This document shows positions 1 through 42,798 of a DNA stretch of 42,798 nucleotides, in pieces. This stretch comes from an uncultured Actinomycetes bacterium (GTDB lineage Bacteria; Actinomycetota; Actinomycetes; Nanopelagicales; Nanopelagicaceae), in the NCBI GenBank assembly GCA_903933585.1, contig CAIZKO010000057.1, positions 1 through 42,798 on the forward strand, in the 5' to 3' direction. Made by a program: the position numbers and the translations under genes. Every line of letters begins with the position of its first letter. The first letter of the stretch is position 1. The notes under the pieces were generated by a model that worked only from the letters and a program-made list of their open reading frames with translations, made no database searches and had not been told where the DNA came from.

Positions 1-1
1 C

Positions 2-1267
2 AAGATCGCCGATCGTATCGAAGAAAATCTAGAGGCTATCGCCGTTGCCGAAACTTGGGATAACGGAAAGCCAATTCGCGAAACCATGTATGTCGATATC
101 CCACTTGCGGTCGATCACTTCCGTTACTTTGCAGCAGCCATTCGCGCGCAAGAAGGCGCTCTTGGCGAATTGGATAATGACACCGTCGCGTATCACTTCC
201 ACGAGCCACTAGGAGTCGTCGGTCAAATCATTCCTTGGAACTTCCCAATCTTGATGGCGGTTTGGAAAGTTGCCCCTGCGCTTGCTGCAGGTAATGCAAT
301 TGTCTTGAAGCCAGCAGAGCAGACACCAGCATCGATCTTGTTCTTGATGGATATCATCGGGGATCTGCTTCCAGATGGCGTCTTGAACATCGTCAATGGT
401 TTTGGCGTCGAAGCAGGAAAGCCGCTGGCCTCTTCTCCTCGTATTGCCAAGATCGCATTCACTGGTGAAACAACCACCGGTCGTTTGATCATGCAATACG
501 CGTCAGAGAACATCATTCCTGTGACACTAGAACTTGGTGGAAAGTCACCAAATATCTTCTTCGCAGATGTGGCCGCTGAAAACGATGCCTTTTATGACAA
601 GGCGCTGGAAGGCTTCACCATGTTCGCTGTTAACCAGGGCGAAGTCTGCACCTGTCCTTCACGCGGGCTTATCGATACCAAGATTTACGACAAGTTCTTG
701 GGCGACGTCACAGCACGTACCCAGGCCATCAAAATGGGCCATCCACTTGATCTTTCGACGATGATGGGTGCCCAAGCATCTAGTGATCAGTTCGAAAAGA
801 TTCTGTCGTACATCGATATCGGCAAGAAAGAGGGCGCCAAGGTAATTACCGGTGGCACCCCAGCCGAACTCGGTGGGGAATTGTCAGGTGGCTTCTACAT
901 CACACCAACAATCTTCGAAGGTGTCAATAAAATGCGCATCTTCCAAGAAGAGATCTTCGGACCAGTTGTATCCGTCACCAAGTTCGATGGTTTCGACAAT
1001 GCAATGGAGATAGCGAACGACACCCTGTATGGACTCGGTGCTGGCGTATGGACTCGCGAGATGAACACGGCTTACCGTGCCGGTCGCGAAATCAAGGCCG
1101 GTCGCGTCTGGACTAACTGCTATCACGCATATCCCGCTGGTGCAGCGTTCGGTGGTTACAAAGCTTCAGGAATTGGCCGCGAGAATCACAAGATGATGCT
1201 CGATCATTACCAACAGACCAAGAACCTGCTAGTTTCGTACTCACCAAACAAGCTCGGATTCTTCTAA
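2..1267 (+). CDS. NAD(P)+-dependent aldehyde dehydrogenase (acetaldehyde dehydrogenase II / ExaC-like), 5' partial
   Basis: The reading frame is open from base 2, so the N-terminus lies outside the window; 421 residues are visible. It oxidises an aldehyde (probably acetaldehyde or another short-chain aldehyde) to the acid with NAD(P)+. Seen in the sequence: the cofactor-fold stretch IIPWNFP, the catalytic Glu in LELGGKSPN (codon 530-532), and the nucleophilic Cys in GEVCTCPSR (codon 647-649). The GEVC-TCPSR form, with a second Cys two residues on, is typical of the AldB/ExaC/AcoD branch rather than generic betaine-aldehyde enzymes. The methionine codon at 86 is internal, because clear ALDH sequence ([14 protein letters not shown]) precedes it. 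The DUF779 gene 35 bp downstream is a known partner of this branch. The physiological substrate is not determinable from sequence. Confidence 0.93.
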
Positions 1268-1302
1268 GCCGAAGGCTACGGAGATAACTTAAGGGGTAAC
1301 AC

Positions 1303-1707
1303 ATGGAGATCCCGTCGCGAGTGGAGTTCACCGAAGATGCAGCCGCGTTGCTGCGCAAACTTCGTGAGAACCACGGACCACTGATGTTTCATCAATCAGG
1401 CGGTTGTTGCGACGGGTCTTCACCTATGTGTTACTTGGCCGGTGAATTTAAAGTTGGGGGACAAGATGTCCTCTTGCAATCGCTGATCGTTGAAGGAATC
1501 GCAGAGCCGATTGATTTTTGGATGTCGGCTTCGCAATTTGAATATTGGAAACATACGCATCTGACTGTTGATGTAGTTGTTGGTCGTGGTGGTGGCTTCA
1601 GTTTGGAGACCCCCGAAGGTAAGCGATTTCTAATTAGGTCGCGTTTATTTAGCGATGGCGAATGGGCGATCCTGGAGAACGCTCCGGTGGCCACAGGGGC
1701 GAATTAA
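1303..1707 (+). CDS. DUF779 family protein, aldehyde dehydrogenase partner
   Basis: A 134-residue soluble protein with the DUF779 signature: a Cys pair in QSGGCCDGSSPMC near residues 32-43, followed by a GxFxLETPEGxRFLxRSR stretch. The function is not established; the family recurrently sits beside ExaC/AcoD-type aldehyde dehydrogenases, as here. A purine-rich AAGGGG a few bases before the ATG serves as ribosome binding site. The gene is separated from the dehydrogenase by 35 bp with no terminator, so the two are probably co-transcribed. The clustered Cys residues could bind metal or take part in redox chemistry, but that is inference. Confidence 0.85.
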   Translation: MEIPSRVEFTEDAAALLRKLRENHGPLMFHQSGGCCDGSSPMCYLAGEFKVGGQDVLLQSLIVEGIAEPIDFWMSASQFEYWKHTHLTVDVVVGRGGGFSLETPEGKRFLIRSRLFSDGEWAILENAPVATGAN

Positions 1708-1732
1708 CCCCTTTTAGATAGTTTGTCTTAAT

Positions 1733-1753
1733 TGACCCCCCTTTATCGGGTCA
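1733..1753 (+). other. Weak hairpin after the DUF779 gene
   Basis: Six-base arms TGACCC (1733-1738) and GGGTCA (1748-1753) enclose a 9-base loop in the 276-bp gap between the DUF779 gene and nrdR. No T-tract follows, so it is at best a weak or factor-assisted terminator. Apart from this, the gap holds the NrdR-box region (1830-1876) and an ordinary leader. Confidence 0.3.
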
Positions 1754-1829
1754 GGGTGAACAAATCTGTGAATTTCCTGCGACACGCCGATAGCCACCAG
1801 GCAAACCCTAAAGTGCGGGTGTACGGTTG

Positions 1830-1845
1830 GCACAACATCTAGGGG
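1830..1845 (+). promoter_or_regulatory. Candidate NrdR box 1
   Basis: The 16-mer GCACAACATCTAGGGG matches the published NrdR-box core CwAtATaTwG at 8 of 10 positions (C1833, A1834, A1835, A1837, T1838, T1840, A1841, G1842). It lies 139 bases upstream of nrdR and begins exactly 31 bp before a second match. NrdR normally binds two such boxes about three helical turns apart to repress ribonucleotide reductase genes. This points to autoregulation of the nrdR-nrdJ operon. Confidence 0.6.
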
Positions 1846-1857
1846 TCAACCGCGATT

Positions 1858-1863
1858 TATGTT
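1858..1863 (+). promoter_or_regulatory. Candidate -10 element of the nrdRJ promoter
   Basis: TATGTT fits the TANNNT pattern and sits between and slightly overlapping the two NrdR-box-like sites, so bound NrdR would block RNA polymerase. No clear -35 hexamer is visible at the right distance. The implied 5' leader is about 115 nt and ends in a good ribosome binding site before nrdR. Confidence 0.4.
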
Positions 1864-1876
1864 CCATAAGTTGTGG
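1861..1876 (+). promoter_or_regulatory. Candidate NrdR box 2
   Basis: GTTCCATAAGTTGTGG matches the NrdR-box core at 7 of 10 positions plus the following T-G (C1864, A1866, T1867, A1868, T1871, T1872, G1873). Start-to-start distance from box 1 is 31 bp, the tandem spacing expected for cooperative NrdR binding on one helix face. It is weaker than box 1 taken alone; the pair is what makes it convincing. Confidence 0.55.
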
Positions 1877-1983
1877 TTTTCCACTAATGTCAGCGGCTCA
1901 CGGTAATTTCAAGGCTCTCTTCCCAAAGGGCCCCAAAAACCCGTTATCAGCACAATTTAAGAGATTACTAAGGAGCCATTCAC

Positions 1984-2529
1984 ATGATCTGCCCATTCTG
2001 CCGCCACGATGACTCTAGAGTCGTCGATTCGCGTCCTGCAGAAGAAGGCACGCTCATTCGCCGTCGTCGCGAATGCACCTCATGTGGCCGCCGCTTCACT
2101 ACCTCTGAAACCTCCGTATTGCTGATCATCAAGCGCTCTGGGGCCACAGAACCCTTTAGCCGCGAGAAGGTCATCAACGGAGTTCGTAAAGCCTGTCAGG
2201 GCCGTCCGATCAATGACGATGACTTCGCACTGCTGGCCCAACGCGTTGAAGAAGCTCTGCGCGCCGATGGTCAAGCCGAAGTCGAAGCACAAGAAGTTGG
2301 GTTGGCAATTCTGGCCCCACTGCGCGAGCTCGATGAAGTCGCTTATCTGCGTTATGCATCGGTCTACCGGAACTTCACCTCACTCGAAGATTTCGAAGGA
2401 GAAATTGCACTCCTTCGTGCTGCCCCCTCAAGCAGCGAAATTATGAACGGCACCACCACTCAACTTCCCACTACAGCCACCCCGGCTGGCACCACCAACG
2501 ACGCATCACTTCAATCAGCATCTAAATAA
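1984..2529 (+). CDS. nrdR: Transcriptional repressor NrdR
   Basis: ATP/dATP-sensing repressor of ribonucleotide reductase genes. The 181-residue product has the N-terminal zinc ribbon (C3, C6, C31, C34 in CPFC and CTSC) with the basic RRRREC stretch, followed by an ATP-cone domain (about residues 47-137) that begins [15 protein letters not shown]. The usual family length is near 150; the last 35 or so residues here form a Ser/Thr/Pro/Ala-rich tail with no domain features. The start is fixed by AAGGAG about 9 bases upstream and by the family N-terminus MxCPFC. The nrdJ gene follows after 12 bp, so the regulator and its target enzyme form an operon behind the two NrdR-box-like sites. Confidence 0.97.
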
Positions 2530-2541
2530 GGAGCACCACGT

Positions 2542-5394
2542 ATGTCTATCGTCGACCGCCCATCCAAAGGCACAGCAACATCTGCAAAATCTTTGGGTAA
2601 GGGTTTAACCATCGAACGCATCTATACCAGCGAAGGCGTTCATCCCTACGACGAAGTTACGTGGCAACACCGTGATGTCGTGCAGACCAACTGGAAATCC
2701 GGAGAAGTCATCTTCGAGCAAAAGGGCGTCGAATACCCTGATTTCTGGTCAGTCAATGCATCGACCATCGTTACAACCAAATATTTCCGCGGTGCCGTGG
2801 GGTACGACAACCGTGAATGGTCTCTCAAGCAGGTAATTGATCGCGTCGTTCTTACCTACACAAAGGCCGGCAAGGAATTCGGATACTTCGCAACTGATGC
2901 TGATGCGCAGGTCTTCGAACACGAACTCACTTGGATGCTCTTGCACCAAGTCTTCTCATTTAACTCACCAGTCTGGTTCAACGTTGGAACCAACGCACCA
3001 CAGCAAGTAAGCGCCTGCTTTATCTTGTCTGTCGATGACACCATGGATTCGATCCTCAATTGGTATCGCGAAGAGGGAATGATCTTCAAGGGCGGCTCAG
3101 GAGCTGGACTTAACCTGTCTCGCATCCGTTCATCTAAAGAATTGCTCAAGTCAGGTGGAACCGCCTCTGGCCCAGTCTCATTTATGCGCGGTGCCGATGC
3201 ATCAGCCGGAACCATCAAGTCAGGTGGCGCAACCCGTCGCGCTGCGAAGATGGTTGTCCTTGATGTTGATCATCCAGATATCGAAGAGTTCATCGAGACC
3301 AAGGTCCGTGAAGAAGACAAGATCCGCGCCTTGCGCGATGCTGGCTTCGATATGGATCTGGGCGGACGCGACATCATCTCTGTGCAATACCAGAACGCAA
3401 ATAACTCAGTGCGGGTATCTGACAAGTTCATGCGCGCTTACGAGAACAACGAAGATTTCGGTCTAGTTGGTCGCGCCTCTGGCGAAGTTATCGAAACCGT
3501 CGAAGCACGCCGCTTGTTCCGCCTGATGGCGGAGGCAGCATGGGCTTGCGCCGATCCTGGAATTCAATATGACGACACCATCAATGATTGGCACACCAAC
3601 CCAGAGACCGGACGCATCAATGCATCTAACCCTTGCTCTGAGTACATGTCACTCGATAACTCTTCATGCAACCTTGCATCACTCAACCTGCTCAAGTTCT
3701 TGCAGAGCAATGGTTCATTCGATACCAAGAGCTTTGTAAAGGCGACCGAGCTCATCATCACCGCGATGGATATCTCGATCTGCTTCGCAGATTTCCCAAC
3801 CGAGCCAATCGGAGTCACCACACGTGACTACCGTCAGCTAGGAATCGGCTTTGCTAACCTCGGTGCGCTCTTGATGGCATCCGGATTGGCTTACGATTCA
3901 GATGGCGGACGCCAACTCGCTGGTGCGATCACATCGCTCATGACCGGTACTTCCTACCGTCGCTCCGCAGAACTCGCCGGGATCGTTGGACCATATGCTG
4001 GCTTCGCCCGCAACGCGCAGGCACATACCCGCGTCATGCAGAAGCACACCAACGCATCTTCCAGCGCACGCTCTGTTACAACCCTGGATGCCGATGTATG
4101 GCAGGTTGCTAACCAAGAGTGGGCCAAGAACCTAGAGATCGGTGCCAAGAATGGCTGGCGCAATGCGCAGGCTTCAGTACTTGCACCAACTGGAACCATC
4201 GGTTTGATGATGGATTGCGACACCACTGGTATCGAGCCGGATCTTGCGCTCGTTAAGTTCAAGAAGCTAGTCGGCGGCGGTTCAATGCAGATCGTCAACC
4301 AGACCATTCCAATGGCTCTGCGCAAGCTCGGTTACACCGAAGAGACCGTCGAAGCGATCGTTGAATTCATCGCAGCACACGGCAATGTCATTGACGCTCC
4401 TGGCCTCAAGCCAGAGCATTACGACATCTTCGATTGCGCCATGGGGCTTCGCTCAATCAGTGCCATGGGCCACGTGCACATGATGGCTGCTTGCCAACCA
4501 TTCCTGTCAGGTGCGATCTCCAAGACCGTCAACCTGCCTTCTGATGCCACCGTTGAAGAGATCGAAGAGGTCTACTACGAAGGCTGGAAGCTTGGCTTGA
4601 AGGCGCTCGCTGTTTACCGCGACAACTGCAAAGTGGGACAACCACTTTCCACCGGTAAGGGCGACAACAAGGGCGAAGACGCTAACAAGTCTGCATCAGT
4701 TGCCGGTCCTGCGACCGCGACCCGCAAGCGTCTGCCTAAGTCACGTCCATCTATGACAACATCATTCGCAGTCGGTGGCGCCGAAGGTTATATGACCGCT
4801 GGTGCCTACGCCGATGGCGCACTCGGCGAGGTCTTCTTGAAGCTAGGCAAGCAGGGTTCAACTCTGGCCGGTGTGATGGATGCCTTCTCGATCGCAGTAT
4901 CGATCGGTCTGCAATATGGCGTACCACTAGAAACATTCGTTGAGAAGTTCACCAACCTGCGCTTTGAGCCAGCTGGTATGACAGATGATGCAGATATTCG
5001 AATCGCACAATCGATGATGGATTACATCTTCCGTCGCTTGGCGCTCGATTACCTACCATTCGATACGCGCTCGGCACTGGGCTTGTACACCGCATCAGAG
5101 CGCGCTCGCGCTTTGGAGTCCGGTGAATACACCCAGGATGAGTCTGCAGCCCCAAAAGCAACAGCTGCTCCTGTGGCAGCGGCTGCGGTTGCAAGTAAGC
5201 CTGCATCAGTAACGATTGAGGCTAAGCCTGCGGTCGATAACTTGGCTGGAGTCGGTTCATCGATGGAACTCTTCGAAAAGATGAGCGGTCAATCATCAGA
5301 TGCACCCCTCTGCATGACCTGCGGAACCAAGATGCGTATGGCTGGTTCATGCTTCGTCTGCGAAGGTTGCGGCAATACATCGGGTTGTTCTTGA
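2542..5394 (+). CDS. nrdJ: Adenosylcobalamin-dependent (class II) ribonucleoside-diphosphate reductase
   Basis: Converts ribonucleotides to deoxyribonucleotides using a cobalamin-generated thiyl radical and needs no oxygen. The 950-residue protein carries the active-site motif NPCSE (363-367), where C365 would be the thiyl cysteine. C376 lies 11 residues later and C159 is in SACF; these fit the reductive disulfide pair. The C-terminus after a Pro/Ala-rich linker (about 870-905) is a Cys-rich zinc-ribbon-like tail (from C924, with CMTC, CFVCEGC) typical of the long NrdJ form. An AAGGAG ribosome binding site precedes the ATG, 12 bp after nrdR. A strong terminator follows at 5417-5448. Need for B12 implies uptake or synthesis elsewhere in the genome. 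Confidence 0.97.
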   Translation: MSIVDRPSKGTATSAKSLGKGLTIERIYTSEGVHPYDEVTWQHRDVVQTNWKSGEVIFEQKGVEYPDFWSVNASTIVTTKYFRGAVGYDNREWSLKQVIDRVVLTYTKAGKEFGYFATDADAQVFEHELTWMLLHQVFSFNSPVWFNVGTNAPQQVSACFILSVDDTMDSILNWYREEGMIFKGGSGAGLNLSRIRSSKELLKSGGTASGPVSFMRGADASAGTIKSGGATRRAAKMVVLDVDHPDIEEFIETKVREEDKIRALRDAGFDMDLGGRDIISVQYQNANNSVRVSDKFMRAYENNEDFGLVGRASGEVIETVEARRLFRLMAEAAWACADPGIQYDDTINDWHTNPETGRINASNPCSEYMSLDNSSCNLASLNLLKFLQSNGSFDTKSFVKATELIITAMDISICFADFPTEPIGVTTRDYRQLGIGFANLGALLMASGLAYDSDGGRQLAGAITSLMTGTSYRRSAELAGIVGPYAGFARNAQAHTRVMQKHTNASSSARSVTTLDADVWQVANQEWAKNLEIGAKNGWRNAQASVLAPTGTIGLMMDCDTTGIEPDLALVKFKKLVGGGSMQIVNQTIPMALRKLGYTEETVEAIVEFIAAHGNVIDAPGLKPEHYDIFDCAMGLRSISAMGHVHMMAACQPFLSGAISKTVNLPSDATVEEIEEVYYEGWKLGLKALAVYRDNCKVGQPLSTGKGDNKGEDANKSASVAGPATATRKRLPKSRPSMTTSFAVGGAEGYMTAGAYADGALGEVFLKLGKQGSTLAGVMDAFSIAVSIGLQYGVPLETFVEKFTNLRFEPAGMTDDADIRIAQSMMDYIFRRLALDYLPFDTRSALGLYTASERARALESGEYTQDESAAPKATAAPVAAAAVASKPASVTIEAKPAVDNLAGVGSSMELFEKMSGQSSDAPLCMTCGTKMRMAGSCFVCEGCGNTSGCS

Positions 5395-5416
5395 TCCGTC
5401 GCTAACAAATAGTTAA

Positions 5417-5448
5417 AAAAGGCTCGCCGTTATCGCGGCGAGCCTTTT
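5417..5448 (+). terminator. Rho-independent terminator of nrdRJ
   Basis: A 13-bp perfect stem (5417-5429 with 5436-5448, core GGCTCGCCG/CGGCGAGCC) closes a 6-base loop TTATCG and ends in TTTT. The A-run on the 5' side makes it work in both directions. It also forms the left end of a repeated element seen again at 9689. Confidence 0.93.
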
Positions 5449-5502
5449 GAATTTCCCACCCTTCTTCTCTCCTGGCTGGATGTAACCAGCGCAGTGGAAG
5501 TG
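5421..5502 (+). repeat. Terminator-containing repeat, copy A
   Basis: An 82-bp element made of the nrdJ terminator hairpin plus about 55 bp of downstream sequence with a pyrimidine run and a second hairpin (GCTGG/CCAGC around ATGTAA). It recurs at 9689-9767 with four substitutions and two indels. The match continues well past the terminator, so it is more than two similar stems. The sequence is not protein coding. From 5503 to 5624 nothing recognisable was found. Confidence 0.75.
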
Positions 5503-5624
5503 TTTGATGAGAAAACCCCTCATGAGTCCCGCTTTTTTATTTGTAAGAGATGTCACGCGGATCAAATTCAGGCGTATTTTAGAAGCAATTTCTACCTCGC
5601 GCGTTAGAAGAGTGGTAGCACCAG

Positions 5625-5663
5625 TCAATCTAGATATTTTGCCCATTCGGGGGCCTAGATTGA
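5625..5663 (+). promoter_or_regulatory. Nested inverted repeat upstream of the collagen operon
   Basis: Nine-base arms TCAATCTAG (5625-5633) and CTAGATTGA (5655-5663) enclose an inner stem GCCC/GGGC (5641-5644 with 5651-5654) around ATTCGG. No T-run follows, so it is not a terminator. It ends 31 bp before the start of the membrane-protein gene, which suits an operator or a 5'-leader RNA structure. No promoter could be assigned with confidence in 5503-5624. Confidence 0.45.
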
Positions 5664-5694
5664 AAGTAGCGGTGACAACCAAGGGAGATTGCAA

Positions 5695-6135
5695 ATGTCA
5701 ACCACGAGGAAATTGCAAAGATTAGATTACATAACGGCGTTGCTCGGGGCGATGATCTTGGTTGTTTTTTGGCTGGTCGTAGCTACATTCCCGAGTTTCT
5801 TCTTCTTCAATCCGCTGGGGGCGTCAAATGTCCTGCGCCGATTTGAGTTAGTAATTTCAACTGTGGGATGGTTCGGAATATCAACGTTGGTCCCATTGCT
5901 TCTCTTTTTGATTGCTTCAGGCAAAAGTAAGATGAGGATTTACCTTCCATACGCCGCACTTGTATACCCAATCAGTTTGATTGTTTCTCAAATAACGGTT
6001 TATGTTCAAACTGGTTCCACCTACACTGCGTATTTAAAGAATTTTCCAATCTTTATTTTTACCGATTTACTTCTGCCCGTATTGGTGATGTTTATTTGGC
6101 ATGATCTGAAGGAACGACCAACCGTCGGAGTGTAG
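5695..6135 (+). CDS. Small four-helix membrane protein of unknown function
   Basis: I do not recognise this 146-residue protein. Hydropathy by eye gives four membrane spans, about residues 13-36, 49-69, 80-99 and 111-131, with short loops and positive charge at the N-terminus and after span 2 (GKSKMR). The ATG at 5695 is preferred over an in-frame TTG at 5689 because the ribosome binding site AAGGGAG (5681-5687) is correctly spaced only for the ATG. The collagen-like gene starts 5 bp after its stop, so the two are almost certainly one operon. A role in display or anchoring of that secreted protein is possible but is only context. The gene is richer in A+T than the housekeeping neighbours. Confidence 0.75.
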   Translation: MSTTRKLQRLDYITALLGAMILVVFWLVVATFPSFFFFNPLGASNVLRRFELVISTVGWFGISTLVPLLLFLIASGKSKMRIYLPYAALVYPISLIVSQITVYVQTGSTYTAYLKNFPIFIFTDLLLPVLVMFIWHDLKERPTVGV

Positions 6136-6140
6136 TCATC

Positions 6141-8045
6141 ATGTTCCCAATTCGAAGTAGGACCAGAGGATTTGGTTTTATAGGTATTGTTTTCTTTTTT
6201 TTGGTTTCTCTAACCATCTTCCAGTCTCTCTCATCATCCGGAGCTTCAGCGCTCATGTTGCACTCATATAAATCTACTGGAGCAACTAGGACGATAGTGA
6301 TCCCAAAGAAAGGCGATTCATCTACGAAGGTGATTGGCCCACTTGGTGTTGGCGTCACAATCAATTCAACGGGGGCAACTGGAACAACAGGTGCTCCAGG
6401 AGCGGCGGGATCAACTGGAACAACGGGGGCAACTGGAACAACAGGTGCTCCAGGAGCAGCAGGATCAACGGGTTCAACGGGAGTTAGCGGAGCCAATGGA
6501 ATTCAAGGCGATACTGGAATCCAAGGGATTCAAGGTTTTGTTGGACCGCAAGGGCCAACGGGATTAATAGGTGCCACAGGTTCAACGGGTGCCACAGGCG
6601 CAACGGGATCAACGGGTTCAACTGGAGATACGGGTTCTGCCGGAAAAACAGGTGCAACCGGAAGTGCTGGTGCAAAGGGTGATACGGGATCAACTGGCGC
6701 ACCCGGAGCGGTTGGCGGACAAGGTGACTCAGGTTTAGCAGGTGCAACGGGCGCACAAGGTGCAACTGGAGCAGCTGGCGCACAAGGAAGTACAGGTTCA
6801 ACTGGAAGTGCAGGTGCATCCGGAACAAAGGGTGATACAGGTTCAACTGGAAGTGCAGGCGCATCCGGAACAAAAGGCGACACAGGTTCAACCGGAACTG
6901 CGGGTTCAGCAGGTGCGACAGGTCTAGCCGGCGCAACAGGTGCGGCCGGAATTAAAGGAGATGTCGGTGCAATCGGACCGCAAGGCCCACTTGGCAATCA
7001 AGGTGCAACAGGTGCGCAAGGTGAAGCAGGTACCGTCGGTGCATCCGGAACAAAAGGTGACACAGGTTCTGCAGGAGCAACCGGAACAAAGGGTGATGCA
7101 GGAACAGCAGGATCAACAGGTGCAGCCGGCGTTAACGGTGCTAAAGGTGATGTTGGTGCAATCGGACCGCAAGGTCCACTTGGCAATCAAGGCGCTACTG
7201 GCGCAACCGGAAGTGCTGGTGCAAAGGGTGACACTGGTGCTCAAGGCAGTGCTGGTTCAACCGGAAGTGCAGGCGCATCCGGAACAAAAGGAGATACAGG
7301 TTTAACTGGAGCACAGGGTTCACAAGGCGACGCAGGAACAGCCGGCGCTACCGGAATAAAAGGTGACACAGGTTCAACGGGATCAGCAGGTGCAGCCGGC
7401 GTTAACGGTGCCAAGGGAGATGTTGGTGCCATCGGACCACAAGGTCCACTTGGCAATCAAGGCGCAACAGGTGCGCAAGGTAGTACAGGTTCAACTGGAA
7501 GTGCAGGAGCAACTGGAACAAAGGGTGATGCAGGAACAGCAGGAGCAACAGGTGCGCAAGGTAGTACAGGTTCAACTGGAAGTGCAGGAGCAACTGGAAC
7601 AAAGGGTGATGCAGGAACAGCAGGAGCAACAGGTGCAGCCGGCGTTAATGGTGCTAAGGGAGATATCGGTGCAATCGGACCGCAAGGTCCACTTGGCAAT
7701 CAAGGCGCTATTGGCGCAGCCGGAAGTGTTGGTGCAAAAGGCGACGCTGGTGCAACAGGAGCTGCTGGTGCAAAAGGTGACACTGGTTCAACTGGGGTTA
7801 AAGGAGATACTGGTGCCATCGGACCGCAAGGTTCTCAAGGTATTCAGGGTATTCAAGGACCCGTTGGCCCTCAAGGTCCGACAGGAGCCACCGGCGCTGC
7901 AGGTGCTCCCGCAAGTTCAGTGACTCAGATCATTTGCGTACAAATCAAAGGCAAAGATGCAAACAACCAAATGCATTGGGGGACGTGTGCGAGCTCAGGC
8001 ATTAATAGCAATGACGGTGTTGAATACACGATATTGATTCATTAA
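6141..8045 (+). CDS. Secreted collagen-like (Gly-X-Y repeat) protein
   Basis: A 634-residue protein with three parts. Residues 1-38 form a signal peptide or N-terminal anchor (basic MFPIRSRTRG, hydrophobic core FIGIVFFFLVSLTIF, then SGASA). Residues about 39-77 are a non-repetitive linker. Residues 78 to about 590 are some 171 uninterrupted Gly-X-Y triplets, rich in GAT, GST, GDT, GAQ and GPQ. A 43-residue C-terminal cap has two Cys (ICVQ and GTCA) and could act as a trimerisation domain. Such repeats normally fold as a collagen triple helix; bacterial ones use Thr, Gln and charged residues instead of hydroxyproline. A module containing GAIGPQGPLGNQGA recurs four times and a shortened form a fifth. 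It probably forms a cell-surface filament or adhesin; partner and role are unknown. Confidence 0.9.
   Translation: MFPIRSRTRGFGFIGIVFFFLVSLTIFQSLSSSGASALMLHSYKSTGATRTIVIPKKGDSSTKVIGPLGVGVTINSTGATGTTGAPGAAGSTGTTGATGTTGAPGAAGSTGSTGVSGANGIQGDTGIQGIQGFVGPQGPTGLIGATGSTGATGATGSTGSTGDTGSAGKTGATGSAGAKGDTGSTGAPGAVGGQGDSGLAGATGAQGATGAAGAQGSTGSTGSAGASGTKGDTGSTGSAGASGTKGDTGSTGTAGSAGATGLAGATGAAGIKGDVGAIGPQGPLGNQGATGAQGEAGTVGASGTKGDTGSAGATGTKGDAGTAGSTGAAGVNGAKGDVGAIGPQGPLGNQGATGATGSAGAKGDTGAQGSAGSTGSAGASGTKGDTGLTGAQGSQGDAGTAGATGIKGDTGSTGSAGAAGVNGAKGDVGAIGPQGPLGNQGATGAQGSTGSTGSAGATGTKGDAGTAGATGAQGSTGSTGSAGATGTKGDAGTAGATGAAGVNGAKGDIGAIGPQGPLGNQGAIGAAGSVGAKGDAGATGAAGAKGDTGSTGVKGDTGAIGPQGSQGIQGIQGPVGPQGPTGATGAAGAPASSVTQIICVQIKGKDANNQMHWGTCASSGINSNDGVEYTILIH
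6371..6478 (+). repeat. Imperfect 54-bp tandem duplication in the collagen gene
   Basis: Two adjacent 54-bp units (6371-6424 and 6425-6478) begin with the same GGGGGCAACTGGAACAACAG and encode Gly-X-Y triplets; a few substitutions distinguish them. The unit is a multiple of 9 bp, so repeat-number change keeps both reading frame and triplet register. Confidence 0.8.
6372..7913 (+). repeat. Gly-X-Y triplet repeat tract
   Basis: About 171 consecutive 9-bp codon triplets starting with GGN. Copies of the ATCGGACCGCAAGG module start near 6971, 7160, 7430, 7673 and 7817, at intervals of 189, 270, 243 and 144 bp, all multiples of 9. This is what repeated in-register unequal exchange would leave. The antisense strand is open over long stretches only because of this composition. 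Confidence 0.92.
7470..7631 (+). repeat. Perfect 81-bp tandem duplication in the collagen gene
   Basis: 7470-7550 and 7551-7631 are identical over 81 bp (nine Gly-X-Y triplets each). The older modules nearby have silent differences, so a perfect match marks a recent expansion, or gene conversion. It is also a place where an assembler could collapse or expand copies. Confidence 0.9.
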
Positions 8046-8076
8046 CGAACTTGGTCCCGATGGAATCCAATATGGC

Positions 8077-8129
8077 GCGTTACGAATGGGGTTCGCCGTG
8101 ATCGCGGCGGACCTTTCGTATTTGTACCC
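8077..8129 (+). repeat. Terminator-containing repeat, degenerate copy C
   Basis: The segment from GCGTTACG through the hairpin to the T-rich tail resembles 9677-9727 base for base at most positions, including the GTTACG and ATGGGG upstream of the stem. It lacks the downstream hairpin part seen in copies A and B. Confidence 0.5.
8090..8116 (+). terminator. Terminator of the collagen operon
   Basis: Stem GGTTCGCCG (8090-8098) pairs with CGGCGGACC (8105-8113) with one T-G wobble around TGATCG, followed by TTT. It lies 45 bp after the collagen stop codon and has the same design as the nrdJ terminator. Confidence 0.75.
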
Positions 8130-8147
8130 ATTGGGACAACAAAGCAA

Positions 8148-8174
8148 AGAGCCCCGGTTATTAGCCGGGGCTCT
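8148..8174. terminator. Bidirectional terminator between collagen and permease genes
   Basis: A perfect 10-bp stem AGAGCCCCGG/CCGGGGCTCT with loop TTATTAG sits between the two convergent genes. T-rich sequence follows on the + strand (CTTTATT) and on the - strand (TTTGCTTTG), so it can end transcription from both sides. Confidence 0.9.
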
Positions 8175-8192
8175 CTTTATTGCTCGAACTAA

Positions 8193-9458
8193 TTACTCAG
8201 CAGGATTGCCGACCATCTTTGCCAGTCCGTTAAAGACTCTGTAGCCAACTACTGCCACGAGAGTTCCGTTCACGATTCCAGTGAAGGTGTAGTTGCCATG
8301 TGTCCATGACATATCTGAAACACCGATAATCAGCGTTGCGGCTACAACCATCAGGTTCTGGGTGATCCCGAAATTAACCTTGCTCTCGATCCAGATCTTG
8401 GCACCGAGGACAGCGATCATTCCGTAAAGCACGAGACCAACGCCGCCCAATACTCCAACAGGAGTAAGGCTTAGGATGGCGCCGAACTTAGGGCAGAGTG
8501 AAAGCAATACCGCTCCCAAGGCCGCGATCCAGTAGGCAGCAGTTGAGTAAATTCTGCTTGCTGCCATGGTGCCAATGTTTTCGGCATAGGTTGTTGTACC
8601 TGAACCGCCACCGATACCCGCAAGCGTGGTGGAGAGACCGTCAGCGAAGAGCGCCTTGCCGACTTGATCATCCAGGTTCTTTCCGGTCATAACAGAGACA
8701 GCCTTGATGTGACCGACGTTCTCGGCCATCAGAACCAAGACAACTGGAAGGAAGAGAACCATTGCGCTCATCTTGAATGATGGGCTTGTGAAGTGTGGCA
8801 TTGCGAGCCACTTGGCAGCGGTGACGCTGGCCATCTTCACATCGCCGTGCATGATTCCAAAGAGGTACCCGACGACGACTCCGCCAAAGATCGAGATACG
8901 ACTAAAGAATCCCTTGGTAACCGCGCCAATGAGCATGACGGCTAGCAGGGTGACGATGGCAACGAGTGGTTGCTGGCTGAAGTTATTCTTCGCGGCACCA
9001 GCCAAGTTGAGACCAATGATCATGACGATCGATCCAGTTACTACTGGAGGCAATAGCCAGTTGATCCAATTGATTCCAAAGTAGTTAACGATCAGGCCGA
9101 CAATGGCTAGCAATACGCCAGTTGCGACAACGCCGCCGAGAGCTTGCGCCATTCCGCCCTTTGAAACCGCCGCTGCGATTGGGGCAAGGAAGGCGAAGGA
9201 GGATCCCAGGTAGCTAGGGAGTTTGTTCCGCGTAATAAGGAGGAAGAGCATCGTTCCGACGCCGGAGAAGAAGAGGGTTGTCGTTGGAGGCAGATGGGTC
9301 AGAATCGGGACTAAGAAGGTGGCGCCGAACATGGCGACGATGTGCTGGACACCGATACCAATCGTGCGGGGCCAAGTGAGTCTTTCTTCGGGCTGGACTA
9401 CTTCGCCTGCGCGGATAGATTTTCCATCCCCATGCAAGGTCCAAGAGAAAAGCGACAT
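8193..9458 (-). CDS. Uracil/xanthine permease, NCS2 (UraA) family
   Basis: Membrane transporter that imports a nucleobase, most likely uracil, with protons. The 421 residues contain 12-14 hydrophobic segments. Family signatures seen: QHIVAMFGATFLVP in TM1, the substrate-binding glutamates in LMAENVGHIKAV and TTTYAENIGTM, and GGVGLVLYGMIAVLGAKIW near TM11. The ENVGH and ENIG pair favours the uracil branch over xanthine or urate carriers. The start is set by GAAGGGAA about 5-8 bases before the ATG on the - strand. It converges on the collagen operon and has no pyrimidine gene beside it. It could be under pyrimidine control, but no recognisable attenuator was found in the 5' region. Confidence 0.92.
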   Translation of the reverse strand: MSLFSWTLHGDGKSIRAGEVVQPEERLTWPRTIGIGVQHIVAMFGATFLVPILTHLPPTTTLFFSGVGTMLFLLITRNKLPSYLGSSFAFLAPIAAAVSKGGMAQALGGVVATGVLLAIVGLIVNYFGINWINWLLPPVVTGSIVMIIGLNLAGAAKNNFSQQPLVAIVTLLAVMLIGAVTKGFFSRISIFGGVVVGYLFGIMHGDVKMASVTAAKWLAMPHFTSPSFKMSAMVLFLPVVLVLMAENVGHIKAVSVMTGKNLDDQVGKALFADGLSTTLAGIGGGSGTTTYAENIGTMAASRIYSTAAYWIAALGAVLLSLCPKFGAILSLTPVGVLGGVGLVLYGMIAVLGAKIWIESKVNFGITQNLMVVAATLIIGVSDMSWTHGNYTFTGIVNGTLVAVVGYRVFNGLAKMVGNPAE

Positions 9459-9594
9459 CGGTATTCCCTTCGGTCTGTGTAGCCTTAGGGGGAAGCGTTA
9501 AAAGGATACGCGGGGTGCCTCTTCTCGCTGAGCGTTGCCTGTGTATGCGACACGCGGGAGGATTAATATTGAGCACACATCCGTGATGGATTCC

Positions 9595-9622
9595 TTGACC
9601 CACGACTTGGATATGGTATTTT
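9595..9622 (+). promoter_or_regulatory. Candidate promoter of an orphan + strand transcript
   Basis: TTGACC (9595-9600), 16 bases, then TATTTT (9617-9622). It lies within the 427-bp gap (9459-9885) between two divergent genes and points toward the terminator at 9689, with no gene between them. Transcription would start near 9629. Confidence 0.4.
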
Positions 9623-9628
9623 TTTACA

Positions 9629-9717
9629 AGTGAACCGGGGCGCAAACCCCGATCCACTGCTTACTGGTAGTAAGTGTGTTACGTATGGGGCTCGTCGTTA
9701 TCGCGGCGAGCCTTTTT
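9629..9717 (+). ncRNA. Candidate small RNA ending in an orphan terminator
   Basis: About 90 nt with three successive stem-loops. The first is CGGGG/CCCCG around CGCAAA, with outer pairing AGTG/CACT. The second is CTTAC/GTAAG around TGGTA. The third is the terminator stem at 9689-9712, followed by TTTTT. No open reading frame of note lies here on the + strand, and the preceding + strand gene ends 1.6 kb upstream behind two terminators. A terminator in this place needs its own transcript. I cannot assign it to a known RNA family; it lacks the C-rich loops of 6C RNA. The 9459-9594 part of the gap holds only the permease leader. Confidence 0.4.
9689..9717 (+). terminator. Orphan rho-independent terminator
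   Basis: Stem GGCTCGTCG (9689-9697) with CGGCGAGCC (9704-9712), one T-G wobble, loop TTATCG, tail TTTTT. It has the same loop and right arm as the nrdJ terminator. It follows no annotated + strand gene. Confidence 0.88.
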
Positions 9718-9767
9718 GAATTTCCCTTCTTCTCTCCTGACTGGATGTGACCAGCGCAGGGGAAGTG
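9689..9767 (+). repeat. Terminator-containing repeat, copy B
   Basis: A 79-bp element matching copy A (5421-5502) with four substitutions, a 4-base deletion in the pyrimidine run and one extra T. The same orientation makes A and B direct repeats enclosing 4.2 kb. The second hairpin is kept as CTGG/CCAG around ATGTGA. From 9768 to 9873 nothing recognisable was found. Confidence 0.75.
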
Positions 9768-9873
9768 CTCGAAAAGAAGGGGTGTAAGGCTTAGTAATCT
9801 AGGAATTCCACGCTCCTAAGTTGTGGCAATTGCTGTGAGGTGTGGACAGCCCAAGACTGTGAGCGCGCACCGC

Positions 9874-9879
9874 TAGGGT
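9874..9879 (+). promoter_or_regulatory. -10 element of a leaderless dinG transcript
   Basis: TAGGGT followed by exactly 6 bases and the ATG at 9886. Transcription would begin at or within a base of the start codon. No ribosome binding site is present, and no LexA-type palindrome was seen upstream. Confidence 0.6.
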
Positions 9880-9885
9880 TGGCGG

Positions 9886-11910
9886 ATGGCCAGCGCAAAG
9901 AACCAACAGATGAAGTTGGTCGGCGAAGCCTTAAGCGCCGCGATTGAGGCTATTGGCGGGGAGCCCCGCGAAGGTCAGATCCAGATGGCCGAAGCTGTGG
10001 CCAATGCCCTGACCGACCGCCACCACCTCTTGGTTCAAGCGGGTACTGGTACCGGCAAATCACTGGCTTATCTGGTGCCAGCCCTGGTGCACGGCAAGAA
10101 GGTCTTGGTCGCCACCGCAACCCTCGCATTACAGCGTCAATTGGTCGAGCGTGATCTGCCGAAGATTCAGCCGGCTTTAGAGAAAGTACTCAAGCGAAAT
10201 CTCACCTTCGCCGTTTATAAGGGCGTCGGTAATTACTTGTGCTTACAGAAGATGAATGGCGCAGAGCAAGATCCCGACGGCGATATGTTGATGGAGATCG
10301 GCGCTTTAGAAAAAGATCAGAAGCGGCTCAAAGCGTGGGCCGCGACTCCCGGTGTTTCAGGGGATCGCGATGATGCTCCGGATGTCGATCGTCGAGTCTG
10401 GTTCGCCAACTCGGTCTCGGGCCGCGAATGCATAGGTAAAGATGATTGCGCCTTTGGATCGCAATGCTTTGCGGTGGCAGCAAAGGCCAAGGCGCAGACC
10501 GCAGATGTCGTGGTCACCAATCACACGCTTCTTGCAATCGAGATCGTCGATAACCATGCGATTTTGCCAGAGCGCGACGCGGTGATTTTGGATGAAGCAC
10601 ACGAATTTATGGATCGCACGACACAAGCCGTGACCGAAGAGTTGACTGCGGCGCGCGTCGAGCGGGCCGCCGCTATGGCGACCAAACATATGCCGGGCAA
10701 GGCAGCGATAGCTTTTAAGAAAGCCGCTGATGATTTCGCCGAAGCGATTGCTGACTTCTCCGCTGATGTGCGCAACGATCCAAGCAAGGCAGGACGCTTG
10801 CCAGAACTACCTCCGCAGTTAGAAGCACCAATTCGCAAGGTCAAAGAATCATCTGCCGCTGTAGTTGCGTTAATTAACGCCGACGCTGACATTATCGATC
10901 CCGATTCCATGGCACAGCGCGCTCGCGTTAAAGGTGCTACAAATGAGATTCAGACTATTGCCTCTAAGATGTTGCGACCAGGTAAGCATCAAGTGATGTG
11001 GTTCGAACCCAACTTCTCCACCTTGTATTTGGCACCGCTAGAAGTATCAGATGTTCTGCGCCGCAATTTATTGACCGAGACTCCGGTAATTGCTACTTCG
11101 GCGACTCTCACCATCGGCAAATCATTTGATGCGATTGCAAAATCTATCGGCTTTGTTGTGGGCCAAGATATCGATGAAGAGAGCGATGAGGGCAAGGGAG
11201 CAATAGATCCAGCCAATGTGCAGATGCTGGATGTGGGTTCACCCTTTGATTTTGCTTCGCAGGGAATGCTCTACCTGCCGCGCCATTTGGCAGAACCTGG
11301 TCGCGATGGTCCAGCTAAAGATACGCTGACCGAACTCGGTGAATTGATCGAAGCCGCGGGTGGGCGCACCCTGGCGCTCTTCTCCTCTTGGCGCGGAGTT
11401 GAGATGGCCGATGAACACCTGCGCCGCGTTCTGGCAGAACTCAAGATTCCAATCATCACCCAGAAGCGGGGTGACTCTGTCGGACCACTCGTCGAGAAAT
11501 TTGCGAAAGATCCCCGCTCTATCTTGCTCGGCACAATCTCGCTCTGGCAGGGTATCGATGTACCAGGGCCGTCCTGCACCTTGGTAGCCATCGATCGCAT
11601 TCCATTCCCAAGGCCTGATGAACCAGTCATGAGCGCGCGCTCTGCCGAAGCCGATCAAGCAGGCGGAAGCGGATTCATGCAAGTTTCCTTGCCGCGTGCT
11701 GCCCTGATGTTGGCGCAGGGGACTGGTCGTTTGATTCGATCGATGGATGATCGCGGAGTCGTTGCGATCTTAGATACGCGCATTGTTACTAAGCGTTATG
11801 GGTCAATTCTGCTCAACTCGATGCCGCCTTTTTATCGCACCAGCGATGGAGCGGTCGTTAAAGAATCCCTCAAGCGTTTAGATAAGCAATTCTCCGAGCA
11901 GGGCTTGTAG
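9886..11910 (+). CDS. dinG: DinG/XPD-like ATP-dependent DNA helicase
   Basis: Superfamily 2 5'-3' helicase with an iron-sulfur cluster, acting on recombination or repair intermediates. In its 674 residues I see Walker A GTGTGKS (53-59), the Walker B DEAH box in VILDEAHEF, four Cys that fit the XPD-type FeS domain (NYLCLQ, RECIGKDDC, GSQC), motif V/VI sequences GTISLWQGIDVPG and AQGTGRLIRS. It has no exonuclease domain, unlike the Gram-positive fused DinG. The product resembles actinobacterial DinG-family proteins. Its last 33 bp overlap the 3' end of the convergent Nudix gene. The start matches a leaderless promoter at 9874. Confidence 0.93.
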   Translation: MASAKNQQMKLVGEALSAAIEAIGGEPREGQIQMAEAVANALTDRHHLLVQAGTGTGKSLAYLVPALVHGKKVLVATATLALQRQLVERDLPKIQPALEKVLKRNLTFAVYKGVGNYLCLQKMNGAEQDPDGDMLMEIGALEKDQKRLKAWAATPGVSGDRDDAPDVDRRVWFANSVSGRECIGKDDCAFGSQCFAVAAKAKAQTADVVVTNHTLLAIEIVDNHAILPERDAVILDEAHEFMDRTTQAVTEELTAARVERAAAMATKHMPGKAAIAFKKAADDFAEAIADFSADVRNDPSKAGRLPELPPQLEAPIRKVKESSAAVVALINADADIIDPDSMAQRARVKGATNEIQTIASKMLRPGKHQVMWFEPNFSTLYLAPLEVSDVLRRNLLTETPVIATSATLTIGKSFDAIAKSIGFVVGQDIDEESDEGKGAIDPANVQMLDVGSPFDFASQGMLYLPRHLAEPGRDGPAKDTLTELGELIEAAGGRTLALFSSWRGVEMADEHLRRVLAELKIPIITQKRGDSVGPLVEKFAKDPRSILLGTISLWQGIDVPGPSCTLVAIDRIPFPRPDEPVMSARSAEADQAGGSGFMQVSLPRAALMLAQGTGRLIRSMDDRGVVAILDTRIVTKRYGSILLNSMPPFYRTSDGAVVKESLKRLDKQFSEQGL

Positions 11911-12339
11911 ATCCGGCCAGTTGCGTGCGAAGGATGGGTGCAGATTCATCTTTGTGACTTCATCAAATGCCACCCAGCGAATCTCTTGCGATTCATCGTT
12001 CATCTCGTGCGCAATTAAGTCAACGCTGGCAAGCGCGATGATCGTGTCATAACGCCATTCACCATGATCATCGGTAAAGATATGAACCGGATCGATCAGG
12101 TCGGTATCGATTCCCAACTCTTCATGGGCTTCGCGTTTGGCACCTTCGAGAATTGTTTCGTGGCTATCTTTGGCGCCGCCGGGGATTCCCCAGGTGTCGC
12201 CGTTATGAACCCAAGGCGCACGGTGCTGCAGCAGAATCGTTCCTTCACGAACCAGCAATAGTCCGGCAGCTCCGTGCAGTCCCCAATGCTTGTGACCACA
12301 ACTGCATTGCATCCAGCCATCGCCATCGGTGTGCGCCAT
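11878..12339 (-). CDS. Nudix hydrolase
   Basis: A 153-residue pyrophosphohydrolase of nucleoside-diphosphate-linked substrates. The Nudix box is complete at residues 55-77 (G-x5-E-x7-REAHEELG-I), preceded by GDTWGIPGG. An N-terminal CSCGHKHWG stretch with two Cys and two His could bind zinc, as in some NudC-like or actinobacterial Nudix proteins, but is short. Substrate is unknown; candidates are oxidised dNTPs or NADH-like molecules. The 3' end overlaps dinG tail-to-tail by 33 bp, so antisense interference between the two transcripts is possible. No ribosome binding site or well-spaced -10 element was seen at the start. Confidence 0.88.
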   Translation of the reverse strand: MAHTDGDGWMQCSCGHKHWGLHGAAGLLLVREGTILLQHRAPWVHNGDTWGIPGGAKDSHETILEGAKREAHEELGIDTDLIDPVHIFTDDHGEWRYDTIIALASVDLIAHEMNDESQEIRWVAFDEVTKMNLHPSFARNWPDLQALLGELLI

Positions 12340-12422
12340 GTACCTAGCGTGGCACGACTTTCCACATTGTGCAGGTATCCACAGCCTGCTGACCGTTTAA
12401 GGTGAAGTGAATTTCACATCTT

Positions 12423-12428
12423 TAATGT
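12423..12428 (+). promoter_or_regulatory. -10 element of the PKD-protein gene
   Basis: TAATGT, 6 bases, then ATG at 12435. It selects this ATG over in-frame ATG codons at 12444 and 12459. Confidence 0.6.
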
Positions 12429-12434
12429 CGTGGA

Positions 12435-13145
12435 ATGATATTTATGGCGGGATTGTTGATGGCGGCACACTGCGCCGCTGGACCGTGCGTCCAGGTATAT
12501 ACCGACCCCACGACGCATCAGCTGATTATTCGGGCAGATCAGAACCGTCCGGGAAGCACCTGGCAGCCCCACCCAACCCCAAAGCGAACAAATAAACCCA
12601 GACCCCGACCGACGGTAAAACCGATTCCAAAGACGTGGATTCCCTACAAAGCAGTGCCCGTGGTGCATCGCACTTATAAGCCGCGAGTAAAGAAGAAATC
12701 GACGGTCGCCAAAGTTGTAACGACCGCACTCTCACTTTCCGATCAAATTACTCGGTTGCTTCCGGGGAGCACGATCTTGTACCAACCAGCAAAGGATGCA
12801 GTCACCGGGGTCCCCGTATATTTTTGGAGCGATACCAATCCGGTTTTCAAAGTGGCGGCTGCAATCTTGGGTGTTGGCGTCAATGTAACCATGAACCCAT
12901 CCTTTCTCTGGAACTTTGGAGATGGCACCACCTTTTCAACATCGAAAGCTGGGGGACCCTATCCTGACGCCACAATTACACATACTTATAAAAGCGCGGG
13001 GGTATACACCGTCAATTTGGCGATCTCGTGGGCAGGATCGTGGGCGGCGCAAGGCGCGGTCTTGCCGGTATTAGGTGGCGCAATTGTGCAGAACACATCC
13101 GCAACCATTCAAGTCTCTGCCGGCCCCACAGATTTCACACGGTGA
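12435..13145 (+). CDS. Probable exported PKD-domain protein
   Basis: A 236-residue protein not assignable to a named family. Residues 1-16 (MIFMAGLLMAAHCAAG) resemble a short signal sequence, though it lacks a basic N-region. Residues 40-90 are rich in Pro, Lys, Arg and Thr, a typical linker to or through the cell wall. Residues about 120-225 form a PKD-like beta-sandwich with the signature W159-N-F-G-D-G and the later HTYKSAGVYTVNL. PKD domains usually mediate extracellular binding. The gene stands alone between the Nudix and DUF4192 genes. The leaderless promoter fixes the start. Ligand and location (wall-bound or released) are unknown. Confidence 0.7.
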   Translation: MIFMAGLLMAAHCAAGPCVQVYTDPTTHQLIIRADQNRPGSTWQPHPTPKRTNKPRPRPTVKPIPKTWIPYKAVPVVHRTYKPRVKKKSTVAKVVTTALSLSDQITRLLPGSTILYQPAKDAVTGVPVYFWSDTNPVFKVAAAILGVGVNVTMNPSFLWNFGDGTTFSTSKAGGPYPDATITHTYKSAGVYTVNLAISWAGSWAAQGAVLPVLGGAIVQNTSATIQVSAGPTDFTR

Positions 13146-13208
13146 AGTTATGCACATCTCTCTTCTAGCGCTCCTCATAGTGTCTCTCTACCGCGCCATC
13201 TTTAAGCC

Positions 13209-14213
13209 ATGACACCACATACGACCACCGAACTCACTTCACCGCACGATCTCTTGGCCGCCGTTCCATTTATGGTCGGCTATCACCCGAAGGAATCACT
13301 TGTTGCAATGGCGCTGCGCGAACAGAAGGTGGTGATGGCGATGCGCATTGATTATCCAGATACTGAAGCAATGGAAGCGGTAAGCAAGACCATCGCTTCG
13401 CATCTGTTTCGAGAGCAGGCAAGTGAAGCGATTGTCGTTGGATATCTGCCCGATACTGCAAGTGCGGTTGATCCACTCGCCACGTTGCGTGAGGTAATCG
13501 CAGAGTGCGGTGTATCGGTAAAGGAATGTATCGAAGTTCGCGCCGGCCGCTTTCGCTCCACGCTCTGTGAAGATCATGATTGTTGCCCGCCGGAGGGCAC
13601 TCCTGTCCCACCTCTTTCAGATAGCAGGGTTACGGTCGAACAAGTCGCGGCTGGCAACCCACTGCCGTATCTCGATCTCGATGAGATGAAGCGCTCAATA
13701 GCAGCGCTTCCCCCTGATAAAGAACTCAATAAGGCAATTAAGAAAATTGCAGAGATTGATTATGACTCCGATGAAGTGATCATGTTTCAACGCGAAGGCG
13801 CGGATGCGATCAATGAATTGGCCGCCGAATTCAAGAGAGATGGAGTGAGTGAAAATAAGGCCTTGATTGCACTGGTCTTAGTCAGACTTCTTGATCTGCA
13901 AGTACGTGATTATGCGATGGGAATCGCGACCGAAGAGTCAATGGAATTACTCTGGGATATGTGGCGCTGGTTATTGCGGGTTGCGCCTCGCGGATATGTA
14001 GCACCGATAGCCGTGATCTTCGCCACCATCTCCTATGAGCGCGGTGATGGCGCTCTGGCGCAACGAGCGCTCGATCGCGCATTTGAGGATAGCCCCTCAT
14101 ATCAAATGGCCAAGCTCTTACGGCGTACCTTCGCCGCAGGCTGGCCACCATCAGCATTTACCCAGATGAGAGCAGACCTTCATCCCAAGATCTGCGCCGC
14201 GATATACGAATAA
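13209..14213 (+). CDS. DUF4192 family protein
   Basis: A 334-residue soluble protein with the actinobacterial DUF4192 pattern: N-terminal [24 protein letters not shown] (residues about 9-32), a middle region with [18 protein letters not shown] and a short [11 protein letters not shown] Cys cluster (about 119-128), and a helical C-terminus ending in [13 protein letters not shown]. The family is essentially confined to Actinomycetota and has no assigned function. CATCTT at 13197 lies 6 bases before the ATG and could be a degenerate -10 element for leaderless expression. It is likely a single-gene unit, since ald has its own promoter. Confidence 0.88.
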
Positions 14214-14231
14214 TCGCCTCTCATTCGGGAG

Positions 14232-14237
14232 TAACAT
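14232..14237 (+). promoter_or_regulatory. -10 element of ald
   Basis: TAACAT, 7 bases, then ATG at 14245. There is no ribosome binding site in the short gap after the DUF4192 gene. Confidence 0.55.
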
Positions 14238-14244
14238 CAAGACC

Positions 14245-15324
14245 ATGATTATTGGTGTTCCTAAAGAGATCAAAAATAATGAATCCCGCGTAGCACTTAC
14301 TCCCTCTGGGGCACATGCGCTCAGTGGTCAACACACGGTCCTGATCGAAAGCGGAGCCGGCGTTGGATCGGCAATTAGCGATGCCGATTATGTCGCCGCT
14401 GGTGCACAGATCGTTGCGACCGCCGATGAGGTCTGGCAGCGCGCGGAGATGATCATGAAGGTCAAAGAGCCGATCGCCGTGGAATATCCCAAGATGCGCA
14501 AAGGTCAGATTCTCTTCACTTATCTACACCTCGCTGCAGATCGCGAATTAACCGTTGCCCTGATGGAACAGGGCGTCACCGCTATCGCCTACGAGACCGT
14601 TGAAATTAATCGCCACTTGCCATTGCTCGCACCAATGTCAGAAGTCGCCGGTCGTATGTCGATTCAAGTCGGCGCCACTGCACTACAACGTCCCGAAGGC
14701 GGTCGCGGAGTTCTGCTTACTGGAGTTCCCGGAGTTCGTCCCGGCAAGGTTGTCATCTTGGGCGGGGGAGTTGTTGGAGTTGCAGCAGCGACCGTCGCAC
14801 ATGGCATGCATGCTGATGTCACGATCCTCGATCTCAATCTCGAACGCCTAGCCCAGATCGATCAGATCTTTGCCGGACAGGTTAAAACTTTGGCATCCTC
14901 TAAATACGAGATCGAACAACAATGCATGGCAGCGGATTTAGTAGTCGGCGCTGTCCTGGTCCCCGGAGCAAAGGCTCCCAAGCTCGTCACCAAAGATTTA
15001 GTTGCAAAGATGAAGCCGGGATCCGTGCTTGTCGATGTGGCAATCGATCAAGGTGGCTGCTTCGAAGGTTCTGTTGCGACGACGCACGCTGAGCCAACAT
15101 TCAAAGTCCACGATTCTTTGTATTACTGCGTCGCAAATATGCCAGGTGCGGTCCCAGCGACTTCGACCTACGCCCTTGCAAATGCCACAATCAAATATGC
15201 GGTGGCGATTGCAGATTTGGGCTGGGAAGTAGCGATTGCGCGCGATCCTGCGCTCGGTTCTGGCCTCAACGTGCACGACGGCAAGATCACTTATGCCGCT
15301 GTTGCTGCTGCTCACGGGCTCTAG
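14245..15324 (+). CDS. ald: Alanine dehydrogenase
   Basis: Reversible NAD+-dependent oxidative deamination of L-alanine to pyruvate and ammonium. The 359 residues follow the family from the start: [20 protein letters not shown], then MKVKEP with the substrate-binding Lys, TYLHLA with the catalytic His, and a Rossmann dinucleotide fold at [14 protein letters not shown] (about residues 168-181). The C-terminal part has VDVAIDQGG and the [18 protein letters not shown] signature. Length is slightly under the usual 370. It is followed immediately by the leucine leader peptide unit. In lean genomes this enzyme can serve either alanine catabolism or NADH recycling. Confidence 0.96.
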
Positions 15325-15330
15325 TAACCT
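15325..15330 (+). promoter_or_regulatory. -10 element of the leuA leader transcript
   Basis: TAACCT, 6 bases, then ATG at 15337. The predicted transcript starts on the first codon of the leader peptide and overlaps the region just after the ald stop. Confidence 0.6.
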
Positions 15331-15336
15331 AGGGAC

Positions 15337-15384
15337 ATGAACATGCGCAGCCTCCTCCTTCGCTGCCGCAGCGGGGCCAACTAA
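15337..15384 (+). CDS. Leucine leader peptide of leuA
   Basis: A 15-codon frame encodes MNMRSLLLRCRSGAN and stops with TAA. It has three consecutive leucine codons (CTC CTC CTT, 15352-15360) and lies 76 bp upstream of leuA, followed by a terminator-like hairpin. Leucine attenuators ahead of leuA are an established regulatory type in actinobacteria. When charged tRNA-Leu is scarce, a ribosome stalled on the Leu run would change folding of the RNA and let transcription enter leuA. A small hairpin CGCTG/CAGCG (15361-15373) follows the Leu codons directly. The leader seems to be translated from its own first nucleotide. Confidence 0.75.
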   Translation: MNMRSLLLRCRSGAN

Positions 15385-15390
15385 CCGGTC

Positions 15391-15410
15391 ACCTCGCTCG
15401 CGGAGGTTTT
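15391..15410 (+). terminator. Attenuator hairpin before leuA
   Basis: Stem ACCTC (15391-15395) with GAGGT (15403-15407) around a GC-rich 7-base loop, then TTTTCTCTT. The GGAGG of the right arm (15402-15406) can instead pair with CCTCC (15351-15355) in the leucine codons, a simple mutually exclusive switch. The stem is short, so partial termination is expected. Confidence 0.6.
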
Positions 15411-15460
15411 CTCTTGCCGGTAAATGAGAAAACAACCCGCGAACCCCTAAGGAGCTTTAA

Positions 15461-17185
<1,725 letters not shown>

Positions 17186-17192
17186 TCCGCGA

Positions 17193-17198
17193 TACGGT
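17193..17198 (+). promoter_or_regulatory. -10 element of recO
   Basis: TACGGT, 6 bases, then ATG at 17205, all within the 19-bp gap after leuA. recO-uppS can therefore be expressed independently of leucine control. Confidence 0.6.
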
Positions 17199-17204
17199 GA
17201 CCCT

Positions 17205-17936
17205 ATGTCGGTCTACCGCGATCAAGCGATCGTTCTGCGCACCCAGAAGTTGGGGGAGGCCGACCGCATCATCACCCTCTTCACCCGGGAACACGGGCGG
17301 ATCCGCGCGGTTGCTAAAGGTGTGCGTCGCACCAAATCCAGATGGGGCGCTCGCTTAGAGCCGGCATCTCATGTCGATCTGCAGTTGTATTCCGGGCGCA
17401 CCTTCGAAACCGTTACGCAGGCAGTCAGCATTGAGAACTACGGAGATACCTTGGCTGTCGATTACCAGCGCTGGACCTGTGCCTCTGCAATCTTGGAAGC
17501 GGCCGAACGTTTTGTATCGCACGAACACGAACCTGCTTTGCAGCAGTACTTGCTATTAGTAGGTGCGCTCAAAGCGCTCGCTAACGAAACTTACGATGCA
17601 TCGCTGATTCTCGATGCCTTCTTACTGCGCTCGCTCGCTGTGGCGGGATACGCACCTTCGTTATCTAACTGCTCGCGCTGCGATGCGCCCGGGCCACATC
17701 GCTATTTCTCACTGGTCGGCGGTGGCAGCGTCTGCGACAACTGCAAACCGAGCGCCGCCCCGACACCGCACCCCGAAACACTCGTCCTGATGCAACAGCT
17801 ACTCAGCGGGGACTGGGATTTCGCCTCTGTCAGCGAACAGCGCTATCGCCGCGAAGCCTCGGGCCTGATCGCGGCCTACCTGCAATGGCACCTAGAACGT
17901 GGTCTACGGAGCCTGCCTTTAGTTGAGAGAATCTGA
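17205..17936 (+). CDS. recO: DNA repair protein RecO
   Basis: Mediator that loads RecA on single-stranded DNA in the RecFOR pathway. The 243 residues begin with the OB-fold ([39 protein letters not shown]), followed by a helical domain and a four-Cys zinc site (CSRCDAPG and VCDNC, around residues 162-184). That zinc site is present in many actinobacterial RecO proteins. uppS begins 2 bp after its stop, so the two form an operon, an arrangement common in this phylum. Confidence 0.94.
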
Positions 17937-17938
17937 CG

Positions 17939-18664
17939 GTGAGTACACCCAAGCCGCCGCAGGTCGCCAACGTTCCTAACCACGTTGCGATCGTGATGGA
18001 TGGCAATGGCCGCTGGGCTAAGAAACGCGGACTGCCACGAACCGCAGGGCACGAAGCCGGTGAAGCAGCGTTGCTCGATGTTGTTCATGGCGCGATTGCA
18101 ATCGGTGTTAAAGAGATTAGCGCGTACGCATTCTCTACCGAGAACTGGCGGCGCAGTCCCGAAGAGGTAAAGTTTTTGATGGGCTTTAATCGCGATGTCT
18201 TGCGTCGTCGCCGCGATGAGATGCATGCACTCGGTGTACGCGTGCGTTGGGTGGGCAAGCCTGGTCGCCTCTGGAAGTCGGTGATCTCTGAATTACAAGA
18301 AGCCGAAGAGCTAACCAAGCGTAACAAGACTCTTACTCTCAATATGTGCGTCAATTACGGTGGCAGAACAGAATTAGTGGATGCTATAAAGCTCATTGCC
18401 GATCAAGTTAAAGCAAAGAAGATAAATCCAAATTCCATTACCGAAAAAACTTTAGAAAAGTTTATGTACAACCCGCAGATGAGTGATGTCGATCTTTTCT
18501 TGCGCACCTCTGGTGAAGAGCGAACCTCCAACTTCTTGCCCTGGCAGTCGGTTTATGCTGAGATGGTCTTTATGGATGTCTTGTGGCCCGATGTAGATCG
18601 CACCACGCTCTGGAAAGCGATCGAGATTTACAATCAACGCGAACGCAGATTTGGCAAAGCGTGA
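17939..18664 (+). CDS. uppS: Polyprenyl (undecaprenyl/decaprenyl) diphosphate synthase, cis-type
   Basis: Cis-prenyltransferase that makes the polyprenyl diphosphate lipid carrier for peptidoglycan and cell-wall glycans. The 241-residue protein has the catalytic Asp in [13 protein letters not shown] (D21), [12 protein letters not shown], and the C-terminal [19 protein letters not shown] and ERRFG motifs. The GTG start at 17939 lies 2 bp after the recO stop, implying translational coupling. Chain length (C50 or C55) cannot be read from the sequence. It supplies the carrier used by envelope genes such as the glycosyltransferases near the right end of the window. Confidence 0.95.
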
Positions 18665-18685
18665 TAACCCCTCAACCTCTTCAAG

Positions 18686-18691
18686 TAGACT
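18686..18691 (+). promoter_or_regulatory. -10 element of the ZIP transporter gene
   Basis: TAGACT, 6 bases, then ATG at 18698, inside the 33-bp gap after uppS. Confidence 0.6.
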
Positions 18692-18697
18692 CACCTC

Positions 18698-19429
18698 ATG
18701 CATAAAGCGCTCCTTCTTGCCGCCATTACCTCTCTGGCGACTGGCCTGGGAGGATTTTTAGCGGTCAAGATTCGCGACCGTACCCACATTATTCTCGGCT
18801 TAGCAGCGGGCTTAATGCTCGGCTTGGTCTTCTTCGATCTTCTGCCAACTATATTTGTTAATAACACCAGCGCATTTGGGGGAGTTCGCTCCGTCGGATT
18901 GATGATCGTTCTGGGATTTTTGATTCTGCATATTTCAGAGCGTTGGTTTGCAACCCACGAACCCTTTGATTCTCACCACGATAACGATCACCAGCACTAT
19001 GCCGGTCGGCTCGCCGGCTTTGCCATGGCTGGACACGTCTTTGCCGATGGCCTCGGAGTTGGCGCTGCCTTCAAGGTATCGAGTTCTCTGGGTTTAGCGG
19101 TCTTCTCGGCAATCATGGTCCATGCATTTAGCGATGGTTTGAATACCGTTACTTTTTTAATCAAAGAGCAGAAGTGGACGCAGAAAGCCCGTGCGTTGCT
19201 GATCGTTGATGCGGTAGGTCGCATCGGCGGGGCAGCGGTTGGCTCATATGTCGCATTTGGTAGCAATTGGATCGCACTCTATTTGGCGCTCTTCGCTGGA
19301 TTCGTTATTTACATCGCAACATCCCATATCTTGCCGGAAGCGCATTCGCGTCACCCATCGCGCTGGACCTTGCTTGCGACAATTGCAGGCGTTTTGATCA
19401 TGTGGGCGGTTGTAGCCGGCGGGGCTTGA
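18698..19429 (+). CDS. ZIP-family divalent metal transporter
   Basis: A 243-residue membrane protein with about eight hydrophobic segments. The ZIP family metal path is visible as HVFADGLGVGAAF (about residues 108-120) and HAFSDGLNT (about 142-150), with a His/Asp-rich cytoplasmic-type loop (HHDNDHQH) before the first. It probably moves zinc or another divalent cation into the cytosol. The direction and metal are inferred from the family. It sits alone after uppS with its own leaderless promoter; no Zur-like site was recognised. Confidence 0.87.
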   Translation: MHKALLLAAITSLATGLGGFLAVKIRDRTHIILGLAAGLMLGLVFFDLLPTIFVNNTSAFGGVRSVGLMIVLGFLILHISERWFATHEPFDSHHDNDHQHYAGRLAGFAMAGHVFADGLGVGAAFKVSSSLGLAVFSAIMVHAFSDGLNTVTFLIKEQKWTQKARALLIVDAVGRIGGAAVGSYVAFGSNWIALYLALFAGFVIYIATSHILPEAHSRHPSRWTLLATIAGVLIMWAVVAGGA

Positions 19430-19461
19430 TTTAGATGATCAATTTATTGAAATTAATTCTC

Positions 19462-19490
19462 TTGTTTTGTGGGGGCTCCACTTCTAATGT
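19462..19490 (+). promoter_or_regulatory. Promoter of the 104-residue protein gene
   Basis: TTGTTT (19462-19467), 17 bases, TAATGT (19485-19490). This is one of the few promoters here with a recognisable -35. Transcription would start near 19497, at the edge of the inverted repeat that follows. Confidence 0.55.
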
Positions 19491-19495
19491 TCTAG

Positions 19496-19515
19496 GACGG
19501 TCAACGAGGACCGTC
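19496..19515 (+). promoter_or_regulatory. Inverted repeat at the predicted transcription start
   Basis: GACGGT and ACCGTC (19496-19501, 19510-19515) flank CAACGAGG. The motif GGTCAAC/CGTCAAC also appears as a direct repeat here. The position at +1 fits either a repressor operator or a 5' mRNA stem. Confidence 0.4.
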
Positions 19516-19533
19516 AACAGTTAGGACGCGAAT

Positions 19534-19848
19534 ATGGCAAAGTTTATTGAGTCATGGGTTTACGAAGGTCTCGAAGGCAAACCTTGGGCAGATGTTAAAG
19601 CGAGAGTCTTGGAATTTAAAAAGGCGCTTCTCGAGAAAGGCGCACCTGAAGTTAATGTACGCGAAGGATCCTTTGGCCCCAACATGGGGACTTTTACAAT
19701 GGAAGCTGTCTTTCCTAGCGCGGCGGCATGGGGTGCCTTCGCAGATAGTTTTGACGATGACAAGGTCTGGGAAGCAAAATTTGCTGCCTGGCAAGCTAAT
19801 CCAAAGTTGATGGGAAAGTCTGCATCAATTTTCTTTGAAGTTAACTAG
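19534..19848 (+). CDS. Conserved-looking small protein, possibly dimeric alpha/beta-barrel fold
   Basis: I do not recognise this 104-residue soluble protein. It starts MAKFIESWVYEGLEGK, has alternating strand and helix stretches, and ends KSASIFFEVN; the pattern and size recall small ferredoxin-like dimeric-barrel (ABM/NIPSNAP-type) proteins, but that is only fold-level inference. AGGA lies about 7-10 bases before the ATG. It has its own promoter at 19462 and is followed by a strong terminator, so it is a single-gene unit. The codon usage is that of a real gene. Confidence 0.7.
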   Translation: MAKFIESWVYEGLEGKPWADVKARVLEFKKALLEKGAPEVNVREGSFGPNMGTFTMEAVFPSAAAWGAFADSFDDDKVWEAKFAAWQANPKLMGKSASIFFEVN

Positions 19849-19880
19849 CAGGGCTTTGTAAAACTCCATGATAATTGAGC

Positions 19881-19927
19881 AAGCGGGGTTATCTCTCCAG
19901 ACTCGGAGGGCAGCCCCGCTTACTTTT
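19881..19927 (+). terminator. Rho-independent terminator after the 104-residue protein gene
   Basis: Stem AAGCGGGG (19881-19888) with CCCCGCTT (19914-19921), an inner CTCC/GGAG stem, and a tail ACTTTTAT. Confidence 0.85.
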
Positions 19928-19949
19928 ATGCCAATGAGAGCAGGATAAA

Positions 19950-21302
19950 ATGTCTGTACTGAATGACCGCGTCTATGACACCATCATTGGAAAGAGCGGC
20001 TTTCCATTGGATCGTGTGCGCCAACTCTTTCATGGCACCGTCAAGGTACTAGAAAAAGATGGTTCCCCCTTCCACGCTGGGGTAGAAGACAATTGTCATT
20101 GGTTCACCACGGGATTTGAAGTCTCCTTCTTTAACCAAGTCTCTATTTACAACGGGGATCCCGAGATCTTTGAAAAAGCGCTCGAACGTTTCTACGAGTT
20201 AGGACTACTTCATACCGTCTTTCTTGGCGGTGCTGCTCTTGTGCACGGCGAGACTTTGAAAGCGAAGGGTTACGTTAATAGAGGCGCAGTGCCCCTTATG
20301 GGGTACGCGCTAGATCCAATCAAGGATCAGCATCAGTTGCGCCCGGGACTTGAAGTAAAGCGGGTTGTCAACGCAGAAGATTTGCAAAGAATCCAAGCTC
20401 TTATGTCTGATGGTTTTGAGATGCCAATAGAACTCGTCGAAAGTTATTCCGAAAACTCATTGGGAATTGCTGACTCCTTCCGTTATTACCTGCTCGACAA
20501 CGGAGTTCCCGTCAGTACCTCTCACTTCATACGTATCGGTACATTCTTAGGTTGCTGGGATGTAGCAACGCCAAAGGAGCATCAACGCAAAGGTTATGGC
20601 GATGAATTAATGCGCTGGGTCTTTGCTACCCATGCAGCGCTGGGCGATGATCTAGTTGTTCTGCAGGCCTCAACCGCTGGACAACCGCTTTATCGTCGTC
20701 TCGGGTATCAATTCCTGGAATATATTCAAGCCTGGCATATGGATGACAAAGCCCTCATGCAGCGCTTTACGCATGAAGAATTACAACTCGGAGAATTTAC
20801 GTTGCGCCAACTTGGCGAGGCTGATAGCGCCTGGCTCATTCCGTTCTGGAACGATGAAGGAGTTCAGAAATGGATGAGCGTCCCAGCAGAGTTTGGCGAA
20901 AAGGAATTTACGAGCACTCTCGCACGATTTAGGGCGATGGTGCGAAATGGCACGGGAATCAATTGGGTAGTCGAACGCGATGGGACACCAGTTGCGATGC
21001 TGGCCTGCCATTCCACGAATTGGAAACTCAAGGCTACCGAAATCGGCTTTGCCACCATCCCTGCATATCGCGGCCAAGGGATCATGCCCGACGTGCTCAC
21101 ACAACTGGGGGAGTTCTTGCTCGAGCAATACGGTTTTGAGCGGATCGAAATTCAAGCCGATACCGCCAACGCTGGCTCGCGCCGCACCGCCGAGAAGGCG
21201 GGATTTACCTTTGAGGGCGAACTACGGCGCAGATTCCTCAATCACGGAACGCTGACCGATGACGCCGTCTACTCGATGATCAAGGACGATCTAACGCGGT
21301 AA
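19950..21302 (+). CDS. Protein with two GNAT acetyltransferase-like domains
   Basis: A 450-residue fusion. The N-terminal half (to about residue 265) is a GNAT-like domain with the acetyl-CoA-binding pattern in TPKEHQRKGYGDELM (about 208-222) and a later GQPLYRRLGYQ. The C-terminal half (about 270-450) is a RimJ/RimL-like GNAT domain with IPAYRGQGIMPDVL and NAGSRRTAEKAGFTFEGELRRR. The RimJ-like ending suggests N-acetylation of a protein N-terminus or small amine; substrates are unknown. AGGA about 6 bases before the ATG marks the start. It is bounded by a terminator upstream and glyS downstream with its own ribosome binding site. Confidence 0.85.
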   Translation: MSVLNDRVYDTIIGKSGFPLDRVRQLFHGTVKVLEKDGSPFHAGVEDNCHWFTTGFEVSFFNQVSIYNGDPEIFEKALERFYELGLLHTVFLGGAALVHGETLKAKGYVNRGAVPLMGYALDPIKDQHQLRPGLEVKRVVNAEDLQRIQALMSDGFEMPIELVESYSENSLGIADSFRYYLLDNGVPVSTSHFIRIGTFLGCWDVATPKEHQRKGYGDELMRWVFATHAALGDDLVVLQASTAGQPLYRRLGYQFLEYIQAWHMDDKALMQRFTHEELQLGEFTLRQLGEADSAWLIPFWNDEGVQKWMSVPAEFGEKEFTSTLARFRAMVRNGTGINWVVERDGTPVAMLACHSTNWKLKATEIGFATIPAYRGQGIMPDVLTQLGEFLLEQYGFERIEIQADTANAGSRRTAEKAGFTFEGELRRRFLNHGTLTDDAVYSMIKDDLTR

Positions 21303-21361
21303 ACTAACGCTCCTTGCGACCAGCAAGATAGCCGACAGCCAGCCGGATTAAAGGAGCACTC

Positions 21362-22741
21362 ATGGCCGCAGATCGTTTAGAAACCATTGTCAGCCTCGCC
21401 AAGCGTCGCGGATTTGTCTATCCATCTTCAGAGATTTACGGCGGCCTGCGCGCTGCCTGGGATTACGGCCCCCTCGGAGTCGAGCTCAAGAACAATGTAA
21501 AGCGCCAGTGGTGGAAATCCATGGTGCAGGGCCGCGAAGATGTCGTCGGTCTGGATTCATCGGTGATCTTGGCGCCAGAGGTCTGGCAGGCATCTGGTCA
21601 CATCGAAACATTCTCTGACCCACTTACCGAGTGCACCGCTTGTCACAAGCGTTATCGCGCCGACCATTTAGAAGAGGCCTTCGAAGCCAAGCACAAGCGT
21701 CTGCCAACATCGATGGAAGAGATCGGTTGCCCTAACTGCGGCAATAAGGGTCAATTCACCGCACCGCGCCAATTCTCGGGGCTGCTCAAGACATTTCTAG
21801 GCGCTGTCGAAGATGAATCTGGTCTGGCTTACTTACGTCCAGAGACAGCGCAAGGCATCTTCATCAACTTCGAGAACGTCGCAACCACATCGCGTAAGAA
21901 GCCACCATTTGGTATCGGCCAGATTGGTAAGTCTTTCCGCAACGAGATCACCCCCGGCAACTTCATCTTCCGTACCCGCGAATTTGAACAGATGGAGATG
22001 GAATTCTTCGTCGTGCCAGGAACCGATGAAGAGTGGCACCAATATTGGATCGATACTCGTATGGCCTGGTACACCGATCTCGGAATCAACCCAGATCGGC
22101 TACGTTTATTTGAGCACCCTAAAGAGAAGTTGTCGCATTACTCCAAGCGCACCGTCGATATCGAATACAAATTCGAATTCAATGGCACCGAATGGGGCGA
22201 GCTCGAAGGTATCGCTTCGCGTACCGACTTCGACCTCAAGGCGCATAGCGCGGCTTCTGGCAAAGATCTTTCTTGGTTTGATCAAGAGAAGAACGAACGC
22301 TGGACTCCCTTTGTGATCGAACCTGCGGCTGGCGTCGATCGTTGCACGCTGACCTTCATGATGGATGCATTTACCGAAGATGAAGCTCCCAATAGCAAGG
22401 GCGAAATGGAGAAGCGCGCAGTCATGAAGATCGACCATCGCTTGGCTCCGATCAAAGTTGCTGTTCTTCCGCTCTCACGTAACGCTGACTTGTCACCGAA
22501 GGCACGCGACCTGGCTGCAGAGCTGCGCAAGAACTGGTCCGTTGATTTCGATGATGCCGGCGCCATTGGTCGTCGCTATCGCCGCCAAGATGAGATCGGT
22601 ACTCCGTACTGCATCACCATCGACTTTGAATCCCTGGAAGATCATGCGGTTACGATCCGCGATCGCGACACGATGGCGCAAGAGCGCATCGGGATTGACC
22701 AGGTGCAAGCCTGGCTCGCACCACGCCTTCTCGGGGCCTAA
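21362..22741 (+). CDS. glyS: Glycyl-tRNA synthetase, dimeric (alpha2) type
   Basis: Charges tRNA-Gly. The 459-residue single-chain class II enzyme has the start [28 protein letters not shown], a four-Cys zinc-binding insertion (CTACHKRY and CPNCGNKG), the class II motif around [10 protein letters not shown] and [10 protein letters not shown], and a C-terminal anticodon-binding domain (from about residue 360). This is the type used by actinobacteria rather than the alpha2beta2 form. AAAGGAG about 7 bases before the ATG is a clear ribosome binding site. dusB follows after 4 bp. Confidence 0.97.
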
Positions 22742-22745
22742 TCTC

Positions 22746-23912
22746 GTGATTACTAAGATCGCTCCGCTCCGTTTGCCGATTGCCAACGGGCAATTTGCCA
22801 ACGACGAAGTGGTCTTAGATACCCCGGTCGTACTTGCTCCCATGGCGGGCATTACCAATTCGGCATTTAGAACGCTCTGTCGCGAACAGGGTGCAGGACT
22901 CTTTGTTTCCGAGATGGTGACCGCTCGCGCCTTGATCGAACGTCATCCCGAGACGATGCGATTGATTACACCTGGGGTCGGAGAAACTCCGCGTTCGGTG
23001 CAGCTCTATGCCGTTGATCCAACGGTTGTTGGTAAGGCTATTGAAATTTTAGGCGCCGAAAACTTGGCTGATCACATCGACCTTAACTTTGGCTGCCCTG
23101 TACCAAAGGTGACCCGTCGTGGTGGGGGAGCCGCACTTCCTTTTAAACGCAATCTCTTTAGCGCAATTGTAGGAACATCGGTAAAGACGGCAGCTAAATA
23201 TGGTATTCCCGTTACGGTAAAGATGCGCGTTGGAATCAATAGTGATCACCACACCTTCCTAGAAGCAGGTAAATCTGCCGCCGATCTTGGCGTTGCCTGG
23301 GTTGCCTTGCATGCGCGCACCGCAGAACAGATGTATGAAGGTCAGGCCGATTGGTCGCGTATCGCAAGCCTGGTAGAACATTTAGCCCCGACGGGAGTTC
23401 CTGTTCTGGGAAATGGAGATATCTGGTCTGGCGCTGATGGCTTACGCATGGTCCAAGAGACTGGCTGCGCCGGTGTTGTTGTCGGACGCGGATGCCTCGG
23501 TCGCCCTTGGCTCTTCGCTGATCTCGTTGCAGCATTTAATGGTGATGCGACTCCAGCCTTACCCAGCCTCTTTGAAGTTCGCAAGATTATGTATCGCCAT
23601 GGCGAATTGCTCGTTGCATTCTTTGAGAGCGAAGGGCGTGCCATGCGCGATCTGCGCAAACATATGGCCTGGTACTTAAAAGGATTCTCGGTTCCGCGTG
23701 AAATCCGCGCCGGCTTTGGCATGGTCTCTTCACTCGGGGAGTTAGATCATCTGCTCTCTCAGCTGGAAGATCAGCCGTATCCCATCGAAATTGCCGAAGC
23801 TCCCCGTGGTCGTCGCAGCCATGGGCGCGCCGTTTCACTTCCCGATGGCTGGCTCAATGATCCTGATGAGTTTGCAACGATCACTATTGATGATTCAGTT
23901 TCTGGCGGTTGA
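22746..23912 (+). CDS. dusB: tRNA-dihydrouridine synthase
   Basis: FMN- and NADPH-dependent reduction of uridines in tRNA. With the GTG start at 22746 the protein has 388 residues. It shows LAPMAGITNSAFR (about 30-42), the signature DLNFGCPVPKVTRRGGGAAL with catalytic-type C117, VTVKMRVG, ARTAEQMYEG, and the flavin phosphate loop GNGDIWS and GVVVGRGCLGRPWLF. The frame is open much further upstream, but that part lies inside glyS, so the GTG 4 bp after the glyS stop is chosen. Overlap with the next gene (TGATG at 23910-23914) indicates coupled translation. Confidence 0.93.
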   Translation: MITKIAPLRLPIANGQFANDEVVLDTPVVLAPMAGITNSAFRTLCREQGAGLFVSEMVTARALIERHPETMRLITPGVGETPRSVQLYAVDPTVVGKAIEILGAENLADHIDLNFGCPVPKVTRRGGGAALPFKRNLFSAIVGTSVKTAAKYGIPVTVKMRVGINSDHHTFLEAGKSAADLGVAWVALHARTAEQMYEGQADWSRIASLVEHLAPTGVPVLGNGDIWSGADGLRMVQETGCAGVVVGRGCLGRPWLFADLVAAFNGDATPALPSLFEVRKIMYRHGELLVAFFESEGRAMRDLRKHMAWYLKGFSVPREIRAGFGMVSSLGELDHLLSQLEDQPYPIEIAEAPRGRRSHGRAVSLPDGWLNDPDEFATITIDDSVSGG

Positions 23913-24541
23913 TGGTGTTCCTCTTTAAAATTCTGCGCCGCGTTATTGGAGCGATACTTCTTCTGATAATTATTATTCCGCTCTATGTTGCCAGTCAGAT
24001 CTGGTGGACCGCGCACCATCCTTCAGTGAAGCAGAGCGCTGCCATCGTTGTACTTGGCGCCGCGCAGGATAATGGAAAGCCGACTCCGATTTTGGCGGAG
24101 CGAATTACCCAAGCACGCTTGGCATACGAATCTGGTTTGGCACCGCTGATCATTACTGTGGGCGGCGGACAGAAGGGTGATCTCTCTACAGAGGCCGCCG
24201 CCAGCACCAATTCGTTGGCCGACCAGCGCGTGCCACGAAAGCACCTGGTAACTTTGCCGATCGGCAAAGATACCTTGTCCAGCACCGTTGCCTATGTCAG
24301 CTATATGAAGATACACAACCTCACCAGCGTCATCATCGCCACGGATCCCTATCATTGCTATCGCGCGATGGCCGAGGCGCGTGATCTGGGAATTACGGCT
24401 ACCTGCGCCCAGGCACAGAATGGACCCGGGTCGCTTAAAGCGACGGGATTGCGCTATCTATTCCGCGAAACGGCTGCCTATATCGCCTATGAAACCGTAG
24501 GCCGCTTTGGAATCCACCTCAGCGATCAGATTAAAAAGTAG
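23912..24541 (+). CDS. DUF218 (YdcF/SanA/ElyC-like) membrane-anchored protein
   Basis: A 209-residue protein with one N-terminal membrane helix (about residues 4-28, LLLIIIIPLYVA) and an extracytoplasmic DUF218 domain. Domain signatures seen are AAIVVLGAAQDNGKPTP, LAERITQARLAYESGLAPLIITVGGGQ, and TVIIATDPYHCYRAM-like sequence near residue 138. Family members influence envelope polysaccharide or peptidoglycan precursor metabolism; the exact reaction is unknown. The ATG overlaps the dusB stop, favouring co-expression with glyS-dusB. Confidence 0.87.
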   Translation: MVFLFKILRRVIGAILLLIIIIPLYVASQIWWTAHHPSVKQSAAIVVLGAAQDNGKPTPILAERITQARLAYESGLAPLIITVGGGQKGDLSTEAAASTNSLADQRVPRKHLVTLPIGKDTLSSTVAYVSYMKIHNLTSVIIATDPYHCYRAMAEARDLGITATCAQAQNGPGSLKATGLRYLFRETAAYIAYETVGRFGIHLSDQIKK

Positions 24542-24553
24542 GCTTACCCCCTT

Positions 24554-25798
24554 ATGGTTCTACGACAGGCGCAAGAGTCACCCGGATACTCCGAGAGCGA
24601 TCGCGATCGCTTCTTGAGCGAGCCCGCAAAGCGCATGGGCCGCACCGAATTTGCCCGCGATCGCGCCCGCATCATCCATTCCTTCGCACTTCGTCGCTTG
24701 GCCGCCAAGACACAGGTCGCTGTTCCATGGCTGGATGACTTTCCCCGTACCCGTCTCTCACACTCATTGGAGTGCGCGCAGGTCGGCCGTGAGTTGGGTT
24801 GGGCGCTCGGCGCTGATCCCGATCTGATGGAAGGTGCCTGCTTAGCCCATGACATTGGCCACCCACCCTTTGGCCACAATGGTGAAGATGCTCTCAACGC
24901 CGTCTCGCAAGATTGCGGGGGATTTGAAGGTAACGCACAATCATTCCGACTCTTGGTTCGACTCGAAGCGAAGACCGTCGATGAATCGGGTCTTTCTGTC
25001 GGTCTCAATCTCACTCGCGCATCGCTCGATGCGGCAACTAAATATCCGTGGCCGCGCGCCGTCAACAATCGTAAGTTCGGCGTGTACGACGATGATCAAG
25101 AGATCTTTGATTGGGTGCGCATCGGCGCTCCTAAAGGGCGACAGTCGATGGAAGCGCAGATCATGGATTGGTCTGACGATGTTGCATATAGCGTCCATGA
25201 TTTAGAAGATGCACTCGTTACCGGTCACGTGATGTTGCAAAACTTGAGCGCGGATCTGCCACAACTTTTTGAGGTAGCTCAAGGCACCTACATGAGCGAT
25301 ATGACACAAGTTGAAGCAGAAGCCGCGCTAAGAGATCTACAAGCGCTATCGTGCTGGCCCATCAATTACGACGGGTCGCATCGCCACCTGGCTCGTCTCA
25401 AAGATTTGGCTTCGCAATTGGTCGGCCGTTTTGCGCTCGCTGCGGAAAGTGCAACGCGCGATCAATATGGCGATGGTCCACTCACTCGTTATAACGCCAA
25501 CCTGGTTGTGCCACGCGCCCAGCGTATTGAAGTCGCTATTCTGAAATCGATCGCTACCTATTATGTAATTAACGCTGCCTCCTCTCAAGAGAGATATGCC
25601 GACCAGCAGATCATCATCAAAGAGTTGGTTGAGATGGTCTTGGCACAAGCCCCCGCATCTCTGGAATCCTTCTTCTTGGATGACTGGGATTTAGCGACTA
25701 ACCACTCCGAACGGCTGCGCGTTGTGGTGGACCAGGTCGCTGTGCTGACCGATCCCGGCGCATATGCACTGCATGCCAAATTGAAAAGTCTAAGATAG
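24554..25798 (+). CDS. dgt: Deoxyguanosinetriphosphate triphosphohydrolase-like protein
   Basis: HD-domain enzyme that cleaves dNTPs to deoxynucleoside and triphosphate and so trims dNTP pools. In 414 residues the metal ligands are visible: RLSHSLECAQ (H70), LAHDIGHPPFGH (H99-D100 with nearby His residues) and DWSDDVAYSVHD for the later Asp. TAGGCT overlaps the stop of the preceding gene but is 9 bases from this ATG, slightly more than the leaderless spacing elsewhere. It ends 5 bp before dnaG, an order common in actinobacteria. Confidence 0.92.
   Translation: MVLRQAQESPGYSESDRDRFLSEPAKRMGRTEFARDRARIIHSFALRRLAAKTQVAVPWLDDFPRTRLSHSLECAQVGRELGWALGADPDLMEGACLAHDIGHPPFGHNGEDALNAVSQDCGGFEGNAQSFRLLVRLEAKTVDESGLSVGLNLTRASLDAATKYPWPRAVNNRKFGVYDDDQEIFDWVRIGAPKGRQSMEAQIMDWSDDVAYSVHDLEDALVTGHVMLQNLSADLPQLFEVAQGTYMSDMTQVEAEAALRDLQALSCWPINYDGSHRHLARLKDLASQLVGRFALAAESATRDQYGDGPLTRYNANLVVPRAQRIEVAILKSIATYYVINAASSQERYADQQIIIKELVEMVLAQAPASLESFFLDDWDLATNHSERLRVVVDQVAVLTDPGAYALHAKLKSLR
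25791..25796 (+). promoter_or_regulatory. -10 element of dnaG
   Basis: TAAGAT, 7 bases, then ATG at 25804. The hexamer runs into the dgt stop codon (25796-25798), so primase may have its own transcript besides read-through from dgt. Confidence 0.55.
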
Positions 25799-25803
25799 CC
25801 ACC

Positions 25804-27630
25804 ATGGCCGGACGCATTAGAGATGAAGACGTAACCTACGTCCGCGAGCACACCCCGATTGAAGATGTCGTCGGCGACTTCGTACAACTCAAAGGCGCTG
25901 GTGGGGGTCAGAAGAAGGGTCTCTGCCCTTTCCATGACGAGAAGAGCCCTTCCTTCAATGTGACCCCCGCAAAGGGATATTTCCATTGCTTTGGTTGTGG
26001 CGTCGGCGGAGATGTCATCGCTTTCTTAATGAAGTTAGAACATCTGACATTTACTGAGACCGTGGAACGCTTAGCTGAACGCATTGGGTATCAACTGCAC
26101 TACGACTCCACCGGTCCATCTGCGGGAAGTGGAATCAATCGTTCGCGTTTAGTTGCCGCAAATACCGCCGCCGCTGCCTTTTACCGGGAGCAGCTTGCTC
26201 TACCCGGCCCCGCACAAGTCGGACGCGAATTCCTCACCGGACGTGGCTTTGATAAGACCGCGGCGGAACAATTCGGTGTTGGCTACGCCCCCGATGAGTG
26301 GGATGCCCTTTATAAGCATCTGAGCGCTCTGGGCTATAAGGATGAAGAGTTGAACCTGGCTGGTCTAACTAAAGAGGGAAGCCGCGGTGGTTTAATCGAT
26401 CGTTATCGCAATCGCTTGGTCTGGCCCATCAAAGATATCTCTGGAGACATCGTTGGCTTTGGCGCCCGCAAACTTGCGAGCGATGATAAAGATCAAGGAC
26501 CTAAATATTTAAATACATCTGAAACTCCGATTTATAAGAAGTCACAGATCTTGTATGGCCTGGATATGGCGAAGAAAGAGATCGCCAAGAAGCGCCAAGT
26601 TGTAATCGTTGAAGGTTATACCGATGTAATGGCTGCGCATCTTGCCGGCATCACTACAGCCGTAGCTACCTGCGGGACTGCATTCGGCGATGACCATATT
26701 CGCATCATCCGCCGCCTCTTGATGGATGACGATGCATTTAGAGGCGAAGTTATATTTACCTTCGACGGTGATGCTGCGGGACAGAAGGCCGCACTGCGCG
26801 CTTTCGATGATGATCAGAAATTTGTAGCGCAGACCTTTGTTGCCGTTGAACCATCCGGCATGGATCCCTGCGAATTGCGCCAATCTGGGGGAGACCTTGC
26901 GGTACGCGACCTGATCGCACGACGAGTTCCACTCTTTGAATTTGCTATGCGCAGTGTGATCAAACAATACGATGTGGCTTCGGCCGAAGGTCGTGTGAGC
27001 GCCCTTAATCAAGTTGCTCCACTTGTTGGCAAGATTCGCGATGCCTCACTTCGCCCCGAATACATTCGCTTGGTAGCGGGGTGGCTCGGAATGGAAGTTG
27101 ATACCGTCTCGGCCGCGGTAAAGCGCGTTGCAGGCAAGAGCAACACTCCGCTTCCGGATGCGCCGGCGATGGCGGTCAATCTCTCTGATCCGATCTTGAT
27201 GCTCGAGCGCGAAGTCCTTAAAGCAAAGTTGCAGGCAAACGAGTTGGCTCCACAGTGGGTTGATATTGAGGCCAATGCATTTACTTATCCACCATATGCA
27301 GCGGTGCGCGCCAAGATCGATTCCCTTCCTGATATGAATATTGCATCTCTTTTGGAGCGAACCGAAGATGAAAATCTGCGTGGGTTGCTCACGGAATTGA
27401 TCGTGGAGCCCATCCGCACCGACGGCGAAGTCTCGGAGCGCTATGTAGCCAGCATTATTGCCCGGCTCCGTGAAGTCGCCCTGAGTCGCGATATCGCCGA
27501 GATTAAGTCGACCTTGCAGCGGATCAATCCCGTCGATGAGGCTGAGAGATACGCGGAGATTTTTGGGGCGCTGGTGGCTAAAGAGGCGCAAAGGCGAGCC
27601 CAGAAGGACTTGGCGATAGGGGATCTGTGA
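25804..27630 (+). CDS. dnaG: DNA primase
   Basis: Synthesises RNA primers at the replication fork. The 608 residues contain the N-terminal zinc finger (C41, H44, C62, C65 in CPFHDEKSPSF and HCFGCGVGGD), the catalytic core with IKDISGDIVGFGARKL, the Toprim acidic motif VVIVEGYTDVMAAH and FTFDGDAAGQKAAL, and a C-terminal helical DnaB-binding-type domain (about 440-608). Length and domain order are normal. Confidence 0.97.
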   Translation: MAGRIRDEDVTYVREHTPIEDVVGDFVQLKGAGGGQKKGLCPFHDEKSPSFNVTPAKGYFHCFGCGVGGDVIAFLMKLEHLTFTETVERLAERIGYQLHYDSTGPSAGSGINRSRLVAANTAAAAFYREQLALPGPAQVGREFLTGRGFDKTAAEQFGVGYAPDEWDALYKHLSALGYKDEELNLAGLTKEGSRGGLIDRYRNRLVWPIKDISGDIVGFGARKLASDDKDQGPKYLNTSETPIYKKSQILYGLDMAKKEIAKKRQVVIVEGYTDVMAAHLAGITTAVATCGTAFGDDHIRIIRRLLMDDDAFRGEVIFTFDGDAAGQKAALRAFDDDQKFVAQTFVAVEPSGMDPCELRQSGGDLAVRDLIARRVPLFEFAMRSVIKQYDVASAEGRVSALNQVAPLVGKIRDASLRPEYIRLVAGWLGMEVDTVSAAVKRVAGKSNTPLPDAPAMAVNLSDPILMLEREVLKAKLQANELAPQWVDIEANAFTYPPYAAVRAKIDSLPDMNIASLLERTEDENLRGLLTELIVEPIRTDGEVSERYVASIIARLREVALSRDIAEIKSTLQRINPVDEAERYAEIFGALVAKEAQRRAQKDLAIGDL

Positions 27631-27682
27631 TTTAGCCAAATCACGGGATCTTGCTAAGATTCCCTCTCAAGGTGCCAGATAT

Positions 27683-27755
27683 TCCCTGATAGCTCAATTG
27701 GCAGAGCAGTCGACTGTTAATCGACAGGTTCTTGGTTCGAGTCCAAGTCAGGGAG
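27683..27755 (+). tRNA. tRNA-Asn (anticodon GTT)
   Basis: A full cloverleaf: acceptor stem TCCCTGA (27683-27689) with TCAGGGA (27748-27754), D arm GCTC/GAGC, anticodon stem GTCGA/TCGAC with loop CTGTTAA (27714-27720, anticodon 27716-27718), T arm CTTGG/CCAAG with TTCGAGT. Discriminator G at 27755; CCA is not encoded. Confidence 0.97.
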
Positions 27756-27776
27756 CTTTACGCCAACCAAGATTTT

Positions 27777-27808
27777 TAAGGTTGGGTCGGTATGCTCACT
27801 CCATACCG
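27777..27808 (+). promoter_or_regulatory. -10 element and 5' hairpin before the DoxX-Rieske gene
   Basis: TAAGGT (27777-27782) is a -10 candidate. The transcript would begin near 27789, at a perfect 7-bp hairpin CGGTATG/CATACCG (27788-27794 with 27802-27808) with loop CTCACTC. The ribosome binding site AAGGGAC follows the hairpin directly. Confidence 0.5.
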
Positions 27809-27818
27809 AAGGGACACA

Positions 27819-28697
27819 ATGGCTCGCTTTTCAACCGCCGAAACCTGGCGCACACAATCAACAGGTACTCGGGTACTTCGCCTCATGCTCGGCGCTACCT
27901 GGCTCTATGGAGGCCTACAGAAGGCTTCTGATTCTCAATTCTTCAATAAGGCCTCAACGGGCTATATCGGAGCCCAGATCACGGGCTTCGCCAAGAACTC
28001 TCCGCTCTCCTTCATCTTGAAGCACATGATCTCCCACGCCGCGCTCGCGGGTTGGATGATATTGCTCGGTGAGATCGCTATCGGTTTAGCGGTTCTCAGC
28101 GGCGTTGCACTCCAAGCCGCCATTATCGCCGGAGCCGGCGTATCTACGATTTTGTGGTTGTCGGTTACCTGGCATGTACATCCCTATTTCCTTGGATCAG
28201 ATACCGCTTACTTAGTTATGTGGATCGCGCTCTTCTTCCTCGTTCGCAAAGAGGCCGGTACTAAAGCGCGCAAGAGTCCAATTCCTAATTTGGCTGATCG
28301 TCGCGAAGTCGTGCGCATCATTGGCGTCGGAACAACTGCGGTCATTGCAGCGCTCGCCGCTGGTCAGTTCAAGAAGTCGATTCCAGTTCCGACCGCCGGA
28401 AATAAGATCGTAGACCTCGCCAAATTCCCGGTGGGTTCCACGATGCAATTCACCGCACCCGATGGAAACCCAGCCTTCTTATTTAGAACCAAAGTTGGGG
28501 TCTTTGCCTATTCTGCAATCTGCACCCACCAGGGTTGCACACTGGGTTATAACCCGACCGCAAATAGCCTCGATTGCCCATGCCACGGTAGTACATTTGA
28601 TGTAGCCAACGGCGGCGCGGTGCTCGGTGGCCCAGCTCCAGCACCACTTCCAACATACAAGGTTGCGATAAGCGGCAACTCGATTGTGACGGTATAA
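27819..28697 (+). CDS. DoxX-type membrane protein fused to a Rieske [2Fe-2S] domain
   Basis: A 292-residue fusion. Residues about 18-143 form a four-helix DoxX-like membrane domain (RLMLGATWLYGGLQK, GWMILLGEIAIGLAVLSG, TAYLVMWIALFFLV). Residues 163-183 (REVVRIIGVGTTAVIAALAAG) look like a fifth helix. Residues about 195-292 are a Rieske domain with C235-T-H237 and C253-P-C255-H256 as cluster ligands. C240 and C255 fit the disulfide of high-potential cytochrome bc-type Rieske proteins. It probably passes electrons to or from the quinone pool, by analogy with DoxD thiosulfate:quinone oxidoreductase; donor and acceptor are unknown. The ATG at 27819 is preferred over that at 27792, which lies inside the 5' hairpin, because AAGGGAC precedes it. 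Confidence 0.85.
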   Translation: MARFSTAETWRTQSTGTRVLRLMLGATWLYGGLQKASDSQFFNKASTGYIGAQITGFAKNSPLSFILKHMISHAALAGWMILLGEIAIGLAVLSGVALQAAIIAGAGVSTILWLSVTWHVHPYFLGSDTAYLVMWIALFFLVRKEAGTKARKSPIPNLADRREVVRIIGVGTTAVIAALAAGQFKKSIPVPTAGNKIVDLAKFPVGSTMQFTAPDGNPAFLFRTKVGVFAYSAICTHQGCTLGYNPTANSLDCPCHGSTFDVANGGAVLGGPAPAPLPTYKVAISGNSIVTV

Positions 28698-28705
28698 AAG
28701 TGGCT

Positions 28706-28939
28706 ATGTTCAAATTGCAGATTGCACTCCCAGATCGTCCGGGTTCACTCGGCGCGGTTGCGTCAGCTATTGGTTTTGCCGGCGGGGATATTCGCTCACT
28801 GGTAACGGTAAGAAGCGAAGAGGGTAAGGGAATCGATGACATTACGGTTTCGATCCCTGGTAACGATCCAACGGATTTGTTAGAAGTGCTCAACGCAATC
28901 GGTGGAGTTGAAGTTCGCTCTATCGATCCTGCGATTTAA
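28706..28939 (+). CDS. Stand-alone ACT-domain protein
   Basis: A 77-residue protein that is nearly all one ACT domain: FKLQIALPDRPGSLGAVASAIGFAGGDI (the ligand-loop Gly in DRPGSLG), then ITVSIPGNDPTDLLEVLNAIGGVEV. ACT domains bind amino acids and regulate metabolic enzymes; the partner is not indicated by neighbours. A GTG two codons upstream (28700) is an alternative start. TATAAA (28693-28698) lies 7 bases before the ATG and overlaps the previous stop codon, and no ribosome binding site supports the GTG. The last 20 bp overlap the convergent galE. Confidence 0.78.
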   Translation: MFKLQIALPDRPGSLGAVASAIGFAGGDIRSLVTVRSEEGKGIDDITVSIPGNDPTDLLEVLNAIGGVEVRSIDPAI

Positions 28940-29867
28940 CAGTATCGCTGATCATCATCTCTAGATCTCGGGTGGGTTCCCATCCGAGTAGAGATTTCGC
29001 TTTGACAATCGAAGCAACAAGAGTTCCGGGATCACCAGCGCGGCGTGGACTTTCAATTGCCGGAACTGCGCGTCCTAACACCTTTGTCGCAACCGATATG
29101 ACTTCGCGCACGGAATAACCGCCACCACTACCTAAGTTCACGATCTCGTGCACATGGGGTTTAAGCGCGCCGAGCGCCAAGATATGCGCTTCAATTAAAT
29201 CAACGACGTGCACATAGTCGCGGATGCAGGTACCGTCTTTAGTATCCCAATCGGTGCCAAATATTTTAAGTGGATTCGCTGCGGTGGCGCGCAAGACTAA
29301 CGGAATTAAATGCGTCTCTGGATTGTGGCGTTCGGCCAACCAACCGTTCGCTGATTTATATGCGCCAGCTACGTTGAAATACCGAAGCGATATGGCACTT
29401 ATGCCGCGGGCACTAATCATCTTATCGATTGCTAACTTTGAGGCGCCATATGGATTGGTAGGAGCTGCGACCGACTCTTCGGTAATTGGATCATCGACAG
29501 GTTGGCCATAAGTAGCCGCCGAGGAAGAGAAAACGATGCGATCGATGCCGTGGATAGCCATCGCATCGAGCAGATTCGCCGTACCGTCGACATTGACATG
29601 ATGATAGAGGTCGGGCTTTTCAACGGACTCTCCAACGAGTGATTTCCCGGCGAAGTGGATGACCGCTTCGCAACCAGCCAGTGCGCTGCGCAGTGCATCT
29701 GGGTCTAAGAGCGTTCCCTCGATAAATGTGGCGCGGGGATCTACTGCATCTGCGTGGCCCATAGAGAGATCATCAAAGACAACGACTTCATATCCCCGCT
29801 CGACCAATATTGCCACTGCAGTTGATCCAACATAACCCGCTCCGCCAGTTACCAAGATTCTCGACAT
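28920..29867 (-). CDS. galE: UDP-glucose 4-epimerase
   Basis: NAD-dependent short-chain dehydrogenase-like enzyme interconverting UDP-glucose and UDP-galactose, supplying galactose for envelope glycans. Its 315 residues have the Rossmann loop TGGAGYVGS (about 7-15), the catalytic Ser/Thr in SSSAATYG, Tyr-x3-Lys in NPYGASK, and RYFNVAGA and DGTCIRDYVHV typical of GalE. A related UDP-hexuronate or UDP-GalNAc epimerase cannot be excluded. It is downstream of the GH25 gene on the same strand but has its own leaderless promoter. The 3' end overlaps the ACT gene by 20 bp. Confidence 0.93.
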   Translation of the reverse strand: MSRILVTGGAGYVGSTAVAILVERGYEVVVFDDLSMGHADAVDPRATFIEGTLLDPDALRSALAGCEAVIHFAGKSLVGESVEKPDLYHHVNVDGTANLLDAMAIHGIDRIVFSSSAATYGQPVDDPITEESVAAPTNPYGASKLAIDKMISARGISAISLRYFNVAGAYKSANGWLAERHNPETHLIPLVLRATAANPLKIFGTDWDTKDGTCIRDYVHVVDLIEAHILALGALKPHVHEIVNLGSGGGYSVREVISVATKVLGRAVPAIESPRRAGDPGTLVASIVKAKSLLGWEPTRDLEMMISDTVKSQDR

Positions 29868-29874
29868 GGGAAGA

Positions 29875-29880
29875 AGCCTA
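29875..29880 (-). promoter_or_regulatory. -10 element of galE
   Basis: On the - strand TAGGCT, 7 bases, then the ATG ending at 29865. It fills the 15-bp gap after the lysozyme stop codon. Confidence 0.55.
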
Positions 29881-29882
29881 CT

Positions 29883-31196
29883 TTAATTACGGATTTGCCC
29901 CGCACAGGAGTCGACCGGTTTTGGCTTAGGGGAGGGAGTTGGTGATGGTTTTGTGGGAAGAGTATTTATTGGACTAGGTGTCGGAGAGGGGGCTTGGGTG
30001 ACAGTAAATACAACGGGGATTTGGGCAGCAGCTTCGGTGCCGCTTGGGTCGGTGAAATTTACGGTGCCGACATATGAGCCAGCAGGTAAATTTGTAATTC
30101 TAATCAGCCAAGAGCCTGACGAATTGCGGGTTACCGATTGAATCCCAGGGTTCATCATCGTGGAAGCTGGTACATATGTGACACTTCCCGTTACAACCGG
30201 AGTGGCATCTGGGCGAACTACGTTGACATAAAAGAGGACCGGGTCATTACTGGTAAGTGCCGATTGCGCAGTGATAGAGATCGCCGTCGGCTCATTAAAA
30301 GGCAACATCTGCGAATTGTCTGGTTGCCACAGTCCGCGAACCAATTTCAAGAAGGCGTTGTTATTCCCAAAGAAAACGTTGAGATCAACTCGGGTGCCCG
30401 GAACTCCGTACTTGCCGGCGATTCCACAGGAGGTGTACTGCCAGATCTGCCATTGTGTTGTGCAATCCTGATTGGTCCACGAGTCGGCGTAACAACCCAC
30501 CGTCTTGGCATTGGGCTGCGCGGTCTTGATGGCTGGGTCGATCGAGTAATGCGCCAACCAAAGCGGATATTGACGTAGCGCTGCAGAGCGCGCCATCGCA
30601 GTTTCCAAGAACTGGGGATAGCTATACACAAAAGGTTTGCGGCCGGTAGCCGCGGCCACCGTGTCCAACCAAGTTTGGGCCCAGAGCGTTACATTCGCAT
30701 TTGTCGCATACCGTGTGCAATTACCGTTGTTCGCGAGGATGCAGTTCTTCTCCAAATCTAGGGCTACCGGAAGATCTCGCCTTCCGTAGCCACCTAGTGA
30801 GGCGATTCTCCAGATAACTTTCTGCGCCTGTGCCTTCGCATCCTTGACGACGGTTGCCGCGTCGTTCGCGTTGGGAAGCGTCGCATAGTAGTAAAAGGAT
30901 GTATAGATTTTGGCAGATTGAGCAGCCAGTCGATCTGGAACCATATATTTGACTGCTTGGGCATCAAAAGCATCAATGCTGTCGCCGCCTTTGATAATCA
31001 CAAATCGAATTCCGGCGGTGTACATCTTCTTAAAGTTGATTGCGGCGTTTCCGGGATGTTGGTAATAACTGATATCCATGCCATGGATGCGACTGCCGGG
31101 TCCCAGTGCATCAATCTTGGCAGGCGTTGTTACGGCAGATGCCACATTGCCGACCATCGCTAGCGCCAATGCGATGGCTAAAATCGTGCGTTTCAT
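29883..31196 (-). CDS. Secreted GH25 lysozyme-like glycosidase with C-terminal Ig-like and Pro-rich regions
   Basis: A 437-residue exported muramidase-type enzyme. Residues 1-21 are a signal peptide (MKRTILAIALALAMVGNVASA). The GH25 domain spans about 36-280, with catalytic-type acids in HGMDISYYQ (D41) and LDLEK (D147, E149), WLAHY, and the ending RVDLNVFFGN. Residues about 300-405 form a beta-rich Ig-like domain. The tail (406-437) is a Pro/Ser/Thr linker with one Cys, as in wall-associated proteins. Expected role: cleavage of peptidoglycan glycan strands during wall remodelling or against other cells. It overlaps the preceding 89-codon gene by 4 bp (ATGA), so the two are co-translated. Confidence 0.92.
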   Translation of the reverse strand: MKRTILAIALALAMVGNVASAVTTPAKIDALGPGSRIHGMDISYYQHPGNAAINFKKMYTAGIRFVIIKGGDSIDAFDAQAVKYMVPDRLAAQSAKIYTSFYYYATLPNANDAATVVKDAKAQAQKVIWRIASLGGYGRRDLPVALDLEKNCILANNGNCTRYATNANVTLWAQTWLDTVAAATGRKPFVYSYPQFLETAMARSAALRQYPLWLAHYSIDPAIKTAQPNAKTVGCYADSWTNQDCTTQWQIWQYTSCGIAGKYGVPGTRVDLNVFFGNNNAFLKLVRGLWQPDNSQMLPFNEPTAISITAQSALTSNDPVLFYVNVVRPDATPVVTGSVTYVPASTMMNPGIQSVTRNSSGSWLIRITNLPAGSYVGTVNFTDPSGTEAAAQIPVVFTVTQAPSPTPSPINTLPTKPSPTPSPKPKPVDSCAGQIRN

Positions 31197-31462
31197 ACCT
31201 CGAGAACCTCGAGTGGCTCTTCGAATACCTCTTCAATCTTCGCTTGAAGCAACATCAGATGGCGGGGATTGCGTGCCATCGAAAAATCATGATCTCCGCC
31301 AAATTTCTGTGCATCAGAGAAGTTAATAGTGAGAACGCCAGAATCTACCGCAACGATGCGGGCATCAAAGAAGGCGAGCCAAGCGATGCGATCAACTTCG
31401 AGCACGGCATCGAGTACTTCATTCCATCGCGATTTAACTTCGGCGATCGATAGCTCTGACAT
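31193..31462 (-). CDS. 89-residue protein resembling the C-terminal domain of DNA polymerase III tau subunit
   Basis: A short protein with WNEVLDAVLEVDRIAWLAFFDARIV, then a strand-rich DSGVLTINFSDAQKF and a final helix ARNPRHLMLLQAKIEEVFEEPLEV. This order (helix, RxAW, strands, helix) resembles the small domain at the C-terminus of actinobacterial DnaX. No ATPase part is present, and the similarity is by eye only. Start: a leaderless -10 element at 31469-31474. The stop overlaps the lysozyme ATG by 4 bp. Being first in an operon with a wall hydrolase says nothing clear about its function. Confidence 0.65.
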   Translation of the reverse strand: MSELSIAEVKSRWNEVLDAVLEVDRIAWLAFFDARIVAVDSGVLTINFSDAQKFGGDHDFSMARNPRHLMLLQAKIEEVFEEPLEVLEV

Positions 31463-31468
31463 GCCTCA

Positions 31469-31474
31469 AGAATA
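31469..31474 (-). promoter_or_regulatory. -10 element of the 89-codon gene and lysozyme operon
   Basis: On the - strand TATTCT, 6 bases, then the ATG ending at 31460. Confidence 0.6.
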
Positions 31475-31487
31475 GAACAGGTTGGGA

Positions 31488-33182
31488 TTAACGCTTTGCA
31501 TGTACCTCGTGAAGGTAGCGCGAGCCGCGCAGTGCGCTAAACACGGCACCGATCAGCGCCATCGCAAGCGCCATTGAGAAAACGATGACTAGTCCATGGT
31601 GGAAAGGTTGTGAGATCAAATTGGGGAAGAAGTGCTTACCCGTCAGCGTGGCCCATTGTGCATCCGAGAGATGCGCTGCAGATTGCGTTCCCAGCAAACT
31701 CTGAAGTGGGTTGTATCCCAAGAACGATGCGAAGAGACTTCCGACAACAGGCAGATTCGCAATTTGATGGGCTTGCGCCACGGATACGCCATTTGCTGTT
31801 AACCCGGCGTACATCGACGTTGGGAGCGCTCGGCTAAGACCGACGATCATCAGCGAGAAGAAGATTCCAATAGAGAGGACCATTCCAGAATTCATAAATG
31901 CTGCTTGGATTCCAGCAGCAGCTCCACGACTTTCAGCGGGAACGCTATTCATGACCGCCGTGGCATTAGGTGCTGAGAACATTCCGCCACCGATCCCATT
32001 GAGCAGAACCAGCGCCGCAAACCAGATGTAATGGAAGTTAGTTGGCACCAGCAGCATGCCGATAAAGCTGCCACCGAAGATCAACATCCCAATGGTTGAC
32101 AGTAGGCGCGCGCCGTGGCGATCGGAGGTCCAGCCGCTGAGCGGCCCTGCGACAAGGAAGCCCAGAGTGAGCGGTAGCAAATAGATACCGGCCCAGAGCG
32201 GAGTAGCCGTATAGGCGTAGCCATGGATGGGTAACCAGATCCCTTGCAGCCAGATAATCAACATAAATTGCAACCCGCCGCGCGCAGTAGCCGCTAAGAA
32301 GCCAGCGCCCGATCCCATAGCAAAAGCCCGAATCTTGAAGAGATGTAGGTTGAACATCGGGTGCTTAACTTTCATCTCGATGATAAAGAATGCCGTTAAG
32401 AAAATCAGCGCTAAACCGAAACCGACAAGGACCTTGGGCGCTCGCCAGCCCATGGATGAACCACCATACGGTTGTATTCCATAGACCATGGCTATCAAAA
32501 GTGATGTCAGGCCAAGGGCAAAGGTGAGGTTGCCCCACCAATCGATTGTTGCATGTGCGCGCTTTCCATTGTCCTTAAGGCTGATGTAACCCCAAATCGT
32601 TCCAAAGAATCCAAAGGGAACAGAGACCCAGAAGACCAGGCGCCAGTCACCGATAGAGAGCAATCCACCTGCAATGAGGCCAATAAATGATCCGCCGATA
32701 GCTGCCACCTGATTAATTCCGATTGCCAGGCCGCGTTGTTCGACCGGGAACGCATCGGCGATGATGGCCGAAGAGTTAGCGAAGAGCATCGCGCCACCGA
32801 CACCTTGTACGAGGCGCCAGATTACGAGCCAAAGCGCGCCTTTGCTCGCATGATATGGATCAAGAGCGAGCAAGATAGATGCGATGGAAAAGACTAAGAA
32901 TCCCAAGTTATAAATCCGGACACGACCGAAGATGTCGCCGATACGTCCCAGACTAATCACTAGTACGGCAGTAACAAGCATGTACCCCTGAAGCAGCCAA
33001 AGTAGATACCCCACATTGCTGGGGGAGAGCGGATCGATCCCCACTCCGCGGAAGATTGCAGGAAGTGAGATCAAAATGATCGACGAGTTGATCGTCGCCA
33101 TAAAGATACCGAGAGTTGTATTGGTAAGAGCGATCCATTTGTATCGCGGGGAGATTGTTCTCGTTGTTGAAGATTCAATCAC
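31488..33182 (-). CDS. MFS transporter of the DHA2 (14-helix, EmrB/QacA) family
   Basis: A 564-residue membrane protein with about 14 hydrophobic segments. Family features are [21 protein letters not shown] in TM1 (DHA2 motif D1 region), [21 protein letters not shown] (motif A after TM2), and [23 protein letters not shown] (motif C-like). It probably exports drugs, dyes or other hydrophobic compounds using the proton gradient. The substrate is unknown; no regulator gene lies beside it. It starts with GTG and has a leaderless promoter. Confidence 0.92.
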
Positions 33183-33188
33183 CCTTGC

Positions 33189-33194
33189 AGGGTA
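33189..33194 (-). promoter_or_regulatory. -10 element of the MFS gene
   Basis: On the - strand TACCCT, 6 bases, then the GTG ending at 33180. The correct spacing supports the GTG start. Confidence 0.55.
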
Positions 33195-33226
33195 GCACAG
33201 GGGTTAATGAGATTTGGGGGTGACCT

Positions 33227-33610
33227 TTAAAAACTCGACCAGCTTGCAATTTTGGCGTGAATAAAATCATCTTCACTGTTCCAGTAGACGGCACACGCTC
33301 GGTGATAACCATCGGCAATCGTAAGCGCTAAGTGGCCGGCGCCATCTCCTCGGACTAGAAGGATGGGGGAGAGAGTCTTCTTGTCAGTGATCTTCTTAAG
33401 ATCTCGTTTCACATGAAAATTTGAACGCGCAAGGAGGGGTAGCCCCGAGGCACGAATTACATCTTTAGCCTTGATCAATTCGACGGCGGCTCCTTGCAAA
33501 GCTTCCATGATCCGAGCAATCTCATCGGCATCCGCAAGTAAAGATAAATAGGATTGTGCGGCGGGATAATCATGATCTTCTGGTTCGGTTCCCCAAAGCA
33601 CTTTAGGCAT
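33227..33610 (-). CDS. ParB/sulfiredoxin-like small protein
   Basis: A 127-residue protein with LPLLARSNFHVKRDLKKITDKKTLSPILLVRG followed by LTIADGYHRACAVYW. The ADGYHR motif after a target-list-like LSPILLVRG stretch recalls the ParB/Srx nucleotide-binding fold (GxxR). It lacks a helix-turn-helix, so it is not a chromosome-partitioning ParB. The function is unknown. The leaderless -10 at 33617 supports the ATG, which makes it independent of the uncertain upstream reading frame. Confidence 0.72.
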   Translation of the reverse strand: MPKVLWGTEPEDHDYPAAQSYLSLLADADEIARIMEALQGAAVELIKAKDVIRASGLPLLARSNFHVKRDLKKITDKKTLSPILLVRGDGAGHLALTIADGYHRACAVYWNSEDDFIHAKIASWSSF

Positions 33611-33616
33611 GTTAGA

Positions 33617-33622
33617 AATCTA
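33617..33622 (-). promoter_or_regulatory. -10 element of the ParB-like gene
   Basis: On the - strand TAGATT, 6 bases, then the ATG ending at 33608. It directly abuts the stop of the hypothetical gene upstream. Confidence 0.55.
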
Positions 33623-33994
33623 TCACCAGGTGTTGGCAGGCAAGGGGAGAGATCCCTGCGAAGGGTGTCGACGAAATGGTTGGAAGAGGGCGGCAACTTG
33701 ATTCCAGAAGTTCTCATCCTCCTCCGGAGTTCCGATCACTCTTTGACCCGTTGACCCTTGAATATGGGCAGCAATTTCGGTGGCACAAGTAGGTGAGCCT
33801 AAGTTTGAAAAGAAGGAGGCGGTCAGATTGGCCTCGCTTTTGGCTTCGGCATCCAGATTTGAATCCAGCGCCCAACCCCTCCGTGCTTCTAAAATCTTGA
33901 ACGGTGACGCAGATGGATATTGGTACTTGCAATGAGCCTTTTCCATTGAACTGCTTCTCTCATTCCGATGGTTTCCCGTGTTCCTAGTAGCCAT
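33623..33994 (-). CDS. Hypothetical protein, uncertain
   Basis: A 123-codon frame (MATRNTGNHRNERSSS...) with ordinary amino-acid composition: a helical middle (LDAEAKSEANLTASFFSNLG) and ENFWNQVAALFQPF near the end. An internal ATG at 33946 would give 107 residues. No good ribosome binding site is present at either start; TACTAT at 34014-34019 on the - strand is a possible -10 for the longer form. It fills what would otherwise be a 577-bp gap. I do not recognise it. Reading as a decayed or false gene is equally possible. Confidence 0.4.
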   Translation of the reverse strand: MATRNTGNHRNERSSSMEKAHCKYQYPSASPFKILEARRGWALDSNLDAEAKSEANLTASFFSNLGSPTCATEIAAHIQGSTGQRVIGTPEEDENFWNQVAALFQPFRRHPSQGSLPLPANTW

Positions 33995-34187
33995 TCTGCT
34001 GGGTAGGTCCTAAATAGTATGGGGTGAAATGGGGGGCTAACACTCCAATGCGTTCAGTGACTGGTCAGTTATTACCCTGAAATCGCCCTAAAATTAGAGA
34101 GGAATGACCCGCTGATTGCGTGAAATTGACCTTTAAACGAATAATTGACACCTCTCACTAAGTTACGGAATCGAGTTTGCATTGGAA

Positions 34188-35156
34188 ATGAAATATAAGA
34201 ATCTGGGCCGGTCTGGTCTTTCGGTAAGCCAACTCTGTTTGGGAACGATGAATTTTGGTCCAGAGACCGACGAGACAACCTCTCATTCCATTATGGATGC
34301 GGCGCTCGGCTATGACATTAATTTCTTCGATACCGCGAACCGCTACGGCGGCCCGGAGAATTTCGGTCGGACCGAAGAGATTATCGGGCGCTGGTTTGCA
34401 AAGGGTGGGGGACGCCGCGAGAAGGTAGTTCTAGCAACAAAGCTTTATGGGCCGATGGATCCATGGGCAAATAATCGAGGCGTATCAGCACTCAATATTC
34501 GTCGCGCCTGCGACGCCAGCTTGAAGCGCCTGCGGACTGATTACATCGATCTTTATCAGATGCACCACATCGACCGTGCAACTCCGTGGGAAGAAGTTTG
34601 GCAGGCGATGGAAGTACTCGTCACCCAGGGAAAGATTCTCTATGTGGGTAGCTCTAACTTTGGCGGATGGCACATTGCACAGGCTCAAGAAAGAGCTCAG
34701 GCACGCAACTTCATGGGACTGATCTCCGAGCAATCTATTTACAACTTGGTGACTCGCGATATCGAGCGCGAAGTAATTCCGGCAGCACTCAATTATGGTT
34801 TAGGAATAATGCCTTGGTCTCCGCTTCACGGTGGGTTGCTCGGAGGCATTCTTAAGAAGCAAGATTCCAAGCGCCGCCTCGAGGGACGTTCCAAGGAGTT
34901 CTTCGATGCCAAGCGTCCGCAGATTGAACGCTACGAAGCCTTCTGCGAATCTCTCGGATACGAGCCAGCAGATGTAGCGCTGGCTTGGTTACTTGCGCAG
35001 CCAGCGGTTGCCGCTCCAATCATTGGTCCTCGAACTCAAGATCAGTTGGTGCGTTCACTCAAGGCTTTGGAAGTAACACTTTCTGCGGAGGATCTGGCAT
35101 CACTTGATGAAATCTTCCCCGGCTATAAAACTTCTCCGGAAGATTACGCCTGGTAA
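34188..35156 (+). CDS. Aldo/keto reductase
   Basis: NADPH-dependent reductase of carbonyl compounds; 322 residues in a TIM barrel. The catalytic tetrad is visible: Asp and Tyr in FFDTANRYG (about 45-53), Lys in LATKLYG and His in YQMHHID. The C-terminal RTQDQLVRSLKAL region binds the cofactor. It belongs to the YajO/Tas-like group; the substrate is unknown. The ATG at 34188 starts the family N-terminus MKYKNLGRSGL; a TTG two codons earlier is less likely. Upstream (33995-34187) TTGACA is present at 34145 but no convincing -10 at the normal distance, and no other feature was found. Confidence 0.92.
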   Translation: MKYKNLGRSGLSVSQLCLGTMNFGPETDETTSHSIMDAALGYDINFFDTANRYGGPENFGRTEEIIGRWFAKGGGRREKVVLATKLYGPMDPWANNRGVSALNIRRACDASLKRLRTDYIDLYQMHHIDRATPWEEVWQAMEVLVTQGKILYVGSSNFGGWHIAQAQERAQARNFMGLISEQSIYNLVTRDIEREVIPAALNYGLGIMPWSPLHGGLLGGILKKQDSKRRLEGRSKEFFDAKRPQIERYEAFCESLGYEPADVALAWLLAQPAVAAPIIGPRTQDQLVRSLKALEVTLSAEDLASLDEIFPGYKTSPEDYAW

Positions 35157-35160
35157 CGAG

Positions 35161-35234
35161 TGAGGCAAGTAGGACTTGAACCTACGACGACCGAATTATG
35201 AGTTCGGGGCTCTAACCAACTGAGCTATTGCCTC
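35161..35234 (-). tRNA. tRNA with anticodon CAT (elongator Met or Ile2)
   Basis: On the - strand: acceptor GAGGCAA/TTGCCTC, D arm GCTC/GAGC with AGTTGGTTA, anticodon stem CCGAA/TTCGG with loop CTCATAA (anticodon at 35198-35200), T arm GTAGG/CCTAC with TTCAAGT, discriminator A. It lacks features of initiator tRNA. Met and lysidine-modified Ile2 tRNAs share this loop and I cannot separate them by eye. It ends 5 bp from the aldo/keto reductase stop. Confidence 0.93.
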
Positions 35235-35254
35235 TTATTGTGTGAGTACCCGCG

Positions 35255-35260
35255 TATCGT
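35255..35260 (+). promoter_or_regulatory. -10 element of the M23 peptidase gene
   Basis: TATCGT, 7 bases, then ATG at 35268. It rules in this ATG over the TTG at 35238. Confidence 0.6.
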
Positions 35261-35267
35261 ACGCGGT

Positions 35268-35864
35268 ATGAGAACTCTGACCAAAGTTATGGCTCTGGCC
35301 CTGCTCATAACTGGGGTCGCGATGCCGGTATCGCAGGCCGTGCCTAGCTATACCTTTCCGGTTCAAGGTTGTAAGTACACCTATGGCAGGTATCACCATA
35401 ATTATCCCGCCACCGATATTTTGACCCGCGTTGGGTGTCTCTTTGTGGCTCCCACCGCAGGTATTGTCGATGAGGTCAATCGCATCGATCGATTTACCTG
35501 GAAGACCGATATTGGTGCCGATCGTGGTGGTCTATCGATTTCAATTATTGGTAGCGATGGCGTGCGGTATTACGGATCACATCTTTCCTACATAAGCGCA
35601 AAGATAGTTCCGGGCTATCGCCTCAAAATGGGTGAAGTGATGGGTCGCACAGGGGATAGCGGTGATGCAAAGGGAACCGCGCCACATTTACATTTTGGAA
35701 TTTCCTGGAGTACGCCACCTGGAATCTGGTGGGTCAGACGCGGAGAGCTGTACCCCTGGAAATATTTAGATGCTTGGAAGGTCGGCAAAAGTCTTTCGCC
35801 CGCGCAATCTGTTAAAGCGCTAGAGAAGAAGATTGGAGAAGTTCCGAAGCACGTTGGTTACTAA
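35268..35864 (+). CDS. Secreted M23 (LytM-type) metallopeptidase
   Basis: A 198-residue zinc endopeptidase-like protein expected to cut peptidoglycan cross-bridges outside the membrane. Residues 1-24 are a signal peptide (MRTLTKVMALALLITGVAMPVSQA). The domain has YHHNYPATDI with His and Asp ligands (H44, D50), SHLS with a catalytic-type His (H105), and HLHFG (H140, H142). All metal and catalytic positions appear intact. The start at 35268 begins the signal peptide; an upstream TTG would add ten residues that spoil it. With the GH25 enzyme it gives the window two wall hydrolases of different specificity. Confidence 0.92.
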   Translation: MRTLTKVMALALLITGVAMPVSQAVPSYTFPVQGCKYTYGRYHHNYPATDILTRVGCLFVAPTAGIVDEVNRIDRFTWKTDIGADRGGLSISIIGSDGVRYYGSHLSYISAKIVPGYRLKMGEVMGRTGDSGDAKGTAPHLHFGISWSTPPGIWWVRRGELYPWKYLDAWKVGKSLSPAQSVKALEKKIGEVPKHVGY

Positions 35865-35870
35865 ACACAA

Positions 35871-35899
35871 AAGGCCCCACCATTTCTGGTGAGGCCCTT
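35871..35899. terminator. Bidirectional terminator between the M23 and cold-shock genes
   Basis: GGCCCCACCA pairs with TGGTGAGGCC (one mismatch) around TTTC, flanked by AAAA on the left and CTTC on the right. It serves both converging genes. Confidence 0.8.
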
Positions 35900-35914
35900 C
35901 GTATTAATGGTTAA

Positions 35915-36118
35915 TTAAGCAGGATTAACTGCATCAGCCTGTGGGCCCTTTGGACCTTGTACGACTTCAAAAGTTACTGCTTGACCCTCTTCGAGAGACT
36001 TGTAGCCATTGCCTTGGATAGCTGAGTAGTGAACAAATACATCTTGTCCGCCGCCATCAACAGCAATAAAACCAAAACCCTTTTCAGAGTTGAACCACTT
36101 AACTGTGCCTGTTGCCAT
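35915..36118 (-). CDS. Cold-shock protein (CspA family)
   Basis: A 67-residue single OB-fold RNA chaperone. RNP1 (KGFGFI) and RNP2 (VFVHY) are both present in [23 protein letters not shown] and [11 protein letters not shown]. It melts mRNA secondary structure, at low temperature or constitutively. GAAGGAAA before the ATG is a good ribosome binding site, and the long leader carries a hairpin (36145-36168). The 36119-36291 gap holds this leader and presumably its promoter; TTGGCA (- strand, near 36220-36225) is a possible -35. Confidence 0.96.
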
Positions 36119-36144
36119 GTAGATATTTCCTTCGGTATGTGAGT

Positions 36145-36168
36145 GAAGCTAAAGATTTCCTTAGCTTC
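36145..36168 (-). promoter_or_regulatory. 5' leader hairpin of the cold-shock gene
   Basis: On the - strand GAAGCTAA and TTAGCTTC form a perfect 8-bp stem around GGAAATCT. The sequence AAGGAAAT, spanning stem end and loop, is an exact copy of the ribosome-binding segment (AAGGAAAT) 26-33 bases further on. Confidence 0.55.
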
Positions 36169-36291
36169 GGTCTTCCTCTTTTACAGCGATACCGAATCCA
36201 TGAAACGGGTACTGCCAAGCGTCCGACTGTTGGAAAGTGTAACTTAAAAGTCGAGAGTTGAAACCCCTCGGGGAGCGCTATTTAGGCTCGC

Positions 36292-37536
36292 TTAGCCCTC
36301 GTATGAGCGGAAAATGAGGACCACGTTGTGCCCACCGAAGCCAAATGAGTCATTAATCGCGGCAATCTGCCCAGCTGGAAGGGGGCGAGCGGCATCTCGA
36401 ACGACATCGAACTTGACCGCTGGATCGAGATTATCGATGTTAATGGTGGGGGGAGCAATGCGATTGCGCAGCGCAAGTACGCAGAAGATTGATTCGATGG
36501 CGCCAGCACCCCCAAGCAGGTGGCCGGTCATCGACTTGGTAGCAGAAACGGCAACATGGCTGATGTGCTCGCCAAGAGCCGCAGCCAAAGCGTTGGCCTC
36601 TGCGACATCCCCGACGGGAGTTGATGTTGCGTGTGCATTGAGGTGCACTACTTCAGCTAAATCAACGCCACTATCGCGAAGAGCAAATTTCACAGCGCGA
36701 GTAACTCCGGCGCCTTCTGGATCTGGTGCAGCAATGTGGTAACCATCTGAGGTCAAGCCTTGTCCGGCGATCTCTGCATAAATCTTGGCGCCGCGGGCGA
36801 GTGCATACTCGAGGGATTCCAGGACGATCACTCCGCCACCTTCGCCGAGTACAAATCCATCACGGTCCATGTCATAAGGACGGGAAGCTTTTTCAGGGGC
36901 ATCGTTGCGCGTAGAGAGCGCTTTCATGGATGCAAAACCTGCAATCGGAAGTGGATGCACTGCTGCCTCGACACCCCCGGTAACTACAACATCGGCGCGA
37001 CCGCTACGGATCATCTCCATGGCATAACCAATGGCCTCGGCACCTGATGCGCAGGCGCTCACTGGGGTGTGAACTCCAGCTTTTGCTTGCAGTTCTAAGC
37101 CGACGTTTGCAGCCGGACCATTTGGCATCAACATCGGAACGGTATGTGGGCTCACTGAACGTGGGCCCTTGTCGCGCAAGATGTCGTACTGATCAAGCAT
37201 CGTTGTAACTCCACCGATACCAGATGCGATAACAACGCCTAAACGTTCCTTATCAACGTCGGGGGAGCCAGCATCGGTCCACGCTTCGCGCGCCGCAATC
37301 AGAGCAAATTGCTCCGAACGATCTAGGCGACGCATCTCAACGCGTTCCATAACTTCACTTGGCTCTACTGCGACCCGCGCCGCAAACTTAACTGTCGAAG
37401 CTTCGGTCCAAGGCTCATCAAGGAGTCGGACACCACTCTTGCCAGCAAGCAGGGCAGCCCAAGTACTAGGTACATCTCCACCGAGTGGAGTTGTTGCACC
37501 TAGTCCAGTGACTACAACGCGGGTTCTGTTATTCAT
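36292..37536 (-). CDS. fabF: 3-oxoacyl-ACP synthase II (KAS II)
   Basis: Elongating condensing enzyme of fatty-acid synthesis II. In 414 residues the catalytic triad is visible: Cys162 in VSACASGAEAIG, His in LNAHATSTPVGD and His in KSMTGHLLGGAGAIE. It also has the C-terminal NDSFGFGGHNVVLIF. It is the last gene of fabD-fabH-acpP-fabF on the - strand, 21 bp after acpP. Confidence 0.97.
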   Translation of the reverse strand: MNNRTRVVVTGLGATTPLGGDVPSTWAALLAGKSGVRLLDEPWTEASTVKFAARVAVEPSEVMERVEMRRLDRSEQFALIAAREAWTDAGSPDVDKERLGVVIASGIGGVTTMLDQYDILRDKGPRSVSPHTVPMLMPNGPAANVGLELQAKAGVHTPVSACASGAEAIGYAMEMIRSGRADVVVTGGVEAAVHPLPIAGFASMKALSTRNDAPEKASRPYDMDRDGFVLGEGGGVIVLESLEYALARGAKIYAEIAGQGLTSDGYHIAAPDPEGAGVTRAVKFALRDSGVDLAEVVHLNAHATSTPVGDVAEANALAAALGEHISHVAVSATKSMTGHLLGGAGAIESIFCVLALRNRIAPPTINIDNLDPAVKFDVVRDAARPLPAGQIAAINDSFGFGGHNVVLIFRSYEG

Positions 37537-37557
37537 TTTTATGTAATTACTCTCTTA

Positions 37558-37806
37558 TTACTTCGAGGCGCCAACGATGAAGTTAACTGCATCTCCGACT
37601 GTGCCCATCTTGGTGACTTCCTCATCTGGAATCTTTACGCCGAACTTCTCTTCAGCGGCGACAACTACTTCAACCATGCTGAGAGAATCAACTTCGAGGT
37701 CATCGCTAAAGCTCTTTGACATTTCGATCTTTCCTGCGTCAACGCCAGCAACTTCTACAACGATCTCTTTGATCCCTGCGAGTACTTCATCTTGAGTTAG
37801 TGCCAT
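37558..37806 (-). CDS. acpP: Acyl carrier protein
   Basis: An 82-residue acidic helical carrier whose phosphopantetheine is attached to Ser41 in EVDSLSMVE. Length is normal with the start MALTQDEVLAG. The frame stays open 19 codons upstream, but that part is basic (NQNRKRDIK) and overlaps fabH. The AGGAAAAGAG stretch before this ATG supports the shorter form. It hands acyl chains between FabD, FabH and FabF encoded on both sides. Confidence 0.96.
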   Translation of the reverse strand: MALTQDEVLAGIKEIVVEVAGVDAGKIEMSKSFSDDLEVDSLSMVEVVVAAEEKFGVKIPDEEVTKMGTVGDAVNFIVGASK

Positions 37807-37822
37807 TTTTATATCTCTTTTC

Positions 37823-38842
37823 CTATTTTGGTTGAGGTGGTAATTCCACGACTTGACCGGCATAAACCAGTCCAGCCCCGAATCCGATCAGTAGTGCATT
37901 CTTGCCATGTAAATCTGGGTGTTCGGCGAGCAAGGCATCCATTGCGAGTGGAATAGATGCGGCCGAGGTATTTCCGGTGGTGCGGATATCGCGAGCGATA
38001 ATCACGCTCTCGGGAAGTTCCATCGACTTGGTCAAAGAATCAATAATGCGCTCATTGGCTTGGTGGGGGATAAAAGCAGCGATATCACTTGGTGTTAGGC
38101 CCGACTTAGCGATGATCTCTTTACCGACCTTAGCGACTTCGTACACCGCCCAGCGGAAAACTTTCTGGCCCTCTTGATGAATAACCGGCCATGCAAGATC
38201 AGTGAGATCTGAACCAGGCTTATAGGCAATCCACGATGGAACCATGGCGATCGCTTCGCGGTTCTCAACATCAGAGCCCATGGTCGTAGGACCGATTCCA
38301 ACGGAGTCGGAGGGACCAACTATTACGGCACCAGCGCCATCTGCGAAGATAAAGGAGGTCGCGCGATCATCGAGATCAAGAAAGTCAGAAATCTTCTCAG
38401 CGCCAATAACCAGAACGTATTTGGCAGATCCAGAGCGGATCATGTCATTGGCAAGACCCAGACCATAAGAGAAGCCTGCGCATGCAGCGCCTACATCGAA
38501 GGCTGCTGCGCCTTTGATCTCCAACTGTTGCGCGACTTCAGTGGAAGCGCTCGGGGTTTGATAAGGATATGTAATGGTGGCGAAGATGATGGTGTCGATC
38601 TGCTGGGCGCTAATTCCAGCGCGAGCGATAGCAATCTTCGATGCTTTAACGGCCATATCTGCCACAGATTCATCGGCAGCAGCCCAGTGACGGGTCTGAA
38701 TACCGGTGCGCTGTTGGATCCACTCATCTGATGAGTCGATGCGATCGACGAGTTCAGAGTTAGGGACGACGCGTGGTGGGCGATAAGCGCCGACCGAGAG
38801 GATGCGAGCATTCTGCGTCGGAGTTGTAAATTGCAGGGTCAT
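37823..38842 (-). CDS. fabH: 3-oxoacyl-ACP synthase III (KAS III)
   Basis: Starts fatty-acid chains by condensing acyl-CoA with malonyl-ACP. In 339 residues the catalytic triad is present: Cys121 in GAACAGFSYGL, His in FIPHQANERI and Asn in TGNTSAASIP. In actinobacteria this enzyme often prefers branched-chain primers from valine, leucine and isoleucine, giving iso/anteiso lipids; that is a family expectation only. Its ATG abuts the fabD stop with no gap. Confidence 0.97.
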   Translation of the reverse strand: MTLQFTTPTQNARILSVGAYRPPRVVPNSELVDRIDSSDEWIQQRTGIQTRHWAAADESVADMAVKASKIAIARAGISAQQIDTIIFATITYPYQTPSASTEVAQQLEIKGAAAFDVGAACAGFSYGLGLANDMIRSGSAKYVLVIGAEKISDFLDLDDRATSFIFADGAGAVIVGPSDSVGIGPTTMGSDVENREAIAMVPSWIAYKPGSDLTDLAWPVIHQEGQKVFRWAVYEVAKVGKEIIAKSGLTPSDIAAFIPHQANERIIDSLTKSMELPESVIIARDIRTTGNTSAASIPLAMDALLAEHPDLHGKNALLIGFGAGLVYAGQVVELPPQPK

Positions 38843-39766
38843 TTATTTGCCACCGTGGTTGCGCGCGAATTCACGAGCACCTTCTATATCGTCCGGGCTC
38901 TTGATTGCAAAGAGTTCGATTCCAGGTTGGGCACGCTTGACCAGACCGGTCAGCGTTCCACCAGGTGCAACTTCGATAACACCAGTAACGCCTTTAGCGG
39001 CGAGAGTCTCCATGCATAAATCCCATCGAACGGGGCCAGCAACCTGACCGACGATCCGAGCCATGAGCTCATCACCGCCCGTAATGATGGCACCATCTCT
39101 ATTAGAAATCACTGGGGCCACAGGGTCAATAACTGTGATCTCTCGCGCGGCATCGGCCAATTTGGTCACAGCAGGCTGCATCACGCTGGTATGGAAGGCT
39201 CCAGAAACTTGAAGTGGGCGCACTCGCGAGCCGGCAGGGGGATTTTCAGCCAAGAGCGCCAAAGCATCGAGCGATCCAGCCGCGACGATCTGGCCACCAC
39301 CATTCTCATTAGCGGGGGTTAATCCAAGAGCAATAAGTGCAGCGACCACGATTTCGCGCTCGCCACCGAGCACAGCTGACATTCCGGTCTTGCTTCCGGT
39401 TGCAGCGGCAGACATGGCGCGTCCACGTACATTGACAAGGGTCATCGCGGAATCGCCATCAAAGCTCTGCGCCAAACTAGCAGCGGTGATCTCACCAACA
39501 GAGTGGCCTGCGAAGTAATCAAAGGAGATGTTCTGACCGGCGAAGGTTTGCATCGAGGAGATAAGGCCAGCGGCAACTAAAAGGGGTTGTGCGTGGGAAG
39601 TTTCGCGAATTTCATCGGCATCTGCAGTGGTACCGAGGGCGATGAGATCAAGATCGATCAGCCCGGACCAATTTTCGACGAGTGCGACAGAGGTCGCATC
39701 AACCAACCAAGGAGTCAAAAATCCTGGAGTTTGGGCGCCTTGGCCAGGCGCTAAGAGAGCGAGCAT
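38843..39766 (-). CDS. fabD: Malonyl-CoA:ACP transacylase
   Basis: Transfers malonyl from CoA to ACP. The 307-residue protein has LLAPGQGAQ at the N-terminus, the nucleophile Ser89 in AGHSVGEIT, the substrate Arg in VRGRAMS and the catalytic His in SGAFHTSVM. It is the first gene of the fab cluster. A leaderless -10 element overlaps the end of the SGNH gene, so fatty-acid genes can be transcribed apart from the upstream glycosyltransferases. Confidence 0.96.
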   Translation of the reverse strand: MLALLAPGQGAQTPGFLTPWLVDATSVALVENWSGLIDLDLIALGTTADADEIRETSHAQPLLVAAGLISSMQTFAGQNISFDYFAGHSVGEITAASLAQSFDGDSAMTLVNVRGRAMSAAATGSKTGMSAVLGGEREIVVAALIALGLTPANENGGGQIVAAGSLDALALLAENPPAGSRVRPLQVSGAFHTSVMQPAVTKLADAAREITVIDPVAPVISNRDGAIITGGDELMARIVGQVAGPVRWDLCMETLAAKGVTGVIEVAPGGTLTGLVKRAQPGIELFAIKSPDDIEGAREFARNHGGK

Positions 39767-39772
39767 TTTAAA

Positions 39773-39778
39773 AGTTTA
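39773..39778 (-). promoter_or_regulatory. -10 element of the fab operon
   Basis: On the - strand TAAACT, 6 bases, then the ATG ending at 39764. Its first bases are the stop codon TAA of the SGNH gene. Confidence 0.55.
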
Positions 39779-40594
39779 TGCGCGCCAATCGGTTACTGCC
39801 GAGTACCCCTTCGCTATTACCTCAAATATCACGCGGATCGCCTCAATTGCCATCAAAATGATCGCAACGGGCAGCAGATCCACCGATCTCTTCAAAAACC
39901 ATGGAGTCCCCTTGCATATTAACCACCAGATCTTGGCAGCGTGTGAGTGGCGATCAACCTCTTGAGATTCTGGCAAATTTACCCGCCATCCCCGCTCTTT
40001 GAGTGCGCTCGCCATTTCACGGGCGAGCATTTGATGACCACGGGGGCCAGGATGCATGCGATCGATATGCCAATTGGAAATATCGTGAACATTAGGAATG
40101 TCGCGAGTGCGAATCAAAATCAGATCGAGTTCGCGGGCAACTTGGTAATACACATTGTTAACGGCGTTGACGCGACGACGAATTACGCGTTTGAGCAAAC
40201 GCGGAACGCGCAAAATTTCACCTGGATCATGTAATTCCACCATGATGATCTCAGTTCCGCGATCCATCAGTTCGTGACAAGTAGCTGTAATGTTTTGATA
40301 GAGCACGCGGGGATCAAAACCGTTGCGTAACATATCGTTGCCACCGACCATCATCGCGCAGATATCGGGAGTGCGCTCAAGTGCGCGGGGGAGTTGCACC
40401 TCTTTTACTTCAGTGGACTTCGCCCCCGGGCGAGAGAAGTTGAGATATTCGCACGAGTCATGAAAGACCTGACTTAAGTAATAACCCCATCCGCGGGGAT
40501 TCCCCGCGAGATCGGTATCTCCAGTTCCAAAAGCTGCCGAGTCTCCGATAACAGTAAAACGCACTCGACGAGTTTGTGGAGTAAGAGTTGTCAT
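39776..40594 (-). CDS. SGNH/GDSL-family hydrolase
   Basis: A 272-residue esterase-like protein. The SGNH blocks are seen as VIGDSAAFGTGD (nucleophile S19), Gly and Asn blocks in MMVGGNDMLRNGF, and the Asp-His pair in HIDRMHPGPRGH. No signal peptide is present; residues about 235-262 are hydrophobic (LLPVAIILMAIEAIRVIF) and may bind the membrane. It overlaps the upstream glycosyltransferase by 4 bp. This glycosyltransferase pair plus SGNH order is frequent in actinobacteria and suggests acyl or acetyl trimming of a lipid-linked glycan. Confidence 0.87.
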   Translation of the reverse strand: MTTLTPQTRRVRFTVIGDSAAFGTGDTDLAGNPRGWGYYLSQVFHDSCEYLNFSRPGAKSTEVKEVQLPRALERTPDICAMMVGGNDMLRNGFDPRVLYQNITATCHELMDRGTEIIMVELHDPGEILRVPRLLKRVIRRRVNAVNNVYYQVARELDLILIRTRDIPNVHDISNWHIDRMHPGPRGHQMLAREMASALKERGWRVNLPESQEVDRHSHAAKIWWLICKGTPWFLKRSVDLLPVAIILMAIEAIRVIFEVIAKGYSAVTDWRA

Positions 40595-41763
40595 GATGCC
40601 ATCATCAACTTTCTCTTAGTTATTACCGAAGGTGCTTTGCTACCGATCCCTTCAATGCCATGCAGCAACATCATCAATTGAATCGTCTTATCCCAAGGCA
40701 AGGCCTCGGCCGCACCACGGGCCACTGCGCGTAGCCGCGGGCGATAGAGCAGAGACTCGATCGCATCGGCAAAAGCCACTCCATTGTCCCGTGCAACTGC
40801 ACCAGCAGGGTGCTTCAGATTGATCTTGAGAAATTCACCCACCGCGCTACTTGCCGAGGCGACCACGGGTGTTCCACTAGAAATTGATTCGAGTGCAGAG
40901 AGGCAGAATGTTTCGAGTGGGCCGGGAGCCAAGGAAACATCGGCGCTCGACAAGATCGCAGCCACGCGCTTGCGATCGGCGATATACCCCAGGGTGTCGA
41001 CGGGAAGATCTTTCGCCATCAAGCGGATCTTCTTCCACATCGGTCCTAGACCCACGATAACTAGTCGAACGTCAATTCCTCTGGAACGAAGTTCGACGAG
41101 CGCTTCAATGGAGCGCTGTGGCTCCTTCTCGGGAGATAAGCGCCCACAATGAACCAGCAGAACCTGCGAGCCTTTTAAAAGCTCATGCCGGAATTGCAGT
41201 GAGCGGTGCTCGGGGCTGAAATTCACTAGATCAACTCCGAGCGGAATCTTGACCAGATTCTTCGTGCCGATCTCACGGAACTCCGCTGCTGCAAACTCAG
41301 TGGTTGCAATGACATGATCAAAATTCTTTGCCAGGCGGCGGTTGTGCCAATTCACCATTGTCTTGCGGGGAAGCCAAGCTGGCAGGAAGCGGTTGGCTAA
41401 GCCGCGTAGCGTTTCATGACTGAAGACCACAGTGGGGATTCCGCGGCGGTGAGCAAACTTTCCAATATTAAGCAAGGTAAAGCGGTCAGAAATTTCGATC
41501 CGGTCCGGCGCTAACTCGGCGATGAGATTGCGCAAAGCCTTGTTGGATTTGATGATGCGATAACTCCCGCTCCCCGGCAAGATCATGCTGGGGAGCGTTA
41601 TCTTGCGACCATAAGGCGTCTGTTCTTGCAAGAACTGAGTACCAGGAACGATGTAAATAAAATCGTGCCCATATTTGAGGTAACCGCGACCCAACTCGTG
41701 CAGCGTCGTCTTGATTCCACCAGAGTTTGGCCCATAGAAATTTGCGACGTGAACGATCCTCAT
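40591..41763 (-). CDS. GT4-type glycosyltransferase
   Basis: A 390-residue GT-B enzyme. The N-terminal domain begins MRIVHVANFYGPNSGGIKTTL with the acceptor-side Gly-rich loop; the C-terminal domain has HCGRLSPEKEPQRSIEA and the E-x7-E motif ETFCLSALESISSGTPVV. It probably uses a nucleotide sugar such as GDP-mannose to extend a lipid or wall glycan. 4-bp overlaps join it to both neighbours on the - strand, so three genes form one translationally coupled set. Confidence 0.9.
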   Translation of the reverse strand: MRIVHVANFYGPNSGGIKTTLHELGRGYLKYGHDFIYIVPGTQFLQEQTPYGRKITLPSMILPGSGSYRIIKSNKALRNLIAELAPDRIEISDRFTLLNIGKFAHRRGIPTVVFSHETLRGLANRFLPAWLPRKTMVNWHNRRLAKNFDHVIATTEFAAAEFREIGTKNLVKIPLGVDLVNFSPEHRSLQFRHELLKGSQVLLVHCGRLSPEKEPQRSIEALVELRSRGIDVRLVIVGLGPMWKKIRLMAKDLPVDTLGYIADRKRVAAILSSADVSLAPGPLETFCLSALESISSGTPVVASASSAVGEFLKINLKHPAGAVARDNGVAFADAIESLLYRPRLRAVARGAAEALPWDKTIQLMMLLHGIEGIGSKAPSVITKRKLMMAS

Positions 41764-42798
41764 GCGACCGCTCCGACGGGGTGCGAAGTGCTGTGACGTG
41801 ATTCAATGATTGCTTTGTAATGTCCGATTAATTGGTGGTTGATAGCACCCCAGGTGCGCGTCTCAACAGAGTCTCTGGCTAGCAGCGACATCTCTGCGCG
41901 GTCGCTGCGCGCAAGGAAATGATCCACACTCGCCTTTAAGGCTTGGGCATCGCTGGTATCAATGATGTATCCGGTGGCACCTGTGGTCACCAGATCGGCC
42001 GGCCCGCCCGTCAGCGGAACGATGCAGGGAGTGCCTGAAGAGAGCGCCTCTTGCACCGCTTGGCAGAATGTTTCGTTAGGGCCAGGGTGGATAAAGAGAT
42101 CAAAGCTGGCATACGCAGCGCCAAGATCCTCACCTGATTTAAATCCAGTAAAGATGGCAGCGGGCAGTTCGCGCTGTAACTTTTCGCGCGCTGGACCATC
42201 ACCCACGATCACAAGTTGTACGCGCGGATCGCGATCGAGAATAGCGAGATCCGAGATGCGCTTCTCATTGGCCAGGCGCCCGACAAATCCGACAACTAAC
42301 TTATTTGGTGCGCCCCACGAGTGGCGAAGTAGTTCATCGCGCTGGGACGGATGAAAGAGCGATGTGTTAACTCCACGTCGCCACAGGTGGACATTGGGTA
42401 CTCCTTGTTCGCGAAGGTCTCCGCAGGCCGCGCTCGATGGCGCCAGCGTACGATCGGTGCTGGTGTGAATCTTGCCGACAATCTTGCGCAGCGAACTATG
42501 CGCGATATTCAGCCCATAGTGACGGGCAAATCCAGCGAGGTCGGTCTGATAAATGGAGAGTGATGGTAGGCCCAAGCGACGTGCGATTCGCGCTGAATAT
42601 CCACCAAGTGCAAAGGGGGAGGCTAGGTGCAAGACATCGGGAGCAAATCCATCGATCAAGTATTCGAGTTTGCGGGAGGGCACCGCGACTGGCAGGCCAA
42701 TGGGAAGGATTGAATGGAGCGGTAGCGCCGCCACTCGCTTGATGCGTGCCCCGTGGTATTCGGTCGGCCCCCCATCGGACTCGGGTGCGATAACCATC
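41760..42798 (-). CDS. GDP-mannose-dependent alpha-mannosyltransferase-like GT4 enzyme, 5' partial
   Basis: At least 345 residues; the N-terminus lies beyond the right edge, since the visible MVIAPESDGGPTEYHGARI aligns with an internal part of this family. Signatures: LHLASPFALGGYSARIARRLG, VGFVGRLANEKRI, VIVGDGPAREKL and the E-x7-E motif NETFCQAVQEALSSGTPCI. The pattern is that of actinobacterial MgtA/PimB-type mannosyltransferases acting on phosphatidylinositol or glucuronosyl-diacylglycerol acceptors. Exact donor and acceptor are inferred. Confidence 0.88.
   Translation of the reverse strand, partial: MVIAPESDGGPTEYHGARIKRVAALPLHSILPIGLPVAVPSRKLEYLIDGFAPDVLHLASPFALGGYSARIARRLGLPSLSIYQTDLAGFARHYGLNIAHSSLRKIVGKIHTSTDRTLAPSSAACGDLREQGVPNVHLWRRGVNTSLFHPSQRDELLRHSWGAPNKLVVGFVGRLANEKRISDLAILDRDPRVQLVIVGDGPAREKLQRELPAAIFTGFKSGEDLGAAYASFDLFIHPGPNETFCQAVQEALSSGTPCIVPLTGGPADLVTTGATGYIIDTSDAQALKASVDHFLARSDRAEMSLLARDSVETRTWGAINHQLIGHYKAIIESRHSTSHPVGAVA

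What the first reader, a model, noticed from the sequence alone, without database searches (positions are those of the whole stretch)
6141..8045. Long uninterrupted bacterial collagen gene with signs of recent expansion
About 171 Gly-X-Y triplets with no break, a signal sequence and a Cys-containing cap. An identical 81-bp tandem duplication (7470-7631), an older 54-bp duplication and module spacings all multiples of 9 bp show ongoing length change. For a streamlined free-living bacterium this is a large investment in one surface protein. Length may vary between strains and alter filament reach or adhesion.
Basis: partly seen in the sequence, partly recalled or inferred. Interest (0 to 1): 0.65.

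Follow-up and report, generated by a model that had tools for sequence, protein, structure and literature searches.

The report
Long bacterial collagen with membrane-protein partner
A small-genome actinobacterium carries a gene for an unusually long, unbroken collagen-like rod, capped by a small two-cysteine domain and paired with a four-helix membrane protein, a two-gene unit that recurs in seven related genomes with collagen parts about two- to six-fold shorter.

Summary
ORF 6141-8045 (634 aa) has 171 unbroken Gly-X-Y triplets (6372-7910), a signal-like N-terminus, a perfect 81-bp tandem duplication (7470-7550/7551-7631), an older 54-bp one, and repeat offsets all multiples of 9 bp. A single MAG cannot show strain variation. 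Relatives add four things. (1) The gene is the second of a tight pair: a 146-aa four-helix membrane protein (5695-6135) precedes it by 5 bp. All seven close homologs of that protein (window included), in at least five contexts, sit directly upstream of a collagen gene. Complete ones elsewhere have 29, 34, 36 and 83 triplets, so 171 is an outlier. (2) The 44-aa cap is a recurring domain: all 14 intact cases end collagen proteins, with invariant Cys, Gly, Cys; AlphaFold gives a three-stranded fold (pLDDT 89.7). (3) All 17 Lys(Y) precede Asp (Lys-Gly-Asp; chance about 2), and Gly never changes between repeat copies: selection for a triple helix. (4) The pair lies in an insertion between nrdJ and dinG bounded by copies of the dinG leader. 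Most likely: a secreted, membrane-associated trimeric stalk about 147 nm long. Length polymorphism in bacterial collagens is known; the pairing and the cap are the newer parts.

The parts
5421..5513 (.). left copy of a direct repeat (86% over 94 columns to 9689-9778) bounding the inserted segment; begins with a terminator-like hairpin
5695..6135 (+). tm148: 146-aa predicted four-helix membrane protein, first gene of the pair
   Evidence: AF2 pLDDT 76.7, four long helices; no Pfam, NCBIfam or PHROG family; seven close homologs, all upstream of collagen genes
6141..8045 (+). collagen-like protein, 634 aa, second gene of the pair
6141..6251 (+). signal-like N-terminus; likely cleavage after ASA (residue 37)
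   Evidence: read from the sequence; no signal-peptide predictor was available
6252..6371 (+). short non-collagen N-terminal stub with IGPxG motif, alignable to the other cassette collagens
6372..7910 (+). 171 uninterrupted Gly-X-Y triplets; 17 of 17 Lys(Y) in Lys-Gly-Asp
6367..6474 (+). two 54-bp tandem copies (6367-6420, 6421-6474), 5 differences
6966..7709 (+). four copies of module GAIGPQGPLGNQGA at 6966, 7155, 7425, 7668 (42 bp each)
7470..7631 (+). two identical 81-bp tandem copies (7470-7550, 7551-7631)
7911..8042 (+). 44-aa C-terminal cap with two conserved Cys (residues 9 and 26 of the cap)
8079..8143 (.). middle partial copy of the dinG-leader element, 88% over 65 bp to the G025 nrdJ-dinG junction; probable terminator of the pair
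8193..9458 (-). xanthine/uracil permease (PF00860), also inside the inserted segment, convergent with the collagen gene
9689..9778 (.). right copy of the direct repeat, in the native dinG leader

Best explanation
The two genes at 5695-8045 are one functional unit. The collagen gene makes a secreted protein that trimerises into an unbroken triple-helical rod of about 147 nm (513 residues at 0.286 nm each). The rod is registered and closed at its C-terminus by a small beta domain with a conserved cysteine pair, and is stabilised without much proline by Lys-Gly-Asp inter-chain salt bridges. The four-helix membrane protein made just before it most likely holds or exports the N-terminal end, so that the rod stands off the cell as a stalk or adhesive fibre. 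Rod length is set by in-register tandem duplication, and this genome carries a greatly expanded version. Shown: the ORF, the repeat structure, the conserved pairing with tm148, the cap family, Gly and KGD conservation, and the insertion context. Inferred: trimerisation, disulfide, surface location, anchoring by tm148, adhesive role.
For: 171/171 Gly kept although the third base of Gly codons is diverse (GGT 74, GGA 63, GGC 29, GGG 5); among repeat copies Gly codons show 3 synonymous and 0 non-synonymous changes, Y-position codons 6 and 6. 17/17 Lys(Y) followed by Asp, shuffle mean 2.1, maximum 8 in 20,000; KGE and KGD pairs raise the Tm of host-guest collagen peptides by 15.4 and 17.5 C (PMC7824840). 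tm148: seven strong homologs, the window's own included, among 296 family genomes (E below 1e-60), all seven directly upstream of a collagen ORF, overlapping or within 14 bp, in at least five contexts. Cap profile: 15 hits at E <= 2e-5; all 14 with an intact frame (window included) are C-termini of collagen-like proteins, invariant C..G.C, AF2 pLDDT 89.7 with three strands.
Against: No structure or biochemistry. tm148 has no known family or fold match, so anchoring is a guess from gene order. In G017 the same partner precedes a collagen with a different C-terminal domain, so the cap is not obligatory. Two distant tm148 homologs (G130, G423) have no collagen beside them. Low Pro content (0.11 per triplet) could mean a weak helix. 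The 44-residue AF2 model was made as a monomer.
Confidence: 0.6

Rival explanations
1. The collagen is a released, matrix-like or decoy product; the membrane protein does something else (transport, sensing) and is only co-regulated.
For: No LPXTG, SLH or lipobox anchor seen in the sequence; tm148 has distant homologs without collagen neighbours.
Against: Pairing is 7 of 7 in close homologs across at least five contexts, with overlap or a few bases between the genes.
Confidence: 0.22
2. Repeat number is partly an assembly artefact of a short-read MAG; the true array is shorter or longer.
For: The window genome is a 135-contig MAG; collagen ORFs in relatives often stop at contig ends (7 of about 30 loci flagged; L127 and L144 also end inside their collagen).
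Against: The longest exact repeat is about 92 bp, short enough for common assembly k-mers; most modules differ by several bases and assemble uniquely; frame and triplet register are perfect; no further fragment of this array was found on other contigs.
Confidence: 0.12
3. It is a phage-derived tail-fibre gene or prophage remnant.
For: PHROG tail-fibre profiles match the GXY region; isolated phages of Nanopelagicales carry collagen-like proteins in a variable island (PMC10202952).
Against: PHROG matches are to the repeat only; the cap has no PHROG or phage-record relative and tm148 no PHROG, phage-record or viral-contig relative; signal-like N-terminus; no phage family among the nearest neighbours examined.
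Confidence: 0.06

Closest known systems
Lcl, Legionella collagen-like adhesin (NF046116)
   Same: signal sequence, repetitive collagen part expanded by in-register tandem repeats, C-terminal non-collagen domain; Lcl repeat number is polymorphic and correlates with binding and biofilm (PMC6460258)
   Different: 268.7 bits against an equivalog cut-off of 500; cap only 44 aa with two Cys; membrane-protein partner gene
Streptococcal Scl1/Scl2 (NF038330, NF038329)
   Same: long bacterial collagen rod on a secreted protein
   Different: below cut-offs of 400 and 325; no LPXTG; different N-terminal part
Burkholderia Bucl proteins
   Same: conserved non-collagen parts flanking a length-variable collagen region; Bucl3 varies from 38 to 63 repeats between strains (PMC4565658)
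   Different: domains are different; compared only through the paper, no alignment made
Other collagen-like proteins of the same bacterial family
   Same: same genomes, secreted, Thr/Ala-rich GXY
   Different: most have a large (over 120 aa) C-terminal head, an N-terminal ILSGKGAP...GDFYID domain, and at most 73 unbroken triplets

Membership tests
Collagen-like proteins (Pfam PF01391) | tandem Gly-X-Y matching the Pfam collagen profile | tested here: met
   E 1.2e-78, 5 stretches
Collagen-like proteins (Pfam PF01391) | forms a triple helix | not testable with these tools
   needs CD or EM
Lcl adhesin (NF046116) | whole-protein score at or above the equivalog cut-off | tested here: not met
   268.7 bits, cut-off 500
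Scl1/Scl2 (NF038330/NF038329) | whole-protein score at or above cut-off; LPXTG anchor | tested here: not met
   238.5/400 and 237.2/325 bits; no LPXTG in the sequence
Phage tail fibre | phage-type non-repeat domains or phage gene context | tested here: not met
   only the repeat matches PHROGs; cap and tm148 do not
Two-gene cassette defined here (tm148 + secreted collagen) | tm148 homolog directly upstream of a secreted GXY protein | tested here: met
   7 of 7 close homologs, window included
Two-gene cassette defined here (tm148 + secreted collagen) | two-Cys C-terminal cap on the collagen | tested here: inconclusive
   present in window, G163, G242, G069; replaced by another head in G017; contig ends hide it in G171 and G107

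The most novel reading that the evidence does not exclude
A previously undescribed two-gene surface-fibre system of small-genome actinobacteria: a four-helix membrane protein dedicated to exporting or anchoring a collagen stalk, with exchangeable C-terminal heads and a rod length that evolves several-fold by in-register duplication and moves between genomes by recombination at intergenic repeats.
Probability: 0.35. Interest if true: 0.65.

Novelty: new variant of a known kind. Interest (0 to 1): 0.45.

Why it matters
How tiny free-living bacteria with streamlined genomes build surface structures is poorly known. A compact two-gene unit with a minimal trimer cap and a long, proline-poor, KGD-stabilised collagen rod would give a testable model for their attachment, phage interaction or cell-cell contact, and a small natural capping domain for collagen design.

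Tried and rejected
Phage origin: no relative of the cap, tm148 or whole protein in phage records (one search is uninformative because low-complexity filtering probably masks GXY), none for tm148 in viral contigs; the cap alignment is too variable for a viral-contig scan. Fold searches for tm148 and cap gave no match at E <= 0.001. Cap against PDB sequences: none. A single-sequence cap search found only weak hits, so a profile was used. Multiples of 9 bp as proof of recent change: rejected, since selection for register gives the same. Rfam on the dinG leader: none.

Full report
Check of the observation. The ORF at 6141-8045 encodes 634 aa with 171 consecutive Gly-X-Y triplets at 6372-7910, preceded by a signal-like N-terminus and followed by a 44-aa tail with two cysteines. 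Pfam Collagen matches at 1.2e-78. The 81-bp copies are identical, with about 92 bp of shared sequence; the 54-bp copies differ at five positions; all internal repeat offsets are multiples of nine. The block GAIGPQGPLGNQGA occurs four times, 189, 270 and 243 bp apart; the last gap would be 162 bp without the 81-bp duplication. So the array grew by nested duplication, the 81-bp step probably being the latest. Multiples of nine alone do not prove recent change.

Is it under selection? All 171 glycines are intact while their third codon base is diverse. Between repeat copies, Gly codons show only synonymous change (3 against 0), X codons 6 synonymous and 1 not, Y codons 6 and 6; the numbers are small. 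All 17 lysines at Y are followed by Asp at the next X; shuffles give 2.1 on average and never more than 8. Repeat duplication inflates the count, but in the relatives G163 and G242 all 5 of 5 Lys also sit in KG[DE]. Lys-Gly-Asp is a known strong stabiliser of triple helices (PMC7824840).

Whose genome. The window is contig 57 of a 1.53-Mb, 135-contig assembly; the window has 52.7% G+C. Family members have roughly 0.7-2.2 Mb genomes. The three tm148 relatives in named records are two 'Actinomycetota bacterium' MAGs and one record named Bifidobacterium breve, which looks misnamed. Nanopelagicaceae (acI) is my inference, from genome size and from acI genomes of 1.35-1.55 Mb with 45.5-51.3% G+C (PMC5301498); it was not tested. 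40 of 60 relatives carry some match to the protein, but most have another architecture, and the longest unbroken run elsewhere is 73 triplets.

The partner gene. Five bases upstream lies a 146-aa membrane protein (5695-6135). A profile from four sequences found seven strong members, the window included, among 296 family genomes. All seven are followed at once by a collagen ORF: window 171 triplets; G017 83 in three runs with a different C-terminal domain; G163 29; G242 34; G069 36 in a single-contig genome; G171 at least 22 and G107 at least 16, both cut by contig ends. Surroundings differ (nrdJ/dinG; a short-chain dehydrogenase; leuS and a prenyltransferase-like gene; dnaE; a cupin/sugar locus; an ATPase-like gene). 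Two distant homologs, G130 and G423 (E 2e-34 and 7e-21), have no collagen beside them, so the membrane family is probably older than the pairing. Window and G017 share 95% of NrdJ but only about 54-62% of tm148, hardly more than with other genera; that points to separate acquisition or transfer rather than simple descent.

The cap. A profile of six caps found 15 hits at E <= 2e-5 in the family. Every hit with an intact frame is the C-terminus of a collagen-like protein, in at least three architectures: the tm148-linked type, a type with a fibre-stalk-like domain (RWKSLQLGPGTLYIQD...ALKFPDG) and short GXY, and large multidomain proteins. Fourteen aligned caps share an invariant Cys, Gly and Cys. 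AlphaFold gives three strands with pLDDT 89.7 and no known structural match. In 394 genomes spread over the class only three family members had it. Its role as a trimer-closing, disulfide-linked domain is inferred from position and conservation.

Location. In most relatives nrdR-nrdJ is followed directly, or after a short stretch, by dinG. The window has 4.5 kb between them: tm148, collagen and a permease. A 94-column repeat (86%) occurs at 5421-5513 and 9689-9778, with a third partial copy at 8079-8143. The hairpin and its flanks match the native dinG leader of G025, G017 and G020. The module was therefore inserted into the dinG leader, probably by homologous recombination that carried leader copies along; this mechanism is inferred.

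How it compares. Score tests put it below the curated cut-offs of Lcl and Scl. Repeat-number polymorphism and its effect on adhesion are established for Lcl (PMC6460258), and strain variation for Bucl3 (PMC4565658). So a bacterial collagen of changing length is a known kind of thing. What I found no description of, in the libraries and the few paper searches used here, is the membrane-protein pairing and the small cap. Strain-level variation, surface display and adhesion remain untested.

Noticed in passing
window 9614-9715: A stretch of about 100 nt upstream of dinG, ending in a terminator-like hairpin, is 85-87% identical in G017, G020 and G025 while its surroundings differ; candidate small RNA or attenuated leader, no Rfam match.
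   Followed up: partly
window 5421-5513, 8079-8143, 9689-9778: Copies of this leader bound both the collagen pair and the permease gene, as if two modules were inserted one after the other at the same site.
   Followed up: partly
L120 700-7257; L105 3998-5314; L109 4744-5578: The nrdJ-dinG gap is a variable spot in the genus: a sugar-transport-like cluster in G020, an AAA ATPase in G011, small genes in G018, G012 and G016.
   Followed up: partly
L192 3759-5505; L193 4019-5720; L194 1616-3317: Cap-bearing collagens of the stalk type are overlapped upstream by another small one-helix protein (with a YWAGP motif), a second recurring collagen-membrane gene pair; a protein with a similar motif follows the collagens in L198 and L199.
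   Followed up: no
L006, L007, L009-L011, L013, L017-L019: A genus-wide collagen family with an N-terminal NTILSGKGAPS.LG..GDFYID domain and a C-terminal head of 120 or more residues; often at contig ends, so probably under-assembled.
   Followed up: no
L191 near 5787: G111 has a strong cap match in a frame of only 60 residues without GXY, likely a decayed or broken collagen gene.
   Followed up: no
L127: Public record named Bifidobacterium breve HRS-ES3-bin-76 looks misnamed: a contig of the same 3349-bp length with tm148 at the same coordinates is held as G171, a member of the window's family.
   Followed up: partly

Follow-up and report, generated by a model that had tools for sequence, protein, structure and literature searches.

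In the window, by which we mean the whole stretch of 42,798 nucleotides from a freshwater actinobacterium that was analysed, a tRNA-Asn gene is followed on the same strand by an open reading frame that encodes a DoxD-type (DoxX-like) membrane domain and a Rieske [2Fe-2S] domain (Table 1). The longest form of this frame opens with an ATG at 27792; the start codon that is accompanied by a ribosome-binding site is the ATG at 27819, and translation starts there from a short leader.

Table 1. Features of the fusion locus. Positions are those of the window; bit scores are Pfam scores of the encoded protein.
Feature	Position	Strand	Evidence or remarks
tRNA-Asn	27683–27756	+	Directly upstream; part of the conserved synteny dnaG / tRNA-Asn / fusion / ACT-domain gene
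Promoter-like conserved block: TAAGGTTG, then -10-like TATGCT (27791–27796)	27777–27796	+	8/8 close relatives
Inverted repeat TCGGTATG / CATACCGA	27787–27809	+	8/8 pairs in the window
Ribosome-binding site AAGGGA	27809–27814	+	Identical in the 8 close relatives, apart from a single base in one of them
DoxD-Rieske fusion gene	27819–28697	+	292 aa; ribosome-binding site and Pfam matches, homologues in own genus
DoxD (TQO small subunit) domain, residues 18–119	27870–28175	+	PF04173, 33.5 bits (curated cut-off 22.7)
Twin-arginine pair R161-R162 and fifth membrane helix (161–182), predicted Tat-dependent	28299–28364	+	RR in 38/38 homologues; helix from the model
Rieske [2Fe-2S] domain, residues 215–281	28461–28661	+	PF00355, 47.4 bits (cut-off 20.3)
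Rieske box I CTHQGC: ligands C235, H237; disulfide C240	28521–28538	+	38/38 homologues
Rieske box II CPCHG: ligands C253, H256; disulfide C255	28575–28589	+	C253, C255 and H256 in 38/38 homologues

A sequence-only reading of this locus had already described one polypeptide that joins a DoxX-like membrane domain to a Rieske domain, and the two Pfam matches within a single frame bear this out. An AlphaFold2 model of the protein, computed from a 32-row alignment (mean pLDDT 86.2), contains five membrane-length helices (residues 15–37, 74–94, 98–117, 127–149 and 161–182) followed by a beta domain; the first four, that is, the DoxD domain together with TM4, form a four-helix membrane unit. That this unit, helix 5 and the Rieske domain constitute a genuine single-polypeptide fusion is virtually certain. 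The division of the box residues into four cluster ligands and one disulfide pair is presumed from the numbering of the bc1 Rieske protein, and the homologue alignment confirms the earlier numbering of the cysteine pair.

Two other stretches of the window drew attention. An ORF of 634 aa (6141–8045, forward strand) abounds in G-x-y repeats of collagen type, such as GATGSTG and GPQGPLGNQG, and is mirrored by long ORFs on the opposite strand. On the reverse strand, positions 35867–36137 match the Rfam cspA thermoregulator (80.3 bits, threshold 78) over an actinobacterial cold-shock gene; this match overlaps the coding region 35915–36118 and may reflect coding sequence rather than a thermosensor.

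Putative promoter, leader and inverted repeat

The transcript had been proposed to begin with a perfect 7-bp hairpin placed just before the ribosome-binding site and exerting translational control. The repeat is real in the DNA and its arms (27787–27794 with 27802–27809) are in fact 8 bp long, perfect and separated by a 7-nt loop, but such structures are at chance level, since the window contains nine perfect hairpins of 8 bp (loop 3–10 nt), compared with a mean of 7.5 in ten first-order Markov shuffles. Folded as RNA, the hairpin has a z of −0.94. A functional RNA hairpin or operator controlling expression would be consistent with the retention of 6–7 of the 8 pairs in seven close relatives and with the proportion of paired hairpin cells, which is 89.1% in the eight sequences against 28–38% when the partner is slid. 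None of the eight pairs, however, displays a compensatory change among these eight close sequences; four never vary and four include unpaired cells. Furthermore, of the 29 upstream regions, the 21 beyond these eight have no perfect stem of at least 6.

The pattern of conservation points to a promoter instead. Both TAAGGTTG and GGTATGCTC are invariant in all eight close relatives, window included, and the left arm of the repeat, which holds the -10-like TATGCT, is invariant from GGTATG onward within GGTATGCTC, while the right arm varies. With TATGCT placed as the -10 box, the predicted RNA start falls near 27803, inside the right arm, and the message therefore probably lacks the hairpin and has a leader of 16 nt that includes AAGGGA. 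Neither a transcript opening with the hairpin nor translational control by it is thus upheld, and we consider a regulatory role of the repeat, as RNA or as operator, very improbable. A sigma-70 scan of positions 27600–28000 returned no promoter.

Across the 29 upstream regions of the family, a TANNNT motif starts at −12 or −13 in 12, at −28 in the window's clade of eight, and at neither position in nine. Leaderless genes, which are common in Actinobacteria, are recognised by such a motif about 12 bp upstream (PMC3160421), and the message is probably leaderless in many other members of the genus; the leaderless-type spacing was also found for 7 of the 22 window genes checked. Upstream of the -10 box, an AAGGTT(G)/CAGGTT(GA) block (27777–27784 in the window) recurs in many genus members and is a possible activator or sigma-factor element.

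Conservation, distribution and neighbours of the fusion

In the alignment of 38 homologues, the six Rieske residues and both arginines listed in Table 1 are invariant. Within the DoxD half, W10, R21, G32, K35, D38, P62, E85 and G89 never vary among the 36 rows covering them (the partial rows L016 and L017 have gaps in the DoxD columns), and H121 is kept in only 24 of the 38. Dropping partial or near-duplicate entries (L005, L016, L017, L019, L038 and L046) left the 32 members of alignment A1, all of which match Rieske and 31 of which match DoxD in Pfam. L042 and L046 resemble duplicates of a single gene, and L046 contains a run of N. Outside the 38 stands L029 (G017:C1:3080-3948), in which the gene appears to be split into two overlapping frames by a frameshift or an assembly error.

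The fusion is present in 27 of 32 genomes of the genus, those without it (G005, G008, G009, G010 and G019) being 62–86% complete, and in four of five genomes from other genera of the family. At the level of the class, both halves occur in one open frame in at least 57 of the 394 genomes sampled, a count from which G493 was excluded because its halves sit in different frames; for the own-family subset of this sample the figure is 29 of 41 among the matches listed. The phylum sample yielded at least 14 of 396 genomes, own genome counted. In family f19 it is chiefly the DoxD-like half that scores high, as a separate frame of about 170–265 aa in most of the listed cases. A search of plasmids returned two weak Rieske-only matches.

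The fusion architecture is conserved across Actinomycetota, and it is little studied: no paper describing a DoxX+Rieske or DoxD+Rieske fusion was found in the open-licence literature, judged largely by title. The sequence-only reading had named two observations that would count against it, Rieske ligands not conserved among homologues and a characterised full-length homologue with a different role. The ligands proved to be invariant, and no characterised full-length homologue was found.

In its own genus the fusion sits in a housekeeping stretch of dnaG, tRNA-Asn and an ACT-domain gene. Gene neighbours were surveyed with script-made gene calls at 27 loci outside the family, in 24 of which the fusion itself was called (not in L085, L094 and L124). 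Fifty neighbour proteins were run through Pfam: 47 from 26 of these loci (none from L124) and three from the own-family loci L090 and L091. At eight of the 27 loci (L041, L043, L045, L077, L078, L089, L094 and L121), a histidine kinase or response regulator is encoded no more than two genes away from the fusion, a count made without control loci. Only two-component genes recur as neighbours, and the eight loci are not independent, as an AIR-synthase-domain gene also accompanies several of them. An NDH-2-like dehydrogenase (L118) and ETF alpha (L044) are single cases, as are the ferric reductase and FMN-binding genes that directly precede the fusion in L116 and the ZIP transporter upstream in L115. 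Among the Pfam-checked neighbours of the 27 loci there is no steady redox neighbour; gene neighbourhood was rejected as a functional guide, no neighbour being steady enough to name a partner.

Twin-arginine signature and predicted Sec/Tat insertion

The invariant pair R161-R162, which the sequence-only reading had missed, immediately precedes helix 5 behind a positively charged loop (e.g. GRREFLRG in distant members). An even number of helices (four), the arginine pair, helix 161–182 and a C-terminal domain carrying the Rieske cofactor together make up the Sec/Tat dual-insertion layout, by which Tooke et al. searched for dual-inserted proteins (PMC5449189). TatC is encoded in the source genome, and the charge following helix 5 is net positive in 35 of 36 homologues. 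One expectation for dual insertion is not borne out, in that helix 5 is the least hydrophobic in none of 36 homologues (Kyte-Doolittle and Hessa scales), owing to the polar helices 1 and 4. Judged from the protein sequences, the pair appears to be the signature of a dual insertion of the actinobacterial QcrA kind, and it is the stronger observation here. The four DoxD helices would very probably be inserted by Sec, with the folded Rieske domain and helix 5 moved out by Tat. Such export, as in actinobacterial QcrA, strongly suggests a cluster on the outer face of the membrane.

The actinobacterial QcrA (Sco2149; own copy L002) shares with the fusion the order of Sec helices, twin arginine, last helix and Rieske domain, as well as CTHxGC and CPCH boxes. 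It differs in that its Tat helix is preceded by two helices and its gene sits in qcrCAB, whereas the fusion has a DoxD domain and is an orphan gene. Closer in helix number is KSE_30950 of Kitasatospora setae, a five-TMD Rieske homologue reported by Tooke et al. 2017 (PMC5449189). Like the fusion, it comes from an actinobacterium, is predicted to span the membrane five times and has its twin arginine next to helix 5. The two were compared by description only, and the passages describing KSE_30950 name no DoxX/DoxD domain and no experiment. The architecture is real and conserved, and the same layout is likely to be in print once already.

At a locus that we take to be dnaG, tRNA-Asn, X and ACT-domain gene from the ORF translations, three genomes (G453, G636 and G496) carry in the place of the fusion a Rieske gene without DoxD (L107, L108 and L109), which opens with a Tat-type signal (N-terminal RRGFLG, RRGFLR and RRSALR, respectively). 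G468, from the same genus, has the fusion at the equivalent locus (L110). These loci are a natural experiment that agrees with the Tat signature. A tree of the Rieske domain (30 rows) leaves 12 of 27 inner branches open, too many to count the DoxD losses or to place QcrA, the DoxD-less copies and the origin of the fusion.

The DoxD-less protein of G496 (L109:3300-3680) no longer has either cysteine of the disulfide (CTHQGG, CSVH) but retains all four ligands, a natural paired loss. Several genomes of the source genus encode a second, standalone Tat-type Rieske protein (L097, L098, L099, L101 and L103), often beside what is presumably a cation/proton antiporter gene. Among other standalone Rieske genes, that of L095 has an FTR1 iron permease nearby and that of L096 adjoins an iron-dependent repressor.

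Redox context and possible function

The source genome contains, on contig C71, adjacent and complete genes that we take from their translations to be qcrC, qcrA and qcrB; with this qcrCAB intact elsewhere, the fusion is an extra Rieske protein. In agreement with the earlier reading, no cytochrome b gene, qcrB or qcrC was seen among the window ORFs, which were read by eye. The accompanying statement that oxidoreductase genes are lacking holds for the immediate neighbours, but not for the window as a whole, where three further ORFs presumably encode an aldehyde dehydrogenase (86–1267), an alanine dehydrogenase (14245–15324) and an aldo/keto reductase (34182–35156). The fusion could be an alternative Rieske subunit swapped into a cytochrome bc/b6f-type complex under some condition: its motif is of the respiratory type, and its closest NCBIfam match is the actinobacterial QcrA (NF050121). 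However, the score of 58.6 bits is far below the cut-off of 275, the genome's own QcrA is without DoxD, and G032, a complete relative without the fusion, keeps a QcrA-sized Rieske match. Given also the separate qcrCAB, we hold such a swap to be highly unlikely; rather than serving the bc complex as its Rieske subunit, the fusion is an accessory carrier that some relatives lack.

The cysteine pair of the Rieske domain had further been called typical of high-potential cytochrome bc complexes. Ligands and disulfide pair are indeed present, but the pair is no proof of a bc-complex protein, because AioB of Alcaligenes faecalis shares it, its cluster lying at only +130/160 mV, while NT-26 AioB, without the disulfide, reaches +225 mV and the R. 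sphaeroides bc1 Rieske protein +300 mV (PMC3758308). In fold, the domain is nearest to AioB (Z 14.6, rmsd 1.9, 101 aligned) and the cyanobacterial PetC3 (Z 13.6, rmsd 2.0, 96 aligned), neither of which has a DoxD domain; b6f/bc Rieske folds follow at Z about 12. Of the residues that tune the potential, the window protein has Ser258 and, in place of Tyr, Phe260. Most homologues have Ala and Phe at these positions, the potential-raising Ser being found in 6 of 38, Tyr in 5 and Phe in 33. Loss of the Ser costs the yeast protein 130 mV and loss of the Tyr 65 mV, and a natural Phe/Ser Rieske protein lies at +335 mV (PMC12954380). High potential therefore does not follow, and the potential of the cluster cannot be read off the sequence. 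The substitutions bear on the claimed potential alone. Together with the translational hairpin, the high potential is a striking but weak part of the earlier reading.

The fusion is most likely a quinone-linked one-electron carrier at the outer face of the membrane, additional to the bc complex. The 'compact quinone-linked electron carrier' proposed before remains the best guess, its electron transfer, partner and direction being inferred. Within this scheme, the DoxD helices would hold a quinone and exchange single electrons with the Rieske cluster in one direction or the other, and the cluster may in turn trade electrons with a soluble or separately encoded partner on the outer face. We lean slightly towards the quinone link, since the TQO of the DoxD family passes electrons from thiosulfate to decylubiquinone (PMC6335251) and the DoxD model weakly resembles vitamin K enzymes. 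The values for the vitamin K carboxylase GGCX (Z 6.8, rmsd 4.0, 123 aligned), a VKOR-like protein (Z 6.4, rmsd 4.5, 129 aligned) and TMEM35A (Z 11.9) all fall within the range that is uninformative for helical bundles. The best Foldseek E for the DoxD domain was 0.48, no strong match, and the fold search was rejected as a source of a decisive relative. Menaquinone has a potential of about −75 mV, below the +130 to +335 mV of such Rieske proteins; for this reason a flow from menaquinol through the cluster to an acceptor of higher potential is tentatively suggested. Retention of the Rieske half without DoxD in three relatives shows that it can be kept alone and counts against the scheme, and for the explanation as a whole, a five-helix, dual-inserted, quinone-linked Rieske carrier, we regard the case for and against as evenly balanced.

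Two other functions deserve consideration. In a TQO-like enzyme, DoxD would oxidise thiosulfate or a thiol or other sulfur compound at the outer face and the Rieske domain would replace DoxA, electrons passing to the quinone pool. The DoxD match above its Pfam cut-off, shared by nearly all A1 members, fits this function, as does DoxDA (thiosulfate:quinone oxidoreductase) of Acidithiobacillus, in which a DoxD-type membrane domain is fused to an extra, soluble partner and where two-component genes lie upstream of tetH genes (PMC6335251), reminiscent of the two-component genes near the fusion outside the family. But the window protein has Rieske in the place of DoxA, no DoxA (PF07680) match was obtained in the source genome (92.6% complete), no sulfur-oxidation gene was recognised beside the fusion, and menaquinone reduction would be uphill from a Rieske cluster of higher potential; an enzyme of this kind is rather unlikely.

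It is less likely still that the protein helps, at the outer face, with the redox side of metal (iron) handling or with oxidative stress, the Rieske domain acting as reductant or oxidant of a metal or of a detoxification partner and DoxD as a membrane anchor. The genes upstream in L116 and L115, and those beside the standalone relatives L095 and L096, would suit such a role, and a mycobacterial DoxX acts together with SodA and SseA under oxidative stress (PMC6930017). Each of these neighbours is nonetheless a single case, with no iron gene recurring among the 27 clustered loci, and the housekeeping surroundings in the own genus do not suggest one.

For the quinone-linked carrier, an exchange of electrons between quinone and the Rieske cluster by the DoxD part would amount to a minimal quinone-to-iron-sulfur module without cytochrome b, distributed across Actinomycetota including freshwater lineages. 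It is unlikely, though conceivable, that the fusions are a widespread, uncharacterised actinobacterial family of one-polypeptide quinone:Rieske oxidoreductases, in which a quinone site in DoxD is coupled to a Rieske domain exported by Tat, and that they carry menaquinol electrons to outer-face acceptors without a bc complex; were this so, 292 residues would replace a multi-subunit Rieske/cytochrome b complex. The occurrence at the same locus of the fusion in some genomes and of a Rieske protein with its own Tat signal in others offers a ready natural test of the Sec/Tat handover, and the list of dual-inserted proteins would grow from one reported five-helix Rieske protein to a family.
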